From Pelosinus propionicus DSM 13327 (GTDB lineage Bacteria > Bacillota > Negativicutes > DSM-13327): a stretch of 63,372 nt of DNA. Under the pieces are notes generated by a model. It saw nothing but the letters and a program-made list of their open reading frames with translations, searched no databases and had not been told where the DNA came from. Positions within the stretch are counted from its first letter, which is position 1. Each line of letters starts with the position of its first letter. Where the stretch lies: positions 1 to 63,372 of the forward strand of contig NZ_FOTS01000030.1 of NCBI RefSeq assembly GCF_900114615.1. Direction: 5' to 3'. Below are positions 1 to 63,372 of the stretch, in pieces. Made by a program: the position numbers and the translations under genes.

Positions 1-241
1 TGTAGAGATTATTCATATAACCATAAACGATAATTTTGAAAAGCATTTTAGGTGAGACTACTGATTTTCTGCCTTTACGAGAATACGCTTTGTATAACAG
101 CGAATAATCAAGTTGATCCATTATCTTACTTAACAGCCTGACCGAATCGTTTTCTGGTATGAGGATTTCGATAGGAAGCGGTAAAACTAGTTGATATGAA
201 TTTGTTTTTGTTGTAGGATTTATATGTGTAAAGTTTTTCAT
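1..241 (-). CDS. IS1182-family transposase, N-terminal fragment (runs off window)
   Basis: Reading the minus strand from an ATG at 241 gives an open frame to the window edge, beginning MKNFTHINPTTKTNSYQ and continuing with PENDSVRLLSKIMDQLDY and SPKMLFKIIVYGYMNNLY. The pattern of a short leader, then a P-x-N-D-S-V-R-x-L-x block, then a K-x-L-x-K-I-x-x-Y-x-Y-M-N block is typical of the N-terminal domain of IS1182 (IS4/DDE superfamily) transposases. The catalytic DDE part is outside the window, so whether the gene is intact cannot be judged. The 80 visible codons have no stop or frameshift. Confidence 0.75.
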   Translation of the reverse strand, partial: MKNFTHINPTTKTNSYQLVLPLPIEILIPENDSVRLLSKIMDQLDYSLLYKAYSRKGRKSVVSPKMLFKIIVYGYMNNLY

Positions 242-260
242 AGCAGTTTAATTCTACACC

Positions 261-290
261 AAGAGGCAGGTTCTTCGGAACCTGCCTCTT
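261..290. terminator. UUCG-loop hairpin inside the insertion sequence end
   Basis: Perfect 13-bp arms (AAGAGGCAGGTTC / GAACCTGCCTCTT) close on a TTCG tetraloop and are followed on the plus strand by gtattttt. This is a strong intrinsic terminator. Lying upstream of the minus-strand transposase, it probably shields the element from outside transcription. Confidence 0.7.
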
Positions 291-309
291 GTATTTTTAA
301 TACATATAA

Positions 310-342
310 GGGACTATCTCAATTTCTTATTGAGACAGCCCC
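310..342. repeat. Terminal inverted repeat or hairpin of the IS1182-like element
   Basis: GGGACTATCTCAAT at 310-323 pairs, with two mismatches, with ATTGAGACAGCCCC at 329-342. It ends with a T-run on the plus strand, so it may also act as a terminator. The assignment to the IS terminus rests on position and on the GGGGCTGTCTCAA sequence on the minus strand. Confidence 0.55.
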
Positions 343-374
343 TTTTTTATTTTTAATTTATTGGAGGGAATATC

Positions 375-1598
375 ATGACAAGTACAATTCAACATATTAC
401 TGATAAAGAGCAGAAATATTTAGGAGGCAAAGGTCTAATTCTATTTATTGCCATTATGAATATGCTTATTCCTTTATCCATCGATCTATATTTGCCAGCA
501 TTACCAGCCATGGGAGAATACTTCCAAGTATCAGCATCTCTTGTGAACTTAACATTGGTTTTCTTTTTCTGTTTTTTTGCCCTTGGGATTCTTCTTTTTG
601 GACCTCTTAGTGATAAATATGGACGTAAACCCATTTTGCTTGCTGGAATTCTAATTTATGGGATTGCAAGTGGTTTTTGTGCAGTATCCAGCACAATCTA
701 TCAATTAATTGGATTTCGTGTTATACAGGCATTAGGAGCGGGGAGTATTATTGCCGTATCTCTTGCATTAATAAAAGATTGCTTTAGCGGCAAAGCTAGA
801 GACATTATATTGGCCTTAGTGCAAGGCATGTCTGTGGTTGCTCCTGCGGTCGCGCCAGTTATAGGTGCTATTATTTTACAATTCGCCACTTGGCGGGAAA
901 CATTTTGGGTACTTACTATCATTGGTATTGTAACCTTAATCATTGCCTTAGGGTTTCAAGAAACATTAAGCGTTAGGGAGCGCTATAAAGGCACGATAAC
1001 AGGTTCTTTAGTTCGTTTATTTGTCGTAAGCAAAAATATGAATTTTACCAGTATGCTTATTATCTTTTCCTTATTCATGGCACCATATATGGCTTATGTA
1101 GCAATATCTTCTTTTGTGTACATTCGTTATTTTCAGTTGAGTGAGCAAATGTATAGTTACTTTTTTGCGGTCAATTCTTTGTTTGCGATAGTAGGCCCTA
1201 TACTTTATCTTAAAATGGTAGGTCGAGTTACCCCTAAGAAATTCACTCATGGTTGTTTTGTCACAGCGCTTATTAGTGGAGGATGTTTAATAATAGCAGG
1301 CCCTTATTCACCCTGGTTATTTTTTATTGCATTTTTGCCTTTTACACTGATTGAAGGCGCTATTCGCCCATTAAGTACGAGCCTTTTATTCGATCAGCAA
1401 GAAGCAGATACTGGGTCGGTCAGTGCTTTAATTAATTCAGTAAATACGCTTTTTGGGAGTCTTGGCATGCTATTGGGAGCATTGAATTGGAGCAATATAG
1501 TAATAGGATTAGGCTTAATAACGACAGGAGCTACTTTTTTAGCGATATTCGGCTGGATTATTGTGCTGAAATCTAACATGGCAGTGAAAGGAATGTAG
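375..1598 (+). CDS. MFS drug exporter, Bcr/CflA family
   Basis: A 407-residue protein of the 12-helix major facilitator type, the usual length for Bcr/CflA proton-driven exporters of drugs such as bicyclomycin or phenicols. The first helix carries SIDLYLPALPAM, the hallmark of this subfamily. The loop between helices 2 and 3 has motif A, GPLSDKYGRKP, near residues 76-86. The start is the ATG at 375 with a GGAGGG ribosome site upstream. It stands alone just outside the IS end, so its promoter may lie within or next to that element. The substrate cannot be read from the sequence. Confidence 0.88.
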   Translation: MTSTIQHITDKEQKYLGGKGLILFIAIMNMLIPLSIDLYLPALPAMGEYFQVSASLVNLTLVFFFCFFALGILLFGPLSDKYGRKPILLAGILIYGIASGFCAVSSTIYQLIGFRVIQALGAGSIIAVSLALIKDCFSGKARDIILALVQGMSVVAPAVAPVIGAIILQFATWRETFWVLTIIGIVTLIIALGFQETLSVRERYKGTITGSLVRLFVVSKNMNFTSMLIIFSLFMAPYMAYVAISSFVYIRYFQLSEQMYSYFFAVNSLFAIVGPILYLKMVGRVTPKKFTHGCFVTALISGGCLIIAGPYSPWLFFIAFLPFTLIEGAIRPLSTSLLFDQQEADTGSVSALINSVNTLFGSLGMLLGALNWSNIVIGLGLITTGATFLAIFGWIIVLKSNMAVKGM

Positions 1599-1718
1599 CA
1601 GATTACTTGTTAAGATTACATTGAGATCGAGTGCCCGATTTAGTATTGTGAAAAGTATTGCTAGGTGGTAAAATTAAACATGCTATTAGTTCAAATGGTA
1701 GTGGTCGTATTATATTAA

Positions 1719-1738
1719 TTGACTAAATAGTCATTTGG
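1719..1738. promoter_or_regulatory. TetR-like operator TGACTAAATAGTCA
   Basis: A palindrome TGACTAAATAGTCA (1720-1733) lies 31 bases before the TTG start at 1765. Nearly the same site, TGACTGAATAGTCA, precedes the RND efflux operon at 43206-43219. TGACT..AGTCA palindromes are common targets of TetR/AcrR-family repressors. No TetR gene is visible, so the regulator would be encoded elsewhere. Confidence 0.5.
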
Positions 1739-1764
1739 TTTAATTTTTGGGCGGAGGTTTTATA

Positions 1765-2367
1765 TTGAAATATTGTAAATGGATCTTACTTGTTGGTGTT
1801 TTATTGTCATATTTCATTGCTCCTTATTTGCCTGTTTCATGGGGGTGGGAAAATAGTCTGCTAGAATGGCTGCAGGTTGTCATATTAGCTCTAGGTCTAT
1901 TTTTAACCTGCGTATGGTGGCAGGAAGCCCGTTCAGCAGGAGATCGTCCGGCTGCTCGCTTTCTGATTTGGGCGATACCGTTGTGGTTATTGATGATTGG
2001 AAGAGAATTAAGTTGGGGGAGAGTCTTTTATCCTAGCGGCTTTCATGCGATTGATGGACCTTCGTTTCTTCCGCTGTCCCAATTGCCTTATGGCCCATTT
2101 GTCAATCCGGCACTTGCAGTGATTATCATCATTTGGTTATGGGCAGTTATTAAATATGAATTATTTAAAGTTCCGTATAGGCTGCTGCAAGAAGGGCGTT
2201 TCCCTGTTTCAGAGCTGATCATTACAGTTCTAGCATTTATCGCTGCAGAGTTAGGTGAAAGGCATTTACATCTTCAAAATATGGAGGAATTTGATGAATG
2301 CTTTGCCTATTTGGGGCTGGTTTTGACTGCTTACTGCGTGAGAAATGCTTTACGCAGGATAAAATAA
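1765..2367 (+). CDS. Conserved-looking integral membrane protein of unknown function
   Basis: A 200-residue hydrophobic protein with about five or six membrane segments (LLVGVLLSYFIAPYL at the start, then blocks such as FLIWAIPLWLLMIG and LAVIIIIWLWAVI). I do not recognise a family. The TTG at 1765 is chosen over the in-frame TTG at 1747 because GGCGGAGG sits seven bases before it. The gene is preceded by a TetR-like operator and followed at once by a strong terminator, so it is a single-gene unit. Sharing an operator with the RND pump suggests a stress or envelope role, which is inference. Confidence 0.7.
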   Translation: MKYCKWILLVGVLLSYFIAPYLPVSWGWENSLLEWLQVVILALGLFLTCVWWQEARSAGDRPAARFLIWAIPLWLLMIGRELSWGRVFYPSGFHAIDGPSFLPLSQLPYGPFVNPALAVIIIIWLWAVIKYELFKVPYRLLQEGRFPVSELIITVLAFIAAELGERHLHLQNMEEFDECFAYLGLVLTAYCVRNALRRIK

Positions 2368-2415
2368 AATGACTTGAGCCAGTATTTATGTTTTAAATAC
2401 TGGCTCAAGTCATTT
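2367..2415. terminator. Strong bidirectional hairpin terminator
   Basis: AAATGACTTGAGCCAGTATTT and its perfect complement flank a short loop, starting at the stop codon of the 1765 gene. A-rich and T-rich flanks allow termination in both directions. The histidine-kinase remnant points toward it from the other side. Confidence 0.8.
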
Positions 2416-2433
2416 CTATACTTATGCTTGCTA

Positions 2434-2640
2434 TTAAAGTTTGTAGTACTTATCGTTGACAGTTGGAAATTGAATATAAAAAGTAGTTCCTTTTCATTTA
2501 AATTAATCGTAATCGTAGCATTATGATGTGTTGCAATGTTATAACAAGTAGGAACACCAAGCCCGGTTCCATAAACCTTAGTGCTTAAAAAATGCGTACC
2601 AAGATCTTTTATTATATTAGCCGGATACCACCGCAGCCAA
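2434..2640 (-). pseudogene. Remnant of a sensor histidine kinase C-terminus (ATPase domain), frameshifted
   Basis: Minus-strand translation gives IIKDLGTHFLSTKVYGTGLG and then VPTCYNIATHHNATITIN. This matches the N-terminal G1 to G2 part of HATPase_c domains, usually LGTPFFTTK..GTGLGL..CYSIA..HNA. The natural end of the domain, GTTFYIQFPTVNDKYYKL followed by a stop at 2434-2436, is in another frame, so there is a frameshift near 2505-2515. No upstream kinase sequence is present. This is a decayed tail, not a working gene, and it fills most of the 415-base gap between 2367 and 2783. Confidence 0.7.
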
Positions 2641-2782
2641 AACCAGCCATTAAAATTTCTTCTTCGATGAGTAAGAAAAGACGAACTTGCAGATACTCTT
2701 ACATAATAGCAGATTATCTTTATTGCAAATAAAATGTTTAATCTGTGCTAATTGCAGGGGAAGTTATGAGGAGGGAGCATAG

Positions 2783-5149
2783 GTGGCAGCTGTATTAGCT
2801 AAAGCACGTAAAACATTTGTGCGTACTTTCTTTTCCAACTCTTTTAACCGGGATATTGTGATTCTCTTGATTGTTAGTATTGTAATTGGGTCTTCCTTGG
2901 CGAATTTAATCGCCATGTCAGCAAATACATACTTTTCTGCAACGATATCTACTCTTGTTGGTGATTATGGAGAATTTGATCTGCTGATCAATGTAAGAGA
3001 AGAGATGAAACAAAATGGCCAAGCTCAGATCGAAAAAGTAATTGAACAAGTTTTTCCTGGAGGAAAGCTAAAAGAGGGTCCAACCTTAAATGGATTGACT
3101 AGTTTTTTAGTGGGCTTGCCAGCAGTAAATAAAACAAAACAAACGTATGAAAGCGTTGATACTATTTTTGGTAGTGTTCCAGGCCGCTCGGGGATTAGTA
3201 TTATGACGGAACCACGAGTAACCTTAAAGGCGGTGCCTGAAGGGGCCAAAAATACAATCATTGAACAAATTATGCAGATTGATGGCGTATTATTTGCTTT
3301 TCGCGATGGCGGGTCTGTTACTGTTATTATTCAATCCATTGGTAAATCAGCTTCTGTCAACGCGGAGATTGAAAAATTACTTGGTCAGTATCATACAATT
3401 GATATTGCATTTACAGTTGGTAATGAGCCTGAGAACTCTATGCGCTTAGGTGAGCAGATTGCCAATGCAATACGAGAGGAAAAGGCAGTTGGCTATGCTG
3501 AAAGCGTTTCTGTGGACAGCAAAAGCAGTGATATGGTGTATTTAGTGAGTTCGATGATTGAACTAAAACGTTTTTTAACTGCCTTTGCTACCAAAGCTGC
3601 TATTACTCCAGCAGCTGGAGTTACGTTTATGCTTGGTGATACGATTGCATTTCAGGGAGCTGCTGCCAATGAACTTGTTACTGGTGAACCCCTGGATTCT
3701 GCAAACGTGTTAGTAAAGGTAACTATGGTAAAGAGTGGCGGCTCCGCTGAAGGAATGGTTATACAAGGTGATGGAACCCAAGCTGCCAATGGGCAAGGAC
3801 ATGCGGTTGTCAATAATAATATTGGAAATCTTATGGGTACAGCCATTTTTCACAATCCTCGCACTCAATTAGGAAATGCTTTGAATGAGACTTCGAGCTT
3901 GGTTCTTCAAATTCCTAAGATTGCTCAAGATGCTCAAAATATGACTGGCGTTGCCAATAATGCGCTGAATAGCTATAGTGGCAGCATTGCTGCGGTAGAA
4001 GAGACATTAAGCAGCTTGGCTAAAGCAGAAACTACGATTGAAGCAGCAACAAGCGGTTTAGCAAAGCTTGATACCAGTGCCATACAGCTGCAATTGACGA
4101 ATTCTTCACGTGCGATGGGCAGCCTTGTCAGCACTTTGCAAATCATCCGACTATTAAATCCTGAGGTATCATCTTCTATTAACCAACTAACTGCAACACA
4201 GCAAAATTTAGTCACTCTGCAAGATACATTGAGCGCAGTTGATAATGTAGCAGCTGATGCCCGCCGAGCGCGGGCAGCTATTGATGGAATAGTAGCCAAT
4301 GGCAATAATATGGTCACTAATTTACGTACCTTTGATGTGGATAAAGCTCGTCAATCTCTTAATGAAACTGGTACTGGGATTACTAGATTGCAGCAATTTA
4401 ATACACCTCTTATTGCAGAGCAGTTGAAGTACTTAGGAGCAGCTGTTCCGAATTTGAAAGATGAGGAAATCACGCGCTCAGCCAATTTAATGGATCGGTT
4501 TATTGCAGGGCAGGTAATTCCTAGCCAGCGTATTCAAATCCTAACCAAAAGCACTATTACAACAGACTTTGCAGGACCTATTATCTATCGGGTAGTAGGG
4601 CATAACAATGTATCATTATATACTTCCGCCGTGGGGATTATTGAGCCTGATCCCCGGGCCGAAGTTATGACGATTTTGATGCAAGTGAAAGCGATTTTAG
4701 CCGGCATGGTTTCGCTGATTGCTGTAATGATATTCCTGACCCTTGACCATACAGCTATTATGACCGTCATTCGACGAAAATCGACTATTAATCAAACACC
4801 TCGGGTCAAGGGGATCAGGCGAATCGTGCAAGGTGTAAAAAATAGTTTTACTGCACCGGAATGTATCTATGGTATGGGAATTGGTGCACTATTGCTTACG
4901 GCAATGTTTGTTTTATCTGGTGGTGGGATTCCCAATTTGCCATGGATTGGAGTCCCTTTCCTAGGAGCGGCTATGGGGTTATTACTTGCCAATAATACAG
5001 AAAAAATTAGTCCAATTATCATTGATGAATTGACTGCTGGAGAGTCACTTGGACTATCTTTTGATGAGGTAATGCGAGAGATTGTTATACCCAGTGGGCG
5101 TCCAGGACTCTTGCAAACCATGAATCGCCGTAAAATGAAGTTTAAATAA
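2783..5149 (+). CDS. Large ABC-transporter-associated membrane protein with long coiled extracytoplasmic region
   Basis: A 788-residue protein with one membrane helix near residues 24-46, about 590 residues outside the membrane, and three helices near 634-653, 694-713 and 718-738. The outer part has two alpha/beta-like blocks (50-380) and then an Ala/Ser/Thr/Asn/Gln-rich, helix-prone stretch (about 390-560) that looks coiled-coil. The end, about 50 residues, is cytoplasmic. The GTG start has GAGGAGGGA in front. The next gene, 14 bases on, is an ABC ATPase, so this is presumably its permease. The topology resembles YhgE/Pip or MlaD/MacB-like ideas only loosely; I do not recognise a named family. 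Confidence 0.75.
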   Translation: MAAVLAKARKTFVRTFFSNSFNRDIVILLIVSIVIGSSLANLIAMSANTYFSATISTLVGDYGEFDLLINVREEMKQNGQAQIEKVIEQVFPGGKLKEGPTLNGLTSFLVGLPAVNKTKQTYESVDTIFGSVPGRSGISIMTEPRVTLKAVPEGAKNTIIEQIMQIDGVLFAFRDGGSVTVIIQSIGKSASVNAEIEKLLGQYHTIDIAFTVGNEPENSMRLGEQIANAIREEKAVGYAESVSVDSKSSDMVYLVSSMIELKRFLTAFATKAAITPAAGVTFMLGDTIAFQGAAANELVTGEPLDSANVLVKVTMVKSGGSAEGMVIQGDGTQAANGQGHAVVNNNIGNLMGTAIFHNPRTQLGNALNETSSLVLQIPKIAQDAQNMTGVANNALNSYSGSIAAVEETLSSLAKAETTIEAATSGLAKLDTSAIQLQLTNSSRAMGSLVSTLQIIRLLNPEVSSSINQLTATQQNLVTLQDTLSAVDNVAADARRARAAIDGIVANGNNMVTNLRTFDVDKARQSLNETGTGITRLQQFNTPLIAEQLKYLGAAVPNLKDEEITRSANLMDRFIAGQVIPSQRIQILTKSTITTDFAGPIIYRVVGHNNVSLYTSAVGIIEPDPRAEVMTILMQVKAILAGMVSLIAVMIFLTLDHTAIMTVIRRKSTINQTPRVKGIRRIVQGVKNSFTAPECIYGMGIGALLLTAMFVLSGGGIPNLPWIGVPFLGAAMGLLLANNTEKISPIIIDELTAGESLGLSFDEVMREIVIPSGRPGLLQTMNRRKMKFK

Positions 5150-5163
5150 GCTGGGTGACTAAA

Positions 5164-5931
5164 ATGCTTGTTATTCAAGATCTTTATAAACAATTTGGCA
5201 GTTTAGTAGCTGTTAATGAATTTAATCTTAGGGTAGAGACCGGGGAGACCGTTGTACTAATGGGACCTTCTGGATGCGGTAAATCAACTGCCATTCGCAC
5301 AATTAACCGTTTAATAGAGCCGGATCGCGGATCTATCATGCTTAATGACTCCAATATTATTGCAATGGAGCCGGATGAATTACGGCAGGCTCGCAAGCGG
5401 ATTGGGTTTGTATTTCAGCATTTTAATCTTATTGGACGTTTAAGCGCCCTTGAAAATGTTATGCTAGGATTGGTAATGAGTGGCGTGGAACGGAAAAATG
5501 CCGAAAGTCGGGCAGCGGATTCATTGTGTAAGGTAGGTTTAGATAACCATTTGGATCATAAGCCAGATCAATTGTCAGGCGGCCAGCAGCAGCGTGTGGG
5601 AATTGCTAGAGCACTGGCTTATGAGCCGGAGCTTATGTTGTGGGACGAGCCTACAGCGTCATTAGACCCAATCCTTGTACGTGAAGTATTAGTAGTAATG
5701 GAGGAATTGGCCCGTTTTCGTTCCAGTACCATGATTGTAGTAACTCACGAATTGCCTTTTGCCTTGCGGGTGGCTGATCGAATTGTGCTTATGGATCATG
5801 GACGCATCGTGGAAGAAGGCAAACCCTCGCAGGTCTTTGTTAGTCCTATCTCGGATATTGGAAAGAGATATAAAGAATTGATTGAATATCAGATGAATAC
5901 CAGCGCACAAAGCTTATCCGGTAAGCCGTAA
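5164..5931 (+). CDS. ABC transporter ATPase, polar-amino-acid (GlnQ-like) type
   Basis: About 255 residues with Walker A GPSGCGKST, Q-loop FVFQHFNL, signature LSGGQQQRVGIARAL, Walker B ELMLWDEPTASLDP and the switch histidine in VVTHELPFA. Sequence style is that of amino-acid ABC importers (GlnQ/HisP), yet no periplasmic binding protein or ordinary permease is nearby. Its only partner is the 788-residue protein just upstream. I choose the ATG at 5164 because GGGTGA lies six bases before it; a GTG at 5155 is possible. Function probably concerns envelope transport or mechanotransmission rather than amino-acid uptake, which is inference. Confidence 0.85.
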   Translation: MLVIQDLYKQFGSLVAVNEFNLRVETGETVVLMGPSGCGKSTAIRTINRLIEPDRGSIMLNDSNIIAMEPDELRQARKRIGFVFQHFNLIGRLSALENVMLGLVMSGVERKNAESRAADSLCKVGLDNHLDHKPDQLSGGQQQRVGIARALAYEPELMLWDEPTASLDPILVREVLVVMEELARFRSSTMIVVTHELPFALRVADRIVLMDHGRIVEEGKPSQVFVSPISDIGKRYKELIEYQMNTSAQSLSGKP

Positions 5932-6028
5932 GAGCTCAAATGTCTGACTGGAAGTCTTGCCCAAGAAGTTGCTTAATGATAAAATTAAGCATGGTCAATT
6001 TTTTTGTTGTTGAAAGTGATTTTATAAA

Positions 6029-6913
6029 ATGAAATTTATACCTGCAAAAACAATTATATCTAGTTATAATACTGGTGATAGTTGGTTTGGAAAAAATTAT
6101 ACGATGAATATTTATAAAGGCTGCTGCCATGGTTGCATCTACTGTGACAGCCGCAGTAACTGTTATCAGGTGGAAAATTTTGATGAGGTAAGAGCAAAAG
6201 ATAATGCTCTTGCTTTAATTTCATCTGAGTTGCAATCTAAACGCAGGACTGGTGTGGTAGGAACCGGTGCAATGAGCGATCCATACAATCCTTTTGAAAA
6301 GAAATATGGTTTAACAAGAGGAGCGATAGAGTTAATTCATGCTAATGGTTTTGGTATTTCGATTGCTACCAAAAGCGACTTGATCCTAAGAGATATAGAT
6401 TTATTAAAGTCCATACAAAAGCACTCGCCAGTGATTGTCAAGATTACCATTACCACTGTGAATGATATACTTTGCGGTAAAATAGAGCCTAATGTGGCAA
6501 GCTCCTCCAGGAGGTTTTCTGTTATTAGAGAACTTGCAGAGAATGGAATTTTTACAGGGATATTACTTATGCCTATCCTTCCGTTTTTAGAAGATGACGA
6601 GTACAATATTAGTGAGATGATTCGTTTAGCACATGAAAATGGAGCTAAGTTTATATATCCTTTGTTTGGAGTAACCTTAAGGCAGAATCAGAGGGAATGG
6701 TATTATCAAAAGCTTGATGAGCACTTTCCTGCGCTTCGGCAAAAATACATTCATCAGTTTGGCAACGAATATGAGTGCCATTCACCAAACGCAAAGCCGC
6801 TGTGGCACTTGTTTCAAAGACAATGCAGTCAATTTGGGATTCTTTATAAAATGAATGATATTATCAAAAGCTATAAAAAGGGGTATGGAGATAATCAGCT
6901 TTTATTATTCTAA
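6029..6913 (+). CDS. Radical SAM protein, SplB (spore photoproduct lyase)-like family
   Basis: A 294-residue protein with Cys32, Cys36 and Cys39 in GCCHGCIYCD, a CX3CX2C cluster that binds the SAM-cleaving [4Fe-4S] centre. N-terminal YNTGDSWFGKNYTMNIYKGC is typical of the SplB-related Rv2578c-like group: a short TIM-barrel protein with GTGAMSDPYNPFEKKY and LLMPILPFLEDDEYNI further on. Members are often called DNA repair photolyases, but true SPL is larger and has a conserved extra cysteine that I cannot place here. The substrate is therefore unknown. It stands alone downstream of the ABC pair, with a weak ribosome site. Confidence 0.8.
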   Translation: MKFIPAKTIISSYNTGDSWFGKNYTMNIYKGCCHGCIYCDSRSNCYQVENFDEVRAKDNALALISSELQSKRRTGVVGTGAMSDPYNPFEKKYGLTRGAIELIHANGFGISIATKSDLILRDIDLLKSIQKHSPVIVKITITTVNDILCGKIEPNVASSSRRFSVIRELAENGIFTGILLMPILPFLEDDEYNISEMIRLAHENGAKFIYPLFGVTLRQNQREWYYQKLDEHFPALRQKYIHQFGNEYECHSPNAKPLWHLFQRQCSQFGILYKMNDIIKSYKKGYGDNQLLLF

Positions 6914-7040
6914 AAGCTAAATAAGCTTCTGAAGAACTCAAAGAGAGAGTTTCAAGACATTATTGTTACATTTTCGTCTCAATGAAGAAAAATTATAAAT
7001 ATTGGGAATCCTATAGAAAAAATGAGTATGTGGGGTAATC

Positions 7041-7412
7041 ATGTATTGTGATTTTTGTGGTAAGAAACCTTCTTATAATGCAAAATACTGTCGTTACTGT
7101 GGTCAGAAATTAAAAGAATATTTAGGTGATACGCAGCCATTGCCTATTGTCAGTGAAGCAATACTGCATGGTTATAATGCTAAACATCAAATCATGATTG
7201 CTGCGCCTGAGCCATGGTATAAATCAATAGTTCCTAAGAAGACAGCAGCCAAGAGATCTAAAGTATGGCAAATTGCATATGATTTATTTGCTTTGGGGGT
7301 GCTTGCCGGCCTGATATATATATTAGCAACCTTTAAAACAATTCAGGAGTATCAAGGTATAACGTCACTCTGGGGAATACTCTGGATCGGCTATATATGG
7401 TGGAAGCGTTAA
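7041..7412 (+). CDS. Small zinc-ribbon membrane protein
   Basis: A 123-residue protein starting MYCDFCGKKPSYNAKYCRYC: Cys3, Cys6, Cys17 and Cys20 form a zinc ribbon of the double-zinc-ribbon or DUF7577-like type. Two hydrophobic segments follow near residues 77-97 (DLFALGVLAGLIYILATF) and 104-119. Such proteins are common in Firmicutes, and their role is unknown. A GGGG-type ribosome site precedes the ATG. Monocistronic. Confidence 0.7.
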   Translation: MYCDFCGKKPSYNAKYCRYCGQKLKEYLGDTQPLPIVSEAILHGYNAKHQIMIAAPEPWYKSIVPKKTAAKRSKVWQIAYDLFALGVLAGLIYILATFKTIQEYQGITSLWGILWIGYIWWKR

Positions 7413-7590
7413 GGCCACTCTTTTTTCATCAGAAGAGATAGTCCTTTGTTATGAGAGTATTCTACGCAATACTTTCTTTTTAGATAGTAGAGCACGAAAA
7501 GGTGCATACTGTACTTCTTTATATATTTATATTATTATATATACATAAAAAGCTTGTAAGACAAAATGAAGAATAAAGGAGATCATAGTT

Positions 7591-8100
7591 ATGGCTATAT
7601 TTAATGAAATTAAACCTGAGGAATTTCAACAAAGCCCTTTTAAATTGATAGGAAAAGACTGGATGTTGGTTACTGCCGAAAAAGACGGAAAGCAGAATAC
7701 CATGACTGCTTCTTGGGGGGGATTTGGTGTTATGTGGGCAAAAAATGTTGCTTACATTGTAATTCGCCCACAACGCTTTACTAAAGAATTTATCGATCAA
7801 TCCGATACTTTCTCCCTCACTTTTTTTGATGAAAGTTTCAGAAAAACGTTAAGTTATCTTGGAGCAAAATCTGGCAGGGATGAAGATAAAATTGGCAATT
7901 CGAATCTGACGGTTCTTCATGCAGATGGCATTCCACTCTTTGAAGAAGCAAGTATAGCGATTCTTTGCAAAAAGTTATATGCACAGGAATATAAGCCTGA
8001 ATGCTTTATTGAAAAAGATCTTGATGAAAAATGGTACCCAGATAAGGATCATCATACCTTATATATCGCAGAAGTTACTAAAATTCTTATCAAAAAATAA
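7591..8100 (+). CDS. Flavin reductase-like protein with FMN-binding split barrel
   Basis: A 169-residue protein of the flavin reductase / flavoredoxin family. MLVTAEKDGKQNTMTASWGG is the FMN-binding entry of the split barrel (T-x-S-W-G), and YIVIRPQRFTKEFI matches the second conserved strand. Flavoredoxins pass electrons from ferredoxin or NAD(P)H to FMN in anaerobes; the real partner is unknown. An AAAGGAG ribosome site lies before the ATG at 7591. A hairpin terminator follows directly, so it is a single-gene unit. Confidence 0.85.
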   Translation: MAIFNEIKPEEFQQSPFKLIGKDWMLVTAEKDGKQNTMTASWGGFGVMWAKNVAYIVIRPQRFTKEFIDQSDTFSLTFFDESFRKTLSYLGAKSGRDEDKIGNSNLTVLHADGIPLFEEASIAILCKKLYAQEYKPECFIEKDLDEKWYPDKDHHTLYIAEVTKILIKK

Positions 8101-8114
8101 CGAATACTAGCTGA

Positions 8115-8150
8115 CATAAAAGCACTGGGCTTTCCAGTGCTTTTATGTAT
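8115..8150 (+). terminator. Intrinsic terminator after the flavin reductase gene
   Basis: CATAAAAGCACTGG (8115-8128) pairs perfectly with CCAGTGCTTTTATG (8134-8147). The right arm supplies the T-run. Confidence 0.8.
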
Positions 8151-8238
8151 TTCTTATGTTTTTGCTTCAAATCATTTTTATATGTTTTTAATATTTACAT
8201 TCGTCTTTGGTAAATACTAATCATTAGGAGGGGATCGT

Positions 8239-8787
8239 ATGAAAGAGAAAAAACATTGCAAATCGAAGCGCCATTATAAGAAAATTGCTGCTGCGATTGG
8301 CAGTGCTGCTGTTGTCGCGGCTTCCATTATTCCTGGCATAGCGGCAATTCTCCCATTTTCCGGAACCGCGCCAGAGGCATCACCTGTTACGCAAGAAGCT
8401 TTACCTCAGCAAGCCGACCAGCTTGCACAAGCTCAACCGTCAGAAGAAGCTGGGGCAAAACAGGTTTTAAACATTACAGCGACTGCATATGCTCCAGGAC
8501 CTCATGATAACGATCAGTGGGGGAATAAGACTCATATGGGGACACAAGTCAGACCAGGAGTAATTGCGGTAGATCCCAAAATAATCCCCCTTGGTTCTCG
8601 GGTTATGATAAAGTATCCTGATGGAACAAAAGAGTATGCGGTAGCAGAGGATACGGGCGGAGCAATTAAAGGGCACCGTATTGACATTGCAAAATGGACT
8701 GTGAAAGAAGCCTATCGATTTGGCATTAAACCAGTGAAAGTATATGTGTTGCAGACTCCATCGCAAAACAGTAGAAATCAGGCATAA
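8239..8787 (+). CDS. Secreted 3D-domain cell-wall protein
   Basis: A 182-residue protein with a Lys-rich N-terminus, a hydrophobic segment near residues 18-40, a Pro/Gln/Ala-rich linker, and a C-terminal 3D domain from about residue 76. The domain has TATAYAPGP, then the three aspartates that name it, in IAVDPKIIPLGS, AVAEDTGGAIKGH and RIDIAK. This is the lytic-transglycosylase fold seen in YocH, YabE and Sps1-like proteins; it remodels peptidoglycan. There is no LysM or G5 domain. AGGAGGGG precedes the ATG. Its neighbour at 8968 is also a wall enzyme. Confidence 0.85.
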   Translation: MKEKKHCKSKRHYKKIAAAIGSAAVVAASIIPGIAAILPFSGTAPEASPVTQEALPQQADQLAQAQPSEEAGAKQVLNITATAYAPGPHDNDQWGNKTHMGTQVRPGVIAVDPKIIPLGSRVMIKYPDGTKEYAVAEDTGGAIKGHRIDIAKWTVKEAYRFGIKPVKVYVLQTPSQNSRNQA

Positions 8788-8831
8788 TTCCAAGCCTTTC
8801 TTGCTGCACAGCAGAATAATGGGCCTATAGT

Positions 8832-8870
8832 AACCTTAGTCATACATTTGGCTAAGGTTGTATTTTTTTA
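8832..8870 (+). terminator. Intrinsic terminator after the 3D-domain gene
   Basis: AACCTTAG (8832-8839) and CTAAGGTT (8852-8859) form a stem followed by gtattttttt. Confidence 0.7.
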
Positions 8871-8967
8871 GAAATAAGACATTGTCACCTTGTTTTGCAA
8901 TCTTACATAGAATAGAAAAGAGAGAGCTAGGGATGGGATTTGAAAATCAGAAAGGAGGGCTCTTTTT

Positions 8968-9891
8968 ATGATGATACCAAGTGAGTTACAACTGTTTTTC
9001 TGGGTTTTAGGATCTCTTCTGGCGGCCAATATATCGATGATGGCATTCTTTGTGCTATTTGCGAAGTTATCCGAAAGCAAACTAAAAGGAGTGATCCGAA
9101 GGATCATTTTGGAGCTGGATGCGCTTGCAGATAATATAGAAAACAGTGAAAAACGAAATCGAGCTATACAGCGAATAAATGAAACATTGGGATGGAAAAG
9201 ATTTGTGATTCCATCAATACTCATTGGCTGGGTTACTGACATGGAAGTTGCTGATATTCGTAAAATGCAGCAAGACATCGATGCATCCAGTCGAGCAGAC
9301 ACAAGACAAGTAACACTGACAGAGCTGAAGCAACTGGCCTTACAAAGTAAAAAAAATCTTTGGTCAGCAGCTGACGGCATAAATCGGGATGTAAAACTAT
9401 ATCTGCACTGGTCAGCAGGATATTATGGTCAATTCTTTGATGAGTATCATATTAATATTGATCAGGATGGCAGTATCCACGTTACCACGAATGATTTCTC
9501 ACAAATAAAATCTCATACCTATAAAAGAAATACAGCATCCATTGGTATTTGTTTAGCTTGCGGTTACGGTGCCACGCCAGATAATCTTGGCAGTGAACCG
9601 CCGACAGCATTGCAAATCGAATCCATGAGTCAAGTGATCGCTGTGCTGTGTAAGGCATTGGATTTGACAATCGATATTTATCGTGTGATGACTCATGCAG
9701 AAGCAGCGAACAATCTTGATGGCCTTAATCCAGGCTATGAAAGTAATGGTTATCCTGATGGCAAATATGGGCCTGGTTTTAGTTGGGAGCGATGGGATTT
9801 GTGGTATATACCTGGTGTTGCAAAAGGAGAAGGCGGCAACGTTTTACGTGGAAAAGCAATTTGGTATCAATATAATGGAGTAGGCTTATAA
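8968..9891 (+). CDS. Membrane-anchored N-acetylmuramoyl-L-alanine amidase (Amidase_2 / AmpD-like)
   Basis: A 307-residue protein with one N-terminal membrane segment (residues about 8-30), a charged helical linker and an Amidase_2 domain from about 140. Likely zinc ligands are His147 in YLHWSAG, His243 in MTHAEAA and Asp277 in ERWDLW; NTASIGICLACGYG is the central strand. The enzyme would cut the bond between muramic acid and the first peptide residue. The N-terminus recalls phage holin-type helices, so a prophage-derived origin is possible. AAAGGAGGG lies before the ATG. A 170-codon frame on the opposite strand is judged a shadow. Confidence 0.78.
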   Translation: MMIPSELQLFFWVLGSLLAANISMMAFFVLFAKLSESKLKGVIRRIILELDALADNIENSEKRNRAIQRINETLGWKRFVIPSILIGWVTDMEVADIRKMQQDIDASSRADTRQVTLTELKQLALQSKKNLWSAADGINRDVKLYLHWSAGYYGQFFDEYHINIDQDGSIHVTTNDFSQIKSHTYKRNTASIGICLACGYGATPDNLGSEPPTALQIESMSQVIAVLCKALDLTIDIYRVMTHAEAANNLDGLNPGYESNGYPDGKYGPGFSWERWDLWYIPGVAKGEGGNVLRGKAIWYQYNGVGL

Positions 9892-10031
9892 AAGCCTACT
9901 CTCAGTTATGTAGGTGCTTTTGAGCAGACAAAAAGTTAATAGTAGGTCAAATCTGTTTTCTTCGTGTATTTTATAAAATTTATGAAAAATGAAAATAGTG
10001 AGCAGGAATCTAAACCAGGTGCAACGAAAGA

Positions 10032-10070
10032 AGAACAATTAGTTTGTTTATTCGATAAACTAATTGTTCT
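10032..10070. promoter_or_regulatory. xylO-type operator upstream of xylR
   Basis: A 39-base palindrome with 14-bp perfect arms (AGAACAATTAGTTT / AAACTAATTGTTCT). Its core, beginning TTAGTTTGTTT at 10039 and ending AAACTAA at 10063, closely matches the known XylR operator of Bacillus as I remember it. It lies 29 bases before the regulator's ATG, suggesting autoregulation. Confidence 0.75.
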
Positions 10071-10098
10071 AAATATAGAAACATGATAGAGGATAAAT

Positions 10099-11268
10099 AT
10101 GAAAACAGCTGATCAAGTGTTAGTAAAACAAATTAATAAAATGATTGTCTTGAATACCATTTATAAAAAAAGACCCATATCTAGAGCCGAAATCGCCAAA
10201 GTTACCGGGCTTAATAAGTCAACAGTATCTGCATTAGTGGATGAACTGCTTACGGAAGAGCTGGTTTTAGAAATGGGAGCAGGTGAATCACAAGGCGGGC
10301 GAAGGCCCGTTAATCTCTCTATTAATAAAGAGGTTGGCAATATTATTGGTATCGATTTAGGAGTCAATTACATCTTAAGCATTATGACAAACTTTGCAGG
10401 AGAAATTATTTGGGAAAAGCGCATTGATTTACAGCATGCCCATAACTCACCAGGGCAAAGAATTGCCGATTTGCAAACCTTAATAGAAGAAATGATAGTG
10501 AGTGCATCTCAGACGGTTCGGGGTATTATTGGCATTGGAATTGGCGTTCCGGGTATTGTAAATTATGAGCAGGGACTCATTTTATCGGCACCTAATTTAG
10601 GGTGGGAAAATATTGAACTTAGGTCAATGATTGAGCAGAAATTTGGTATCCCGGTATTTATTGATAATGAAGCAAATGCGGGTGCCATTGGGGAAAAATG
10701 GTTTGGCGCAGGAAAAAGAGCAGATGAGTTCTTATACATTAGTGCAGGCACGGGAATTGGAGCAGGAATTATTATTAATAATGAACTTTATCGAGGGTCA
10801 AAGGGACTGTCAGGTGAAATTGGGCATATGACAGTCTCTCTCGACGGGATACCTTGCTCTTGCGGTAATGCAGGCTGCTTAGAAGAATATGCGTCGGAAA
10901 AAGCCTTATTTCGCTATATGAAAGAGTATGCATGTGTGGAAGAATTGACAATTTTTAATATTATCGATAATGCGATTGCAGGGGACGAGGTGTCTCGGAA
11001 GGCATTTGAGTACGTAGGTAAATGCCTTGGTATTGGCGTGGCAAATCTGATAAATGCTTTCAATCCTCAACTTGTCATCATTGGAAATAGCCTGCCTTTA
11101 GTCGGTGATATTTTGATGAATGAATTGAGGAGAGAGGCTGAGAAACGCTGTTTTGCTTCTAAATATTTTTCGGTGAAAATCCTGCCTTCTCAGCTTAATA
11201 TGCATGCTTGCGCAATGGGGGCAGCTGCATTGGTCATTTCCAGACTCTATGCGTCACCGGTTTCGTGA
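10099..11268 (+). CDS. xylR: ROK-family transcriptional regulator, xylose repressor
   Basis: A 389-residue protein: a MarR-like winged helix near residues 15-75 (RPISRAEIAKVTGLNKSTVS), followed by a ROK sugar-binding domain. GIGIGVPGIVN and DNEANAGAIGEKWFGAG are ROK blocks, and CSCGNAGCLEEYAS is the zinc-binding motif. In Firmicutes such proteins repress xyl genes until xylose binds. The identification is supported by three xylO-like sites around the gene and by the xylBA-FGH genes downstream, all on the same strand. The function is inferred from these, not tested. Confidence 0.88.
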   Translation: MKTADQVLVKQINKMIVLNTIYKKRPISRAEIAKVTGLNKSTVSALVDELLTEELVLEMGAGESQGGRRPVNLSINKEVGNIIGIDLGVNYILSIMTNFAGEIIWEKRIDLQHAHNSPGQRIADLQTLIEEMIVSASQTVRGIIGIGIGVPGIVNYEQGLILSAPNLGWENIELRSMIEQKFGIPVFIDNEANAGAIGEKWFGAGKRADEFLYISAGTGIGAGIIINNELYRGSKGLSGEIGHMTVSLDGIPCSCGNAGCLEEYASEKALFRYMKEYACVEELTIFNIIDNAIAGDEVSRKAFEYVGKCLGIGVANLINAFNPQLVIIGNSLPLVGDILMNELRREAEKRCFASKYFSVKILPSQLNMHACAMGAAALVISRLYASPVS

Positions 11269-11283
11269 ATATACTTTTGGCAG

Positions 11284-11316
11284 CTGCTAACTAAAATATT
11301 TAATTTTAGTTAGCAG
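11284..11316. terminator. Palindromic hairpin after xylR
   Basis: CTGCTAACTAAAAT (11284-11297) pairs perfectly with ATTTTAGTTAGCAG (11303-11316). It lies 15 bases past the xylR stop, with no long T-run after it. It may end xylR transcription, or be a structure that limits read-through toward xylB. Confidence 0.55.
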
Positions 11317-11338
11317 GAATATGCATGTAAATATCGAA

Positions 11339-11363
11339 TTAGTTTATCTGACCAACAAACAAT
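11339..11363. promoter_or_regulatory. xylO-type operator, upstream site of the xylB promoter region
   Basis: The site starts TTAGTTTATCTGACC and ends AACAAACAAT, matching the half-sites of the 10032 palindrome. A GATAAT -10-like box follows at 11367-11372. XylR binding here would block the promoter of the xyl structural genes. Confidence 0.65.
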
Positions 11364-11422
11364 AAAGATAATAGTGTGAATGTAAGAGAGGTGATACCAT
11401 TTCGCTATATTTTTTTACTTGG

Positions 11423-11447
11423 TTAGTTTATCCAAGCAACCAACTTA
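11423..11447. promoter_or_regulatory. xylO-type operator, downstream site
   Basis: TTAGTTTATCCAAGC followed by AACCAACTTA repeats the same pattern exactly 84 bases (about eight helical turns) after the first site. Two in-phase sites would suit cooperative or looping repression. Confidence 0.6.
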
Positions 11448-11498
11448 TGTAGAAGTAAGGAAAAAGTTGTCGAATGATCAAAGGGGGGATAAGGCGGA

Positions 11499-12989
11499 AT
11501 GAGCTTTTTAGGAGTTGATTTAGGCACATCTTCTGTAAAACTGCTATTACTAAATAAAGCGGGAAGTGTATTACGAACAGTATCAAAAGAGTATCCTGTC
11601 TATTATCCTAAGGTCGGTTGGGCGGAACAAAGTCCTATGGATTGGTGGAATGCTGTCCGTGAGGGAATCCAAGAAATTTTGACTGAGCCTCAAAACATAC
11701 TAAGTAAAGTGGAGGGCATTGGCTTAAGTGGGCAGATGCATGGCTTGGTTCTGCTTGATAAAGACAATCATGTGCTGATGCCGGCCTTATTATGGTGTGA
11801 CCAACGTACTCAGAAAGAGTGTGAAGAACTCAGTGAAAGATTAGGGGATAAATTGTCGGAATATACAGGTAATAAGGCGTTGACGGGATTTACTGCCCCT
11901 AAAGTTTTATGGGTCAGAAAGAATCGCCCAGAGATTTATGAGCAGATCGAGCACGTTTTATTGCCTAAAGACTACATACGCTGGAAATTGACAGGAGAAT
12001 ATGCAACCGATACATCTGACGCATCAGGAACCTTGTTTTTTGATGTGGCTCATCGCTGTTGGTCATCAGAAATGCTGGATATTTTGGGGTTATCAGAGGA
12101 AAATTTGCCTACATGCTATGAATCTTATGAAATCACGGGCAGCGTAACAGAGCAAGCTGCACAGGAAACCGGACTTCATAGTGGCACTATCGTTGTCGGT
12201 GGCGGTGGTGATCAGGCGAGTGGTGCGGTAGGTACAGGTGTGGTAACGGCTGGTACGGTGTCGGTGGCATTAGGCACCTCGGGCGTGGTCTTTGCCTGTC
12301 AGGAGAATTATTCTGTTGACAGCGAAAATCATCTGCACTCTTTTTGTCATGCCAATGGAAAATGGCATGTCATGGGAGTCATGCTATCTGCTGCTTCTTG
12401 CTTAAAATGGTGGGTAGAAGAGGTTTGCCAATTCGATGATGCTGGTTATGCTGTGTTGCTGCAAGAAGCAGCAACCGTTCCAGCTGGGAGTGAAGGATTG
12501 CTTTTTTTGCCATATCTGATGGGAGAACGCACTCCGTATAGTAATCCAAATGCTAGAGGGACTTTTATCGGGCTGAGTATGACTCATGGTCGAGGTCATA
12601 TGACTCGAGCTATTTTGGAAGGTGTTGGTTTTGGCCTGCGTGATTCCTTGGAGATTATTCGCGAACAGCATATTCCTATTTATGAGGTTCGTTTGAGCGG
12701 AGGTGGAGCCAAAAGTGTTTTATGGCGTCAAATACTGGCTGATATTTTGGCACTGCCCATTCATGTGGTAAATTCGGCAGAAGGACCTGCCTTCGGCGCT
12801 GCCATATTGGCTGCAGTGGGGGTTGGGGCATTTTCCGATATGGAGGAGGCGTGCAGTGTGATGATTAAAGCCATGGAACAAACAGAGCCAATTGCAGCTA
12901 ATTTAGAAAAATATAATTCTTTATATGGGGTTTACCGTCAATTGTATAGTGCCCTTCAAGATTCCTTCGAAAAACTCAGTGTAATCTAA
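11499..12989 (+). CDS. xylB: Xylulokinase
   Basis: A 496-residue FGGY-family kinase that phosphorylates D-xylulose to xylulose 5-phosphate. The N-terminal phosphate-binding block [15 protein letters not shown], the substrate block [15 protein letters not shown] and the C-terminal [19 protein letters not shown] are all typical of XylB. Length is normal. An AAAGGGGGG ribosome site precedes the ATG at 11499. It is the first structural gene after the two xylO sites, and xylA follows 44 bases later. Confidence 0.93.
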
Positions 12990-13033
12990 GGGGGGCAGCT
13001 GCATACCTGTATATAACAATAGGAGGAGAAACG

Positions 13034-14347
13034 ATGGAGTATTTTAACGGGATAAAAAAAATTACCTATGAGGGAGCTAGATCTAAAAATCCGCTGGCTT
13101 TTAAGTATTACAATCCGCAAGAATTGGTGGCGGGCAAAACCATGGAAGAGCACTTGCGGTTTTCAGTTGCTTATTGGCATACATTTACTCATGATGGTTC
13201 CGATCCATTCGGCAGTTCCACGATGCTAAGACCTTGGGACAACTATAGAGGAATGGATAGAGCCAAGGCACGAGTGGAAGCAGCCTTTGAATTGTTTGAC
13301 AAACTGGATGTTCCTTTCTTTGCATTCCATGACCGGGATATTGCTCCGGAAGGTGCGACACTTAAGGAAACAAATGCGAATTTAGATCAGATCATTGCTA
13401 TGATAAAAGAATATTTGAAGACAAGTAAGGCCAAATTGCTCTGGAATACGGCAAATATGTTTACCCACCCCCGTTTTCTTCATGGTGCGGCTACCACTTG
13501 CAATGCAGATGTATTTGCTTACGCAGCTGCTCAGGTGAAAAAAGGGCTGGAAACGGGTAAGGAGTTGGGAGCAGAAAACTACGTATTTTGGGGCGGACGC
13601 GAAGGCTACGTAACCTTATTGAATACGGATTTAAAACTGGAACTGGATAATTTGGCGCGATTTTTCTATATGGCGGTGACATATGCCAAAGAAATCGGCT
13701 TTACCGGTCAATTCCTAATTGAACCTAAACCGAAAGAACCAACAAAACATCAATATGATTTTGATGCGCAAACGGCCATGGCATTTTTACGAAATTATAA
13801 TTTACAAGACGATTTTAAGATGAATATTGAAGCAAATCATGCTACGCTTGCCGGCCACACCTTCCAGCATGAATTAAGGATTAGCCGGATCAACGGTATG
13901 CTGGGATCCGTTGATGCTAATCAGGGAGATATGCTACTAGGCTGGGATACAGATGAATTTCCCACAGACTTGTATGAAACTACGCTGGTGATGTATGAGA
14001 TTCTGGAAAACGGGGGGTTGGGTAAGGGCGGTTTGAATTTCGATGCTAAGCCACGTAGGGAATCCTTTGAACCGGATGATCTATTTTATGCCCATATAGC
14101 CGGAATGGATACTTTCGCCAGAGGATTAAAAGTTGCTGCTAAACTAAGGGAAGATCAGATATTTGAAAATATACTTGGGGAACGATACAGCAGCTTTAAG
14201 GAGGGAATAGGTCTTGCGATTATAGAAGGCAAGGCTGATCTGCATATGCTAGAAGCCTATGCATTGCAAAATAAGCCGATCGTGAATCAATCGGGCCGTC
14301 AGGAAAAAATCAAAGGAATCTTAAATCAGTATCTATTAGAAGTGTAA
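13034..14347 (+). CDS. xylA: Xylose isomerase
   Basis: A 437-residue class II xylose isomerase converting D-xylose to D-xylulose with two divalent metals. Conserved blocks are [12 protein letters not shown] (catalytic His/Asp), [27 protein letters not shown] (metal Glu), [14 protein letters not shown] and [11 protein letters not shown]. It reads through without defects. AGGAGGAG lies in front of the ATG. The order xylB-xylA is the reverse of the order in Bacillus subtilis. Confidence 0.95.
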
Positions 14348-14392
14348 TGTTCGGAGAATTGGGGAGATCTTAATAATAGGAGGGAATTGATT

Positions 14393-15472
14393 GTGTTTAA
14401 GAAAAATAGTGTAAGATTATTAATTACGGTATTGGTCTGCATTGCTTCTTTATTCATGATGGTCGGATGTACCAAGCAAGAAACGCCAGCTTCCAAAGAT
14501 TCTTCTCAGAAGAACAAGTCTGTGAAAATTGGTCTTAGTATGGATGATTTACGGCTGGAAAGATGGCAGCATGACAGAGATATGTTTGTTGCCAAAGCCA
14601 AAGAACTGGGTGCAGAAGTGGTTGTCCAGTCAGCTAATGGAGACGATCAGACCCAATTTTCACAATGCGAGAATTTAATATCTCAAGGAGTAGATATCTT
14701 AGTCATTATTCCGCACAATGGGGATGTTCTGGCGCCTATTATTGAACAGGCTCATAAGGCTGGCATTAAAGTGCTAAGTTATGACCGCCTAATTACAAAG
14801 TCTGATGTAGATTACTATATTTCTTTTGACAATGTAAAGGTCGGTGAATTGCAGGCTAAAGCGATTACTGAGCTGGTACCAAAAGGCAAATATTTTTTAA
14901 TGGGCGGTTCTCCTGTTGACAATAATGCAAAACTTTTTCGTGAGGGTCAAATGAATATTCTCAAACCATTCATCGCTAAAGGAGATATCCTGATCATTGG
15001 TGATCAGTGGGTAAAAGATTGGCTGCCGGAAGAAGCTCTTAAGATCATGGAGAATGCATTGACGGCTAACAATAATAAGATTGATGCTGTGGTGGCTTCT
15101 AATGACAGTACTGCTGGCGGTGCTGTGCAGGCTCTAGGTGCACAAAATTTAGCAGGGAAAGTGCCTATATCCGGACAGGATGCTGAATTGGCTAGCTGCC
15201 AGAGAATCGTAGAAGGAACACAGACCATGACCGTCTACAAACCTATTAAACTTCTAGCACCTTCAGCAGCGGAAATTGCGGTGAAAATTGTCAAAGGAGA
15301 TCAGATCAAAACAGATGGCGTAGTCAATAACGGCAGTAAAGATGTTCCCTCTATTCTCTTGACGCCTATAGCTGTCGATGCCAAAAATATGGCAGATACG
15401 GTTATTAAAGACGCTTATAATAAATTGGAGGATGTATACAAAAACGTTCCTAAAGACAAATGGCCTAAGTAA
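14393..15472 (+). CDS. xylF: D-xylose ABC transporter substrate-binding lipoprotein
   Basis: About 359 residues, with a lipoprotein signal ending at Cys26 (LFMMVGC) and then a sugar-binding periplasmic protein fold: VKIGLSMDDLRLERWQHDRD is the signature of XylF, with SYDRLI and ASNDSTAGGAVQAL at ligand-contact regions. I prefer GTG at 14393 because GGAGGGA lies eight bases before it; TTG at 14387 is the alternative. It follows xylA by 45 bases and precedes xylGH. The lipid anchor is expected in a cell where the protein must stay close to the inner membrane. Confidence 0.92.
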   Translation: MFKKNSVRLLITVLVCIASLFMMVGCTKQETPASKDSSQKNKSVKIGLSMDDLRLERWQHDRDMFVAKAKELGAEVVVQSANGDDQTQFSQCENLISQGVDILVIIPHNGDVLAPIIEQAHKAGIKVLSYDRLITKSDVDYYISFDNVKVGELQAKAITELVPKGKYFLMGGSPVDNNAKLFREGQMNILKPFIAKGDILIIGDQWVKDWLPEEALKIMENALTANNNKIDAVVASNDSTAGGAVQALGAQNLAGKVPISGQDAELASCQRIVEGTQTMTVYKPIKLLAPSAAEIAVKIVKGDQIKTDGVVNNGSKDVPSILLTPIAVDAKNMADTVIKDAYNKLEDVYKNVPKDKWPK

Positions 15473-15483
15473 TCACTCAAATT

Positions 15484-15508
15484 GCAGGTGGGGCTGTATC
15501 CCACCTGC
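15484..15508 (+). promoter_or_regulatory. Intercistronic hairpin between xylF and xylG
   Basis: GCAGGTGGG (15484-15492) pairs with CCCACCTGC (15500-15508). There is no T-run. Such hairpins after binding-protein genes commonly stabilise the upstream message or lower downstream expression, giving excess binding protein over ATPase and permease. Confidence 0.55.
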
Positions 15509-15533
15509 TCAATTTAAATATGAGGGGATAAAA

Positions 15534-17075
15534 ATGGACGATTTGATTTTAGAGATGAAGGGAATTATCAAAGAATTTTCGGGTGTTAGAGCGCTAAATG
15601 AGGTATCTTTTGCTGTAAAAAAGGGTGAGATACATGCTTTATGTGGTGAAAATGGTGCCGGTAAATCGACATTAATGAAAATATTGAGCGGTGTGTACCC
15701 CCACGGCTCTTATCAGGGTGATATTATTTTTGATCAGGAAAAGATGATAATTCGTAACATAGCTGATGCGGAAAGAGCCGGTATTGCAATCATTCATCAA
15801 GAATTGGCTTTATTTAAGGAACTTCCCGTATATGAAAATATTTTTATTGGTAACGAAATTAGCTCTTACGGGCGCATTCATATACCGGCAATGCTGTCAA
15901 AAACGCAAGAACTTTTAAGTGAAATGAGGCTGGATGTCAATCCTTACACACTGATAAAACAATTGGGAACAGGGCAGCAGCAATTGATTGAAATTGTCAA
16001 AGCGTTAGCGAAAAATGCTACTTTGCTTATTTTAGATGAGCCTACCGCTTCCTTATCCGAGGGAGAAGTAGAGATTCTCATGGATATTTTGGGACGCTTG
16101 AAGGTTAAGGGTGTTACTTGTATTTACATATCGCATAAATTAGATGAGGTCCTCCAGCTAGCGGATACAGTGACCGTTATTCGTGATGGACGTTCAATAG
16201 GTTCTAAAGCAGCTTCTACGCTAACGAAGGAAAAGATTGTAGAAATGATGGTAGGGCGGGAAATTACTGATTTATATCCCAAGGAGGTACACAGTACAGA
16301 GCAAGAGATTTTTGCGGTTAGAAATTATACGGTTTATGATGTAAGTGATCCAAGTAGAAAGTTAGTCGATAATGCTAATTTTTCTTTAAAACGAGGTGAA
16401 ATTTTAGGATTTGCCGGTTTGGTAGGTGCCGGCCGTACGGAACTAGTATCATCAATCTATGGTTTTTATGATGGAAAATGTGATGGTGAGGTTTATTTGG
16501 AAGGGAATCGTTTATCCATTCACCATCCTAATGATTCATTGCAGCAAGGCATTGCCATGCTGCCTGAAGATCGTAAGCGCCATGGTATCATTGAGATCAT
16601 GTCTGTTAGGGAAAATATGACACTGGCTACTATTGAGAAATATCGGTTGGCTATGGATCGTATTGATGATGGTCAGGAACTAAGCGATGTAAACGATTAT
16701 ATGGCAAAGCTAAAGATAAAAACATCCGGCCTGGATACTTGTATTAAAAACCTAAGTGGCGGTAATCAGCAAAAGGTTGTGCTGGCAAAATATTTGCTGC
16801 GTAAATTGAAAGTACTGATCTTGGATGAGCCAACCCGCGGCATTGATGTTGGTGCAAAATATGAAATTTATAACCTGATGAACCGATTGGCTGCAGATGG
16901 CATTGGTATTATTATGATCTCTTCGGATTTGCCGGAAGTCCTGGGAATATCTGATCGAATACTGGTCATGAATGAAGGGCGGATAAAAGGTGAATTTTTG
17001 AACCATGAAAATTTGGATCAGGAACAAATAATGCATTGTGCTGTAGGAGGGGTTACTGCGTGGCAGCGGAGCTGA
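15534..17075 (+). CDS. xylG: D-xylose ABC transporter ATPase (two nucleotide-binding domains)
   Basis: A 513-residue sugar-importer ATPase with two tandem ABC domains. The first has Walker A GENGAGKST and TGQQQLIEIVKAL; the second has a degenerate P-loop region GLVGAGRTE and the signature LSGGNQQKV. This pattern is normal for XylG, RbsA and MglA. The ATG at 15534 with GAGGGGATAA upstream is the start; an open frame runs further upstream into xylF but has no support. It overlaps xylH by 16 bases. Confidence 0.93.
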   Translation: MDDLILEMKGIIKEFSGVRALNEVSFAVKKGEIHALCGENGAGKSTLMKILSGVYPHGSYQGDIIFDQEKMIIRNIADAERAGIAIIHQELALFKELPVYENIFIGNEISSYGRIHIPAMLSKTQELLSEMRLDVNPYTLIKQLGTGQQQLIEIVKALAKNATLLILDEPTASLSEGEVEILMDILGRLKVKGVTCIYISHKLDEVLQLADTVTVIRDGRSIGSKAASTLTKEKIVEMMVGREITDLYPKEVHSTEQEIFAVRNYTVYDVSDPSRKLVDNANFSLKRGEILGFAGLVGAGRTELVSSIYGFYDGKCDGEVYLEGNRLSIHHPNDSLQQGIAMLPEDRKRHGIIEIMSVRENMTLATIEKYRLAMDRIDDGQELSDVNDYMAKLKIKTSGLDTCIKNLSGGNQQKVVLAKYLLRKLKVLILDEPTRGIDVGAKYEIYNLMNRLAADGIGIIMISSDLPEVLGISDRILVMNEGRIKGEFLNHENLDQEQIMHCAVGGVTAWQRS

Positions 17076-18244
17076 AGAAAAAGGCAGTTGGGATGAGCAG
17101 TGAAAAAAAAATATCCTTTACGTCCATGTTTCATTTTGACGTAAAGACATATACTATGATTTTAGCATTAGTGTCGATTTGGGTTATATTTAGCATGACG
17201 ACAAACGGAGATTTTCTAACCTCTAGAAACTTGTCTAACTTATTTCGGCAAATGTCCATTACGGGTATTTTATCTATCGGTATGGTTTTTATTATCATTG
17301 CTGGACATATTGATCTGTCCGTTGGGTCGCTTATGGGACTATTAGGAGGTATTACAGCCGTTCTTAATGTCTGGCTCAAAATGGATGGAATTTTAGCGAT
17401 TGGGATTACTCTCATCCTTGGTTTGTTAATTGGTATTTTTAATGGCTGGCTAATTGCTTACAAAAAAATACCAGCGTTTATTGTCACTCTAGGAGGCATG
17501 CTGGTATTTAGAGGTATATTAGTAGGTATGACGAAAGGAACTACCGTTGCGTCTCTTGATCCAAGTATTCGCTTTGCGGGGAATGCATATCTAGCTAATG
17601 AAATTGGATTTTTATTAGGTATAATCGCAGTTGCCGTTCTTATTTATAACGCTCTTTCCGTTCGAAAACTTCATGCTCAATACGGTTTGGCAATTCCGCC
17701 AATGTCTGCTGAAATAGTAAAAATTGTTTTTTCCGCCGTAATAATTGGTATACTTGTTACTATTCTTAACTCTTACCAAGGGTTCCCCGTGCCAGTACTC
17801 ATTCTGGCAATCATGGCTGTGGCCTTTTCTTACGTTTTGACTAAAACCGTATTTGGCCGCCGAGTGTATGCAATTGGCGGCAATGCAGAGGCGGCTAAAT
17901 TATCGGGTGTCAATGTTACGAAAATGACATTGAGTATATTTGCCATTAATGGTTTATTGGTTTCCATTGCCGGAATACTGCTTTGTTCTCGCTTGAATGC
18001 AGCTTCGGTAGCAGCTGGGCAAAATGCTGAAATGGATGCTATTGCGGCTTGTGTCATTGGGGGAGCCAGTCTAATGGGCGGTGTAGGCAGCGTCGGTGGT
18101 GCGATTGTTGGTGCGCTGGTAATGGCAAGCCTAGATAATGGCATGAGTATGTTAAATATCGAAACCTTTTGGCAGTTTATTGTGAAAGGGTCGATATTGA
18201 TACTAGCTGTTTGGGTAGATATTGCTACAAAAAATAAGCGGTAG
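17060..18244 (+). CDS. xylH: D-xylose ABC transporter permease
   Basis: About 394 residues with some ten membrane segments, of the branched-chain/ribose-type permease family. GHIDLSVGSLMGLLGGITAVL and AIGGNAEAAKLSGVNV are conserved marks of XylH. The GTG at 17060 is chosen because TAGGAGGGG lies eight bases upstream; ATG at 17093 is a less likely start. Its start overlaps the end of xylG, indicating translational coupling. It is the last gene of the xylose operon. Confidence 0.92.
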   Translation: MAAELKKKAVGMSSEKKISFTSMFHFDVKTYTMILALVSIWVIFSMTTNGDFLTSRNLSNLFRQMSITGILSIGMVFIIIAGHIDLSVGSLMGLLGGITAVLNVWLKMDGILAIGITLILGLLIGIFNGWLIAYKKIPAFIVTLGGMLVFRGILVGMTKGTTVASLDPSIRFAGNAYLANEIGFLLGIIAVAVLIYNALSVRKLHAQYGLAIPPMSAEIVKIVFSAVIIGILVTILNSYQGFPVPVLILAIMAVAFSYVLTKTVFGRRVYAIGGNAEAAKLSGVNVTKMTLSIFAINGLLVSIAGILLCSRLNAASVAAGQNAEMDAIAACVIGGASLMGGVGSVGGAIVGALVMASLDNGMSMLNIETFWQFIVKGSILILAVWVDIATKNKR

Positions 18245-18303
18245 CGTATGAAGCAAAGAATGATACGAAGTAACGTATAAATGGCAGCGGGAATGTTGAA
18301 CAA

Positions 18304-18366
18304 GAGAGCACAGAGGACACTGTGGGAGGGCTTTATCTATCTCTTCTCAGCATTTTCTGTGCTCTC
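18304..18366. repeat. CTCTGTG-type palindromic repeat, copy A
   Basis: GAGAGCACAGA (18304-18314) is complementary to TCTGTGCTCTC (18356-18366). Related sequences are at 32972-33083 and 61292-61359. It lies between the convergent xylH and AsmA-like genes and may also serve as their terminator. Confidence 0.6.
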
Positions 18367-18377
18367 TGGCCTTAAAC

Positions 18378-19961
18378 TCAGCGCATTAGTTTTTCGAGGA
18401 GTTTATTCGTTACCGCTTGCTTTAGTTCTTCCTTGGAAACAGGAATATCCTGTTGTTTCAGTCTTTCTAACGCTTCTTGGCTAAGCTGTTCGGGATAGAT
18501 AGTTCCATAAGCCGTTTGAATTGCAATTCCAGAAATATCCGTAGTCGTTCCTTTCTTTACAAATAAGCCTGTCATCTTCTGAAAGGCGATGCCGTAGGTT
18601 TTGCCATCGTAGATACTAAAGTTTCCTCTAGTAACTGCCGTATCACCTTTACCGCTGACGTGACCGTTAAAAGCGAGAGGACCTTGAACATCTTTATCTG
18701 TTAATTGTGAACTAGTAAGGCCTTGTCCGTTTACATCTAGTTCATAACTTTGATCTTCTGTCATTACCGTTCCACTAGCAGCTATATTTCCCTGATAGAC
18801 TGTGCCTTGTACCTGCTGCAGCAATACTTTAGCGTCAGTATAACGAAAGTTTCCTGTAATGCCGTTGACTGCCATACTGCTGAAACTAATCTGAGGTAGG
18901 CTGAAATTGCCTGTGATTTGCGGTTGTGCAACGGATCCGGCAATTTGCACTTGCAAGGCTAGCGGACGCATTGCAGTTATTCCCGAGACAAAAGCGGCGG
19001 GATCAGCATCCGGTAAAGTCAAAGAAAAATCAAGGACGGCCATACCATCAACCCAGGAAATAGTGCCTTGACCTTGTGCCGGCTGACCAGAAATCAATAG
19101 GCTTACATCTTCGAAACGCATTCCTGTTTCATTACTGCTGAACTTTCCATGGCCTTGTTGAATTCCCACTTTACCATTTAATTTCAGATCAGAAAAACTG
19201 CCTTCTGCCTGATAGTGGAGGGTTCCTTTAGTGTCCTGTTTTACGGTAATCTGTAATGGCTGTATTGTGCCTGCTTCCAGAGAATAGGATGTATCGGCAA
19301 AAAGCTCTTTAAATTTAACTACATCAAGAGTATCAATTTGGATGTTAAAATCTCCGGGAAGGTTTTCTCCCCACTGTCCATTTACGTTTACTTGGCTTTG
19401 ATCCGCTTTGCCTTTTAGAGAAATTGTCATTTCTGGGCTGTTCTGCCAGTCAATGATACCCGTTGCATTTTCTAATACCTGAGAAAATAAGGCCGTTTCA
19501 ATATGTATTTTTCCGTCTTCTAACTCAACTTTACTGCGAAAGGACGTTGACTCATCTTGTTCCTTTTTTAATAAATCATCCCAGTTAAAATGGTTATTCG
19601 CTTGTTTGAGCCATAGTTCCCCACGTTCTAATGTTACTGTTTCAATTTTAGGAAGTCCTAGGCTGCCTCCGGTCAAGTCAGACCAGCGATATTGCATTTT
19701 GATGACTGGTACCTGGGCTAAAAGAACACCCTGTTGATCATAGAGAGAGACATCTTGAATTTTTATACGCCCAGACAATGACAAATCGACGCTTCCTACA
19801 GTCAACTGCCCGTTGAGTTGCTGGCTGACTCGCAAAAGAAGGGTGTCTTGTATATCCTGCCTAATTTTAACCGCAAATACCTGCCAAAGAACAAGCAATG
19901 TGCAAATTATACTTAGTGTGATGAATGTGAGTCGCTTATGTGATGCTATCCAATCTTTCAT
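18378..19961 (-). CDS. AsmA-like / TamB-like inner-membrane-anchored envelope protein
   Basis: A 527-residue protein with one N-terminal helix (RLTFITLSIICTLLVLWQVF) and a long beta-rich extracytoplasmic part. QLNGQLTVGSVDLSLSGRIKIQDVSLYDQQG is typical of the AsmA/DUF748 N-terminal repeat, and later segments contain many short beta repeats such as QGTISWVDGMAVLDFSLTLP. Family members form hydrophobic grooves that carry lipids across the periplasm, so this supports a diderm cell. It is shorter than TamB (over 1,200 residues). GGGGGCTAC lies before the ATG on the minus strand. Single gene; its promoter must lie in 19962-20300. Confidence 0.75.
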   Translation of the reverse strand: MKDWIASHKRLTFITLSIICTLLVLWQVFAVKIRQDIQDTLLLRVSQQLNGQLTVGSVDLSLSGRIKIQDVSLYDQQGVLLAQVPVIKMQYRWSDLTGGSLGLPKIETVTLERGELWLKQANNHFNWDDLLKKEQDESTSFRSKVELEDGKIHIETALFSQVLENATGIIDWQNSPEMTISLKGKADQSQVNVNGQWGENLPGDFNIQIDTLDVVKFKELFADTSYSLEAGTIQPLQITVKQDTKGTLHYQAEGSFSDLKLNGKVGIQQGHGKFSSNETGMRFEDVSLLISGQPAQGQGTISWVDGMAVLDFSLTLPDADPAAFVSGITAMRPLALQVQIAGSVAQPQITGNFSLPQISFSSMAVNGITGNFRYTDAKVLLQQVQGTVYQGNIAASGTVMTEDQSYELDVNGQGLTSSQLTDKDVQGPLAFNGHVSGKGDTAVTRGNFSIYDGKTYGIAFQKMTGLFVKKGTTTDISGIAIQTAYGTIYPEQLSQEALERLKQQDIPVSKEELKQAVTNKLLEKLMR

Positions 19962-20303
19962 GTAGCCCCCTTCGGCGTTATGTTTGCCTTTTTAATGAAA
20001 TATCATAAAATTTTAATTCTTGTTTTTTCCCCATAATCCTTTTTCCTTCTTATTACAGAAGGCGGAATAACTAAGAGCGTTTGAAAAGGATGGAAAATAA
20101 CAAATCCTCTAAAGAGTGCAAAGAGAGGTATTAAAGGTAAGAAGTCTGTGGACTAGCAGGTAATGAGGAGGTATGATGCTATAGGAATATCATCCTATTA
20201 TTTCTAGAAAATAAAAATAACGTTACATGTTAAAAAAACAAAATAAAATCAAAAAAATAGTAGGAAGGTATTTACAATAAGAAGAGAGTATCATAATATT
20301 AAA

Positions 20304-20322
20304 GATAACAATTTTCATTTTC
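20304..20322. promoter_or_regulatory. Candidate Fur box upstream of tonB (distal)
   Basis: GATAACAATTTTCATTTTC matches about 13 of 19 positions of the GATAATGATAATCATTATC consensus. It is weaker than the site at 20396. The rest of 19962-20300 is A+T-rich, and I see no gene in it; it should hold the minus-strand promoter of the AsmA-like gene. Confidence 0.35.
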
Positions 20323-20395
20323 AATACAATGAAAATACAAAAGGTTATAATTGCGAGATTTATAAATCGGGATTAAATTCAATGTTAAATGAACT

Positions 20396-20433
20396 TGATT
20401 ATCATTATAAAAATAAAAAAATTCCGTTATGAT
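20396..20433 (+). promoter_or_regulatory. tonB promoter overlapped by a Fur-like box
   Basis: TGATTATCATTATAA (20396-20410) fits the 7-1-7 Fur pattern with two mismatches. It covers a -35-like TTATAA (20405-20410), which is 17 bases from a -10-like TATGAT (20428-20433). Iron repression of tonB is the natural reading. Confidence 0.55.
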
Positions 20434-20469
20434 ATGTATTTATGACTAAACGGAAAGTGAGGTATAAAT

Positions 20470-21117
20470 TTGATAATGTCTTATAAGAGTAGTTGGAATA
20501 AAGCAATTGCTTTATCTATTTTTTTACATATCTTTCTTTGGGTAACAACGGGTTATTTGGCTTTTCGAGAGCAAGATGTTCCTTTTGCTGATGAAAAGGT
20601 GATGGAATTAAGTTTAATCGATGTCCCTGGTGATGATACGGCAGAGGCGGAGCCGCAGATTGCAGCAGCAGCGCCTCTGCCGGAGATTCCGATTGAACCG
20701 GAGATTCCTCCAGAGCCCCAGCCTCCAATTGTTGAAGATGATATAGCAGAAAAAGTAGTAGAACCTATCAAGATACCAGATGCGAAAGAAGGGGCTGTTA
20801 TTTCGCCTGATCAAGCAAATTCAGGTGGAAAAAAAACTGGATTTGGAACACCGCCAATTGTATTAGTTAAAGTTGATCCTGTGAATCCTCCAGAGATGAA
20901 AGAAGTTGGACGTAAGGTTAATGTTGTGCTGCGCATGCAGATTTTAAAGAATGGATTGCCAGGCAAAGTGGCAATCGCAGTTCCGTCTGGCTATAAAAGT
21001 ATTAATGACGCTGCAATCGCCGCAGCTAAGAAATGGAAATTTGAACCTGCAAAAGATAATGAAGGAAAGCCAATCGTTTGTCTTACCATATTAACAATTC
21101 CCTTTGCAATAGAATAG
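20470..21117 (+). CDS. tonB: TonB energy transducer
   Basis: A 215-residue protein with an N-terminal membrane anchor (residues about 11-31), a Pro/Glu-rich periplasm-spanning stretch (PEIPIEPEIPPEPQPP), and a C-terminal TonB domain from about 130 (VLRMQILKNGLPGKVAIAV, INDAAIAAAKKWKFEPA). It couples the proton gradient to outer-membrane receptors. No ExbB, ExbD or TonB-dependent receptor is nearby, so partners lie elsewhere. The TTG at 20470 has GTGAGGT about six bases upstream; ATG at 20476 is the alternative. It precedes the iron-uptake genes and has a Fur-like site. Confidence 0.85.
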   Translation: MIMSYKSSWNKAIALSIFLHIFLWVTTGYLAFREQDVPFADEKVMELSLIDVPGDDTAEAEPQIAAAAPLPEIPIEPEIPPEPQPPIVEDDIAEKVVEPIKIPDAKEGAVISPDQANSGGKKTGFGTPPIVLVKVDPVNPPEMKEVGRKVNVVLRMQILKNGLPGKVAIAVPSGYKSINDAAIAAAKKWKFEPAKDNEGKPIVCLTILTIPFAIE

Positions 21118-21139
21118 TGACTTTACGAAAATCCACATC

Positions 21140-21168
21140 TTGACAATACGTATATTTAGCAGTATTAT
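21140..21168 (+). promoter_or_regulatory. Sigma-A promoter of the iron-uptake operon
   Basis: TTGACA (21140-21145) is 17 bases from TATTAT (21163-21168), close to the sigma-A consensus. Transcription would start near 21175, leaving a leader of about 150 bases before the FTR1 gene. Confidence 0.65.
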
Positions 21169-21175
21169 TTTCAAG

Positions 21176-21190
21176 TGAGAATGATTATAT
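21176..21190. promoter_or_regulatory. Fur-like box at the iron-operon start site
   Basis: TGAGAATGATTATAT fits the 7-1-7 Fur pattern with three mismatches and sits at the predicted transcription start. Confidence 0.5.
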
Positions 21191-21274
21191 ATATCATCGT
21201 TGAAAATATTTCCATATTTCGTATTTGAGATCGCTAAACTTTAATTCATTGTAGAATGTTTCATTTTATTAAAT

Positions 21275-21293
21275 GATAATGGATTTTATTATC
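21275..21293. promoter_or_regulatory. Fur-like box in the iron-operon leader
   Basis: GATAATGGATTTTATTATC matches 14 of 19 consensus positions and is itself nearly palindromic. It lies 35 bases before the FTR1 start codon. Confidence 0.55.
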
Positions 21294-21327
21294 GACTAAT
21301 AAAATGATGATAGAAGGAGGTGAAAAT

Positions 21328-22515
21328 ATGCGTAAATGGTTACTCGTTGTTATTATGGCATTTATAGTAGTTAGTCAGGGAATGGTTTTTGCAGCACCTA
21401 AGTGGGATGCTGTCGTTGATAAAATAGAAAAAACGATGGATCAGTCTCTAACCGTATATAAAAGTGGAGACACAGCTGGGGCGAAAAAAATAGTAAATGA
21501 TGCGTATTATGGGATGTATGAAAAAGATGGCTTGGAGAAGGCAGTAAATTCAACTGTTTCCGCTAAAAGGGCCAACTTAACGGAATATAAGTTCAGCACT
21601 ATTAAAAAATTAATGACCAATCAAGCGCCTGAAGCAGATGTCAAAAAGCAGATGAAAGAGCTAATTGGGATGATGCGTGAAGACATTGCTCAAATGGACG
21701 GCGGTGGTAAACAAAGCAGTTCTATGGCAACTTTTTGGCCAGCCTTTCTGATCATGGTTCGTGAAGGCGCGGAAGCAATTTTGGTTATTGGTGCTATTAT
21801 TGCTTATCTGATTAAGTCTGGAAATAGTGAAAAAACACAAGTCATTTATAATTACTCTGGAGCTGCTATCGTAGCGAGTTTTTTAACAGCTATTTTATTC
21901 CGCTCTGTGATTAATCTCAGTGGTGCCAGCCAAGAAATTATGGAAGGTATGACGATGCTGGTAGCGGTGTTTGTACTTTTGTCTGTTGGACATTGGATGA
22001 GCAGTAAGTCGGATGAAAAATCATGGGGCAATTATATTGAAGGCAAGGTTCAAAGTTCTTTGACCAAAAACAACACTTTTTCCTTGGGAGTTGCTGCTTT
22101 TTTAGCTGTATATCGTGAGGGGGCTGAAGTCGTTTTGTTTTATCAGGCATTATTTAATGATGCCGGTGATGATATGCAAATGATTTGGTTAGGATTTGGT
22201 GCAGGATGTCTTGCTTTAGTAGTAATTTTTGCAGTGGTCCGCTATGGTAGTGTGAGAATTCCATTGAAACCTTTTTTTCAGGGAACTAGTATTTTAATGT
22301 TTATTTTAGCAATTAGTTTTGCTGGTGGTGGAGTGAAAGAACTACAGGAAGGAGGTTTAATTGGGGTTACGCTTCTTGAGGGGATGCCCATGTTTGATCT
22401 TTTGGGAATCTATCCGACTGTAGAGACTCTATTACCACAACTCTTTCTTATATTAATGGTTGCTGGAAATGTCATGTATCAAAAAAGAAAAAAAATTAGG
22501 GAGGTCGTATCATGA
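21328..22515 (+). CDS. FTR1-family iron permease with periplasmic N-terminal domain
   Basis: A 395-residue protein. A signal peptide (residues 1-23) leads into a helical extracytoplasmic domain of about 110 residues, then seven or so membrane helices. The two iron-translocating REGAE motifs start at Arg145 (MVREGAEAIL) and Arg263 (YREGAEVVLF). The layout is that of the FTR1 proteins linked to P19, as in Campylobacter jejuni and pathogenic E. coli (FetM). GAAGGAGGTG precedes the ATG at 21328, better than an ATG at 21304. The P19 gene overlaps its stop by four bases. Confidence 0.92.
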   Translation: MRKWLLVVIMAFIVVSQGMVFAAPKWDAVVDKIEKTMDQSLTVYKSGDTAGAKKIVNDAYYGMYEKDGLEKAVNSTVSAKRANLTEYKFSTIKKLMTNQAPEADVKKQMKELIGMMREDIAQMDGGGKQSSSMATFWPAFLIMVREGAEAILVIGAIIAYLIKSGNSEKTQVIYNYSGAAIVASFLTAILFRSVINLSGASQEIMEGMTMLVAVFVLLSVGHWMSSKSDEKSWGNYIEGKVQSSLTKNNTFSLGVAAFLAVYREGAEVVLFYQALFNDAGDDMQMIWLGFGAGCLALVVIFAVVRYGSVRIPLKPFFQGTSILMFILAISFAGGGVKELQEGGLIGVTLLEGMPMFDLLGIYPTVETLLPQLFLILMVAGNVMYQKRKKIREVVS

Positions 22516-23066
22516 ATTTGAAAAAGTTTTTATCAATGACTTTTGTTAGCTTAGCAGTATTGGTGTTAACAGTAGGACAATCTTTTGCAGCTGGGTTCCA
22601 GGAATATCCTATCGGTGATGATATCGAAGTACCGGAAGCAGGGTTTAAAGTGGCTCTAGTTTATTTTCAGCCAGTAGCAATGGAACCAGCAGGTATGGGA
22701 TTGACTCCTGATAAGTCAGATATTCATCTGGAAACAGATATTGCTGCTATTGAAGGAAATAATACCGGTTATGGCGTTGCTGAATTTATTCCTAACTTAA
22801 CTGTACATTATAAATTAACTAAAAAGAGCACTGGCGAAGTGATTGAAGGTACTCTTATGCCGATGAATGCTAGTGATGGACCACATTATGGTGCAAACAT
22901 CAAAATGAAGGGTGCCGGTACATACGATGCAGCCTTTACAATTGAGAGTCCAAATCGCCAAAATTACTTGCTGCATGTGGATAAAGAAACAGGTGTTGAA
23001 GGACGTTTCTGGACCAAACCAGTAGTTCTACATTGGGATTTCGATTATATTCCTAGAAGTTGGTAA
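22512..23066 (+). CDS. P19/FetP-type periplasmic iron (copper)-binding protein
   Basis: A 184-residue protein with a cleaved signal (ending QSFAAG) and an immunoglobulin-like P19 (Tp34/Tpd) domain. Likely metal ligands sit in PAGMGLTPDKSDIHLETD, SDGPHYGANIKM and YLLHVDKETG. P19 dimers bind iron and copper and hand iron to the partner FTR1 permease. It starts within the last codon of the permease gene (ATGA overlap), so the two are translationally coupled. Confidence 0.92.
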   Translation: MNLKKFLSMTFVSLAVLVLTVGQSFAAGFQEYPIGDDIEVPEAGFKVALVYFQPVAMEPAGMGLTPDKSDIHLETDIAAIEGNNTGYGVAEFIPNLTVHYKLTKKSTGEVIEGTLMPMNASDGPHYGANIKMKGAGTYDAAFTIESPNRQNYLLHVDKETGVEGRFWTKPVVLHWDFDYIPRSW

Positions 23067-23078
23067 ATAAAAGACTAG

Positions 23079-23107
23079 CGGTCCGGGATGATTTCCCGGA
23101 CCGTTTT
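23079..23107 (+). terminator. Intrinsic terminator inside the iron cluster
   Basis: CGGTCCGGGA (23079-23088) pairs perfectly with TCCCGGACCG (23094-23103), followed by TTTT. It lies between P19 and the DUF2318 gene. A weak promoter-like pair, TTGTCA (23171) and TGCTAA (23195, spacing 18), is found before the next gene. Confidence 0.7.
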
Positions 23108-23249
23108 ATAGTTTAAGAATTTCATGGTCTTCCTATTTTTGCACACAGAGAAAATATTCTAGGGTGTGCTTTGTCACTTTATAGTTACAAGGAATGCTAA
23201 AGCTATTCTTTTTAGTCTGTTTAGAAAACTAAAATGAAAGGAGAAAAAT

Positions 23250-24512
23250 ATGCTGCAAAGTATACTGCAAAACATGATCCCGGCTATGCAAAATTTAGCC
23301 ATTGCTTTTATCCCCTTAGCCATGCTGTTGGCTTTGGCTAGTAAAGATGAGACGGGAACTTTTAAAAAGTTGGTTAGGCGCGGGATCTTTTGGGGAATCA
23401 TGGGGGCCGCTTTTATCGCAACTGTCAAGTTAGGCACAAAAGCCGTAAAACGGGAAGTGTATGAAGGTTTAGTTCTTGTGCTGGGGCTAATTGGCGAAAT
23501 GTCACTGCTGAGCTTTCTTTGGTGGAATGTTAGACAAGGGATTTCTGTTGATAAATATAAGTTGGCAGGTAGTGCTTCTTGTATTGTTGCTGCTGCCCTG
23601 CTGCTGTATCATGGATTGGATTTTATTCTTTTTCCGATTGAGATGATTACCTTTACAAATGAGATAATCAGCTTAGAGTTCCTTATGAAAATGATTGGAT
23701 TTTTATTAGGAGGGCTTTTGACCTGGTTGACTGGACTGGCAATTGTCCGGGCTGCAAGTCTTTTGTCTGCCCAGAAGATTATTGCTATTTTTGCGGCACA
23801 ACTTTTAGTGGTTATGGCAAAGCAAGCTCTTATTGTCGTCCAAATCATGGCCGTAAGAAAAATCTTCTTGACCACGAAACAAATGACACCGATTATAGGG
23901 CCCTTAATTAATCATCAGGTTTGGTTCTTATATGCACTGCTTACAGTTACATTGCTTTTGACAGCGGTGTTGATTTTGCAGCGCAAGCCGGAGAAGCCTA
24001 TGGGGCTTAATCCTGCTCAATATAGAAAAATACTAATGCAGACTCGCAAAAAGATGCGCTGGAGCGGAGCATTAGCTTTAGGTGTATGTACCATGTTTCT
24101 GCTTTCAACCGTTGGTATGGCTTATGCCGATGAAAAAGTTGAAATTGTTCCGGCTGTAGCGGTAGTCGCCGAAGGTGAGCAAGTCCGTATTCCCTTGGAA
24201 AAAGTTGATGATGGCCATTTGCACCGCTTTTCTTATCGTTCATCAACAGGTGAAATCGTACGGTTTATCGTGATCAAAAAGAGTGGTTCGGCGTACGGTG
24301 TTGGATTGGATGCTTGTGAAATTTGCGGACCAACAGGTTATTTTGAACGGGATAATCAGGTGATTTGCATGTTATGCGATGTTGTAATGAATACAGCAAC
24401 TATTGGTTTTAAAGGCGGGTGTAATCCAATTCCGCTGGCATACAAGGTAAGTGAAGGAAAAATGATCGTACCTTTAGAGGCTTTAGAGCAAGAAAAGGGA
24501 CGATTTAAGTAA
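23250..24512 (+). CDS. Membrane protein with C-terminal DUF2318 cysteine domain
   Basis: A 420-residue protein: about eight membrane helices in residues 1-300, then an exported C-terminal domain (about 310-415) of the DUF2318 type. Five cysteines stand out: Cys356 and Cys359 (CEIC), Cys373 and Cys376 (CMLC), and Cys391 (GGCNPIPL). In Campylobacter-type P19 clusters a DUF2318 protein accompanies the permeases, and its role is unknown. The paired CxxC motifs could bind metal, iron-sulfur or haem-like groups, or act in thiol redox. Fusion to a membrane domain suggests electron transfer through the membrane, which is inference. Confidence 0.82.
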   Translation: MLQSILQNMIPAMQNLAIAFIPLAMLLALASKDETGTFKKLVRRGIFWGIMGAAFIATVKLGTKAVKREVYEGLVLVLGLIGEMSLLSFLWWNVRQGISVDKYKLAGSASCIVAAALLLYHGLDFILFPIEMITFTNEIISLEFLMKMIGFLLGGLLTWLTGLAIVRAASLLSAQKIIAIFAAQLLVVMAKQALIVVQIMAVRKIFLTTKQMTPIIGPLINHQVWFLYALLTVTLLLTAVLILQRKPEKPMGLNPAQYRKILMQTRKKMRWSGALALGVCTMFLLSTVGMAYADEKVEIVPAVAVVAEGEQVRIPLEKVDDGHLHRFSYRSSTGEIVRFIVIKKSGSAYGVGLDACEICGPTGYFERDNQVICMLCDVVMNTATIGFKGGCNPIPLAYKVSEGKMIVPLEALEQEKGRFK

Positions 24513-24525
24513 AGGAGGATGTATC

Positions 24526-25809
24526 ATGTTTTGGGAGATGCTGAAAGGAGCTCTTGTTAGGCAGAGCCGAAAAATGTTCATGGTAGCTCTTACCATAGCA
24601 TTGGGCGTTTCGTTGACAACAGCCATGCTGAATGTAATGCTTGATGTAGGCGATAAGGTAAATCGGGAACTGAAAGCGTATGGAGCAAACATTACAGTGA
24701 TTCCTCGGGCAGCATCAGTCTTACGCGATGTTTATGGAATAGAAGCCAGCTCTGGAAAAACAGGGCAGTATCTGCAGGAAGCTGATGTTGGTAAGTTAAA
24801 AACAATTTTTTGGGCTAATAATATTGTTGCATTTTCTCCTTTACTCGAAACCAAGGCTACCGTTGGTTCTGATGACATAACCGTAGTAGGTACCTGGTTT
24901 AATCGACAATTGGAACTGCCTACGGGGGAAGTTGTGGCAACAGGGATCAAAGAGCTGAAATCCTGGTGGACAGTTGAGGGGAATTGGATTAATGATGCTG
25001 ACATTAAGGGAGCAATGGTTGGGTCTACTTTAGCTCGGAAATTAAATCTTCGTATCGGTGATTCAGTCGAGGTTGCCTTGCCTGGAGGTGTTCAGCGAGA
25101 GACTTTAACTGTGCAAGGTATTTTTAATAGCGGTGGTGCTGAAGATGATCAAATCTTTGTGACCCTGCCTTTTGTCCAGCAAGGACTAAATCTGCCAGGT
25201 AAAATTGGCAAAATAGAAGTAAGCGCTATCACAACACCAGAAAATGAATTAGCCCGCAAAGCTGCCCATGATCCCAAAAGTCTTTCATTGAAAGAATGGG
25301 AAACCTGGTATTGTACAGCTTATGTAAGCTCAATTGCTTATCAAATTGAAGAAGCCGTTGGCGATTCTCGTGCCAAGCCAGTACGACAGGTAGCTGAATC
25401 AGAGGGAACCATTCTGCAAAAGACTCAGCTGTTAATGCTGCTGATCACAGGGCTTAGCTTAGCTGGATCAGCCCTCGGAATCTCCAATCTTTTAATGGCT
25501 AATATTATGGAACGCAGTCGGGAGTTTGGTTTGCTGAAAGCACTTGGTGCAACAGATCGAGATGTTTTATTGCTAACTCTCACGGAAATTATGACGACTG
25601 GCTTATTTGGTGGTATTGCTGGCTATTTCTTAGGCTTAGGATTTGCCCAAATTATTGGTCATAATGTATTTGGCACAGCAGTTGCAATTAATGCGATGGT
25701 TATTCCTTGGGTCATTATTTCAGTAATTCTGATTACTTTGGTCGGTAGCCTTCCGGCTATGCGAATGCTTTTATCGCTGCGTCCGGCAGCAGTACTTCAT
25801 GGCAGGTGA
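24526..25809 (+). CDS. FtsX/MacB-like ABC permease, first subunit
   Basis: A 427-residue protein with an N-terminal helix (MFMVALTIALGVSLTTAML), a periplasmic MacB-PCD-like domain (about 45-285), and three C-terminal helices from about 305. MERSREFGLLKALGATDRDV is the cytoplasmic coupling motif of FtsX permeases. Such mechanotransmission-type transporters move periplasmic substrates or proteins rather than importing across the membrane. AAAGGAGGA precedes the ATG. It pairs with the next permease and the ATPase at 26961, as in the P19 clusters of Campylobacter. Confidence 0.88.
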   Translation: MFWEMLKGALVRQSRKMFMVALTIALGVSLTTAMLNVMLDVGDKVNRELKAYGANITVIPRAASVLRDVYGIEASSGKTGQYLQEADVGKLKTIFWANNIVAFSPLLETKATVGSDDITVVGTWFNRQLELPTGEVVATGIKELKSWWTVEGNWINDADIKGAMVGSTLARKLNLRIGDSVEVALPGGVQRETLTVQGIFNSGGAEDDQIFVTLPFVQQGLNLPGKIGKIEVSAITTPENELARKAAHDPKSLSLKEWETWYCTAYVSSIAYQIEEAVGDSRAKPVRQVAESEGTILQKTQLLMLLITGLSLAGSALGISNLLMANIMERSREFGLLKALGATDRDVLLLTLTEIMTTGLFGGIAGYFLGLGFAQIIGHNVFGTAVAINAMVIPWVIISVILITLVGSLPAMRMLLSLRPAAVLHGR

Positions 25810-25814
25810 CAAAG

Positions 25815-26945
25815 ATGACAAAATATTCAATGTACACGAAGATGATATGGAACGCCTTACTTCGTCGGCGATCTCGCATGTTGATTGCGTTATTGGCTGT
25901 AGCAATTGGCGCGACGGTTGTATCTGGTCTTGTTACTATTTATTACGATGTTCCTAGGCAAATGGGCAGGGAGTTTCGCTCCTATGGTGCTAATTTATTG
26001 TTAACACCTGCTGGTGATCAGCAAGTGATGATGCAAAACCTGGTTGCCAATGCAACTGCGCTTTTGCCGTCCGATAAGCTAATTGGCATTGCACCGTATT
26101 TGTATGACCGAATTAAACTGAATGAGCAGCCTTTTCTAGTTGCAGGTACGAGTTTCCAGGCGGTAAAGAAAGTAAGTCCATATTGGCAGATTCGTGGTGA
26201 GTGGCCAGCAGATCAGTCTGAAGATATCGTGATTGGTGCGGAAGTGGCAGAACGATTAGAAATTGAGCCGGGGCAGCAAGTGACTCTGGCTGTAGCTGGC
26301 AGCGAAGCTGAGAAAAAGGTGAAAGTTGCTGGTATTCTGCGAACAGGAGGATCGGAAGAAAATTTTATTTTTCTTGATCTTACCTTGCTTCAACAAATGT
26401 TAAAGAAGGAAGGTGTGATTAGCATTGCTCAGGTCAGTATTACGGCTAATGAGACAGAGCTAAACACTCTAACACAGCAAATTGGGGAGAAGGTTCCCGG
26501 TATGGAGCCGCGCCTAGTGAAACAAGTGACTCAATCGGAACAGACCGTTCTTGGAAAACTGCAAGCGCTGGTTTATTTAGTAACAATTGTAGTATTGCTG
26601 CTTACTTTAATTTGCGTAGCTACAACGATGATGGCAGTTGTTACAGAGCGCCGTAAAGAGATTGGTTTGAAGAAAGCACTGGGGGCGGAAAATCGCAGTA
26701 TTATCTTTGAGTTTTTAGGGGAAGGTTTAGCATTAGGAGCCTTAGGCGGCCTGCTGGGGACTGTGTTAGGATTCTTTTTTGCTCAAGCGGTAAGTGTCAA
26801 CGTTTTTGGCAGGATGATTTCATTTCAGCCATTGATTGCGCTTTTAGCATTGGTTGTTTCTATAGCAGTTACTGGATTAGCATGCCTAGTCCCAGTAAAA
26901 ATTGCAACGGAAGTTGAACCAGCGATTGTACTTAGAGGCGAGTAG
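25815..26945 (+). CDS. FtsX/MacB-like ABC permease, second subunit
   Basis: About 376 residues with the same plan as its neighbour: helix at about 17-40 (MLIALLAVAIGATVVSGLV), an extracytoplasmic domain, and three helices near the end. Its coupling motif is TERRKEIGLKKALGAENRS. I choose the ATG at 25815, with GGCAGGTGA upstream; GTG at 25806 overlaps the preceding stop and is the alternative. The two permeases presumably form a heterodimer. Confidence 0.87.
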   Translation: MTKYSMYTKMIWNALLRRRSRMLIALLAVAIGATVVSGLVTIYYDVPRQMGREFRSYGANLLLTPAGDQQVMMQNLVANATALLPSDKLIGIAPYLYDRIKLNEQPFLVAGTSFQAVKKVSPYWQIRGEWPADQSEDIVIGAEVAERLEIEPGQQVTLAVAGSEAEKKVKVAGILRTGGSEENFIFLDLTLLQQMLKKEGVISIAQVSITANETELNTLTQQIGEKVPGMEPRLVKQVTQSEQTVLGKLQALVYLVTIVVLLLTLICVATTMMAVVTERRKEIGLKKALGAENRSIIFEFLGEGLALGALGGLLGTVLGFFFAQAVSVNVFGRMISFQPLIALLALVVSIAVTGLACLVPVKIATEVEPAIVLRGE

Positions 26946-26960
26946 AGGAGGTTAATGGAT

Positions 26961-27650
26961 ATGAGTTTACTAGAATTGCATGATGTATCGATGATTTATG
27001 GGAGTGTGAAAGCTCTTCAAGGAATTGATTTAACAGTAGAAAAAGGCGAATGGCTGGCACTGATGGGACCATCCGGGTCTGGTAAAACGACCCTAATGAA
27101 TATAATCGGTTGTATGGATAAAGCGTCAACGGGATCTATTGTTTTAGATGGTGTAGACTTTACCGATGTTACTGCAGGGAACTTGACAATGCTCAGGAGA
27201 GATAAAATTGGACTGGTGTTTCAGCAGTTTCATCTGATTCCTTATTTAACAGCAGTAGAAAATTTAATGGTAGCTCAATATTATCACAGTATGCCTGACG
27301 AACAAGAAGCGTTATTGGCTTTAGAGCGAGTAGGACTTAAAGAAAGGGCTCGTCATTTGCCTAGTCAGCTTTCCGGCGGCGAACAGCAAAGGGTATGTAT
27401 TGCTCGCGCTCTAATTAACTATCCTATGTTGATTCTAGCTGATGAACCAACGGGTAATTTGGATGAAACCAATGCCAAACTTGTATTAGAATTCTTTCAG
27501 CAGCTTCATCGTGAAGGGCACACCATTATTATGGTTACTCATGATCCGAAAGTTGCCGAGCTGGCTGAACGGTGCATCGTCTTGGAGCATGGCCGCATAG
27601 CAAATCGGAAGGATCGTAGAATTGTGTGCAGGGAGGAAGAAGTTTCATGA
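26961..27650 (+). CDS. ABC ATPase, LolD/MacB type, of the iron cluster
   Basis: About 229 residues with Walker A GPSGSGKTT, Q-loop VFQQFHLIPYLT, signature LSGGEQQRVCIARAL, Walker B LILADEPTGNLDE and the switch in MVTHDP. These are standard marks of the LolD/MacB/FtsE ATPases that serve FtsX-type permeases. The ATG at 26961 is nine bases after GGAGG; the ATG at 26955 would be too close. It overlaps the lipoprotein gene by four bases. Confidence 0.92.
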   Translation: MSLLELHDVSMIYGSVKALQGIDLTVEKGEWLALMGPSGSGKTTLMNIIGCMDKASTGSIVLDGVDFTDVTAGNLTMLRRDKIGLVFQQFHLIPYLTAVENLMVAQYYHSMPDEQEALLALERVGLKERARHLPSQLSGGEQQRVCIARALINYPMLILADEPTGNLDETNAKLVLEFFQQLHREGHTIIMVTHDPKVAELAERCIVLEHGRIANRKDRRIVCREEEVS

Positions 27651-28114
27651 AAAAAAGATGGTTGTCCATAGCAGCAGCAGGTGCCTTAGTTGGCCTTCTC
27701 CTTGCTGGCTGCAGTAGTCAAAAAGCAAATAATGTGCACAGTGACAGTAATCATAGTGAGCATAACCACAGTTATAAGGATGGCACCTATACGGCTAAAA
27801 GCAGCCCTGATGAGCGAGGAGCAGTAGGTGAAATAACTCTTACGATTCAACAGGGAAAAATCGCCAAGGCCGACTATCGAGGAATTCAAAAAGATGGTAA
27901 GGTTAAGGATATAGATTACGGAAAGACAAGCGGGAAAATTGAAAATCCTGAATTCTATCAAAAAGCGCAGCAAGGAGTAAAAGGGGCAGCGACCTATGGA
28001 CCTAAGCTGATCGAAACGCAAAATGTGGATCGTGTAGATTCTATTTCCGGGGCAACTGTTTCTCATAAGCAATTTATTGAAGCTGTAAAAATAGCATTAG
28101 ATCAGGCAAAATGA
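27647..28114 (+). CDS. His-rich FMN-binding lipoprotein
   Basis: A 155-residue lipoprotein (LLLAGC, lipid Cys22) with a short linker containing four histidines (VHSDSNHSEHNHSY) and then an FMN_bind domain from about residue 47. DSISGATVS includes SGAT at Ser134-Thr137, the motif in which ApbE attaches FMN covalently to the threonine, as in NqrC, RnfG and PplA. It closes the iron cluster, where Campylobacter has thioredoxin-like proteins. A role in reducing iron outside the cytoplasm is inference. The His linker may bind metal. ATGA overlap with the ATPase shows coupling. Confidence 0.88.
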   Translation: MKKRWLSIAAAGALVGLLLAGCSSQKANNVHSDSNHSEHNHSYKDGTYTAKSSPDERGAVGEITLTIQQGKIAKADYRGIQKDGKVKDIDYGKTSGKIENPEFYQKAQQGVKGAATYGPKLIETQNVDRVDSISGATVSHKQFIEAVKIALDQAK

Positions 28115-28125
28115 GTACTCTATTT

Positions 28126-28176
28126 AATAAAATAAGCGGAGAAAATCGTTTTACGATTTTCTCCGCTTATTTTATT
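28126..28176. terminator. Terminator of the iron cluster
   Basis: Perfect 24-bp arms around a TTT loop, beginning AATAAAATAAGCGGAG. The right arm ends CTTATTTTATT. It would also end transcription from the minus-strand lipoprotein gene. Confidence 0.85.
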
Positions 28177-28232
28177 TGATGAAAGTAACCTCATCTGCTA
28201 TTGCAGGCAACAGCAGATGGGAAATGTTTTTA

Positions 28233-28718
28233 TTATTGAACTGTTACCCAGAGTTCACTAGCTCGTTTTATTTCTGTGGTGTTGGGAATTATGGTAAGTT
28301 TACCTTTGCCTGGAGCTATAGCTGTAAATATAGCTTTACCCGTCTCTGGACCACCTGTTTCTTGTTTTAGTATATCTCCAAAGAAGTATTCACCTGATGA
28401 GGTAAATCGTGTATTCTGAGTAAGACCTGGTGCTGGTTCAAGGATTAATTTTTGCCCTACCTTTAACATTAAATTATTAGCAGATAACTGTACTTTTTCA
28501 TTATCATTGTAGTTATAGACAACCTTAATATCTTTCAGGTCGTTTACTGGTTTTGTAGGAGATGGTGGCGTTGTTGGAGCTGCAGGAGTCGTTGGAGAGG
28601 GAGTGGGATCAACAGGAGTAACTGGGTTAAGATTTGTGCATCCTCCCAGAAAAAATGCCGCTGATAGGAATAAGCCTATAGTAAGATTGATCCATTTTCG
28701 ATCTTGCATACTTTTCAT
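28233..28718 (-). CDS. Proline-rich lipoprotein of unknown function
   Basis: A 161-residue lipoprotein: signal with lipid Cys27 (AAFFLGGC), a Pro/Thr spacer (PTPSPTTPAAPTTPPSPTKP), and a C-terminal domain of about 100 residues. The domain has an Ig-like flavour (KVVYNYNDNEKVQLSANNLM and a final ASELWVTVQ). I do not recognise a family. GGGAGG precedes the ATG at 28718 on the minus strand. The long spacer suggests that it stands off from the membrane through the wall layer. Confidence 0.72.
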   Translation of the reverse strand: MKSMQDRKWINLTIGLFLSAAFFLGGCTNLNPVTPVDPTPSPTTPAAPTTPPSPTKPVNDLKDIKVVYNYNDNEKVQLSANNLMLKVGQKLILEPAPGLTQNTRFTSSGEYFFGDILKQETGGPETGKAIFTAIAPGKGKLTIIPNTTEIKRASELWVTVQ

Positions 28719-29005
28719 AAGAACCTCCCATTGTCATTACAGTAGATTATCTATAGATTTTCCTAAGATGATAAAAATATGCAAATTTTTTAAGAGTATT
28801 TGATGTTTTAAGAAGGTGATTTGAATAGCGGGTATTATAATGATATTACTATTAAATTGCTTAAATTAAAATTTTGACTTCTATATAAAACAGGCAGGGG
28901 ATTAGAAATGAAGGAAGAATGTATATTAATGTAGGTATTTAACAGCTTGGCACAAATCAAATCTTTTCTTAAATAAGTGGAGAAAGTATAAAATTCCAAC
29001 ATTTC

Positions 29006-29069
29006 TGTCATTGCGAACAGAGTGAAGCAATCCTTTTTTAGAGATTGCTTCACTCTGTTCGCAATGACA
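29006..29069. repeat. Perfect 27-bp inverted repeat, REP/MITE-like
   Basis: The arms at 29006-29032 (starting TGTCATTGCGAACAGAG) and 29043-29069 are perfect complements around a 10-base loop. TGTCATTGCGA..GAAGCAATC palindromes occur, from memory, as dispersed intergenic repeats in many bacteria. It lies 32 bases before the next start codon. The remaining bases of 28719-29005 are A+T-rich and show no gene. Confidence 0.75.
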
Positions 29070-29101
29070 AAAGAAGATGCGGTATCAGAAGGAGGATAAT
29101 T

Positions 29102-30085
29102 ATGGTTCGCTTTGGTGTAGTAGGTACGAGTCGAATTGTTGATGAATTCATTCGGTGTGCTAAGCTGCATAGTGAATTTTCCTTGAATGCTGTTTATTCC
29201 AGAACAAAAGAGCAGGGGCGAATTTTCGCAGAACGTCATGGGATAAAAAATCGATTTATTAGTTTAGAGGAGATGGCCCAGAGCGATCAGATTGACGCAG
29301 TATACATAGCGAGTCCTAATTCGTTACATGCTGAGCAGGCTGTACTATTCATGTATTATGGCAAGCATGTTCTTTGTGAAAAACCCATTGCGTCTAACCG
29401 CAGGGAATTATCCATGATGGTAGAGTCTGCAAGGCATCATCAGGTATTATTAATGGAGGCAATGAAAAGCACTTTTTTGCCAAATTTTCAGGCTGTTAAA
29501 CAAAATCTCCATAAAATCGGTGCAGTGAGAAAATTCTTCTCAAACTTTTGTCAATATTCATCCAGATATGATGCCTATAAAATGGGAGAAATACCAAATG
29601 CTTTTAATCCTGTGCTATCGAATGGATCGATCATGGATATTGGTGTTTACTGTATTTATCCTGCTATCTATCTTTTCGGCAAGCCAAAGAAGGTAATAGC
29701 GAATGGGATACTGTTAGACTCTGGTGTTGATGGTGCAGGCAGTATTGTTCTTCATTATTCTGATAAGGAAGTTATCATATCTCATTCGAAGATTACCAAT
29801 TCCCAAGTCAGCAATGAAATACAGGGAGAAGAAGGCAGCATTGTAATTGATAAAATATCGACACCCAAAATGGTAAAGATCTTTTATAACAACGGCTCAA
29901 GTGAGGATATTGGACAAGAACAGTGCAATGATTTTATGTATTATGAGGTAAAAGAATTTATCCATTTAATAAACAAACATAAAATAGAGTCAAATATTAA
30001 TTCCTTGCAGCTATCCTTAGATGTAATGGAAGTCATAGATGAGTGCAGAAAGCAAATCGGCATCGCCTTTCCAGCAGATATGTAG
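29102..30085 (+). CDS. Gfo/Idh/MocA-family oxidoreductase
   Basis: A 327-residue NAD(P)-dependent sugar-type dehydrogenase. The Rossmann start is FGVVGTSRIVDEFIRCA (a GxxGxSxI variant), followed by AVYIASPNSLHAEQA, and the conserved EKP motif is in HVLCEKPIASN. SIMDIGVYCIYPAIYLFGKP contains the D-x-G-x-Y block near the active site. The substrate is unknown. The ATG at 29102 follows AGGAGG; the frame extends further upstream, but that part lies inside the palindromic repeat. Confidence 0.88.
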   Translation: MVRFGVVGTSRIVDEFIRCAKLHSEFSLNAVYSRTKEQGRIFAERHGIKNRFISLEEMAQSDQIDAVYIASPNSLHAEQAVLFMYYGKHVLCEKPIASNRRELSMMVESARHHQVLLMEAMKSTFLPNFQAVKQNLHKIGAVRKFFSNFCQYSSRYDAYKMGEIPNAFNPVLSNGSIMDIGVYCIYPAIYLFGKPKKVIANGILLDSGVDGAGSIVLHYSDKEVIISHSKITNSQVSNEIQGEEGSIVIDKISTPKMVKIFYNNGSSEDIGQEQCNDFMYYEVKEFIHLINKHKIESNINSLQLSLDVMEVIDECRKQIGIAFPADM

Positions 30086-30269
30086 AAATATAGGTATGGC
30101 TAAATACAATTGCAGCGTTATTTGCTAAAAATGGCGAATACATTGGTTTTTGGCGTATGTCTTGCCTTTACAGTTTTACATATTTCATATATATTATGTC
30201 TTATACCCTTGTAACGCAATTATCTAAGTATCTCTAGTATAATAGAAGAGAATGATGGAGGTGAAAGGT

Positions 30270-30455
30270 ATGGCTATAAAAACCATTGGAAAGCATTGTA
30301 AAGGCTGTGGAGTTTGTGTAACTTTCTGTCCTAAGCAAGTATTAGGGTTAGATGCTCTAGGAAAAATTACAATTGTCGATGAATCAAAATGTATTACCTG
30401 TAAACAATGTGAAATGCGTTGTCCTGACTATGCAATATTTGTAGAAAAAAAATAG
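30270..30455 (+). CDS. korD: 2-oxoacid:ferredoxin oxidoreductase, delta (ferredoxin) subunit
   Basis: A 61-residue ferredoxin with two clusters: Cys10, Cys13, Cys16 and Cys20-Pro (CKGCGVCVTFCP), then CITCKQCEMRCP. It is of normal size for KorD and probably carries electrons from the catalytic subunits. GGAGGTGAAAGG lies before the ATG at 30270. It is the first gene of korDABC. Upstream, TATAAT at 30238-30243 is a good -10 box, without a clear -35. Confidence 0.88.
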   Translation: MAIKTIGKHCKGCGVCVTFCPKQVLGLDALGKITIVDESKCITCKQCEMRCPDYAIFVEKK

Positions 30456-30470
30456 GGGAGTGATTTATAA

Positions 30471-31598
30471 GTGGCAAAGGTACTGCTCTTGCAAGGAAAT
30501 CAAGCTTGTGCTGAAGGTGCGATCGCTGCGGGTGTTACGTTTTTCGCAGGTTATCCGATTACACCATCAACGGAAATTGCTGAGATAATGGCAAAACGCC
30601 TGCCAGAAGTTGGCGGCAAATTTATTCAAATGGAAGATGAGATTGCAGGTATTGGAGCAATTGTTGGGGCTTCTCTGACTGGCAAAAAAGTGTTGACTGC
30701 TACAAGCGGTCCTGGTTTTTCTTTAAAGCAAGAATTTATTGGATATGCAACGATTGCAGAAGTTCCGATTGTAATCGCTAATGTACAGCGGGTAGGTCCA
30801 AGTACGGGACAACCGACAGCCCCTGCTCAAGGAGATATGATGCAGGCAAGATGGGGAACTCATGGGGATCATCCTGTGATTGCCTTGACTCCAGCAAGTG
30901 TGCCAGAGTGCTTTACTTTGACCATTAAGGCTTATGAACTATCAGAAAAATATCGCATGCCTGTCCTATTAATGCTAGATGAAATCATTGGGCACATGCG
31001 TGAAAAAATAGAGATTCCTGATTATGATACTATTGAAAAACCTGTCCGCAAGGGTCCAAGAGTTGGACCTAGTGAGTTTAAAGCCTATGAGCCCGATAGT
31101 GATGGAGTTCCTCCTATGGCGGATTTCGGTACAGGCTATCGCTATCATGTAACTGGTTTAGTACATGATGAAACAGGTTTCCCTAATGGGTCTGCCGCAG
31201 CTACAGAAAAGCTTCTTAAAAGGCTGCATGACAAGGTAGAACGTGATATTGATAAAATCACGATGTATGAAGAATATAAATTGGATGATGCCGAAATTGC
31301 GATTGTGACCTATGGGGGAACAGCGCGTTCTGCATATGCAGCAATTGATATGGCTCGTGAAGAAGGTATTAAGGTTGGCATGTTCCGTCTAATTTCCGTA
31401 TGGCCTTTCCCTGAAAAAGAAATTGCGCAATTAGCTGAAAAAGTGAAAGTGATTGTTGTTCCTGAGCTGAACTACGGTCAAATGGTGGGGGAAGTCAAAA
31501 AAGCTGCGGAAGGCAAAGTGCCAGTAAAACCAATGTCCAAATATGACTCTGAGCCAATTTCACCAAAAGAATTATTAGCATTTGTGAAAAATCTTTAA
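30471..31598 (+). CDS. korA: 2-oxoglutarate:ferredoxin oxidoreductase, alpha subunit
   Basis: A 375-residue subunit with the pyrimidine-binding domain of the thiamine-pyrophosphate enzymes. Key blocks are GCTFFAGYPITPSTEI-like FFAGYPITPSTEIAE, QMEDEIAGIGAIVGAS (catalytic-region Glu), TATSGPGFSL and QRVGPSTGQPTAPAQ. It oxidises 2-oxoglutarate (or a similar 2-oxoacid) to the CoA ester and reduces ferredoxin, useful in the anaerobic partial TCA cycle. GTG start at 30471, with GGGGAGTG upstream. Substrate choice rests on similarity. Confidence 0.9.
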   Translation: MAKVLLLQGNQACAEGAIAAGVTFFAGYPITPSTEIAEIMAKRLPEVGGKFIQMEDEIAGIGAIVGASLTGKKVLTATSGPGFSLKQEFIGYATIAEVPIVIANVQRVGPSTGQPTAPAQGDMMQARWGTHGDHPVIALTPASVPECFTLTIKAYELSEKYRMPVLLMLDEIIGHMREKIEIPDYDTIEKPVRKGPRVGPSEFKAYEPDSDGVPPMADFGTGYRYHVTGLVHDETGFPNGSAAATEKLLKRLHDKVERDIDKITMYEEYKLDDAEIAIVTYGGTARSAYAAIDMAREEGIKVGMFRLISVWPFPEKEIAQLAEKVKVIVVPELNYGQMVGEVKKAAEGKVPVKPMSKYDSEPISPKELLAFVKNL

Positions 31599-31617
31599 TT
31601 TAGGGAGGTACAATAGA

Positions 31618-32436
31618 TTGGAAAAATTAATTGAAAAATACTATCGCCCTCGCTTGCCGCATATTTGGTGTCCAGGCTGTGGCAATGGTATTGTTACCAG
31701 TTCTATTATAAAAGCGATTGATAAACTAGGACTTGACCAGGATAAGACTGTAATAGTCTCCGGTATCGGCTGTTCTTCAAGAGCATCAGGCTATTTGAAT
31801 TTTGATACGGTTCATTCGCTGCATGGCCGTGCTTTGCCTGTAGCTACGGGGATTAAACTAGCTGATCCTGAATTAAATGTAATTGTTATTACTGGTGATG
31901 GAGACGGTACTGCTATTGGAGGAAATCATTTCATTCACACTGCTCGCCGTAACATTAATTTAACGGTTATCTTATTTAATAACAACATTTATGGCATGAC
32001 AGGCGGTCAATATTCACCACTGACGCCAACCGATAGTAAAGCAACAACTGCACCTTATGGCACCTTAGAACGTGCTTTTGATATAGCAGAATTGGCAAAG
32101 GCTGCTGGTGCTACCTACGTAGCTCGTGGTACGGCTTTTCATGCCAACATGCTAGTGGATGTGATTGCCAAAGGCATTAGCCATGATGGATTTTCTTTGA
32201 TTGAGGCTGTTACCCAATGTCCGATCTATTTTGGTCGTCAAAACAAAAAAGGTGATGCATCTACAATGCTGAAAACCCAGCGTGATCATGCGGTTACTGT
32301 AGAAGCAGCTAAGAAATTAAGTCCGGAGCAACTGGAAGGAAAATTCAAGATCGGTGTGCTGCATCAAAGTGAGGCACCAGAATATACAAAACAATACCAA
32401 GGAATTATTGATAGAGCACAGAAAGGAGCTAAATAA
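31618..32436 (+). CDS. korB: 2-oxoglutarate:ferredoxin oxidoreductase, beta subunit
   Basis: A 272-residue thiamine-pyrophosphate-binding subunit. HIWCPGCGNGIV supplies cysteines for the iron-sulfur cluster. VITGDGDGTAIGGNHFIHTARRN and LFNNNIYGMTGGQYSP form the ThDP/Mg motif. The TTG start follows GGGAGGT by eight bases. Only one base separates its stop from korC. Confidence 0.92.
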   Translation: MEKLIEKYYRPRLPHIWCPGCGNGIVTSSIIKAIDKLGLDQDKTVIVSGIGCSSRASGYLNFDTVHSLHGRALPVATGIKLADPELNVIVITGDGDGTAIGGNHFIHTARRNINLTVILFNNNIYGMTGGQYSPLTPTDSKATTAPYGTLERAFDIAELAKAAGATYVARGTAFHANMLVDVIAKGISHDGFSLIEAVTQCPIYFGRQNKKGDASTMLKTQRDHAVTVEAAKKLSPEQLEGKFKIGVLHQSEAPEYTKQYQGIIDRAQKGAK

Positions 32437-32437
32437 T

Positions 32438-32965
32438 ATGATTGAAATGCGTTTATCTGGCTCTGGCGGACAGGGATTAATTTTGGCAGGTATTATTTTA
32501 GCAGAAGCAGCCTTGCTTGATGGCAAGATGGCTATTCAGTCTCAGTCATATGGACCAGAGGCAAGAGGTGGTGCTAGCAAATCCGAAGTTATTATTTCAG
32601 AAAAAGCAATCCATTATCCAAAGGTAACTAACCCGAATCTTGTTTTGGCAATGACCCAAGAAGCAGTGGATAAGTATTCAAAGGATTTACCTGCTGACGG
32701 CATATTGATGATTGATACAACCTTTGTTAAAAGTGTGCCAGAACACTTAAAGAACGTATATCATCTTCCAATTACGGAAAAGGTTACAGCTGAACTTGGA
32801 AAGGCATTGTTTGCTAATATTGTTGCTTTAGGAGCGATTGTAGCCACAACAAAAGCAGTGAGTGTAGAATCTATTACAACAGCAATTCTTCACAGAGTTC
32901 CCAAGGGAACAGAAGATATTAATAAACGTGCACTTGAACTTGGTATAGCATTAGCTGCTAAATAA
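32438..32965 (+). CDS. korC: 2-oxoglutarate:ferredoxin oxidoreductase, gamma subunit
   Basis: A 175-residue gamma subunit: MIEMRLSGSGGQGLILAGIIL starts the conserved domain, and QSYGPEARGGASKSEVIIS is its best-known block. It helps bind CoA and assemble the complex. ATG at 32438 with GAAAGGAG upstream; a longer upstream frame overlapping korB is not supported. Last gene of korDABC. Confidence 0.92.
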   Translation: MIEMRLSGSGGQGLILAGIILAEAALLDGKMAIQSQSYGPEARGGASKSEVIISEKAIHYPKVTNPNLVLAMTQEAVDKYSKDLPADGILMIDTTFVKSVPEHLKNVYHLPITEKVTAELGKALFANIVALGAIVATTKAVSVESITTAILHRVPKGTEDINKRALELGIALAAK

Positions 32966-32971
32966 AAAATA

Positions 32972-33083
32972 ACGCAGAGAACATTTGTTAGAACCACAGG
33001 GAGCACAGAGGCCACAGAGAGGATAATAGAGGATTTTTACTCTACTATCTTTTCTCTGCATTCTCTGTGCCTCTGTGTTTTTT
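32972..33083. repeat. CTCTGTG-type palindromic repeat, copy B
   Basis: The left half has GCAGAGAACA, GGGAGCACAGAGGCCACAGA and AGGATAATAGAGGAT. The right half has CTCTACTATCTTTTCTCTGC and TTCTCTGTGCCTCTGTG, followed by eight or so Ts. Half-sites are shared with copies A and C. The T-run means it may also end the kor transcript. Confidence 0.65.
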
Positions 33084-33246
33084 TATGTGTTTTACTGAAT
33101 ATTTTTACAAATCCTGTATGGCTTGACATGCTGTAGAAAAAAGAATAAAATAAATTTAATTCCCAGCAATTCACTATGAATACTAGGGATTAAACCCTGA
33201 AAAATAGATTATAATAAATGATGGATAGTAATAATGAGGTGAAAAA

Positions 33247-34026
33247 ATGGCAGAAAAACTCTTAGCAATTCATGGGTTGCATGCAGCCGTTGAAGGCAAA
33301 GAAATTTTAAAAGGACTGGATCTTGAAATCAATAAGGGCGAAGTTCATGTTATTATGGGGCCTAATGGTTCCGGAAAATCGACATTAGTGAATTTGATTA
33401 TGGGCCATCCAAAGTATGAAATAACTGCTGGGTCCATTGCTTTTGAGGGAGAAGACATTACAGCTTTAAAGACTTATGAAAGAGCCAGAAACGGAATCTT
33501 TCTATCTTTTCAAAATCCTGAAGAAATACCAGGGATAACGGTAGAACATTTATTACGGACAGCCAAAAATGCCATAACTGGCGAAAATGTAAAAATTATG
33601 GCTTTTAAGAAAGAGCTGAAACAAGCGATGGAGACTTTGAAAATAGATAATACATATGCATCAAGGCATGTAAACGTTGGATTTTCAGGCGGAGAAAAGA
33701 AAAGAAATGAAATACTACAAATGATGATGCTCAATCCGCAATTGGCAATGCTGGATGAAACGGATTCAGGTTTAGATATTGATGCTGTTCGTATCGTTTC
33801 CTCAGGAGTAAAGCACTTTAAAAATGAGCAGAATGCAATTTTAATTATCACCCATAATACCAAAATTCTTGAGCAATTAGACGTAGATTATGTTCACATC
33901 TTAATGAATGGGAAAATTCTTCAGACGGGGGACGCTTCCTTAATATCCCAAATTAATGAGAATGGTTTTCTACATTTGGGAGGAGAGACTCCAGATTCAG
34001 GCGAGGTGAATATGCTTCATGGATAA
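33247..34026 (+). CDS. sufC: Fe-S cluster assembly ATPase SufC
   Basis: A 259-residue ABC-type ATPase with Walker A GPNGSGKST, signature FSGGEKKRNEILQMM, Walker B LAMLDETDSGLDIDA and LIITHNTKIL. The FSGGEKKR signature and DETDSGLD are specific to SufC. It drives the SufBD scaffold. A ribosome site, AATGAGGTG, precedes the ATG. It overlaps sufB by eight bases, as first gene of sufCBDSU. Confidence 0.94.
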   Translation: MAEKLLAIHGLHAAVEGKEILKGLDLEINKGEVHVIMGPNGSGKSTLVNLIMGHPKYEITAGSIAFEGEDITALKTYERARNGIFLSFQNPEEIPGITVEHLLRTAKNAITGENVKIMAFKKELKQAMETLKIDNTYASRHVNVGFSGGEKKRNEILQMMMLNPQLAMLDETDSGLDIDAVRIVSSGVKHFKNEQNAILIITHNTKILEQLDVDYVHILMNGKILQTGDASLISQINENGFLHLGGETPDSGEVNMLHG

Positions 34027-35425
34027 GAAAAAAACTGTTGTTGAGGAGATTGATCGAGGTCTTTACGATATTAAAAATAAAGACCGCTATCGTTATAAAG
34101 CATCAAAAGGATTGACTTCTCAGATTGTGCTAGCTATTTCCAAAGAAAAAAATGATCCAGAATGGATGCGGGATTTTCGCCTTCGTTCTTTAGAAATTTA
34201 TAATCAAATGCCGCTGCCCACATGGGGACCTTCTTTGCACGAACTGGATATGGATGATATTGTTACCTATGTTCGTCCAGACACAGAAATGAAGGGGAAG
34301 TGGCAAGAGGTCCCTGAGGATATTAAAGATACTTTTGAGCGTTTGGGTATTCCTCAGGCTGAACGAGAATCATTAGCAGGTGTAGGAGCTCAGTATGATT
34401 CTGAAGTAGTATATCACAGTGTCAAAGAAGAACTGGTCAAGCAAGGGGTAGTTTATACTGACATGGAAAGTGCTCTAAGAGAGTATGAACCTATGATTCA
34501 GGAATATTTCATGAAACTTGTTACACCAAATGATCATAAATTTGTAGCCCTGCACGGAGCTGTTTGGTCAGGTGGTTCTTTTGTTTATGTTCCGCCTGGC
34601 GTTCATGTGGATATACCGCTTCAGTCTTATTTTCGTTTAAATTCTCCAGGGGCAGGACAGTTTGAGCATACATTAATTATCGTAGACAAGGGAGCGAAGC
34701 TGCATTTTATTGAAGGCTGTTCTGCTCCTAAATATAATGTTACCAATTTACATGCAGGATGCGTCGAGTTATACATAAAAGAAGATGCTAGCCTGCGCTA
34801 CTCTACCATCGAAAACTGGTCGAGAAATATGCTGAACTTAAATACCAAGCGTGCTTTGGTTGAAAAGAATGGCAGCATTGAATGGGTCTCTGGTTCTTTT
34901 GGATCTAAGATTTCCATGCTGTACCCCCGAAGTATTCTCAAAGGAGAAGGAGCACGAGCGGAGTTTAACGGTGTGACTTTTGCGGCTGGCGGTCAGGTGC
35001 TGGATACAGGGGCGGCTGTGATTCATGCAGCACCATATACCTCTTCCAATATTAACTCCCGGTCTATTTCTAAAGGGGGGGGAGTTGCTGTTTATCGTGG
35101 TGCGGTAAAAGTAGCGCCTAATGCTCACCATTGCAAATCCTTGGTAAGCTGCGAATCCTTAATGCTGGATGATCTTTCTCGTTCAGATACCCTGCCGGTC
35201 ATCGATATTCAAAATGATGAGGTTGATATTGGTCATGAAGCAAAAATTGGCAGAATCAGTGAGGAGGCCATCTTTTATCTTATGAGCCGGGGTATAAGTG
35301 AGCAGGAAGCTAAGGCTATGATTGTAAGAGGGTTTGCAGAACCGATTGCCAAGGAGCTTCCCTTGGAATATGCTGTGGAAATGAATAATTTAATTAATAT
35401 AGAATTGGAAGGCACCATTGGATAG
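34019..35425 (+). CDS. sufB: Fe-S cluster scaffold SufB
   Basis: A 468-residue beta-helical scaffold on which new iron-sulfur clusters form. GAVWSGGSFVYVPPGVHVDIPLQSYFR, taken in parts, and APNAHHCKSLVSCESLML are SufB marks. The latter includes the cysteine pair near the cluster site. The C-terminal SRGISEQEAKAMIVRGFAEPI contacts SufC. Length is normal. It starts inside sufC and is followed 11 bases later by sufD. Confidence 0.94.
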   Translation: MDKKKTVVEEIDRGLYDIKNKDRYRYKASKGLTSQIVLAISKEKNDPEWMRDFRLRSLEIYNQMPLPTWGPSLHELDMDDIVTYVRPDTEMKGKWQEVPEDIKDTFERLGIPQAERESLAGVGAQYDSEVVYHSVKEELVKQGVVYTDMESALREYEPMIQEYFMKLVTPNDHKFVALHGAVWSGGSFVYVPPGVHVDIPLQSYFRLNSPGAGQFEHTLIIVDKGAKLHFIEGCSAPKYNVTNLHAGCVELYIKEDASLRYSTIENWSRNMLNLNTKRALVEKNGSIEWVSGSFGSKISMLYPRSILKGEGARAEFNGVTFAAGGQVLDTGAAVIHAAPYTSSNINSRSISKGGGVAVYRGAVKVAPNAHHCKSLVSCESLMLDDLSRSDTLPVIDIQNDEVDIGHEAKIGRISEEAIFYLMSRGISEQEAKAMIVRGFAEPIAKELPLEYAVEMNNLINIELEGTIG

Positions 35426-35436
35426 GGGATGATGAG

Positions 35437-36540
35437 ATGGAAAAACTACAGCAGAATATGAATCCGATTCCAGTGAGAACCTGGAAGTGGCTAGGTGTTA
35501 ATGATACTGTCCTTGAAGCTGATATTCCTGCTATAGCGGGTTACTCCAAGCAGCCTGTAACGGAAGGATCAGAAAAGGGCGTAACCATTACAGATATTCG
35601 CCTGCATAGAGAAACCGTTCAATTTATGGAAAAGAAAATGGATTCTGGTGTAAGTGAGGCAATGAGAGACTTTGTTAAGAAGAATCAAAACAGCGGTTAT
35701 TTCATTGAAATAGAAGAAGGGAAGAAAATAGGAACTCCTATTATCCTTCAATATGACTTAGATGAGGAAAATCCAACCCTAGTAGATGACCATTTTATCC
35801 TTGCTCATGAAAATAGTGAGGTAACGATTATCATCAACTATACATCTTCCTGTACTAAAAATGGGTTTCACAGTGGCGTGACGAAAGTGCTTGCCCAGAG
35901 AGGAGCTGTTGTTCATTTAATTAAAGTGCAAATGATGGCTGATCAAGATACTCATGTCGATGCTATTAGTGCAATTATTGATGAAAGCGGGCAGATTGAT
36001 TTCACCTTGGTAGAACTAGGTGCTTTGCAAACCATTACAAGCTGTAAAACAAAATTGGTAGGGAAAAACAGCACTGGAACGATTCATTCTCTTTATTTTG
36101 GTGATCAGAATCGTAAAATCGATATGAATTATGTGCAGACTCATCAGGGACGTGAATCTTTGAGCAGCATAGAAGCACGAGGTGTACTTTTAGATCACAG
36201 CCAAAAAGTCTTTAAAGGTACATTGGATTTTATTAAGGGGTCTAGCGGCTCTAAGGGCAAAGAAGAGGAATATACGGTACTATTAAGTCCAACTGTACGA
36301 AATCGATCCATACCACTGATGCTGTGTGGAGAAGATGCAGTTGAAGGACAGCATGCTGTCAGCACAGGCAAGATGGATGAAAATAAACTCTTTTATCTGA
36401 TGAGTAGAGGGCTTAGTGACGTAGAGGCTAAAAAATTAATTATCGAAGCTGAATTTCAGCCAATTCTGAATAAAATACCGGTGACTGAGTTAAGAGATAC
36501 AATCTCTACTTATTTAAGGAGGCGGCTAAATCATGTCTAA
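35437..36540 (+). CDS. sufD: Fe-S cluster assembly protein SufD
   Basis: A 367-residue partner of SufB in the SufBC2D complex. The middle (about 120-330) is the SUF beta-helix, with EARGVLLDHSQKVFKGTLDF and CGEDAVEGQHAVSTGKMDENKLFYLMSRGLSD near the end. Active-site His in EGQHAVS is typical. It ends in an eight-base overlap with sufS. Confidence 0.92.
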   Translation: MEKLQQNMNPIPVRTWKWLGVNDTVLEADIPAIAGYSKQPVTEGSEKGVTITDIRLHRETVQFMEKKMDSGVSEAMRDFVKKNQNSGYFIEIEEGKKIGTPIILQYDLDEENPTLVDDHFILAHENSEVTIIINYTSSCTKNGFHSGVTKVLAQRGAVVHLIKVQMMADQDTHVDAISAIIDESGQIDFTLVELGALQTITSCKTKLVGKNSTGTIHSLYFGDQNRKIDMNYVQTHQGRESLSSIEARGVLLDHSQKVFKGTLDFIKGSSGSKGKEEEYTVLLSPTVRNRSIPLMLCGEDAVEGQHAVSTGKMDENKLFYLMSRGLSDVEAKKLIIEAEFQPILNKIPVTELRDTISTYLRRRLNHV

Positions 36541-37759
36541 TATCTACGTCAATGATTTTCCTATTTTGCAAAAAACGATGAATGGAAAACGACTGGTTTA
36601 TCTTGATAATGGAGCTACCACTCAAAAACCTCTTTCAGTCATCAATGCCGTTCAAGAATATTATGCAGCCTTTAATGCCAATCCTCATCGAGGTGCTTAC
36701 GAGTTAAGTGTTAAGGCTACTCAAATTTATGAAGATGCTCGAGAGAAGGCCAGAAAATTCTTGGGGGCAAAAAAAACAAGTGAAATTATTTTCACTAAGA
36801 ATGCCACCGAATCTTTAAATTTATTGGCTTATAGCTATGGTATGACCTTCATTAATCCCGGTGATGAAATTGTTATTTCCATTGCTGAGCATCACAGTAA
36901 TATTGTACCTTGGCAGCAGGTAGCTAAAGCGAAGGGTGCTACGTTACAATATTTGTATGTGAATGAAGCAGGCATTCTGACGGACGAGGAAATCGAAAAG
37001 AAAATTAGCACCAAAACCAAAATAGTAGCGGTTACTCAAGTATCAAATGTGCTTGGTATTATCAACCCTATTGAAAAGATTGTACGTAAGGCGCATAGCG
37101 TGGGGGCTGTTGTGATTGTTGATGGCGCGCAAAGTGTTCCTCACTTTGCTGTGGATGTGCGGGCATTGGACGTTGATTTCTTAGTCTTTTCAGGACATAA
37201 AATGCTGGCTCCTATGGGAGTCGGTGTGCTATATGGCAAAGAGCATTTGCTGGATAAAATGCCGCCTTTCTTGAGCGGCGGCGATATGATTGAGTATGTA
37301 TGGGAGCAGGATACGTCTTTTGCACCACTGCCAGCTAAATTTGAAGCGGGTACTCAAAATGTGGGAGGCGTTTTAGGACTTTCAGCAGCCATAGATTATA
37401 TTGAGAAGGTCGGTTTTTCCAATATAGAACAGATTGAAGAAGATTTAATTCATTATGCGATACCGAAGCTTCAACAACTCCCTTTTATTACTCTTTATGG
37501 ATGCAATGATCTTTCGAAAAAGACTGGCGTAATATCTTTTAATGTCGAAGATATTCATCCTCATGATGTATCTTCTATTTTGGATGCCGATGGGGTTGCT
37601 ATACGAGCTGGTCATCATTGTGCCCATCCCTTAATGCAATATCTTGGAGTGAATGCAACGTGTCGTGCTAGTTTTTATTTTTATAATACACGTGAAGACG
37701 TAGATGCATTGATTCATGCTCTAGGACGTGTCAGGGGAGTGCTTGGTTATGGATCTTAG
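36533..37759 (+). CDS. sufS: Cysteine desulfurase SufS
   Basis: A 408-residue PLP enzyme that removes sulfur from cysteine. VYLDNGATTQKP starts the fold, VDGAQSVPH and FSGHKMLAPMGVG hold the PLP lysine, and RAGHHCAHPLM contains the active Cys363. Together with SufU it feeds sulfur to SufBCD. It overlaps sufU by 11 bases. Confidence 0.94.
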   Translation: MSNIYVNDFPILQKTMNGKRLVYLDNGATTQKPLSVINAVQEYYAAFNANPHRGAYELSVKATQIYEDAREKARKFLGAKKTSEIIFTKNATESLNLLAYSYGMTFINPGDEIVISIAEHHSNIVPWQQVAKAKGATLQYLYVNEAGILTDEEIEKKISTKTKIVAVTQVSNVLGIINPIEKIVRKAHSVGAVVIVDGAQSVPHFAVDVRALDVDFLVFSGHKMLAPMGVGVLYGKEHLLDKMPPFLSGGDMIEYVWEQDTSFAPLPAKFEAGTQNVGGVLGLSAAIDYIEKVGFSNIEQIEEDLIHYAIPKLQQLPFITLYGCNDLSKKTGVISFNVEDIHPHDVSSILDADGVAIRAGHHCAHPLMQYLGVNATCRASFYFYNTREDVDALIHALGRVRGVLGYGS

Positions 37760-38189
37760 TGAGATTTATACGGAAATTATTGCAGAGCATAATAAATCAA
37801 AGCGAAATAAAAAACAGATGGAAAATCCCACAGTGGTTCTAAAGGGCAGGAATCCAAGCTGCGGCGATGAAATAGAACTTGCCTTAAAGGTAGAGAAGGG
37901 AATTATACAAGATGCTTCGTTTACAGGGGTTGGCTGCGCGATTTCTCAAGCTTCTACGTCGATGATGATTGATTTGGTTCGCGGACAAACCATTGAAAAA
38001 GCACAAATATTGATTGATACTTTTTTAGGCATGATTAAGCGAGAGATTACCGAGGAGGACCAATTGGAAATATTAGATGAGGCAGTTGCCTTACAGAATA
38101 TTTCCAATATGCCTGCAAGAGTGAAGTGTGCAGTTTTATCATGGCATACATTGGAAAGTGCGATTACAACGGAAAAAGAAAACAAGTGA
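37749..38189 (+). CDS. sufU: Zinc-dependent sulfur transferase SufU
   Basis: A 146-residue SufU that accepts persulfide from SufS. Expected zinc ligands are present: Cys38 and Asp40 (NPSCGDE), Cys63 (GVGCAIS) and a third cysteine in ARVKCAVLSW. This SufU form, rather than IscU or SufE, is typical of Firmicutes. The ATG at 37749 follows AGGGGAG by about nine bases. Confidence 0.92.
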   Translation: MDLSEIYTEIIAEHNKSKRNKKQMENPTVVLKGRNPSCGDEIELALKVEKGIIQDASFTGVGCAISQASTSMMIDLVRGQTIEKAQILIDTFLGMIKREITEEDQLEILDEAVALQNISNMPARVKCAVLSWHTLESAITTEKENK

Positions 38190-38220
38190 AGACAGTCAAT
38201 CATCTTATTGAGTGACTTAC

Positions 38221-38267
38221 GATATAAAAAGAAGACTCATTCGCCGATGGAGTCTTCTTTTTATATC
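38221..38267. terminator. Terminator of the suf operon
   Basis: Perfect 18-bp arms (GATATAAAAAGAAGACTC and its complement) around an 11-base loop. T-rich right arm. Confidence 0.85.
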
Positions 38268-38346
38268 CTTTTCTGGCAGCTGTTGATGCAATTGGTTGTA
38301 TAAAAGACAGATGGCTGTGTTAAGCTAAGCTAACAAGGGGGAAACT

Positions 38347-39129
38347 ATGAACAAACAAAAACGTTTACTGATTTGTTTTTTGCTTAGTATCATTTTTTTA
38401 GTAACGTCTTGTACTCCTGCGAAAAAACCAGAAACCCAGGTAAATCCTGAGATGAGGCAAGAGACAATTCCAGCTGATATGGATAAATATAAGAGAGGGC
38501 ATAACATTCCTGGAAAGTTATATTGGGCGGGGAGTGCTCAGGATAAAAAGATTGCCTTAACCTTTGATGATGGACCAGAGAATGAATGGACGCCTAAAAT
38601 TCTGGCTATTTTAAAAGAACAGCAGGTAAAGGCAACTTTTTTCGTGATTGGCAGGCAAGCGCAAGCATATCCAGAGATGGTAAGGAAAATTGATGAAAAC
38701 GGGCATATTATTGGTAATCATACCTTTGATCATGCTGACCTAACAAAGTTGAATGCTCCGAGTGTAAAAAACGAAATCGCAGAATGTGCGCTGGTAATTA
38801 ATCGCATCATTGGGAAAACACCTGCACTAGTGCGTCCGCCTTTTGGTTTTCATAACGAAATAGCAGATACAGCAATTTACTCCAGGAATAATAAAATAAT
38901 TTTATGGTCATTGGACACAGATGACTGGCAGGGGCCGAATGCTGCAACGATTAAAGAGCGAGTAATACCTAAAGTGAAAAATGGCTATATCATTTTACAG
39001 CACAATGGAGTCAATCCGCATTTAGGCGGCAGTGTAGAAGCCTTGCCTGTTATAATTGAAGAGTTAAAAAAACAAGGATATACATTTGTTACCATTGCAG
39101 AATTATTAGAGGTTCAGCCTTATGAATGA
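38347..39129 (+). CDS. Polysaccharide deacetylase lipoprotein (NodB domain)
   Basis: A 260-residue lipoprotein (lipid Cys22 in FLVTSC) with a carbohydrate esterase 4 domain from about residue 70. Motif 1 is LTFDDGPENEWT (catalytic base and metal Asp), motif 2 is GNHTFDHADL (metal His pair), motif 3 is VRPPFGFHN, and motif 4 is WSLDTDDWQGP. It probably removes acetyl groups from peptidoglycan or another surface sugar. GGGGG before the ATG is the ribosome site. Single-gene unit. Confidence 0.9.
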   Translation: MNKQKRLLICFLLSIIFLVTSCTPAKKPETQVNPEMRQETIPADMDKYKRGHNIPGKLYWAGSAQDKKIALTFDDGPENEWTPKILAILKEQQVKATFFVIGRQAQAYPEMVRKIDENGHIIGNHTFDHADLTKLNAPSVKNEIAECALVINRIIGKTPALVRPPFGFHNEIADTAIYSRNNKIILWSLDTDDWQGPNAATIKERVIPKVKNGYIILQHNGVNPHLGGSVEALPVIIEELKKQGYTFVTIAELLEVQPYE

Positions 39130-39267
39130 TGATTGTTTTTGTGGAATAGTTGTTACATCTTTCATAGAATGTTACAATAAGGAAAATATGAAGTTCCTTC
39201 CGCTATTTATGCTGTAGAAGATTATTTTTTTTGCAGTTACAAAGAGGAATGTTTTATAAGAAATGAC

Positions 39268-39430
39268 TAGTAGTCCGCAAGACTAAAGCTATGGAATGAA
39301 TTGTGTGAGATTTTTCGTCCAGCAAGGCGGAGGAGCTGCGCATATCGGGCATATGTAAGGTCACGATAACGAAGCTGGGCGAGAAATAGCGCGATAAGAA
39401 CACCATGGATTTAGGTTTGGTGGACTACTG
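39268..39430. repeat. Nested 163-base palindromic intergenic element
   Basis: Outer arms 39268-39294 (TAGTAGTCCGCAAG..TATGG) and 39403-39430 (CCATGG..GGACTACTG) pair in blocks. An inner pair, TTTTTCGTCCAGC (39311-39323) with GCTGGGCGAGAAA (39374-39386), encloses a small CATAT..ATATG hairpin (39341-39355). The element is richer in G+C than its surroundings and has no open frame. It could be a structured RNA, a MITE or a REP-like repeat. It fills most of the 400-base gap between 39129 and 39530. Confidence 0.6.
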
Positions 39431-39529
39431 GCATCACAGGATTCATAAGAAGAAGGGAGTGAAACGCAGCAATTTCTATCGATTATACCTATAGGATTAG
39501 CATTAGATAGAAGTTGGCTTCGGAAAACG

Positions 39530-40759
39530 ATGGATCATACAATGTTGGAAAAATATGCACGTCTTATCGTAAAAACAGGGGTTAATATTCAAAAAGGGCA
39601 AACTTTGGTGATTGCTTCGCCCATTGAATGTGCTTCTTTTGCCAGAATGATAGCCCAGTATGCTTATGAAGAGGGCGCAAGGGATGTTGTTGTTACCTGG
39701 AAAGATGAGTTATTGTCAAAGATTCGATTCTTGCAGGCACCAGAAGAGGTGTTTGAAGAATTTCCTGAATGGCAGAAAGAATTTTATTTGTCGTATGTAA
39801 AGCAAGGAGCTGCTTTTGTTAGCATTGCCGCTAATGATCCTGAACTTCTTAAGGATGTGAATCCAGGACGATTAGTAAAGGTACAGAAAGCAAGCAACAC
39901 GGCACTCAAAGAATATAGGGAAAGATTAATGAGTAATAAAAATACCTGGTGTGTTGTATCCATACCTACTAAATCTTGGGCTAAAAAAGTTTTCTCCGAA
40001 TTATCAGAGGAGGAAGCGGTTGCCAAGCTCTGGGATGCTATTCTTAAAACGGTGAGAGTCGATACACAAGATCCAGTAGCAGCTTGGGAAGAGCACAAGA
40101 AAAATTTAAAGAAAAGTTCAGATTTCTTAAATTCCAATCAATTTCAATATCTGCAGTATAAAAATTCAGTAGGTACAGACTTGAAGATTGAACTTCCAGA
40201 AGATCATATATGGCTTGGGGGTTCGGAATATACTCCAGAAGGATTGGAATTTGTCGCAAATATGCCAACAGAAGAAGTATTTACCTTACCTAAAAAAACA
40301 GGTATTCAAGGAACAGTAGTGAGTTCAAAACCACTAAATTATAACGGCAATGTCATTGATCATTTTTCTCTTACTTTTAAAGACGGGAAGATTGTTGATT
40401 TTACTGCCGAACAGGGATATGAAATTCTAAAAGGGTTAATTGAGACAGATGAGGGGTCTTATTATCTTGGTGAAGTGGCCTTGGTACCATACAATTCACC
40501 GATATCTAATTCTAATATCCTGTATTTTAATACGTTGTTTGATGAAAACGCTTCATGTCACTTAGCTATAGGAAAAGCTTATCCTGTGTGCATTAAAAAT
40601 GGTGAAAACTTGGCTAAAGAAGAATTAGAAGCTTTAGGAGTTAATGATTCTTTGGTACATGTAGATTTTATGATCGGGACCAAAGATCTCGAAATCATTG
40701 GAACAACAGCAAATGGAAAAGAAATTCCAGTATTTAAAAATGGAGATTTTGCATTTTAA
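39530..40759 (+). CDS. M29-family aminopeptidase (AmpS/PepS type)
   Basis: A 409-residue metallo-aminopeptidase. MLEKYARLIVKTGVNIQKGQTLVI is the standard N-terminus. Metal-binding segments are EGLEFVANMPTEEVFTLP (Glu), LGEVALVPYNSPI (Glu) and HLAIGKAYPVC (His), followed by HVDFMIGT. It cuts single residues from peptides in the cytoplasm. No strong ribosome site is visible; the ATG at 39530 fits the family's length. It ends at a large terminator. Confidence 0.9.
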   Translation: MDHTMLEKYARLIVKTGVNIQKGQTLVIASPIECASFARMIAQYAYEEGARDVVVTWKDELLSKIRFLQAPEEVFEEFPEWQKEFYLSYVKQGAAFVSIAANDPELLKDVNPGRLVKVQKASNTALKEYRERLMSNKNTWCVVSIPTKSWAKKVFSELSEEEAVAKLWDAILKTVRVDTQDPVAAWEEHKKNLKKSSDFLNSNQFQYLQYKNSVGTDLKIELPEDHIWLGGSEYTPEGLEFVANMPTEEVFTLPKKTGIQGTVVSSKPLNYNGNVIDHFSLTFKDGKIVDFTAEQGYEILKGLIETDEGSYYLGEVALVPYNSPISNSNILYFNTLFDENASCHLAIGKAYPVCIKNGENLAKEELEALGVNDSLVHVDFMIGTKDLEIIGTTANGKEIPVFKNGDFAF

Positions 40760-40780
40760 AAATTTGATGATATAAGAACA

Positions 40781-40847
40781 AATAAAGCATTACATAAAAA
40801 TAACCGCTTCTTTTAAGGAAGCGGTTATTTTTATGTAATGCTTTATT
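40781..40847. terminator. Bidirectional terminator with 30-bp arms
   Basis: AATAAAGCATTACATAAAAA plus TAACCGCTTC (40781-40810) pairs perfectly with 40818-40847 around a seven-base loop. It serves the aminopeptidase gene and the convergent minus-strand gene, whose stop codon lies inside it. Confidence 0.88.
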
Positions 40848-41106
40848 TAGTTGATTTTGTAACCGATTCGATTTGATACATGCAGCCGCCTTGCTCATTT
40901 AATTGCCGCTTTAAGTCCTCCTGACTGAGTGTATCTGATGCTGTCTGCAAAGTAAGTGTTGCTCCGCGCCCTGTTTGATTAGGTGAAGCAGATGTTTGTT
41001 TTATTTGGGTAATCGGTAAGTCGGACTTACGGATGCTGTCGATGATTTCTTCGATATTTCTCTCTGTGTCGCCAATCTGTACTTGAAACTGCTCCTGTTT
41101 AGCCAA
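40843..41106 (-). CDS. Small soluble protein of unknown function
   Basis: An 87-residue protein starting MAKQEQFQVQIGDTERNIEE, with no membrane segment and one cysteine near the end (QGGCMYQIES). I do not recognise it. The TTG at 41106 is chosen because AAAGGAG lies about eight bases upstream; a GTG three codons earlier would overlap that site. It has a clean terminator, which supports a real gene. Confidence 0.6.
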   Translation of the reverse strand: MAKQEQFQVQIGDTERNIEEIIDSIRKSDLPITQIKQTSASPNQTGRGATLTLQTASDTLSQEDLKRQLNEQGGCMYQIESVTKSTK

Positions 41107-41157
41107 GGTGCTCACTCCTTTAGTTATTTAGTAAATCACCAAGCGCTGTGCGTCTTG

Positions 41158-41361
41158 ATGGAAATAGGTGGAACTATTTTTATTTACTTCGACAAGGAAA
41201 TAGGATCTCCTTTAAGAGAAGAAGATATACAATATAGTAAAAATTTTTTTATGCCCTATTTTCTTACTCTAGCCGTATTTTACTGGAGAATGGTTATTGC
41301 TATGGGCTGGGCTCAAGAATGGCTGGAGAAAAAGCTTATGATACTGGGAGAATCATCATAA
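41158..41361 (+). CDS. Doubtful small hydrophobic open frame
   Basis: From the ATG at 41158 a frame of 67 codons contains one hydrophobic stretch (FFMPYFLTLAVFYW). No ribosome site is visible, and I know no family like it. It may be part of a decayed region, since the following 200 bases also look like gene remains. Confidence 0.2.
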   Translation: MEIGGTIFIYFDKEIGSPLREEDIQYSKNFFMPYFLTLAVFYWRMVIAMGWAQEWLEKKLMILGESS

Positions 41362-41469
41362 GTATATATTTAAAATTCATTCGTTTTAATGCTTGATTCA
41401 GTTGTTGTTGGGGGGAAAGGCGACTGGATCGGTTACTAAAAGAGTATGCTTTAACTGATATTAGTTTTC

Positions 41470-41544
41470 GGATGGAATGTATTATCTGCTGGCGTTAAAG
41501 ATCTTTAAGATATTATTCTTGATCTTGAGCAAATCATGAAGTAA
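41470..41544 (+). pseudogene. Possible remnant of a Cys/Met-metabolism PLP enzyme C-terminus
   Basis: One frame reads VLSAGVKDL, a stop, then DIILDLEQIMK and a stop. The usual C-terminus of cystathionine gamma-synthase / O-acetylhomoserine sulfhydrylase enzymes is like LSVGIEDVEDIIADLEQAL. The match is short and interrupted, so this is a weak call. Nothing else is seen in 41362-41568. Confidence 0.3.
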
Positions 41545-41568
41545 GATAAGAAAATAAGAAATACAAAG

Positions 41569-41603
41569 AAGCATTGTTCATTAAAATCAGCAATGCTTTT
41601 TTA
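41569..41603 (+). terminator. Hairpin with T-run after the decayed region
   Basis: AAGCATTG (41569-41576) pairs with CAATGCTT (41591-41598), followed by TTTT. Confidence 0.65.
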
Positions 41604-41735
41604 TTTCATAAATTACGTAGCAGCAGACCTTGAAGCAAGAAGCTCATCATGTTTGATAACTTTTGTACGGCATTTGACATGATAGCATTGAGCTTAATTT
41701 GTAGAGTTGAGACGGTAACAGGAGGAAATCGTTGC

Positions 41736-42359
41736 ATGATAAAAAGATTTATTTTTTTACTTTGGGGATTGTTTCTTTTTGCTTTTGGAATTGTAATGAC
41801 GATTAAAAGCAATTTAGGAACTTCACCATGGGATGCTCTTCATATAGGGCTGATACGCTATCTGCCATTGACTTTAGGGCAAGTATCACAGTTAACAGGG
41901 GTTATAGTGATTGTTATCAGTTATTTTTTAGGAATGAAGCCAGGTTGGGGGACCATTGCTAATATGTATTTCATCGGTTTGTTTATGGATGTAATTATAG
42001 ATAATAAGTGGATTCCTGATCCCATCCACTGGGTATTTCAAGGAGGATTTTTGCTGGCAGGTATCTTGATTATTGGCTGGGGAAGTTTTTTTTATCTTTC
42101 TGCTGCTTTGGGAGCTGGTCCTAGAGATAGCTTTATGGTGGGAGCGGTTACTAAAACTGGTTATCCAGTATGGAAAGTTAGAACTGTCATTGAAAGTAGT
42201 ATTGCAATTTTAGGCTATTTTCTAGGGGGGCCGATTGGTATTGGTACCATCATTATCGCTTTGACTTTGGGGCCTTCCGTTCAATGGGCTTTTTCTCTTA
42301 TGGGAAAAAAGGCGCAGGAGATCGAGCATGATTCTTTAACGATTCGGTTAGAACAATAA
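41736..42359 (+). CDS. YczE/YyaS-type integral membrane protein
   Basis: A 207-residue protein with five or six membrane helices. FGIVMTIKSNLGTSPWDALHIGL and the later LGAGPRDSFMVGAV are the paired repeats that mark the YczE family. In Bacillus, YczE has been linked to surfactin production, but its molecular role is unknown. The ATG at 41736, after GGAGGAAATC, is chosen over longer frames. Single gene. Confidence 0.82.
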   Translation: MIKRFIFLLWGLFLFAFGIVMTIKSNLGTSPWDALHIGLIRYLPLTLGQVSQLTGVIVIVISYFLGMKPGWGTIANMYFIGLFMDVIIDNKWIPDPIHWVFQGGFLLAGILIIGWGSFFYLSAALGAGPRDSFMVGAVTKTGYPVWKVRTVIESSIAILGYFLGGPIGIGTIIIALTLGPSVQWAFSLMGKKAQEIEHDSLTIRLEQ

Positions 42360-42441
42360 AAGAAGTGATGGCAGCAGGATTATATGGATCTTTGTAAAAT
42401 AGTTCTATTATGGAAGGAATGTGATTTATGGGAGGTAGAAA

Positions 42442-43080
42442 GTGAGGAAGTTTAGTTTTATTAAAATATGTTTCGGGTTAATGTTCCTTTGGATAATCCC
42501 CATGTCCAATGCCTTAGCTTTTTTCCAACCTACAACGGTCAAAAAAAATTATTTACAGAGTGAAGTTGTAGTTGATTTTACGATTATGGGATCAGCAATT
42601 GCAACGCAGGAACAATGTGTAAAGTATCTTCAAAAGCGAAATCCCTTACCTTTACTTACAACTACTCCTAAGCAATTGGTTGAGTACTATTATCTGGAAG
42701 CAGGCTTAGAAGGAATACGTCCAGATTTGGCCTTTGCACAAGCGTTACATGAAACGGGCAATTTTCGCTATGGTGGCGATGTGATACCATTGCAGAATAA
42801 CTACTGTGGGCTGGGAACAACAGGTAATGGCGTCAAGGGAGCATGGTTCCCTTCGGCGCAAATTGGAGTTAGGGCGCAGATTCAACATTTATTGGCTTAC
42901 ACTACAACAAGGGCGCCAGCATTAGAGATTGTTGATCCTCGATATAATCTGGTGAAAAGTACAGATAAGTTCGGGCAATCTTTTACTTGGACAGATTTAA
43001 ATGGCAAATGGGCTGTTCCTGGGAAGACATATGGGCAAATGATACTAAAAATTCATGAGAAAATTCTAATGGGAGAATAA
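42442..43080 (+). CDS. Exported glucosaminidase (peptidoglycan hydrolase)
   Basis: A 212-residue protein with a signal peptide (MRKFSFIKICFGLMFLWIIP start) and a glucosaminidase (LytG/FlgJ-like, GH73) domain. The presumed catalytic Glu is in FAQALHETGNFRYGG, followed by NNYCGLGTTG and a region VRAQIQHLLAY typical of the family. It would cut glycan strands of peptidoglycan. The GTG start has GGGAGGT upstream. A hairpin with a T-run follows. Confidence 0.83.
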   Translation: MRKFSFIKICFGLMFLWIIPMSNALAFFQPTTVKKNYLQSEVVVDFTIMGSAIATQEQCVKYLQKRNPLPLLTTTPKQLVEYYYLEAGLEGIRPDLAFAQALHETGNFRYGGDVIPLQNNYCGLGTTGNGVKGAWFPSAQIGVRAQIQHLLAYTTTRAPALEIVDPRYNLVKSTDKFGQSFTWTDLNGKWAVPGKTYGQMILKIHEKILMGE

Positions 43081-43084
43081 TCAG

Positions 43085-43113
43085 AAAAAGGTGTCTTGTT
43101 TGACATCTTTTTT
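43085..43113 (+). terminator. Terminator after the glucosaminidase gene
   Basis: AAAAAGGTGTC and GACATCTTTTTT form a short stem with one G-T pair. Confidence 0.6.
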
Positions 43114-43205
43114 GACTCTTCAACTTTAAAAAAAGACCGATATAAAAATAAAAAAAATGATTTCCAGGAAGGGATTGTAATAGATTCGTCGAATAAAAAT
43201 AAGAT

Positions 43206-43219
43206 TGACTGAATAGTCA
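43206..43219. promoter_or_regulatory. TetR-like operator TGACTGAATAGTCA upstream of the RND operon
   Basis: The 14-base palindrome differs by one base from the one at 1720-1733, and flanks are also alike (TT before, TTTtG or TTtGG after). No regulator gene is adjacent. Confidence 0.55.
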
Positions 43220-43250
43220 TTTTGCAAAGGAGTGATTTCGATCTATATAG

Positions 43251-43280
43251 GGAATTTCTACCTTACATAAGGTATATTCC
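43251..43280. promoter_or_regulatory. Second palindrome in the RND operon leader
   Basis: TACCTTACATAAGGTA (43259-43274) is a perfect palindrome. It lies within a wider repeat, GGAAT..ATTCC (43251-43255 and 43276-43280). It could be a MerR- or TetR-type operator, or an RNA hairpin in the leader. Confidence 0.45.
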
Positions 43281-43365
43281 ATAGAAGTGTTTATGCTATG
43301 AATACAACAGTGGAGTAACAAGCAGGTAAAAATTATGGTTAGCAGAGTTAAGGGAGGTAAATAAT

Positions 43366-44520
43366 TTGGTTCGTATTAGTTCAAAAGTAAGATGGCGCAA
43401 TTATATGGCATTAATCATTTTTAGTATGGTGATAATAAGCGGCTGCAGCAAGCAGGCTGCACCAGCACCGCAGGCTGTAGAAGTAAAAGCAATGCAGGTA
43501 GTTAAAAAAGATACTTTAATTGCACATGAATTTGTCGGTACCGTAGAAGCAAAAAATGAAGTCCAAGTAAGGGCTAAGGTTTCTGGCAATATTGTGGATA
43601 AAATGGTAGTCGGTGGAGCTGAAGTTTTAGAAGGGCAGCCATTATTCCGCATTGACAGCCGTCAATATAATTCTGCACTATTAACAAATCAAGCAACAGC
43701 TGCTCAGTCAGAAGCCTTGCTGGCGAAATCTCGCAAAGATGTTGGCAGGTATAATCAGCTTGCATCTCAAGGTGCTATTTCCCAGCAGACATTAGATAAT
43801 GCAGTTGCAGAAGAAAGACAAAATGCCGCTGCCGCCAATGCCAATTGGGCTAAGGTGCAGCAAGCACAAGAAGATATTGAGGACACAACGATTCTTTCTC
43901 CTTTGAATGGCAGGATTGATATTAATGATTTAAGTATTGGCAGCTTTGTATCAGCAGGATCAACCATTATGGCTACGATTTCTTCTGTTGATCCAGTCAT
44001 GGTGAAGTTTAGTATGAGTGAAAATGAATATTTACAATTTGCTAAAAATAAAGGGGCTTCTCCAGCTGAATGGGGACGAGATTTAAAGCTGATACTCAGC
44101 GATGGATCTACTTATCCTCTCACTGGAACAATTGAGCAAGTCGACAGGGGCTTAGCAACTGGCACAGGTACATTAAGTTTTAAAGCATCTTTTGCCAATC
44201 CTGATAAGCTTCTGGTTCCCGGTATGTTTGCTCGCATTGCGGTACAGAGTGAAGTGCGCCCAGGGGCTTTCTTAATTCCGCAAAGAGCCGTTCAGCAGAT
44301 GCTGGATAAGACTCTTGTAACTGTAGTCGGTGAAGGTGATAAAGCAGAAACAAGGGTAGTTAAGATGGGTACCAAAGTGGGCAATATGTGGGTGGTAGAT
44401 GAGGGCGTTACTGAAAACGACCGTATTGTTGTAGAAGGCTTTTTGAAAGCTCCGCCAGGAACACCTGTATCTGTAATTATGATCGGCCCGGATGAGTTAC
44501 AAACTCCGGCTAAGCAATAG
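43366..44520 (+). CDS. RND efflux periplasmic adaptor lipoprotein
   Basis: A 384-residue membrane fusion protein (AcrA/MexA type). Lipid Cys27 in VIISGC anchors it. The order is barrel-sandwich part (FVGTVEAKNEVQVRAKVSGNI), a helical hairpin (about 105-165), the second lipoyl half (DTTILSPLNGRIDI), a beta-barrel and a membrane-proximal domain (IPQRAVQQM). The TTG start follows GGGAGG by nine bases. It would link the pump to an outer-membrane channel, which is not encoded here. Confidence 0.92.
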   Translation: MVRISSKVRWRNYMALIIFSMVIISGCSKQAAPAPQAVEVKAMQVVKKDTLIAHEFVGTVEAKNEVQVRAKVSGNIVDKMVVGGAEVLEGQPLFRIDSRQYNSALLTNQATAAQSEALLAKSRKDVGRYNQLASQGAISQQTLDNAVAEERQNAAAANANWAKVQQAQEDIEDTTILSPLNGRIDINDLSIGSFVSAGSTIMATISSVDPVMVKFSMSENEYLQFAKNKGASPAEWGRDLKLILSDGSTYPLTGTIEQVDRGLATGTGTLSFKASFANPDKLLVPGMFARIAVQSEVRPGAFLIPQRAVQQMLDKTLVTVVGEGDKAETRVVKMGTKVGNMWVVDEGVTENDRIVVEGFLKAPPGTPVSVIMIGPDELQTPAKQ

Positions 44521-44531
44521 GAGGTAATCTG

Positions 44532-47500
44532 GTGGCTAAGTTTTTTATAGAACGTCCCATTTTTGCGATCGTATTATCGATTGTTATAACATTAGTTGGC
44601 TTAATCTCAGCATTTAATCTGCCAGTAGCCCAATATCCGCAGATTACGCCGCCACAAGTTAGTGTCAGTGGTAGTTATACTGGTGCTAATGCTGAAGTTG
44701 TAGAACAAACAATGGCCCAATTGATTGAGCTGCAAGTCAATGGAACTGAGGATATGGTTTCTATGCAGTCAACAAGTTCTGATTCGGGATCATATTCTTT
44801 AACAGCAAAGTTTGATTTAAGTAAAAATGCTGATATGGCAACCGTACAAACCCAAAATAGGGTAGCGCAAGCCAATGCGTCACTGCCTAGCGAGGTTACT
44901 GCAACAGGTATTACAACCCGCAAGGTTTCACCTGATAATTCTTTGATTTTTTCCTTGTGGTCTCCTAAGGGAAGTTATGATAGTGCATTTTTGAAAAACT
45001 ATGGCAGTATCTATCTTGTTGAAGACTTGAAAAGAATCAAGGGTGTAGGGAATATTATGGAATATGGCGCTGATTATGGGATGAGAATCTGGCTGCAGCC
45101 AGATAAAATGGCGCAGTTAAGCCTCACAGGAAGCGATATTTCTAGTGCTATTACTACCCAAAACGTACAGGCTCCAGCAGGAACCATTGGTCAAAGACCC
45201 TCTTCTTCTCAGCAGGAATTTCAATATTCTGCAAGAGTACAAGGTCGTTTGACTGAGCCTAAGGAATTTGAAAACATTATTGTCAGCTCTAAAGATAACA
45301 ACTTTATCCGTATAAAAGATATTGCCAAAGTTGAGATGGGGGCTAAAGATTATGGTTTTCAAAGTTTCCTGAATGGTCATGAATCAGTAGCCTTTGCAGT
45401 TCAGCTTACTACTGATGCAAATGCATTAGAAACCATTACAAAAGTACAGGAAACCTTAGAAGCGGCATCAAAGAAATTTCCATCTGATGTTGCTTATTAT
45501 TCCATTGTTGATAATACCAAATATGTACGTGAATCCATGAAAGAGGTTGCTAAAACCTTTGCAGAGGCGCTGGTACTAGTACTCCTAGTCGTATTTTTGT
45601 TTTTGCAAAGCTGGCGTGCTACTCTGATTCCGATGCTCGCTATTCCCGTTTCTTTGATTGGGACCTTTGCTGCATTTATGGTGATGGGCTTTTCGATCAA
45701 TACGCTGACTCTTTTTGCCATGGTATTGGCTATTGGGCTGGTAGTTGATGATGCGATCATTGTAATTGAAGCAGTTGAATATCATATGCGCTATACGGGA
45801 CTTAGTCCAAAAGAAGCAACGAAATTGGCCATGAGCGAAGTGTCGGGCCCTGTTGTTGCCATTGCCTTTGTATTGGCATCTGTATTCATTCCTGTAGCCT
45901 TCTTTGGCGGAACTACAGGTGTTTTATACAAACAGTTTGCTTTGACCATTGCTGTATCCATGGCTTTGTCTGCCATTGTAGCTTTGTCTTTGACACCAGC
46001 CCTTTGTGCATTAGTGCTAAAACCTCATGATCCTAATGCTCACTCAGGTATGCTGGAACGATTCTTTAACAAATTTAATAATGTATTTGAGGCAACCGTA
46101 GAGAAATATGGAAGTGGTTTAGGAAAACTAATTAAACGATCTATTTTAGGTGTTGTTTTCTTGGCGGTGCTCTTACTTGTAACGGGTAAGCTATTTCAAT
46201 TGGTGCCATCTTCCTTTGTTCCTAGTGAAGATCAAGGATACTTTATTACCAGTGTAAGCTTACCGGAGGCTGCAAGTGCGAATCGTACTGCTACTGTAGC
46301 GAATAAAATAGCTGATGATATGCGTGCTCAGCAAGGCGTATCGGATGCCATTGTCATTCAAGGTTATGATATTTTAGCTGGTGCTGCTAAAGCCAATTCC
46401 GCAATTATTTTTACAAAACTTGCGGATTGGGATGAACGAAAGGCACCTGGTTTGGGTGTTCAAGATCAAGTTATGAAGACGTTAGCAAATAGTGCTCATG
46501 TACCTGAAGCAAGGGTTACTTCCTTTAATGCTCCTTCATTGCCTGGTATTGGTACAGTAGGCGGATTTACCATAATGATTGAGGATAAAGGCGGTAATAC
46601 CATTGAGGAAATGGATCGAATATCCAAAGAGTTTATGGCTGCTGCCAGAAAACGTCCAGAAATTGGTATGATTTATTCTACGTTTAACATTGATACTCCT
46701 GGGTATCGGTTTGAAGTGGATCGGGAAAAGGCAGAGCAGTTAGGTGTTCCGGTAAACAGTGTATTTACTGCATTACAGACATTTCTTGGCGGCGTGCAGG
46801 TCAATGATTTTAATCGCTTTGGTCGATCCTATAAAGTTGTCATGCAAGCTGAACAAAAATTCCGCAATGATGTAGATGGTACTCGTTTCTTCTTTGTTCG
46901 TAGCTCTTCTGGAGTGATGGTGCCGCTCAATACCTTATTAAAACCACAAGTAATCACTGCTCCTTCTTCCATTAAACGCTTTAATGGTTATCGAGCTATT
47001 CAGGTAGGGGGAAATCCAGCAGCTGGTTATAGCTCAGGGCAAGTGTTAGCAGCATTGGAAGAAGTGGCAGCACAGACATTACCTAAGGATTTTGGTTATG
47101 AATGGACCGATCAGAGCCGTGAGGAAAAAATTTCAGCTGGTCGTGCTCCTTATGTCTTTGGTTTTGCGCTGCTGTTTGTATTCTTATGTTTAGCAGCTCT
47201 TTACGAAAGTTTTGGTATCCCTTTTGCAGTTCTGTTCTCAGTTCCTACAGGCATCTTTGGAGCATTTTTCTTCCAATATGTTCGTAATCTGCAAAATGAT
47301 GTATATATGCAAATTGGGATGGTTATGCTCATTGGATTAGCGGCTAAGAATGCAATTCTAATTGTAGAATATGCAAAAGTTAGGGTTGATAAGGGAATGG
47401 ACCCTGTTGCAGCAGCTATTGAGGCAGCTAAATTGAGGTTACGTCCGATCATAATGACGTCATTAGCATTCATTATTGGATGCTTGCCTCTTGTAGTTGC

Positions 47501-47675
47501 TACAGGTGCTGGTGCAGGCGCCAGAAATTCTATGGGGACAGCAGTTGTTGGCGGCATGCTGGCAGCAACCATCCTGGGAATATTCTTAATTCCTGTACTT
47601 TTTGTTCTGATTGAGCGGGGGGTAGGATCCATTCAAAAATTTAAGAAGCATAAAAAAGAGATTGACGTTTCTTAA
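44532..47675 (+). CDS. RND multidrug efflux pump, HAE1 (AcrB/MexB) type
   Basis: A 1,047-residue inner-membrane pump of normal AcrB length. MAKFFIERPIFAIVLSIVI is the standard start. Helix 4 has the proton-relay AIGLVVDDAIIVIEAVE (the two Asp), and a lysine relay is in GLAAKNAILIVEYAK. The end is VLFVLIERG. Two large periplasmic loops form the porter and docking domains. GTG start, 11 bases after the adaptor gene, with GGAGGT upstream. Drugs or solvents are likely substrates, unproven. No TolC-like gene follows. Confidence 0.94.
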   Translation: MAKFFIERPIFAIVLSIVITLVGLISAFNLPVAQYPQITPPQVSVSGSYTGANAEVVEQTMAQLIELQVNGTEDMVSMQSTSSDSGSYSLTAKFDLSKNADMATVQTQNRVAQANASLPSEVTATGITTRKVSPDNSLIFSLWSPKGSYDSAFLKNYGSIYLVEDLKRIKGVGNIMEYGADYGMRIWLQPDKMAQLSLTGSDISSAITTQNVQAPAGTIGQRPSSSQQEFQYSARVQGRLTEPKEFENIIVSSKDNNFIRIKDIAKVEMGAKDYGFQSFLNGHESVAFAVQLTTDANALETITKVQETLEAASKKFPSDVAYYSIVDNTKYVRESMKEVAKTFAEALVLVLLVVFLFLQSWRATLIPMLAIPVSLIGTFAAFMVMGFSINTLTLFAMVLAIGLVVDDAIIVIEAVEYHMRYTGLSPKEATKLAMSEVSGPVVAIAFVLASVFIPVAFFGGTTGVLYKQFALTIAVSMALSAIVALSLTPALCALVLKPHDPNAHSGMLERFFNKFNNVFEATVEKYGSGLGKLIKRSILGVVFLAVLLLVTGKLFQLVPSSFVPSEDQGYFITSVSLPEAASANRTATVANKIADDMRAQQGVSDAIVIQGYDILAGAAKANSAIIFTKLADWDERKAPGLGVQDQVMKTLANSAHVPEARVTSFNAPSLPGIGTVGGFTIMIEDKGGNTIEEMDRISKEFMAAARKRPEIGMIYSTFNIDTPGYRFEVDREKAEQLGVPVNSVFTALQTFLGGVQVNDFNRFGRSYKVVMQAEQKFRNDVDGTRFFFVRSSSGVMVPLNTLLKPQVITAPSSIKRFNGYRAIQVGGNPAAGYSSGQVLAALEEVAAQTLPKDFGYEWTDQSREEKISAGRAPYVFGFALLFVFLCLAALYESFGIPFAVLFSVPTGIFGAFFFQYVRNLQNDVYMQIGMVMLIGLAAKNAILIVEYAKVRVDKGMDPVAAAIEAAKLRLRPIIMTSLAFIIGCLPLVVATGAGAGARNSMGTAVVGGMLAATILGIFLIPVLFVLIERGVGSIQKFKKHKKEIDVS

Positions 47676-47694
47676 TGTAAAAAGTCTTGCAAAA

Positions 47695-47746
47695 TAGATG
47701 GTAAAGAGACTAAGATTCATTTGAATCTTAGTCTCTTTACCATCTA
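47695..47746. terminator. Perfect 25-bp hairpin after the RND operon
   Basis: Arms 47695-47719 and 47722-47746 (starting TAGATGGTAAAGAGAC) are fully complementary with a TT centre. No T-run follows, but the stem is very stable. The bases from 47747 to 47892 show no gene. Confidence 0.75.
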
Positions 47747-47892
47747 GGACGTATTTGATCGAGAAAAAGAGCTCGCTTTTGGTAAACGGGTTTTTAGCAA
47801 CAAATGGCTAAAGGATAAGTCAACTGCAAATACTTTGGTTGAAAAGTGTAGTAAGATATGGTACGATGAGCCTAAAATGAATATTTTATTTC

Positions 47893-47982
47893 AAGGGGAG
47901 CTGGATGAGCCGGCTGAGAGATAGATCTGAAATCTATGACCCTTTAACCTGATCTGGGTAATGCCAGCGGAGGGATAGCGAT
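47893..47982 (+). ncRNA. TPP (THI-box) riboswitch
   Basis: The leader has GGGGAGC, then GCCGGCTGAGAGAT, a variable stem (AGATCTGAAATCT), GACCCTTTAACCTGATCTGG and GTAATGCCAGCGGAGGGA. These are the conserved parts of the thiamine pyrophosphate aptamer in the right order. It precedes a terminator and the thiD-cytX-thiM-thiE genes, so TPP should switch off their expression. Confidence 0.95.
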
Positions 47983-48000
47983 AGAGTCTTTGTATATGTG

Positions 48001-48031
48001 ATAGCGCATCCTTATGGATGTGCTATTTTTA
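48001..48031 (+). terminator. Expression-platform terminator of the TPP riboswitch
   Basis: ATAGCGCATCC (48001-48011) pairs with GGATGTGCTAT (48016-48026), followed by TTTTTA. Confidence 0.8.
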
Positions 48032-48120
48032 TATATTCGCAGCTTAAAATTAAAAGTAGCGATGAGGAGAATATCAAAAGAAGAACTTATGTTTTAAATA
48101 CGATTTAGGGGGGAATTTAT

Positions 48121-48927
48121 ATGAAGAAAGTATTAACGATAGCTGGCTCTGATTCAAGCGGCGGGGCTGGAATTCAAGCGGATTTGAAGGCTTTTTCGGC
48201 ACATGGAGTATTTGGCATGAGTGTGATTACAGCAGTGACAGCACAAAATACACAAGGTGTATTTGCTGTACAGGATATTGATGTAGCTGTGATTGATAAA
48301 CAGATTGAAGCGATTTTTGATGATATTGCAGTAGATGCTGTGAAAATAGGCATGGTATCTCGCACGGAAACGATTAAAGCTATCGCAAATGGTCTTAAAA
48401 AATATTATGCTCAAAATATTGTGGTAGATCCTGTAATGATCTCGAAAAGCGGTTACTATTTGTTGCATCCTGAAGCGGTAGAGGCTTTAATTTCCTATTT
48501 GATGCCCTTGGCAACGGTAGTGACGCCCAACATTCCTGAGGCAGAAGAAATCACTGGTATAAAAATTGATAGCTTAAAAGATATGGAAAAAGCCGCTGCA
48601 GTGATTCATCAGTTAGGACCGAAGTATGTATTGCTAAAGGGCGGGCATAGGGAAGAGGATGCTACCGATATTTTATTTGATGGAGAAAGCTATCAGCACT
48701 TGAGCACAGCGCGAATTGCTACAAAAAATACCCATGGTACAGGCTGCACGTTGTCGGCTGCAATTGCTGCCAATTTGGCTAAGGGATATTCTGCGCAAGA
48801 GGCGGTTTCACAGGGAAAAGAATATATTCATACGGCGATTGAACACTCCTTTGCCATTGGCAAGGGTGTTGGTCCCGTTCATCATTTTTATAATTTATAC
48901 AAAGGTGCGGGTATGTTAAATGACTAA
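48121..48927 (+). CDS. thiD: Hydroxymethylpyrimidine (phosphate) kinase
   Basis: A 268-residue ribokinase-like enzyme that phosphorylates HMP to HMP-PP for thiamine synthesis. LTIAGSDSSGGAGIQADLKAFSAHG is the characteristic N-terminus (shown here as family pattern), VVDPVMISKSGYYLL binds substrate, and TKNTHGTGCTLSAAIAANLA is the anion hole with catalytic Asp region. GGGGGG before the ATG. It overlaps cytX by eight bases. Confidence 0.94.
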   Translation: MKKVLTIAGSDSSGGAGIQADLKAFSAHGVFGMSVITAVTAQNTQGVFAVQDIDVAVIDKQIEAIFDDIAVDAVKIGMVSRTETIKAIANGLKKYYAQNIVVDPVMISKSGYYLLHPEAVEALISYLMPLATVVTPNIPEAEEITGIKIDSLKDMEKAAAVIHQLGPKYVLLKGGHREEDATDILFDGESYQHLSTARIATKNTHGTGCTLSAAIAANLAKGYSAQEAVSQGKEYIHTAIEHSFAIGKGVGPVHHFYNLYKGAGMLND

Positions 48928-50161
48928 TGAAACAAATCAGAATACATTAGGTTTTAATCATTTTCTGTTCTTGTGGTTTGGTGCGGCAGTATCCATAGCT
49001 GAAATCTTAACAGGAGGACTATTGGCTCCTCTTGGATTTCAAACCGGAGTGATGGCTATCGTGATTGGTCATATGGTTGGAACAATCATCTTGGTGTTAG
49101 GAGGTATCATTGGTACCCAGGAACGGATACCTGCTATCGTTTCTACTCGCATTTCTTTTGGCATATATGGATCTTATATATTTTCAGTGTTAAATGTGCT
49201 GCAGCTTGTAGGGTGGACAGCAGTCATGATTATTGCGGCTGCCCGGTCAGCGAATGAAATCAGCAAAATGCTGTGGGGAATGGATCAGCTTTCTCTTTGG
49301 AGTATAGGGATTGGCGGCTTGGTTCTCCTGTGGATCGCTCTTGGCAGAGAAGGCGGCTTAAAAAAAATGAATATGCTGGCCGTATTTTTGCTGTTTGGTA
49401 TTACGGTACTATTAAGCAATGTCGTATTTAAAGATAGTACTGCTTTAAGTGCACCACCTATTGGAGGGATGTCTTTTGGCGAGGCATTAGAATTAAGTGT
49501 TATTATGCCATTATCATGGCTGCCGCTGATTGCTGACTATACACGCTTTGCCAAGGATAAAACAAGTGCAGCCTTGGGCAGCGGGTTAGGCTATTTTATA
49601 GGCAGCTGCTGGATGTATTTGATTGGCTTAGGCGCTGCTATTATTGCAGAAAATCCTGAACCTTCCGCCATGATGCTGGCTGCTAATTTAGGTTTATCAG
49701 CTTTAGGGATTGTTGTACTGGCAACAGTGACAACTACCTTTCTAGATGCTTATTCTGCTGGCGTTAGTCTCGCTAACATTTTTCCAAAGCTAGATGAGAA
49801 GAGAATTGCTTTAGTTATGACGGTGATTGGAACGGGTATCGCTTTATGGGTGAATATTGAGCAGTACGAAAATTTTCTCCTTGCTATTGGATCTGTTTTT
49901 GCTCCATTATTTGCGGTATTATTAACTGAGTATTTTATTATTAAAAATAGGCAATTGCGTCCCGACCTGCTTGTAAATTGGAGCGCTCTAGCAGTTTGGG
50001 TCTTAGGAGTTATTATGTATCATCAGTTTATTACCATGGAGTTTGTACTGGGAGCAACGATACCGGTTCTACTCTTAACGTCGTTACTTTATAAAATCAC
50101 TTGGAGGTACACAAAAGAATGGAAATCCTGCAAAAAATATCCGACAGCCTCATCGCTCTAA
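48920..50161 (+). CDS. cytX: NCS1-family hydroxymethylpyrimidine transporter CytX
   Basis: A 413-residue protein with about twelve membrane helices, of the nucleobase:cation symporter 1 family. FLFLWFGAAVSIAEILTGG and the later PLSWLPLIADYTRF are typical of the CytX subgroup. Members under THI-box control are thought to import HMP or related thiamine breakdown products. Its place between thiD and thiM supports a salvage role. Its end overlaps thiM by 43 bases. Confidence 0.88.
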   Translation: MTNETNQNTLGFNHFLFLWFGAAVSIAEILTGGLLAPLGFQTGVMAIVIGHMVGTIILVLGGIIGTQERIPAIVSTRISFGIYGSYIFSVLNVLQLVGWTAVMIIAAARSANEISKMLWGMDQLSLWSIGIGGLVLLWIALGREGGLKKMNMLAVFLLFGITVLLSNVVFKDSTALSAPPIGGMSFGEALELSVIMPLSWLPLIADYTRFAKDKTSAALGSGLGYFIGSCWMYLIGLGAAIIAENPEPSAMMLAANLGLSALGIVVLATVTTTFLDAYSAGVSLANIFPKLDEKRIALVMTVIGTGIALWVNIEQYENFLLAIGSVFAPLFAVLLTEYFIIKNRQLRPDLLVNWSALAVWVLGVIMYHQFITMEFVLGATIPVLLLTSLLYKITWRYTKEWKSCKKYPTASSL

Positions 50162-50931
50162 AAAATAAAAAACCTTTGGTGCATCATATTACAAACTATG
50201 TAACAGTGAACGATTGTGCCAATATAACTCTGACCATTGGCGCTTCTCCTGTTATGGCAGATGATATAGGCGAAGTAGATGAAATGGTTTCCTTTGCGTC
50301 TTCTTTGGTGTTAAATATTGGGACTTTAAATTCGAGGAGTATTGAGTCCATGCTGGCGGTTGGAAAAAAAGCGAGAGAACGAGGGATTCCTATTGTTTTT
50401 GATCCCGTGGGAGTGGGAGCAACCAGTCTTCGAACTGCTACTGCTAAGCGAATTATCGAAGAAGTGGGGCCATCCGTTATTCGCGGCAATATGTCGGAAA
50501 TAAAGATTTTGGCTGGATTGGATGCGCAGATTAAGGGCGTTGATTCGACTGCGGATGAAGAAGATGGAATAAGAGTAGCTAAAATTCTTTCTAAAAAGCT
50601 TAATTGTGTAATTGCAATTACCGGAAAGCAGGATATTATTGCTAAGGGAGATCAAGTTTGCTTGATTGATAATGGGCATCCTATTTTATCTCAAGTTACA
50701 GGTACTGGATGCATGGCTACATCATTGGTTGCTTCTTTTTGTGGTGCAAATGAGGATTGGTTTGTAGGAGCGGCAGCTGGCATTATGACTATGGGGTTAG
50801 CCGGAGAATTGGCACAGCAGTCTTTGCAGGCAGGAGAAGGGATCGGTACGTTTCGGATGCGGCTATTTGATGCTGTTTGGACTATGACACCTGAGCTTAT
50901 TAAGGAAGGCGGTATCATTTCTAATGGATAA
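50119..50931 (+). CDS. thiM: Hydroxyethylthiazole kinase
   Basis: A 270-residue ribokinase-fold enzyme that phosphorylates the thiazole alcohol (THZ). KPLVHHITNYVTVNDCAN is the signature, PVMADDIGEVDEMVSF follows, and VTGTGCMATSLVASF is the phosphate-binding and catalytic region (Cys in GTGC). ATG at 50119 follows TTGGAGG by about ten bases. Overlaps both cytX and thiE. Confidence 0.94.
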   Translation: MEILQKISDSLIALKNKKPLVHHITNYVTVNDCANITLTIGASPVMADDIGEVDEMVSFASSLVLNIGTLNSRSIESMLAVGKKARERGIPIVFDPVGVGATSLRTATAKRIIEEVGPSVIRGNMSEIKILAGLDAQIKGVDSTADEEDGIRVAKILSKKLNCVIAITGKQDIIAKGDQVCLIDNGHPILSQVTGTGCMATSLVASFCGANEDWFVGAAAGIMTMGLAGELAQQSLQAGEGIGTFRMRLFDAVWTMTPELIKEGGIISNG

Positions 50932-51553
50932 AAAAGCTGTTGATTATTCTTTATATTTAGTAACGGATCGAGAGTTGCTGGGGAACAAGGATTTAGCGGC
51001 AACAGTAGAAGAGGCTATTAAAGGAGGTACTACTTTAGTACAAATTCGTGAGAAGAATATATCTACCTTAGATTTTTTTGAGTTAGCCCTGGCAGTAAAA
51101 CAGATTACCGGAAAATATAAGGTTCCTTTCATCATCAATGATCGGATTGACATTGCTTTAGCGGTTGATGCGGACGGTGTACATATCGGACAAAAAGATA
51201 TGCCTTTAACTGTAGCACGAAAATTACTCGGTCCTACTAAAATCATTGGTGTATCAGCCTCTACTTTGGAAGAGGCTGTGAAAGCTCAGGATGAAGGGGC
51301 AGACTATTTAGGAGTTGGCGCCGTATTTCCTACCAGGACAAAAAGTGATGCTGATCATGTGAGTTTAGCAGGTTTTCGAAGTATAAAAGAGGGAGTCTCG
51401 GTGCCGGTTGTTGCCATTGGCGGCATTCTTAAGGATAATATCAAGCATGTAATGGAGGCTGGCGCAGATGGAGCAGCCGTTGTATCAGCGATTATTGCTT
51501 CTGCTGATCCTTATGAAGCAGCATGTAACCTTCGTCACATTATAAAAAAATAA
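50924..51553 (+). CDS. thiE: Thiamine-phosphate synthase
   Basis: A 209-residue TIM-barrel enzyme joining HMP-PP and THZ-P to thiamine phosphate. LVTDRELLGNKDL, VQIREKNIST, FIINDRIDIALAVDADGVHIGQ and YLGVGAVFPTRTK are the pyrophosphate-, Mg- and substrate-binding blocks. It overlaps thiM by eight bases and ends the operon. No thiC or thiG is present here, so the operon is for salvage. Confidence 0.95.
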   Translation: MDKKAVDYSLYLVTDRELLGNKDLAATVEEAIKGGTTLVQIREKNISTLDFFELALAVKQITGKYKVPFIINDRIDIALAVDADGVHIGQKDMPLTVARKLLGPTKIIGVSASTLEEAVKAQDEGADYLGVGAVFPTRTKSDADHVSLAGFRSIKEGVSVPVVAIGGILKDNIKHVMEAGADGAAVVSAIIASADPYEAACNLRHIIKK

Positions 51554-51726
51554 GAACATAACACGATAGTCCTTCAGCAGTTTATTATAAAGATGTTGCG
51601 GGACTTCTTGTTTAAAAACAAGGGTTGTGTAGTTCCTGATAGTATGGTATAAAAGACATAGGTTAAATTCATGAAAGTAGGGTAGGATATTACGAAAGAC
51701 AGCATTTGAAAAGAGGAGTGTTATGA

Positions 51727-52164
51727 ATGAAAGATAAGGAAGAACTAAAGCGTACACTCACCCAAATTCAATACGAGGTAACACAAAATCAAGCAACTGA
51801 ACCTGCTTTCCAAAATGAATTTTGGAATCATACCCAGCATGGTATTTATGTGGATGTTGTATCGGGAGAGCCTTTGTTTACTTCTTTAGACAAATTTGAT
51901 TCTGGCTGCGGATGGCCTAGCTTTACCAAGCCTATTATGGAAGAGGTCATCAGAGAAGAACAAGATGTCAGTCATTTCATGGTTCGTACCGAAGTACGCA
52001 GTAAGAAGGGAGATTCCCATTTAGGGCATGTGTTTAATGATGGTCCTGCACCTCGCAAATTACGCTATTGTATTAATTCGGCGGCGCTGCGTTTTGTCCC
52101 TAAAGAAGAGTTAGAAAAAGCAGGATATGGGCAATTTGTTCCACTGTTTAATAAGGAGAAATAA
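51727..52164 (+). CDS. msrB: Peptide-methionine (R)-S-oxide reductase MsrB
   Basis: A 145-residue enzyme repairing methionine-R-sulfoxide in proteins. [30 protein letters not shown] and [13 protein letters not shown] are the family blocks; Cys115 in RYCINS is catalytic, and Cys61 in SGCGWPS is a likely resolving cysteine. The CxxC zinc pairs of many MsrB proteins are missing, as is common in Firmicutes. The MsrA partner is not nearby. The ATG at 51727 is in frame; one at 51723 meets a stop at once. Confidence 0.94.
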
Positions 52165-52177
52165 ATGGCAGGTATTC

Positions 52178-52864
52178 ATGAAATATAGTGATATTGTGCA
52201 AGGTATTTTTATAAAACGTGTCAATCGATTTATTGCCCATGTGCTAGTTGATGGAATCGAAGAAGTGGTTCACGTCAAAAATACAGGCAGATGTCGAGAG
52301 CTTTTTATTGCTGGAAGGATCGTAATACTGGAGCGAGCCAAAAATCCGGAGCGAAAAACCAGATTTTCGATTATTGGCATCTACAAAGAAAATCGTTTGA
52401 TTAATATTGATTCGCAAGTTCCCAACGCTGTTGTTTTTGAAGCATTGCAGGCTAAAGGAATTTTGGAAATCACAAATATAAAAATGGTGAAAAGAGAAGT
52501 AACCTATGGAAAGTCTAGATTTGATCTTTATTTTGAGTCGGCTGATTGCCGAGGTTTTATTGAAGTAAAAGGTGTCACGTTAGAAGAGGATGGTCTGGTA
52601 ATGTTTCCTGATGCCCCTACTCTCCGAGGGACTAAACACGTGCTTGAAATGGTAAAGGCAGTGGAAGAGGGCTATAAGGGATATATTTTTTTCCTGGTTC
52701 AGATGAAAGAGGTAAAAAGCTTTAGTCCTAATTGTAAAACTGATCCGGGATTTGCTGCAGCTTTACGACTTGCCGCTCAAAAAGGAGTTACACTGCTTGC
52801 GTATGACTCCTTAGTCAGTGAGGATGAAATTATAATCGGGGATAAAGTGGAGATCGTATTGTAG
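52178..52864 (+). CDS. sfsA: SfsA-family DNA/RNA nuclease-like protein
   Basis: A 228-residue protein of the SfsA (sugar fermentation stimulation) family. The N-terminal OB-like half has FIKRVNRFIAHVLVDG and HVKNTGRCRELF. The C-terminal half has a restriction-endonuclease-like core, SRFDLYF..GFIEVKGVTLE, with Asp and Glu-x-Lys for metal. The family's true role is unsettled. The ATG at 52178, six bases after GGCAGGT, is the likely start; it is 14 bases after msrB. Confidence 0.88.
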   Translation: MKYSDIVQGIFIKRVNRFIAHVLVDGIEEVVHVKNTGRCRELFIAGRIVILERAKNPERKTRFSIIGIYKENRLINIDSQVPNAVVFEALQAKGILEITNIKMVKREVTYGKSRFDLYFESADCRGFIEVKGVTLEEDGLVMFPDAPTLRGTKHVLEMVKAVEEGYKGYIFFLVQMKEVKSFSPNCKTDPGFAAALRLAAQKGVTLLAYDSLVSEDEIIIGDKVEIVL

Positions 52865-52901
52865 GTCCTACTTTATATGTTTTTATTATGGAGGAAAGTG
52901 T

Positions 52902-53798
52902 ATGTATTTTGATACTGCGGGAGGGCCTGTATTTCGTCCGCCTAGTGAGGCGGAAAGTTTTATTTTAAGAGTAACTATTGGGTGTTCGCATAATCGCTGC
53001 ACCTATTGTAATATGTACAGAAGTGTCAATTTCCGTACGAGAACGATGGATGAAATTATGGAGCAAATTAACCATGCCAAGCAATATAAGGATTTTATTC
53101 GCCGTATCTTCTTAGCAGATGGCAATGCTCTTGTTTTGTCGACCGATATACTTTTGGAAATTTTAAAATTGTTGAGAGAGAGTTTTCCAAAATTGCGCAG
53201 AGTATCCTGTTATGCAGGACCCAATGATATTTTAAGAAAAACACCTGAAGAACTGCAAGATTTATCAAAAGCCGGACTAAAACTGGTGTATTATGGCATG
53301 GAGTCGGGGGATGATGAAGTATTACGTCATGTGAATAAAGGGGTTACTGCACAGCAATCCATTGAGGCGGGGCAGAAGGTGGTGGCTGCCGGCATTAAGT
53401 TATCTCTAATGGTCATAATTGGCCTTGGAGGAAAGGTGGGCTCAAGGCAGCATGCTTATCATACTGCTCAGGCAGTAAATGCTATTCGACCGACAATGCT
53501 TAGTGCTTTAACGTTGATGATGTACCGGGGAAGTGAATTGCGTGCAGAATTTGAGCGCGGAGAATTTGAAATTTTATCGCCAGTTGAAATAATGGGTGAA
53601 TTGTATGAACTGATTCATGGAATTGATTTACCGATTGAATCTCATTGCCTTTTTCGCAGCAATCATATATCCAATTACGTAGCTTTAGCAGGCACACTTC
53701 CACAAGATAAAGAAAAATTACTAGCTGATAGTCAGAAAGCGATCGGGCATTTATCAACGATGACGGAATGGGACCCTTATAATAATGTTGAACAATAG
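52902..53798 (+). CDS. Radical SAM protein (Elp3/MiaB-like domain) with CX4CX2C cluster
   Basis: A 298-residue radical SAM protein. IGCSHNRCTYCNMY places Cys28, Cys33 and Cys36 in a CX4CX2C spacing rather than CX3CX2C. FLADGNALVLSTDILLEIL and YYGMESGDDEVLRHVNKG are typical SAM-binding and Elp3-like blocks. This spacing and length recur in an uncharacterised group often annotated as radical SAM protein. The substrate is unknown. GGAGGAAAG precedes the ATG. Confidence 0.85.
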   Translation: MYFDTAGGPVFRPPSEAESFILRVTIGCSHNRCTYCNMYRSVNFRTRTMDEIMEQINHAKQYKDFIRRIFLADGNALVLSTDILLEILKLLRESFPKLRRVSCYAGPNDILRKTPEELQDLSKAGLKLVYYGMESGDDEVLRHVNKGVTAQQSIEAGQKVVAAGIKLSLMVIIGLGGKVGSRQHAYHTAQAVNAIRPTMLSALTLMMYRGSELRAEFERGEFEILSPVEIMGELYELIHGIDLPIESHCLFRSNHISNYVALAGTLPQDKEKLLADSQKAIGHLSTMTEWDPYNNVEQ

Positions 53799-53847
53799 GC
53801 ATTAAGTTTAGTGCTGCCATTGTTAAACAAAGAGGAGGTTAGTAGTA

Positions 53848-55227
53848 GTGGGAAACGAGCGTTTAAAAAAAATAATATGTTGTTTATATATAATTAGTAT
53901 GCTGCTGCTTTCTGAGCCTGTTATTGGCAGTGCAGGGGCACTAGAAGAATATGAAGAGGCCAGGAATCTATATTTAGCTGCTGTTGCCTGTACGGCTGCA
54001 TATAGTGATCGTGAAGGAAATATTGCTCGGGATGCGCTGGAGCAGAATGGCTGGAAAATAGAGTCGTATCGCGAAAAAACCGCTCAGGCAGATGTTCGTT
54101 TTTTGGTAGCTAGAAAGATTCAGCAGGGGAATACAGTACCTTCGTATATGCTTTCTGTAGTGGGGACTGAAAATGTAAAAGATGTAAAAGTTGATCTGCG
54201 TGTAAGTAAAGTTTATTTTTCGGGAAGAACCCCTGAAGAGTTTACTGCTAATTCCCTTCTTAGAAATATTCCAGATACGGCTCCGAAGGTGCACAAAGGG
54301 TTTAATCAATATGTCCAAGCCGGATTAAATAGGGAAGTGCTCGCTGTAGACAGTAATTCCGATAAATCATTGCTGGAAATGCTGCTGGAAGACAAGGAAA
54401 AGAAAGTATATTTAGTAGGTCATAGTTTAGGTGGTGCTGGAGCTACCATTGGGGGAGCCAGGCTCCTTGATATGGGCGTAAAACCAGAGCAGGTGGAGGT
54501 GATTACCTTTGGTGCGCCAGCAGTGGGCAATAAGGCATTTCGAGATAAGTTTGAACCTGCCTTGCATCTTACTCGCGTTGTGACTACTGGTGATCCTGTT
54601 ACTGGAGCACTGCAGAAGCTAGTGGGAGGATATGAACAGTTTGGGAGAGAAATTCGCTGGCAGACTCCAAGTAACCAAAATGCTGATCCGCATCAAATTG
54701 CCTTATATCTGGATTTAGCGATTAAAAATTATTATCAAAAAAGAGAACAAGCTGTATTAGCTGGAGAATTGTCAATACCAAATGAAACAATGATGACTCC
54801 TGGTAAGGCAAGAGTATATGTTGCACCGATACAAAATCAATTGCCTAAAGAGCTGCAGAGTGAATTTACCTATATGAAGGAAGCTCTATACGATGAATAT
54901 CGAAATACGTTACCAGGATATGTACTAGATACAGAAGATGGAAATGAAGATATTTTTCAAAAAGCAGTTGCTGCAAGCTGTGATTTGGTAGTAGTGCCTG
55001 AGATCCAAGCATATAAAATTAAAAATGAGAAAGATACAAGTTATATTACCTTAGAGCAGCGCGTATACCAGGTAGGGAATGGTACTATGGTTACTGCCGC
55101 CAGTTACGGAAGCAGTACGCGGGATTTGACGTCTCTTGAAGCTCTAATTCACAATGCAAAGAATATGAGTCAAAACAGACAGGAGTGGCTGGGGGTGGAT
55201 CAGAGCTCAAGTAGTAAAAAAAACTAG
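53848..55227 (+). CDS. Exported class 3 lipase-like alpha/beta hydrolase
   Basis: A 459-residue protein with a signal peptide (residues about 1-30, ending IGSAGA) and a lipase-3-like domain. The nucleophile elbow is VYLVGHSLGGAGATIGGA, with Ser193 as nucleophile; FGAPAVGN follows as in class 3 lipases. Asp in TTGDPVTGA and His in ADPHQIALY could complete the triad. About 150 residues after the domain are unassigned. GTG start with GAGGAGG upstream. It precedes an exported peptidase by 20 bases, perhaps one operon. Confidence 0.8.
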   Translation: MGNERLKKIICCLYIISMLLLSEPVIGSAGALEEYEEARNLYLAAVACTAAYSDREGNIARDALEQNGWKIESYREKTAQADVRFLVARKIQQGNTVPSYMLSVVGTENVKDVKVDLRVSKVYFSGRTPEEFTANSLLRNIPDTAPKVHKGFNQYVQAGLNREVLAVDSNSDKSLLEMLLEDKEKKVYLVGHSLGGAGATIGGARLLDMGVKPEQVEVITFGAPAVGNKAFRDKFEPALHLTRVVTTGDPVTGALQKLVGGYEQFGREIRWQTPSNQNADPHQIALYLDLAIKNYYQKREQAVLAGELSIPNETMMTPGKARVYVAPIQNQLPKELQSEFTYMKEALYDEYRNTLPGYVLDTEDGNEDIFQKAVAASCDLVVVPEIQAYKIKNEKDTSYITLEQRVYQVGNGTMVTAASYGSSTRDLTSLEALIHNAKNMSQNRQEWLGVDQSSSSKKN

Positions 55228-55247
55228 ATCGGATATGAAAGGAGAGT

Positions 55248-57143
55248 ATGCTAATGTCAAAACAACCTCATTTCGTTCCTTTTGCTCTTAGCCTTATGCT
55301 ATTTTCTACTTCGAGTGCTATGGGAGCAGAAGTGGAGTCGTTCCAAATTCCCGGTCGTGAGGAAATTGCAGCTGAGTATAAATGGCATCTTGAAGATTTA
55401 TATGGAAGCGACGAGGAGTGGCAGACTGACTATAATAAGGTGAAAAAAATGTTGCCTAAGGTCGGTGAATATAAGGGGAAGCTGGATAGTTCCGGAAAAA
55501 ATCTGTTAGCCTGTCTTATGCTTAGAGATGATATCACCAAGATTACAGGAAAGCTATATCCTTATGCTCGAATGCATCAAGATGAAAATACAGCAGATAA
55601 TAAATATCAGGCATTAACTGGCAAGGCTCAGTCTTTAAATATTGAAGTCAATACTGCAATAGCCTTTATTGAACCTGAAATAGTGGGAATACCAGCAGAG
55701 AGACTGGAAAAAATGCAAAAGCAGGTAAAGGGATTAGGTGTATATTCATTCTATTTACAAAGTTTGATGCAGCAAAAACAGCATGTGCTTTCACCGCGGG
55801 AAGAAGCATTGTTATCTAGGGCGGGAGAAGTAGCTGCCGCACCAGCAACCATCTTTAATGTTTTAGCAAACGCAGAAGTCAAATTTCCCTCAATTCAGGA
55901 TGAACGAGGGCAAGAAGTTCAATTAAGTGAAGGTCGCTACAGTAATTATCTACGTTCTTCTGATCGTCGTGTTCGTCAGGATGCTTTTGACGGAATTTTA
56001 GGTTCTTATAGTCAATATCGCAATACATTGGCAGCAACACTAAATGGACACGTCAAGCAGCATGTCTTTTTTGCTCAAGCCCATAACTATAAATCGTCAC
56101 AAGAGGCAGCTCTTATGCCGAATCATATCCCTGTAGAAGTATATGATAATCTTGTAGCCACAGTAAATCGCAACCTGACTCCTCTGCATCGCTATGTGTC
56201 CCTTAAGAAGAAGGCACTAGGTCTAGAGGAGATACATATGTATGACTTATATGCTCCGGTGGTAAAGGATGTAGAAATTCGGATATCGTATCCTGAGGCT
56301 TTGGAGCTTGTAAAAAATGCTTTGGCTCCTCTCGGTGAGGACTATATAGCAGACTTTAATAAGGGCATTTCCTCTCATTGGATTGATGTGTATGAGAATC
56401 AAGGGAAACGTTCAGGTGCTTATTCTTGGGGGGTATATGGCGTTCATCCTTTTGTATTTTTAAATTATAATGGACATTTTAGTGATGCATCTACCCTTGC
56501 TCATGAGATGGGGCATGCATTGCACAGCTTTTATAGTGCTAAAAGCCAGCCGTATCCCACCGCAGATTATGTCATCTTTACAGCGGAAACTGCCTCAACT
56601 ACAAACGAGATATTGCTTATTGATTATATGTTAGCAAAAACAGCGGATAAAAAAGAAAAGATGTATTTGCTGAACCAATACTTAGAAAATATTCGTACGA
56701 CTCTGTACCGGCAGACAATGTTCGCTGAATTTGAAAAAGAGATTCATGACCGAAGTGAAGAGGGCGAGACCTTAACTGCAGATCTTATGGAGGAGATCTA
56801 CCATGATCTTAATGTGAAGTACTTTGGCCCAGAAATGATCGTAGATAAAGAAATTGATATTGAGTGGGCCCGGATTCCACATTTTTATCGAAATTTTTAT
56901 GTTTATCAATATGCTACAGGATACTCTGCTGCAACGGCGTTTGCTAAGCAGCTTCAAACCGAAGGCGAAGCTGCCCAAGAACGATATACGAATCATTTTC
57001 TAAAAAAAGGCGGTTCTGATACACCAATCCGTATATTAAAAAATGCTGGTGTTGATATGTCCACTCCTCAGCCGATTGAAATCACCTTAGCTAAATTCAG
57101 TCAGTTATTGGATGAACTAGAAGTTTTATTAGCACAGGGATAA
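55248..57143 (+). CDS. pepF: Oligoendopeptidase F-type M3 metallopeptidase with signal peptide
   Basis: A 631-residue peptidase of the M3B (PepF) family. The zinc site is LAHEMGHALHSFYS (His419, Glu420, His423) with a downstream Glu in FTAETASTTNE. The N-terminal lobe has LEDLYGSDEEWQTDY, typical for PepF. Unlike cytoplasmic PepF it begins with a hydrophobic signal (FVPFALSLMLFSTSSAMGAE), so it is probably exported. GGAGA lies before ATG 55248; ATG 55254 is also possible. Confidence 0.9.
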   Translation: MLMSKQPHFVPFALSLMLFSTSSAMGAEVESFQIPGREEIAAEYKWHLEDLYGSDEEWQTDYNKVKKMLPKVGEYKGKLDSSGKNLLACLMLRDDITKITGKLYPYARMHQDENTADNKYQALTGKAQSLNIEVNTAIAFIEPEIVGIPAERLEKMQKQVKGLGVYSFYLQSLMQQKQHVLSPREEALLSRAGEVAAAPATIFNVLANAEVKFPSIQDERGQEVQLSEGRYSNYLRSSDRRVRQDAFDGILGSYSQYRNTLAATLNGHVKQHVFFAQAHNYKSSQEAALMPNHIPVEVYDNLVATVNRNLTPLHRYVSLKKKALGLEEIHMYDLYAPVVKDVEIRISYPEALELVKNALAPLGEDYIADFNKGISSHWIDVYENQGKRSGAYSWGVYGVHPFVFLNYNGHFSDASTLAHEMGHALHSFYSAKSQPYPTADYVIFTAETASTTNEILLIDYMLAKTADKKEKMYLLNQYLENIRTTLYRQTMFAEFEKEIHDRSEEGETLTADLMEEIYHDLNVKYFGPEMIVDKEIDIEWARIPHFYRNFYVYQYATGYSAATAFAKQLQTEGEAAQERYTNHFLKKGGSDTPIRILKNAGVDMSTPQPIEITLAKFSQLLDELEVLLAQG

Positions 57144-57269
57144 CCATTATATAAAAACAAATGTTTTATTGTATAAAACACATTGAGAATAAGGTTACAA
57201 AAATACCGTAAATAATAAAAAAATATTGACATTAGTAAAGGTAAAATGGTAGAATTCATTTCAAAGCAT

Positions 57270-57520
57270 AATGGAGAAGAGTAATGACGGAGTAAGTAGA
57301 CCACTTGCAAATTTTCAGAGAGTCGGCACATGGTGAAAGTCGACAATGAGCGGTGGAGGAAGATCCCTCCGGAACTGTATTTCTGAACATTAGTAAGAAA
57401 TGCCGGGTTAGCCACGTTATTGGGCTTAGGTTTGATAGAACTGAAGAGGCATAGCTTTGCAAATAAGGTGGTACCGCGGGTAATAACTCGTCCTTGTATA
57501 TATTCAAGGACGAGTTTTTT
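57270..57520 (+). ncRNA. T-box leader, isoleucine-specific by its specifier codon
   Basis: The leader contains AATGACGGAGTAAGTA, CAGAGAGTCGG, GGTGAAAGTCG, and the T-box proper AAGGTGGTACCGCG (57467-57480). In the specifier loop, CTGAAC is followed by ATT (57389-57391), an isoleucine codon. The final terminator is AACTCGTCCTTG..CAAGGACGAGTTTTTT (57485-57520). Uncharged tRNA-Ile should prevent termination and switch on ilvA, fitting the gene downstream. Confidence 0.93.
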
Positions 57521-57546
57521 ATATTCAAAATTATTGGAGGTAATGT

Positions 57547-58791
57547 ATGTTTAAGCAAAATAATAGTATTTTTCATGTAGCGAACTCTTGTATATCAATT
57601 GAAGATATCTATGCTGCGGAGAAGAATTTACAAAGTGTAGTCAAAAAAACAGAACTCATTGAAAGCCCCGTATTTAGTAATGAGTGTGGTAATCTTGTAT
57701 TCATTAAACCAGAAAACCTGCAAGTTACAGGTGCGTTTAAAATCCGTGGAGCCTTTAATAAATTGAGTAAGTTAAGTAATGAAGAGAAAGGCAGAGGAGT
57801 CATCGCTTCTTCAGCGGGAAACCATGCACAAGGTGTAGGTTATGCAGCTCAAATACTGGGTATTAAAGCCACTGTCGTCATGCCTGCGACTACGCCTATT
57901 ATTAAAGTAGAAGCTACCAAAAATTATGGGGCAACAGTTGTATTATATGGAGATAGCTATGATGAGGCCTATAAAAAAGCCAGAGAACTGGAGGCTGAAC
58001 ATAACTATGTCTTTGTGCACCCTTTTGATGATTTGGATGTAATTCTAGGTCAAGGAACAGTGGCTTTGGAAATTCTGAATGAATTAGAAGATGTTGATGA
58101 AATTTTAGTTCCTATCGGTGGAGGCGGTTTAGCAAGTGGCATTGCCTTTGCTGCAAAAATGTTAAAGCCAAGTATCAGAATTATCGGAGTTGAACCAGAA
58201 GGTGCATGCTGCATGAAAGAATCTCTGACGAATAATCAAGTAATAGAGTTGGATAAAGTGGATACCATAGCAGACGGTGCTGCTGTAAAAAGGGCAGGTA
58301 CATTAACTTTTGAATTTATCAGAGAATTTGTTGACGAAGTCATTGCCGTTTCTGATTTTGATATCGCAGAAGCAATATTACTCTTAATCGAAAAGCATAA
58401 GCTCATTACAGAAGGAGCAGGGGCATTATCGTTGGCAGGCTTAAAAAAAATATCTTCCAGGAATAAAAAAGTGGTTTGTTTAGTTAGCGGCGGAAATATT
58501 GATATTTTAACGATCTCAGCTATTATAAATAAAGCTTTAGTCTTTAGAGGAAGGCTATTCTGCTTTACAATCAATTTACCTGATAAACCAGGGGAATTAT
58601 TACATGTTGCCAAAATTATCTCTGAATTAAATGCAAATGTTATAAAATTAGATCATAATCAATCCAAAGTGATGGATAGTTTTAAACAGGTTCAGCTGGA
58701 AGTAACCGTAGAGACAAATGGACACAGCCATGTAGAGGAAATTGAAGCTGCCTTTTTGCGAAATGGTATCGACATCCAGAAAATTTACTAA
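57547..58791 (+). CDS. ilvA: Threonine ammonia-lyase (threonine deaminase)
   Basis: A 414-residue PLP enzyme that turns threonine into 2-oxobutyrate, the first step to isoleucine. The PLP lysine is in QVTGAFKIRGAFNKL; SSAGNHAQGVGYAAQ and PIGGGGLASGIAFA bind phosphate. A C-terminal ACT-like domain (FCFTINLPDKPGELLHVAKII, given as family sense) is present. A single short ACT domain resembles the catabolic TdcB-like type, but the isoleucine T-box argues for a biosynthetic role. ATTGGAGG precedes the ATG. Confidence 0.92.
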   Translation: MFKQNNSIFHVANSCISIEDIYAAEKNLQSVVKKTELIESPVFSNECGNLVFIKPENLQVTGAFKIRGAFNKLSKLSNEEKGRGVIASSAGNHAQGVGYAAQILGIKATVVMPATTPIIKVEATKNYGATVVLYGDSYDEAYKKARELEAEHNYVFVHPFDDLDVILGQGTVALEILNELEDVDEILVPIGGGGLASGIAFAAKMLKPSIRIIGVEPEGACCMKESLTNNQVIELDKVDTIADGAAVKRAGTLTFEFIREFVDEVIAVSDFDIAEAILLLIEKHKLITEGAGALSLAGLKKISSRNKKVVCLVSGGNIDILTISAIINKALVFRGRLFCFTINLPDKPGELLHVAKIISELNANVIKLDHNQSKVMDSFKQVQLEVTVETNGHSHVEEIEAAFLRNGIDIQKIY

Positions 58792-58840
58792 TTATAAATA
58801 GAATAAAGTCTGAATTGTGAAATGAGGTGAAAGTATACTT

Positions 58841-59479
58841 ATGAAAAAATTGTTTTGGAAAGATCCTTATTTGACGCAATGTATTGCAACGGTAACACGT
58901 ATTGAGGGAAATCATATAACTCTTGATAAAACAATTCTATTTGCTTTTTCTGGCGGTCAGGCATCAGATTCTGGAACGATTCATGGGTATCCAGTAGCAG
59001 CAGCCAAAAAAATTGGCAGAGAAATTGTTTATGAGATTGATGCAGCTCATGATCTGCAGGTGGGTCAGCAAGTGAAAGTGGTTATTGATTGGGAGAAGCG
59101 ATATAAAATTATGAAGCTGCATTTTGCCGCAGAGATTGTATTGGAGCTGATGGTCCAGAATTTTAACAATCCTCCCAAAATCGGTGCTAATATAACTGCA
59201 GAAAAAGCAAGAATAGATTTTCAATGGAATGGAAATATTTCAGAGGTTCTTCCTATGCTTCAAAAGCGGATTGAGGAAATGATTGAGTCGAATGCTCCAA
59301 TTCTAAGCGAATTTAGTGATGAAGAGCAGGAAATCAGATATTGGAAGATTGATGGTTTTGGCAAAGTTCCCTGCGGGGGAACTCATATAAAAAATACGGG
59401 TGAAATAGGTTCTGTTTTGCTAAAAAGGGGAAAACGTCTTGGTGCTAATAAAGAAAGAATTGAGATCTATTTGTGTTAA
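58841..59479 (+). CDS. AlaX-type alanyl-tRNA editing protein
   Basis: A 212-residue protein like the editing domain of alanyl-tRNA synthetase, which clears Ser or Gly from tRNA-Ala. FAFSGGQASDSGTI is the N-terminal barrel, and VPCGGTHIKNTGEIG holds Cys178 and His182 of the zinc site. The usual HxxxH is here His94-x3-Glu98 (LHFAAEIVLEL), so one zinc ligand is changed. It may be a subfamily trait. It follows ilvA by 50 bases and could be co-transcribed. A GAGGTGAAAG ribosome site is present. Confidence 0.87.
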   Translation: MKKLFWKDPYLTQCIATVTRIEGNHITLDKTILFAFSGGQASDSGTIHGYPVAAAKKIGREIVYEIDAAHDLQVGQQVKVVIDWEKRYKIMKLHFAAEIVLELMVQNFNNPPKIGANITAEKARIDFQWNGNISEVLPMLQKRIEEMIESNAPILSEFSDEEQEIRYWKIDGFGKVPCGGTHIKNTGEIGSVLLKRGKRLGANKERIEIYLC

Positions 59480-59543
59480 GTTATAAATAGTTAAAATTAG
59501 ATATTGCCTATTATAACTTCTTATTCTATAATGAAATAAAAAA

Positions 59544-59561
59544 GTGTCAATTAACTGACAC
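59544..59561. promoter_or_regulatory. GTGTCAAT..TGACAC palindrome, candidate activator site 1
   Basis: GTGTCAATTAACTGACAC is a perfect palindrome of the GTGTCAATNAAYTGACRC type. The same pattern recurs at 61156-61173. It lies about 130 bases before the sigma-54 activator's start codon. Confidence 0.5.
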
Positions 59562-59565
59562 AAGC

Positions 59566-59616
59566 AAAGACGCTTGTACAGGGACTGATTTTAGTTCTGT
59601 GTGAAGCGTCTTTTTT
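59566..59616 (+). terminator. Terminator between AlaX-type and sigma-54 regulator genes
   Basis: AAAGACGCTT (59566-59575) pairs with AAGCGTCTTT (59604-59613), with an inner stem ACAGGGACT / AGTTCTGT. A TTTTTT run overlaps its end. Confidence 0.8.
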
Positions 59617-59692
59617 GTTTAGTAAAGTTTATAGTTATCTTCTATAATGCAGGAGCTTGAAACATTTTTATACTATAAGGGAGGCATGCTTT

Positions 59693-61165
59693 ATGAATTC
59701 TCATTGTTCCTTGTCCATTGAAGAATTTCGCAGTTACCTTGAAACAGACCAATCAGAAAAAATAATAGAGAGCTTTCAGCATCTTTTAACCTTATATGAA
59801 TTGCAGCAGGCCAGACTAGAAGCGCTGTTAGATACGGTCAATGAGGCAATATGCATTATTGATGAATCTGACAAAGTGGTAGTCTGGAATCATCATGCCG
59901 AACTTTTATATGGAATTGCCACTGATGAAATCATTGGGCGCCCGATTGAAGGATTTTTCTCCAATTTAATGTTAACTAAAGTGATGAAGGAACGGCGCAC
60001 TGTTCATGAAGAATATCATACTCCCTGTCCTGATACTCATGTATTAATTAACGCAAGGCCAGTAAAGCTATCAGGTCAGGTAATTGGTGGAGTTTGTGCG
60101 GAACGGGATATTACGGAAGTGGTGCAGTTAAATCAAAAACTATCTCAGACTCATCAGGAAGTACAAACTCTAAAGCAAGAAATTGATAAAATTCATTCCC
60201 AGTCTGATTCCTTTTCTACTGTGTATGGTCATAGCAGCGCGATTCGCGAAGCGGTTAGCATTGCCAGACGTGTTGCAGCAACGGCTGTTCCAGTATTACT
60301 GCGTGGGGAAAGCGGTACAGGAAAAGAATTATTTGCCCGTGCTATTCATGATGCCAGTCAAGTTACCGGTCCCTTTATTGCTATAAACTGTGGAGCGATT
60401 TCTCCTAGTCTATTTGAAAGTGAATTGTTTGGTTATCAGCCTGGAGCATTTACAGGAGCTGACCGAAAAGGAAAAGTGGGGTTATTGGAACAAGCAAATG
60501 GGGGAACTCTTTTGTTAGACGAACTGGGAGATATGCCGAAAGACATGCAGGTGAAACTATTAAGAGTTCTACAAGATAAGAGCTTCTATCGTGTGGGTGG
60601 CAACAAAGCGATTCATATTGATGTTCGTATTATTGCTGCGACTCATCGTAATTTAGAAGAAATGATTAAGAACGGTGAATTTCGAGAAGACCTATATTAT
60701 CGCCTAAATGTAGTGGCGGTGTCCTTGCCTTCATTGCGTGACCGGTTAGATGATATACCTGAATTAGTTCATAAAGGTGTTTTACATTATGGCACAATTC
60801 ACAATAAAAAAATTTCAAAGGTGAATCCCGCACTCATGGCATCGTTTATCCAATATCCATGGCCTGGCAATATTAGAGAGCTATTCAATGTATTAGAGCG
60901 TCTAGTGATTTTAGCTGATAGTGATCAATTGGGTATCGATAATCTCCCAGTTACTTTCTGTCAATTAGATTTTCCTGTGGAAAGCATAGATCCCTGCGCT
61001 ATGGAAGGCAGTTTGTTGGAAAAAACTATAAGCCTAGAAAAAGAAGTGATTGCGAAGGTTCTGGCGGAGTATCATTTTAATAAAGCTGCTGCAGCAAAGA
61101 AACTCGGTATTCCTCGCAGCACTTTATATTACAAGATGCAGAAGCTGGGATTGGAGTGTCAATAA
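59693..61165 (+). CDS. PAS-containing sigma-54-dependent transcriptional activator
   Basis: A 490-residue enhancer-binding protein: N-terminal helix, PAS domain (about 45-145), coiled linker, AAA+ domain and Fis-type helix-turn-helix at the end. Walker A is GESGTGKE (residues 205-212), the sigma-54 contact loop GAFTGA starts at Gly251, Walker B is [13 protein letters not shown], and the HTH is [25 protein letters not shown] before the ATG at 59693 sets the start. Its natural target is the -24/-12 promoter at 61417. The PAS domain would sense a small metabolite or redox state. Confidence 0.93.
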
Positions 61166-61173
61166 ATTGACGC
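61156..61173. promoter_or_regulatory. GTGTCAAT..TGACGC palindrome, candidate activator site 2
   Basis: GTGTCAATAAATTGACGC matches the 59544 site at 15 of 18 positions. It overlaps the stop codon of the activator gene and is about 245 bases upstream of the sigma-54 promoter, a normal enhancer distance. Confidence 0.5.
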
Positions 61174-61234
61174 TATCGTCGAATGATAGATGAAAAACGT
61201 TGTCATAAGAGATCAGTAATCAACATAGATACAG

Positions 61235-61267
61235 AAAAAGTGCCGAAAGAAGATGTTCGGCACTTTT
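61235..61267 (+). terminator. Terminator after the sigma-54 activator gene
   Basis: AAAAAGTGCCGAA pairs with TTCGGCACTTTTT around an eight-base loop. Confidence 0.85.
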
Positions 61268-61291
61268 TTATATTGATGTGAGCTAACATGA

Positions 61292-61359
61292 TTAACACAG
61301 AGGAGAACTTTTATCCCTTATCTATGTTTTCTCTGGGTTCTCTGCGCCTCTGTGGTTAA
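61292..61359. repeat. CTCTGTG-type palindromic repeat, copy C
   Basis: TTAACACAGAGGAGAAC on the left mirrors GGTTCTCTGCGCCTCTGTGG and TTAA on the right. Shares the half-sites of copies A (18304) and B (32972). It lies between the terminator and the sigma-54 promoter. Confidence 0.65.
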
Positions 61360-61416
61360 AAGTTGTAGTATTGTTTTTTCTGCTGTTATTCAATTTATAA
61401 TATAAAAAATATATAG

Positions 61417-61433
61417 TTGGCACGGTTATTGCA
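61417..61433 (+). promoter_or_regulatory. Sigma-54 (-24/-12) promoter
   Basis: TTGGCACGGTTATTGCA fits the TGGCAC-N5-TTGCW consensus with GG and GC exactly ten bases apart. It lies 29 bases before the first gene of the redox operon and just after a sigma-54 activator gene. Confidence 0.9.
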
Positions 61434-61461
61434 TTAGGAATAGAGCAGGAGGTGTTTAACT

Positions 61462-61767
61462 ATGAGAATTGTCAACCATCCAATACTGACATTTCCAAAG
61501 CAAGATATGGTGACCTTCACATTGAATGGTCAAACGATAGAGGGAGTTGCGGGAGAGCCAATTGCGGCTGCACTGCATGCGGCTGATGTAAAGGTATTGC
61601 GTCATAGTCATGGACGCCATCGTCCTCGTGGTCTCTTCTGTGCCATTGGAAACTGTTCATCATGCTTGATGACAGTTGATAAAATTCCGAATGTACGGGT
61701 TTGTATTGAGCCTCTTCGCGCTGGTATGGTAGTTGAGACCCAAGAAGGGAAGGGGAAGATCGTATGA
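61462..61767 (+). CDS. [2Fe-2S] protein, HcnA / hydroxyproline-dehydrogenase subunit-like
   Basis: A 101-residue plant-type ferredoxin with Cys60, Cys65, Cys68 and Cys81 (FCAIGNCSSCLMTVD, VRVCIEP). VTFTLNGQTIEGVAGEPIAAAL is typical of the small subunit of HcnABC cyanide synthases, D-hydroxyproline dehydrogenases and octopine/nopaline-type oxidases. It would pass electrons from the flavin subunits. GCAGGAGG lies before the ATG. It overlaps the next gene by four bases. Confidence 0.88.
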   Translation: MRIVNHPILTFPKQDMVTFTLNGQTIEGVAGEPIAAALHAADVKVLRHSHGRHRPRGLFCAIGNCSSCLMTVDKIPNVRVCIEPLRAGMVVETQEGKGKIV

Positions 61768-62852
61768 TAACGACAGAAATCTTAGTCATAGGAGCTGGCC
61801 CGGCTGGATTAATGGCTGCCATTCATGCTGCAGAGGCTGGTGCAAAGGTATTGCTTGTTGAACGGGCGGATCGTTTAGGTGGTCAGTTAATTAAACAAAC
61901 TCATAAATTTTTTGGTTCGAAGGCAGAATTTGCTGGTGAGCGTGGAATGGATATAGCTGAAAAATTAATCAGCCAGAGTTCAGATATTTCAGGTATTACC
62001 ATTTGGAAGAATGCTGTAGTACTGGGAATCTATCCAGATGGAGTAGTTACGGTTTCCCATGAAGGTGAATTTTGCACGGTCAGACCTAAAAAAATTATTA
62101 TCGCAACTGGTGCTTCTGAGAAAACCATGGCTTTTCCTAATAATGATTTGCCAGGTATTTATGGCGCAGGGGCAGTTCAAACCTTAATGAATGTGCATGG
62201 AGTAATACCAGCAAAAAGAATACTGATGATTGGTGCTGGCAATATTGGTGTAATTGTAGCCTATCAATTACTGCAGGCAGGTGTTGAAGTTGCAGGCATT
62301 GTAGAAGCGGCACCACAAGTAGGAGGTTATCGTGTTCATGCGGCTAAGCTGCAGCGTCATGGTGTACCCATTTATACATCTCATTCGATACAATCAGCCC
62401 ATGGTGACTCCTGCTTAGAAGGTGTTACGATTTGCCAACTAGACGAACAATGGCAGCCGATTGCGGGAAGTGAACAATATATTGCTGTCGATGGGCTCTG
62501 TTTGGCTGTTGGCCTAAGCCCCTTGACAGAGCTGTTGTGGCAGGCAAATTGTGAAATGAAGTTTGCAGCAGAATTAGGTGGTTATGTACCAATGCGTGAT
62601 GCCAACATGAAAACAACACATGAAGATATTTATGTAGCTGGTGATGTCTCAGGAGTCGAAGAAGCTTCGGCCGCCATGGTCGAAGGGAAATTAGCAGGAT
62701 TATATGTTGCTTCCGTCTTAGGACATAAAAAGGATTCGTTTACAGATGAGTTTCAGATTGCTAAGTCACAACTGAGTGCTCTGCGCTCTGGTCCAGCAAG
62801 TGTGAAGATTTGCACGGGACTTAGCAAAGTTGTTTTAGAGGAGGTTGGATAA
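61764..62852 (+). CDS. FAD/NAD(P)-binding oxidoreductase, HcnB-like but short
   Basis: A 362-residue two-dinucleotide-domain flavoprotein: VIGAGPAGLMAAIHAAEAGA at the N-terminus for FAD, LMIGAGNIGVIVAYQLL in the middle for NAD(P), and DIYVAGDVSGVEEASAAMVEG at the end. It lacks the C-terminal [2Fe-2S] cysteine domain of full HcnB (about 460 residues). The next small gene seems to provide a ferredoxin in its place. ATGA overlap with the upstream gene shows coupling. Confidence 0.88.
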   Translation: MITTEILVIGAGPAGLMAAIHAAEAGAKVLLVERADRLGGQLIKQTHKFFGSKAEFAGERGMDIAEKLISQSSDISGITIWKNAVVLGIYPDGVVTVSHEGEFCTVRPKKIIIATGASEKTMAFPNNDLPGIYGAGAVQTLMNVHGVIPAKRILMIGAGNIGVIVAYQLLQAGVEVAGIVEAAPQVGGYRVHAAKLQRHGVPIYTSHSIQSAHGDSCLEGVTICQLDEQWQPIAGSEQYIAVDGLCLAVGLSPLTELLWQANCEMKFAAELGGYVPMRDANMKTTHEDIYVAGDVSGVEEASAAMVEGKLAGLYVASVLGHKKDSFTDEFQIAKSQLSALRSGPASVKICTGLSKVVLEEVG

Positions 62853-62853
62853 A

Positions 62854-63309
62854 ATGCCGTCACAAGAGCGCTTTGCGAAAGGTCCAATCGCTTTATTCGA
62901 ATGTATGCAGCAAATTCCCTGTAATCCTTGTGCTGATGCTTGTCCGCGGGGGGCTATTACCGTAAAGGAAATTAATGATTGTCCTTCTTTAAATGAAGAA
63001 CTTTGCAATGGCTGTGGAGTATGTATGACTCACTGCCCTGGGTTGTCTATTTTTGTTGTTGACTATACGTATGGAAAAGATGCGGCCTTAGTTAAAATTC
63101 CCTATGAATTTTCTCCTTTGCCGGAGGCGAAAACCGTTGTTGATGCTTTAAATCGACAAGGCCAATGGATCGGTACCGCCCAGGTCATTCGGGTGCAAAC
63201 CTCACCAAATAAAACAAATATTATTTGGTTGTCTGTGCCTCGGGAATTAGCTATGGAGGTACGCAGCATTCGCCTAAGAAAGCAATCTGGTAATATGTCA
63301 AGCCCATAA
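62854..63309 (+). CDS. 4Fe-4S ferredoxin-like subunit of the redox operon
   Basis: A 151-residue protein with cysteine sets CNPCADACP and CNGCGVCMTHCP, enough for two [4Fe-4S] clusters. After about residue 75 comes an unassigned domain (VKIPYEFSPLPEAKTVVDAL). Such ferredoxins follow the short HcnB-like gene in amino-acid oxidation operons of anaerobes. ATG at 62854 follows AGAGGAGG by eight bases; a TTG at 62845 is possible. The flavin catalytic (HcnC/DadA-like) subunit is expected just past the window. Bases 63310-63372 show no gene start. Confidence 0.85.
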   Translation: MPSQERFAKGPIALFECMQQIPCNPCADACPRGAITVKEINDCPSLNEELCNGCGVCMTHCPGLSIFVVDYTYGKDAALVKIPYEFSPLPEAKTVVDALNRQGQWIGTAQVIRVQTSPNKTNIIWLSVPRELAMEVRSIRLRKQSGNMSSP

Positions 63310-63372
63310 AAAATAAGTTTTGTAAGTAATCCGCAAAAAATGGGTGCACTAAACAAGCCTCTTCTTCAAGCC

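Follow-up and report, generated by a model that had tools for sequence, protein, structure and literature searches.

An FMN-binding lipoprotein as seventh gene of a P19/FTR1-type iron-uptake cluster in Pelosinus propionicus

The gene cluster at positions 21328-28114 of the window (the whole stretch of 63,372 nucleotides analysed, contig NZ_FOTS01000030.1 of Pelosinus propionicus DSM 13327) ends in a gene for a putative flavin-carrying lipoprotein. Pfam matches identify the seven products as FTR1 permease, P19, DUF2318 (FtrD-like) protein, two permeases of FtsX/MacB type, LolD-like ATPase and FMN_bind lipoprotein, and the genes stand in the order fetMP-fetABCD. The genes and their upstream neighbour are:

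20470-21117, plus strand: TonB-family protein (TonB_C PF03544, E=4.6e-11)
21328-22515, plus strand: FTR1-family iron permease, FetM-like (PF03239, E=1.6e-34)
22512-23066, plus strand: P19 (FetP/FtrA-type) periplasmic iron-binding protein (PF10634, E=2.7e-60)
23250-24512, plus strand: FetA-like protein, membrane domain and C-terminal DUF2318, FtrD-like (PF10080, E=5.2e-31)
24526-25809, plus strand: FtsX/MacB-type permease 1, FetB-like (PF02687, E=3.3e-18; PF12704, E=2e-13)
25806-26945, plus strand: FtsX/MacB-type permease 2, FetC-like (PF02687, E=5.6e-20; PF12704, E=1.2e-12)
26955-27650, plus strand: LolD/MacB-type ABC ATPase, FetD-like (PF00005, E=1e-34)
27647-28114, plus strand: FMN_bind lipoprotein, the seventh gene (PF04205, E=1.4e-7)

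The coordinates given in a preliminary description were right for all seven genes; tonB, a conserved neighbour of FTR1 in Negativicutes, had been omitted there. For permease 2, an alternative ATG start is possible at 25815.

It is near certain that the cluster is an iron-uptake system of the fetMP-fetABCD (P19/FTR1) type. The six-gene order was common to 45 of the 48 named loci with sufficient flank, indicating that the arrangement is not due to chance; at two of the exceptions (L076, L108) FTR1 lies slightly past the 1.7 kb limit, and at the third (L111) it was not called. FTR1 has a signal-peptide-like N-terminus (by eye) and two REGxE motifs, a number found in all 44 aligned FTR1 sequences (the window's and 43 of 63 others). 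In the PDB, P19 matched P19/FtrA relatives, best 3nrp (8.9e-47) and also the P19 structure 3lzl (5.2e-34); the P19 alignment comprised the window and nine other P19 loci. The PDB sequence search returned one irrelevant match for FTR1 and none for FetA. Among the best 25 of 190 NCBIfam matches of the ATPase, all below their cut-offs, MacB, FtsE and others lead and LolD is fifth. Membership in the Campylobacter-type cluster, as proposed earlier, is borne out by gene order, Pfam families and the description by Liu et al. (2018). The first six genes and their order are identical to those of Campylobacter jejuni fetMP-fetABCDEF (CJJ81176_1649-1656; Liu et al., 2018; Richardson-Sanchez et al., 2023), and both clusters share the P19-fetA gap and the DUF2318 cysteine motif. 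After the sixth gene, C. jejuni has two thioredoxins whereas Pelosinus has one FMN lipoprotein; upstream lies a hypothetical gene in C. jejuni and tonB in Pelosinus. C. jejuni has a Fur site upstream, Pelosinus candidate Fur-box-like sites.

The flavin version of the P19 cluster is not new, and the earlier statement that this variant had not been seen described has to be withdrawn, since papers of 2018 and 2021 contain it. The available text of Liu et al. (2018; PMC6083913) lists 33 species with the cluster, Pelosinus sp. UFO1 included, notes that the system is widespread and also occurs in human-associated bacteria, and gives the rule that the seventh gene encodes a thioredoxin or an FMN-binding protein, the former in most Proteobacteria, the latter in Firmicutes and others. 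Meheust et al. (2021; PMC8238504), in the part of the paper available, found an FMN-binding domain in 260 P19 clusters, and both accounts proposed a redox role in iron uptake. As far as these sources go, the FMN-type clusters of Firmicutes, Actinobacteria, Spirochaetes and Synergistetes have the architecture seen in Pelosinus, and we found no essential difference. The Pelosinus cluster belongs to the Firmicutes form already on record, in which the seventh gene codes for an FMN-binding lipoprotein.

The seventh protein matches FMN_bind (PF04205) with 32.5 bits at a cut-off of 22 and has, as a pattern match, a lipobox (LAGC) after a hydrophobic N-terminus; its gene overlaps the end of the ATPase gene (ATGA). 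Two stretches of the protein are of interest:

27737-27769, plus strand: four-His stretch of the linker (only 2 of the 30 aligned proteins have four His)
28046-28057, plus strand: SGAT, predicted FMN attachment site Thr137 (GA[ST] kept in all 30 aligned sequences)

The alignment consists of the window and 29 of the 31 named loci having such a gene (left out were L082, which is cut off, and L111), and all 30 proteins keep the lipobox pattern and GA[ST]. The last protein does contain the flavinylation motif reported before: DSISGAT fits Dxx[ST]GA[ST], the motif of ApbE-type flavinylation. PF04205, the lipobox and DSISGAT, together with Liu et al. (2018), also agree with the view that an FMN lipoprotein occupies the slot of the Proteobacterial thioredoxin. 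The emphasis placed on the linker found no support: SSQKANNVHSDSNHSEHNHSYK contains four His, but besides the window protein only that of a Pelosinus fermentans MAG does so, the other 28 of the 30 having none or one. A role of the His linker as a metal site was therefore dropped, and we regard it as a local detail. The model of the protein superposes on 3o6u with Z=13.0 and an rmsd of 1.9 over 102 residues. The single-domain structures CPE2226 (3o6u), SaFMN3 (8p2a) and CbFMN4 (8p2b) share the fold (Z 13.0, 10.5 and 8.7), the Pelosinus protein differing in being a lipoprotein within an iron cluster. The protein is predicted to carry covalent FMN attached by ApbE.

Both genome searches suggested earlier gave positive answers. 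Of the 60 genomes searched, 15 have P19 (the one studied here among them), and in 14 of these FMN_bind lay no more than about 8 kb away from it; in G010, the remaining one, the contig stops before any FMN_bind could appear. Among the eight genomes of the genus, again counting the one studied here, two lack a P19 match; these are 89% and 85% complete. ApbE was present in 15/15 P19-positive and in 23/45 P19-negative genomes (22/45 above the cut-off; Fisher p=0.0004, uncorrected for kinship). The genome under study has one ApbE match (E=2.6e-87), located on another contig (G000:C53), with a lipobox-like FISGC in its N-terminus as judged by eye. In 6 of the 15 P19-positive genomes ApbE is encoded at the cluster, upstream in G013, G017, G034 and G045 and downstream in G026 and G039. 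Six ApbEs encoded by the leading gene of an operon have, by eye, no export signal, a poor fit to flavinylation of an exported lipoprotein. Seven genomes (G013, G017, G026, G034, G039, G045, G052) have no FMN_bind match besides the cluster protein and a single ApbE match, which makes them clean test cases. Sequence alone shows which seven families are present and in what order, that the lipoprotein has a flavinylation motif and a lipobox pattern, that the genome has an ApbE, and that the arrangement recurs.

Across the 80 named P19 loci, FMN_bind was found at position 7 in 31, from several phyla. Another 24 have room after the ATPase gene, where neither our FMN_bind profile nor a scan for GA[ST] revealed such a gene (for 8 of the 24, one downstream ORF each was run against Pfam); the slot could not be judged in 25. 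The flavin is accordingly not essential to the P19 system. In two Desulfovibrio clusters a four-heme cytochrome c3 fills the seventh slot. That carriers as unrelated as FMN, cytochrome c3 and thioredoxin share one slot points to electron transfer, and the flavin version suggests that the seventh slot is a redox station. We consider it very improbable that the gene encodes a general flavoprotein of extracellular electron transfer that merely happens to stand at the operon end: although PplA is the sole NCBIfam match of the lipoprotein (E=5.4e-12), its 45.5 bits are far from the cut-off of 325, and both the retention of position 7 in 31 of 80 loci of several phyla and the overlap with the ATPase gene speak against such an accidental position.

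Signals around the cluster were searched for in the nucleotide sequence:

20304-20322, strand not assigned: Fur-box-like site upstream of tonB (15/19 matches to the consensus, better strand)
21140-21168, plus strand: sigma-70-like promoter TTGACA-17-TATTAT upstream of FTR1 (11/12 consensus bases, the region's best promoter-like site)
21177-21195, strand not assigned: Fur-box-like site between tonB and FTR1 (15/19, better strand)
23077-23105, plus strand: terminator-like hairpin between P19 and fetA (12 pairs, 8 G-C)
28130-28172, plus strand: terminator-like hairpin 3' of the FMN gene (20 pairs, 7 G-C)

The score of the candidate site before tonB, a sequence match only, was reached by 4 of 300 dinucleotide shuffles, that of the site before FTR1 by 3 of 300. 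Promoter-like sites in the region hardly exceed shuffles (28 vs. a mean of 21.0, sd 4.2) and terminator-like sites are at shuffle level (7 vs. a mean of 6.5); a terminator role of the P19-fetA hairpin is suggestive only. tonB adjoins FTR1 in 30 of 33 assessable Negativicutes loci (34 in all; L029 and L018, on contigs equal in length to those of L032 and L033, were left out, near-duplicates such as L050/L051 and L040/L041 kept). In most Negativicutes loci seen, exbB-exbD-tonB precede FTR1; at the P. propionicus cluster exbB and exbD do not adjoin tonB. In some Negativicutes apbE leads exbB-exbD-tonB, with a Fur-box-like site before apbE.

Taken at somewhat better than even, the most likely function is that of an electron relay in the periplasm which supports the import of iron by FTR1/P19, the reductive direction being only the most likely choice. 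Iron would cross the outer membrane by a TonB-dependent step and be bound by P19 in the periplasm. ApbE would link FMN to Thr137 of the lipoprotein, and the flavin and the Cys-rich DUF2318 of FetA would pass electrons to iron at P19 or at the permease, with FTR1 importing the iron after electron transfer. The FtsX-LolD ABC unit would probably be a mechanical or export-type device (type VII ABC) that drives or resets the relay and does not import iron. We counted in favour of this relay the Fur-box-like sites, which precede tonB and FTR1 in Pelosinus and apbE in related genomes, the published clusters of the same form, the recurrence of FMN_bind beside P19 and the co-occurrence of ApbE. Ferric reduction by the FMN of the lipoprotein, and the DUF2318 protein feeding electrons to the flavin, are both plausible. 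We counted against it the 24 loci without an FMN_bind gene, the two genomes of the genus without P19, the missing export signal of the six ApbEs, the absence of a conserved His for heme from the membrane part of FetA in the aligned sequences, and the fact that the C. jejuni thioredoxins FetE/FetF may act as oxidases in vivo.

The latter point would also favour the reverse direction, in which ferrous iron gives up its electrons to FMN and FetA and FTR1 moves ferric iron, by analogy to what was proposed for FtrABCD and yeast Fet3/Ftr1. According to the available excerpts on FtrABCD, the oxidation of Fe2+, which Cu-FtrB carries out in vitro, is predicted to supply its permease with free energy. 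Bordetella and Brucella FtrABCD have an FTR1-family permease and P19-type FtrA in common with the Pelosinus cluster, and PDB entries of FtrA match the Pelosinus P19. However, no cupredoxin family (FtrB) occurs among the Pfam matches of the seven Pelosinus genes, which instead include an FtsX-LolD ABC unit and an FMN protein. Pelosinus is an anaerobe and would need an electron sink other than oxygen, again in line with reversal; flavins have low potentials, and a flavin could oxidise ferrous iron only if the ferric form were strongly stabilised. We consider the reverse direction unlikely.

In the reductive relay, the DUF2318 domain of FetA would be the partner of the flavin, and it was kept in the P19 clusters examined. 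Its cysteines are arranged as follows:

24315-24422, plus strand: CxxC-x13-CxxC-x14-C motif of DUF2318 (Cys356, 359, 373, 376, 391; spacing CxxC-x13-CxxC-x14/15-C in 61 of 65 aligned FetA)

The five cysteines are invariant in all 65 aligned FetA (the window and 64 of 67; L048, L050 and L080 left out), the first gap being slightly longer in the other four. The motif is that quoted in the available text of Liu et al. (2018; PMC6083913). The invariance of both CxxC pairs in 65/65, and the replacement of thioredoxins by the FMN protein, would fit a lipoprotein that never meets iron and keeps the cysteines of FetA, or of another envelope protein, in their redox state in a thioredoxin-like manner. 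Flavin domains without a CxxC of their own seldom perform thiol exchange, however, and cytochrome c3, which takes the same slot in two loci, is not suited to disulfide chemistry; we regard this role as quite improbable.

To return to the relay, the AF2 model of FetA (mean pLDDT 90.6) offers a candidate for its membrane-side station. Residues 308-418 aligned with the Rieske ferredoxins 1vm9, 5bok, 4p1b, 2qpz and 2e4q over 91-97 residues (Z 8.6-9.0, rmsd 2.9-3.7), these five being among the best 50 VIA-align matches of the full FetA model at Z values barely above 8, which the tool calls common. On fold evidence only, the domain resembles Rieske ferredoxins, with the cysteines as possible ligands. 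The fit of the cysteines to the two Rieske ligand loops follows only from the end-to-end offset of the aligned ranges and from strand order, with the ligand residue numbers of 1vm9 as reference. Foldseek gave no match for the model at E <= 0.001. The Rieske ligands CxH...CxxH, present in 10 of 10 Rieske sequences, are absent from FetA, which has CxxC...CxxC in 65 of 65. hhalign of DUF2318 (60 sequences, the window and 59 of 67) against the 10 Rieske ferredoxins gave a probability of 0.9 over 14 columns and missed the cysteine region, comparable to the P19 and FMN controls (0.7 and 0.3). The DUF2318 profile search of the PDB returned no Rieske protein but six weak matches, all ribosomal S29/uS14 (best E=0.053). 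Under lenient Pfam settings, five DUF2318 domains gave, besides FtrD-like, weak matches below the cut-off, namely to Ephrin_rec_like and, for L033 (E=0.00026) and L104 (E=0.0029), to a zinc ribbon. DUF2318 may thus be a zinc-binding domain of zinc-ribbon type instead, and the zinc-ribbon matches slightly lowered our estimate for the tentative Rieske-type proposal given below.

Three assignments of the FetA membrane domain were considered and set aside: a degenerate FTR1 (hhalign probability 64, E=6e-5, with 12% identity across 200 columns; since both proteins are helical and membrane-bound, it is not claimed), a b-type cytochrome (rejected, as neither His nor Cys reaches 60% conservation at any position), and a PDB transporter (among the best matches mostly MFS-type and other transporters at Z of about 8.5-10.6, common for helical bundles).

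As a tentative proposal, held at well below even, DUF2318 may be a Rieske-fold domain with an iron centre on four Cys in place of two Cys and two His. In a relay of single electrons it would be the station on the membrane side, and lineages would differ in the mobile partner that they use, be it covalent FMN, thioredoxin or cytochrome c3; in some Negativicutes flavin transferase, TonB-ExbBD, relay and permease would form one Fur-controlled operon. Were FetA to hold a Cys4 iron centre of this Rieske-like kind, simple spectroscopy could test the path of electrons throughout the family.

The iron-uptake cluster was borne out as seven genes ending in an FMN_bind lipoprotein by gene content, Pfam and motifs. 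The main match exceeded the curated Pfam cut-off for all seven proteins, and the lipoprotein model matched FMN_bind structures, with 3o6u as the best (Z 13.0).

Genes and terminator of the cluster in the window
21328-22515, +, FTR1
22512-23066, +, P19
23250-24512, +, DUF2318/FtrD-like membrane protein (FetA)
24526-25809, +, FtsX/MacB-type permease 1
25806-26945, +, FtsX/MacB-type permease 2
26955-27650, +, LolD-like ATPase
27647-28114, +, FMN_bind lipoprotein (lipobox pattern, four-His linker, DSISGAT close to the C-terminus)
28130-28172, terminator-like hairpin 3' of the FMN_bind gene

The preliminary description had regarded this arrangement as an undescribed variant, which is refuted, as the architecture of the FMN-type P19 cluster is already known. 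As far as the available text of both papers goes, it appears in Liu et al., 2018 (PMC6083913), who examined 33 species including a Pelosinus sp. and describe an FMN-binding protein as the seventh gene in Firmicutes and other groups, and in Meheust et al., 2021 (PMC8238504), who found an FMN-binding domain in 260 P19 clusters and suggested that it functions in iron uptake. The main points of interest are the ApbE-ExbBD-TonB linkage, a cytochrome c3 variant and a possible Rieske-like domain in FetA. P19 of the window is 97% identical to that of a Pelosinus fermentans MAG, which places the window in this genus or very close to it. A terminator-like hairpin (23077-23105) lies between P19 and fetA, an interval at which fetA is suspected to be regulated in C. 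jejuni (PMC10783030, in part). Convergent to the cluster is a small ORF (28233-28718, -) whose lipoprotein-like product has a region rich in Pro and Thr and gave no match in Pfam and NCBIfam searches.

P19 occurred in 15 of the 60 genomes searched, own genome included, and within the genus in 6 of 8, the two lacking it being 89% and 85% complete. The association with FMN_bind recurs: in 14 of the 15 P19-positive genomes, P19 and FMN_bind were no more than about 8 kb apart, and in the fifteenth (G010) the contig stops short of the expected place. ApbE was present in 15/15 P19-positive and 23/45 P19-negative genomes (22 above cut-off; Fisher p=0.0004, kinship not corrected). In seven P19-positive genomes the cluster protein was the sole FMN_bind match, accompanied by one ApbE match, which in six was encoded at the cluster (exception, G052). 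The window's genome has one apbE gene, on another contig, and elsewhere a second FMN_bind protein (203-aa frame), probably RnfG-like. The scan of named genomes yielded at least 80 P19 loci, considered as the best 80 by similarity rather than as a random sample; an FMN_bind gene followed the ATPase gene in 31, was not found in at least 700 bases 3' of it in 24, and the seventh slot was not judgeable in 25.

The upstream side was surveyed in 34 loci from the window's class or named Negativicutes. tonB adjoined FTR1 in 30 of 33 assessable loci, exbB-exbD preceded tonB in 24 of 31, and in 8 of 34 the cluster was flanked by a same-strand apbE. Six of these eight loci read apbE-exbB-exbD-tonB-FTR1-P19-fetA-fetB-fetC-fetD-FMN (two tonB-like genes in L035).

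L019:965-3645, apbE-exbB-exbD-tonB heading the P19 cluster in an operon-like run; also in L020, L021, L033, L035 and L042

In the 59 other named loci, the 2.5 kb preceding P19 gave no tonB match to a profile built from Negativicutes, which may miss others. Within 250 bases 5' of apbE, the best Fur-box-like sites of the six apbE-led loci matched the consensus at 17, 16, 16, 16, 15 and 14 of 19 positions, scores reached by 0, 0, 0, 0, 2 and 18 of 300 dinucleotide shuffles, L020 and L021 being of one genus and having the site in common. The window's sites at 20304 and 21177 scored 15/19 each (4 and 3 of 300 shuffles). Five other Pelosinus-genus loci scored 15 or 16 in the TonB-FTR1 gap; 5' of tonB, three scored 15 or 16 and L022 only 12. 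Judged from gene order, the linkage ties predicted flavinylation and a putative outer-membrane step to the P19 system. The C. jejuni model, in the available sections of two papers (PMC6083913, PMC10783030), leaves the outer-membrane receptor unnamed; in the window's genome, the 19 TonB-receptor matches and the two for ExbD all lie on contigs other than that of the window. Nothing pertinent to the linkage was found among the literature matches listed.

By eye, the six operon-leading ApbEs (L019:965-1951, L020, L021, L033, L035, L042) displayed no signal peptide or lipobox, in contrast to their presumed lipoprotein substrate; the downstream ApbEs of L024 and L027 have hydrophobic N-terminal stretches. 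An AsmA/TamB-like protein is encoded upstream of the window's tonB (18378-19961, -), scoring below curated cut-offs.

Among 30 aligned seventh-slot proteins, the window's included, all had the lipobox pattern and GA[ST], and 25 the exact Dxx[ST]GA[ST] (Ala before GA in four, Glu for Asp in one); conservation does not extend to the linker, which has four His in two. Among the 24 loci in which no FMN_bind gene was found, two from Desulfovibrio encoded a class III cytochrome c that has four heme motifs, and in seven from Gilliamella/Orbaceae a gene for a small protein precedes a second FtsX-LolD pair. Pfam assigned DUF4418 to this protein in the two of the seven tested (L046, L057) and also in L102; in L027 (relative G026, outside the 80), a second ABC pair lies between DUF4418 and FMN_bind.

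L075:15298-15963 and L110:6366-6875, four-heme cytochrome c3 occupying the seventh slot, two Desulfovibrio MAGs
L046:14954-17446, L057:15241-17792, L027:10081-12527 and L102:9884-12896, DUF4418 protein and second FtsX-LolD ABC pair 3' of the ATPase

Because unrelated redox carriers occupy one slot, flavin and heme as found here versus thioredoxin as known from excerpts of the literature, these occupants argue for an electron-transfer station. Some Proteobacteria are described, in the available part of Liu et al., 2018 (PMC6083913), as having cytochrome genes as the eighth gene. In Gilliamella sp. Choc5-1 a stop codon splits the fetA frame (L046:10562-11818), which is unbroken in five other Gilliamella loci.

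The AF2 model of FetA reached a mean pLDDT of 90.6 and a pTM of 0.77. No conserved His or Cys was found in the aligned membrane part. On residues 308-418, the only entries among the VIA-align matches listed were Rieske ferredoxins (1vm9, 5bok, 4p1b, 2qpz, 2e4q; Z 8.6-9.0, barely above the level that VIA-align calls common; rmsd 2.9-3.7, 91-97 residues aligned, targets 102-111 long). In the model as in Rieske proteins, one strand precedes loop 1 and two strands separate it from loop 2, and the two CxxC pairs of FetA come to lie close to the two Rieske ligand loops by end-to-end offset, not residue-level alignment. The model suggests that the DUF2318 domain is possibly Rieske-like. Several points count against this reading: the low Z, Cys in FetA in place of the His ligands, weak zinc-ribbon matches, no Foldseek match with E below 0.001 for the FetA model, and no sequence similarity of the domain to Rieske proteins by hhalign or a PDB profile search. 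Liu et al., 2018 (PMC6083913), in the text available, likened the FetA Cys pattern to iron-sulfur domains; the term Rieske is absent from this and a second Campylobacter paper, and no Rieske proposal for FtrD, FetA or P19 was among the literature matches listed.

FMN on Thr137 would, together with FetA, relay electrons to iron at P19/FTR1, and we are inclined to assume that this relay runs in the reductive direction. A relay toward ferrous oxidation is a less probable alternative, favored by partially available accounts in which FtrABCD is proposed to act by oxidizing ferrous iron (PMC11966278) and an oxidase role is considered for FetEF (PMC10783030). According to the available text of the latter, growth of C. 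jejuni under iron limitation is supported by fetA, fetB, fetC and fetD singly and by fetEF together.
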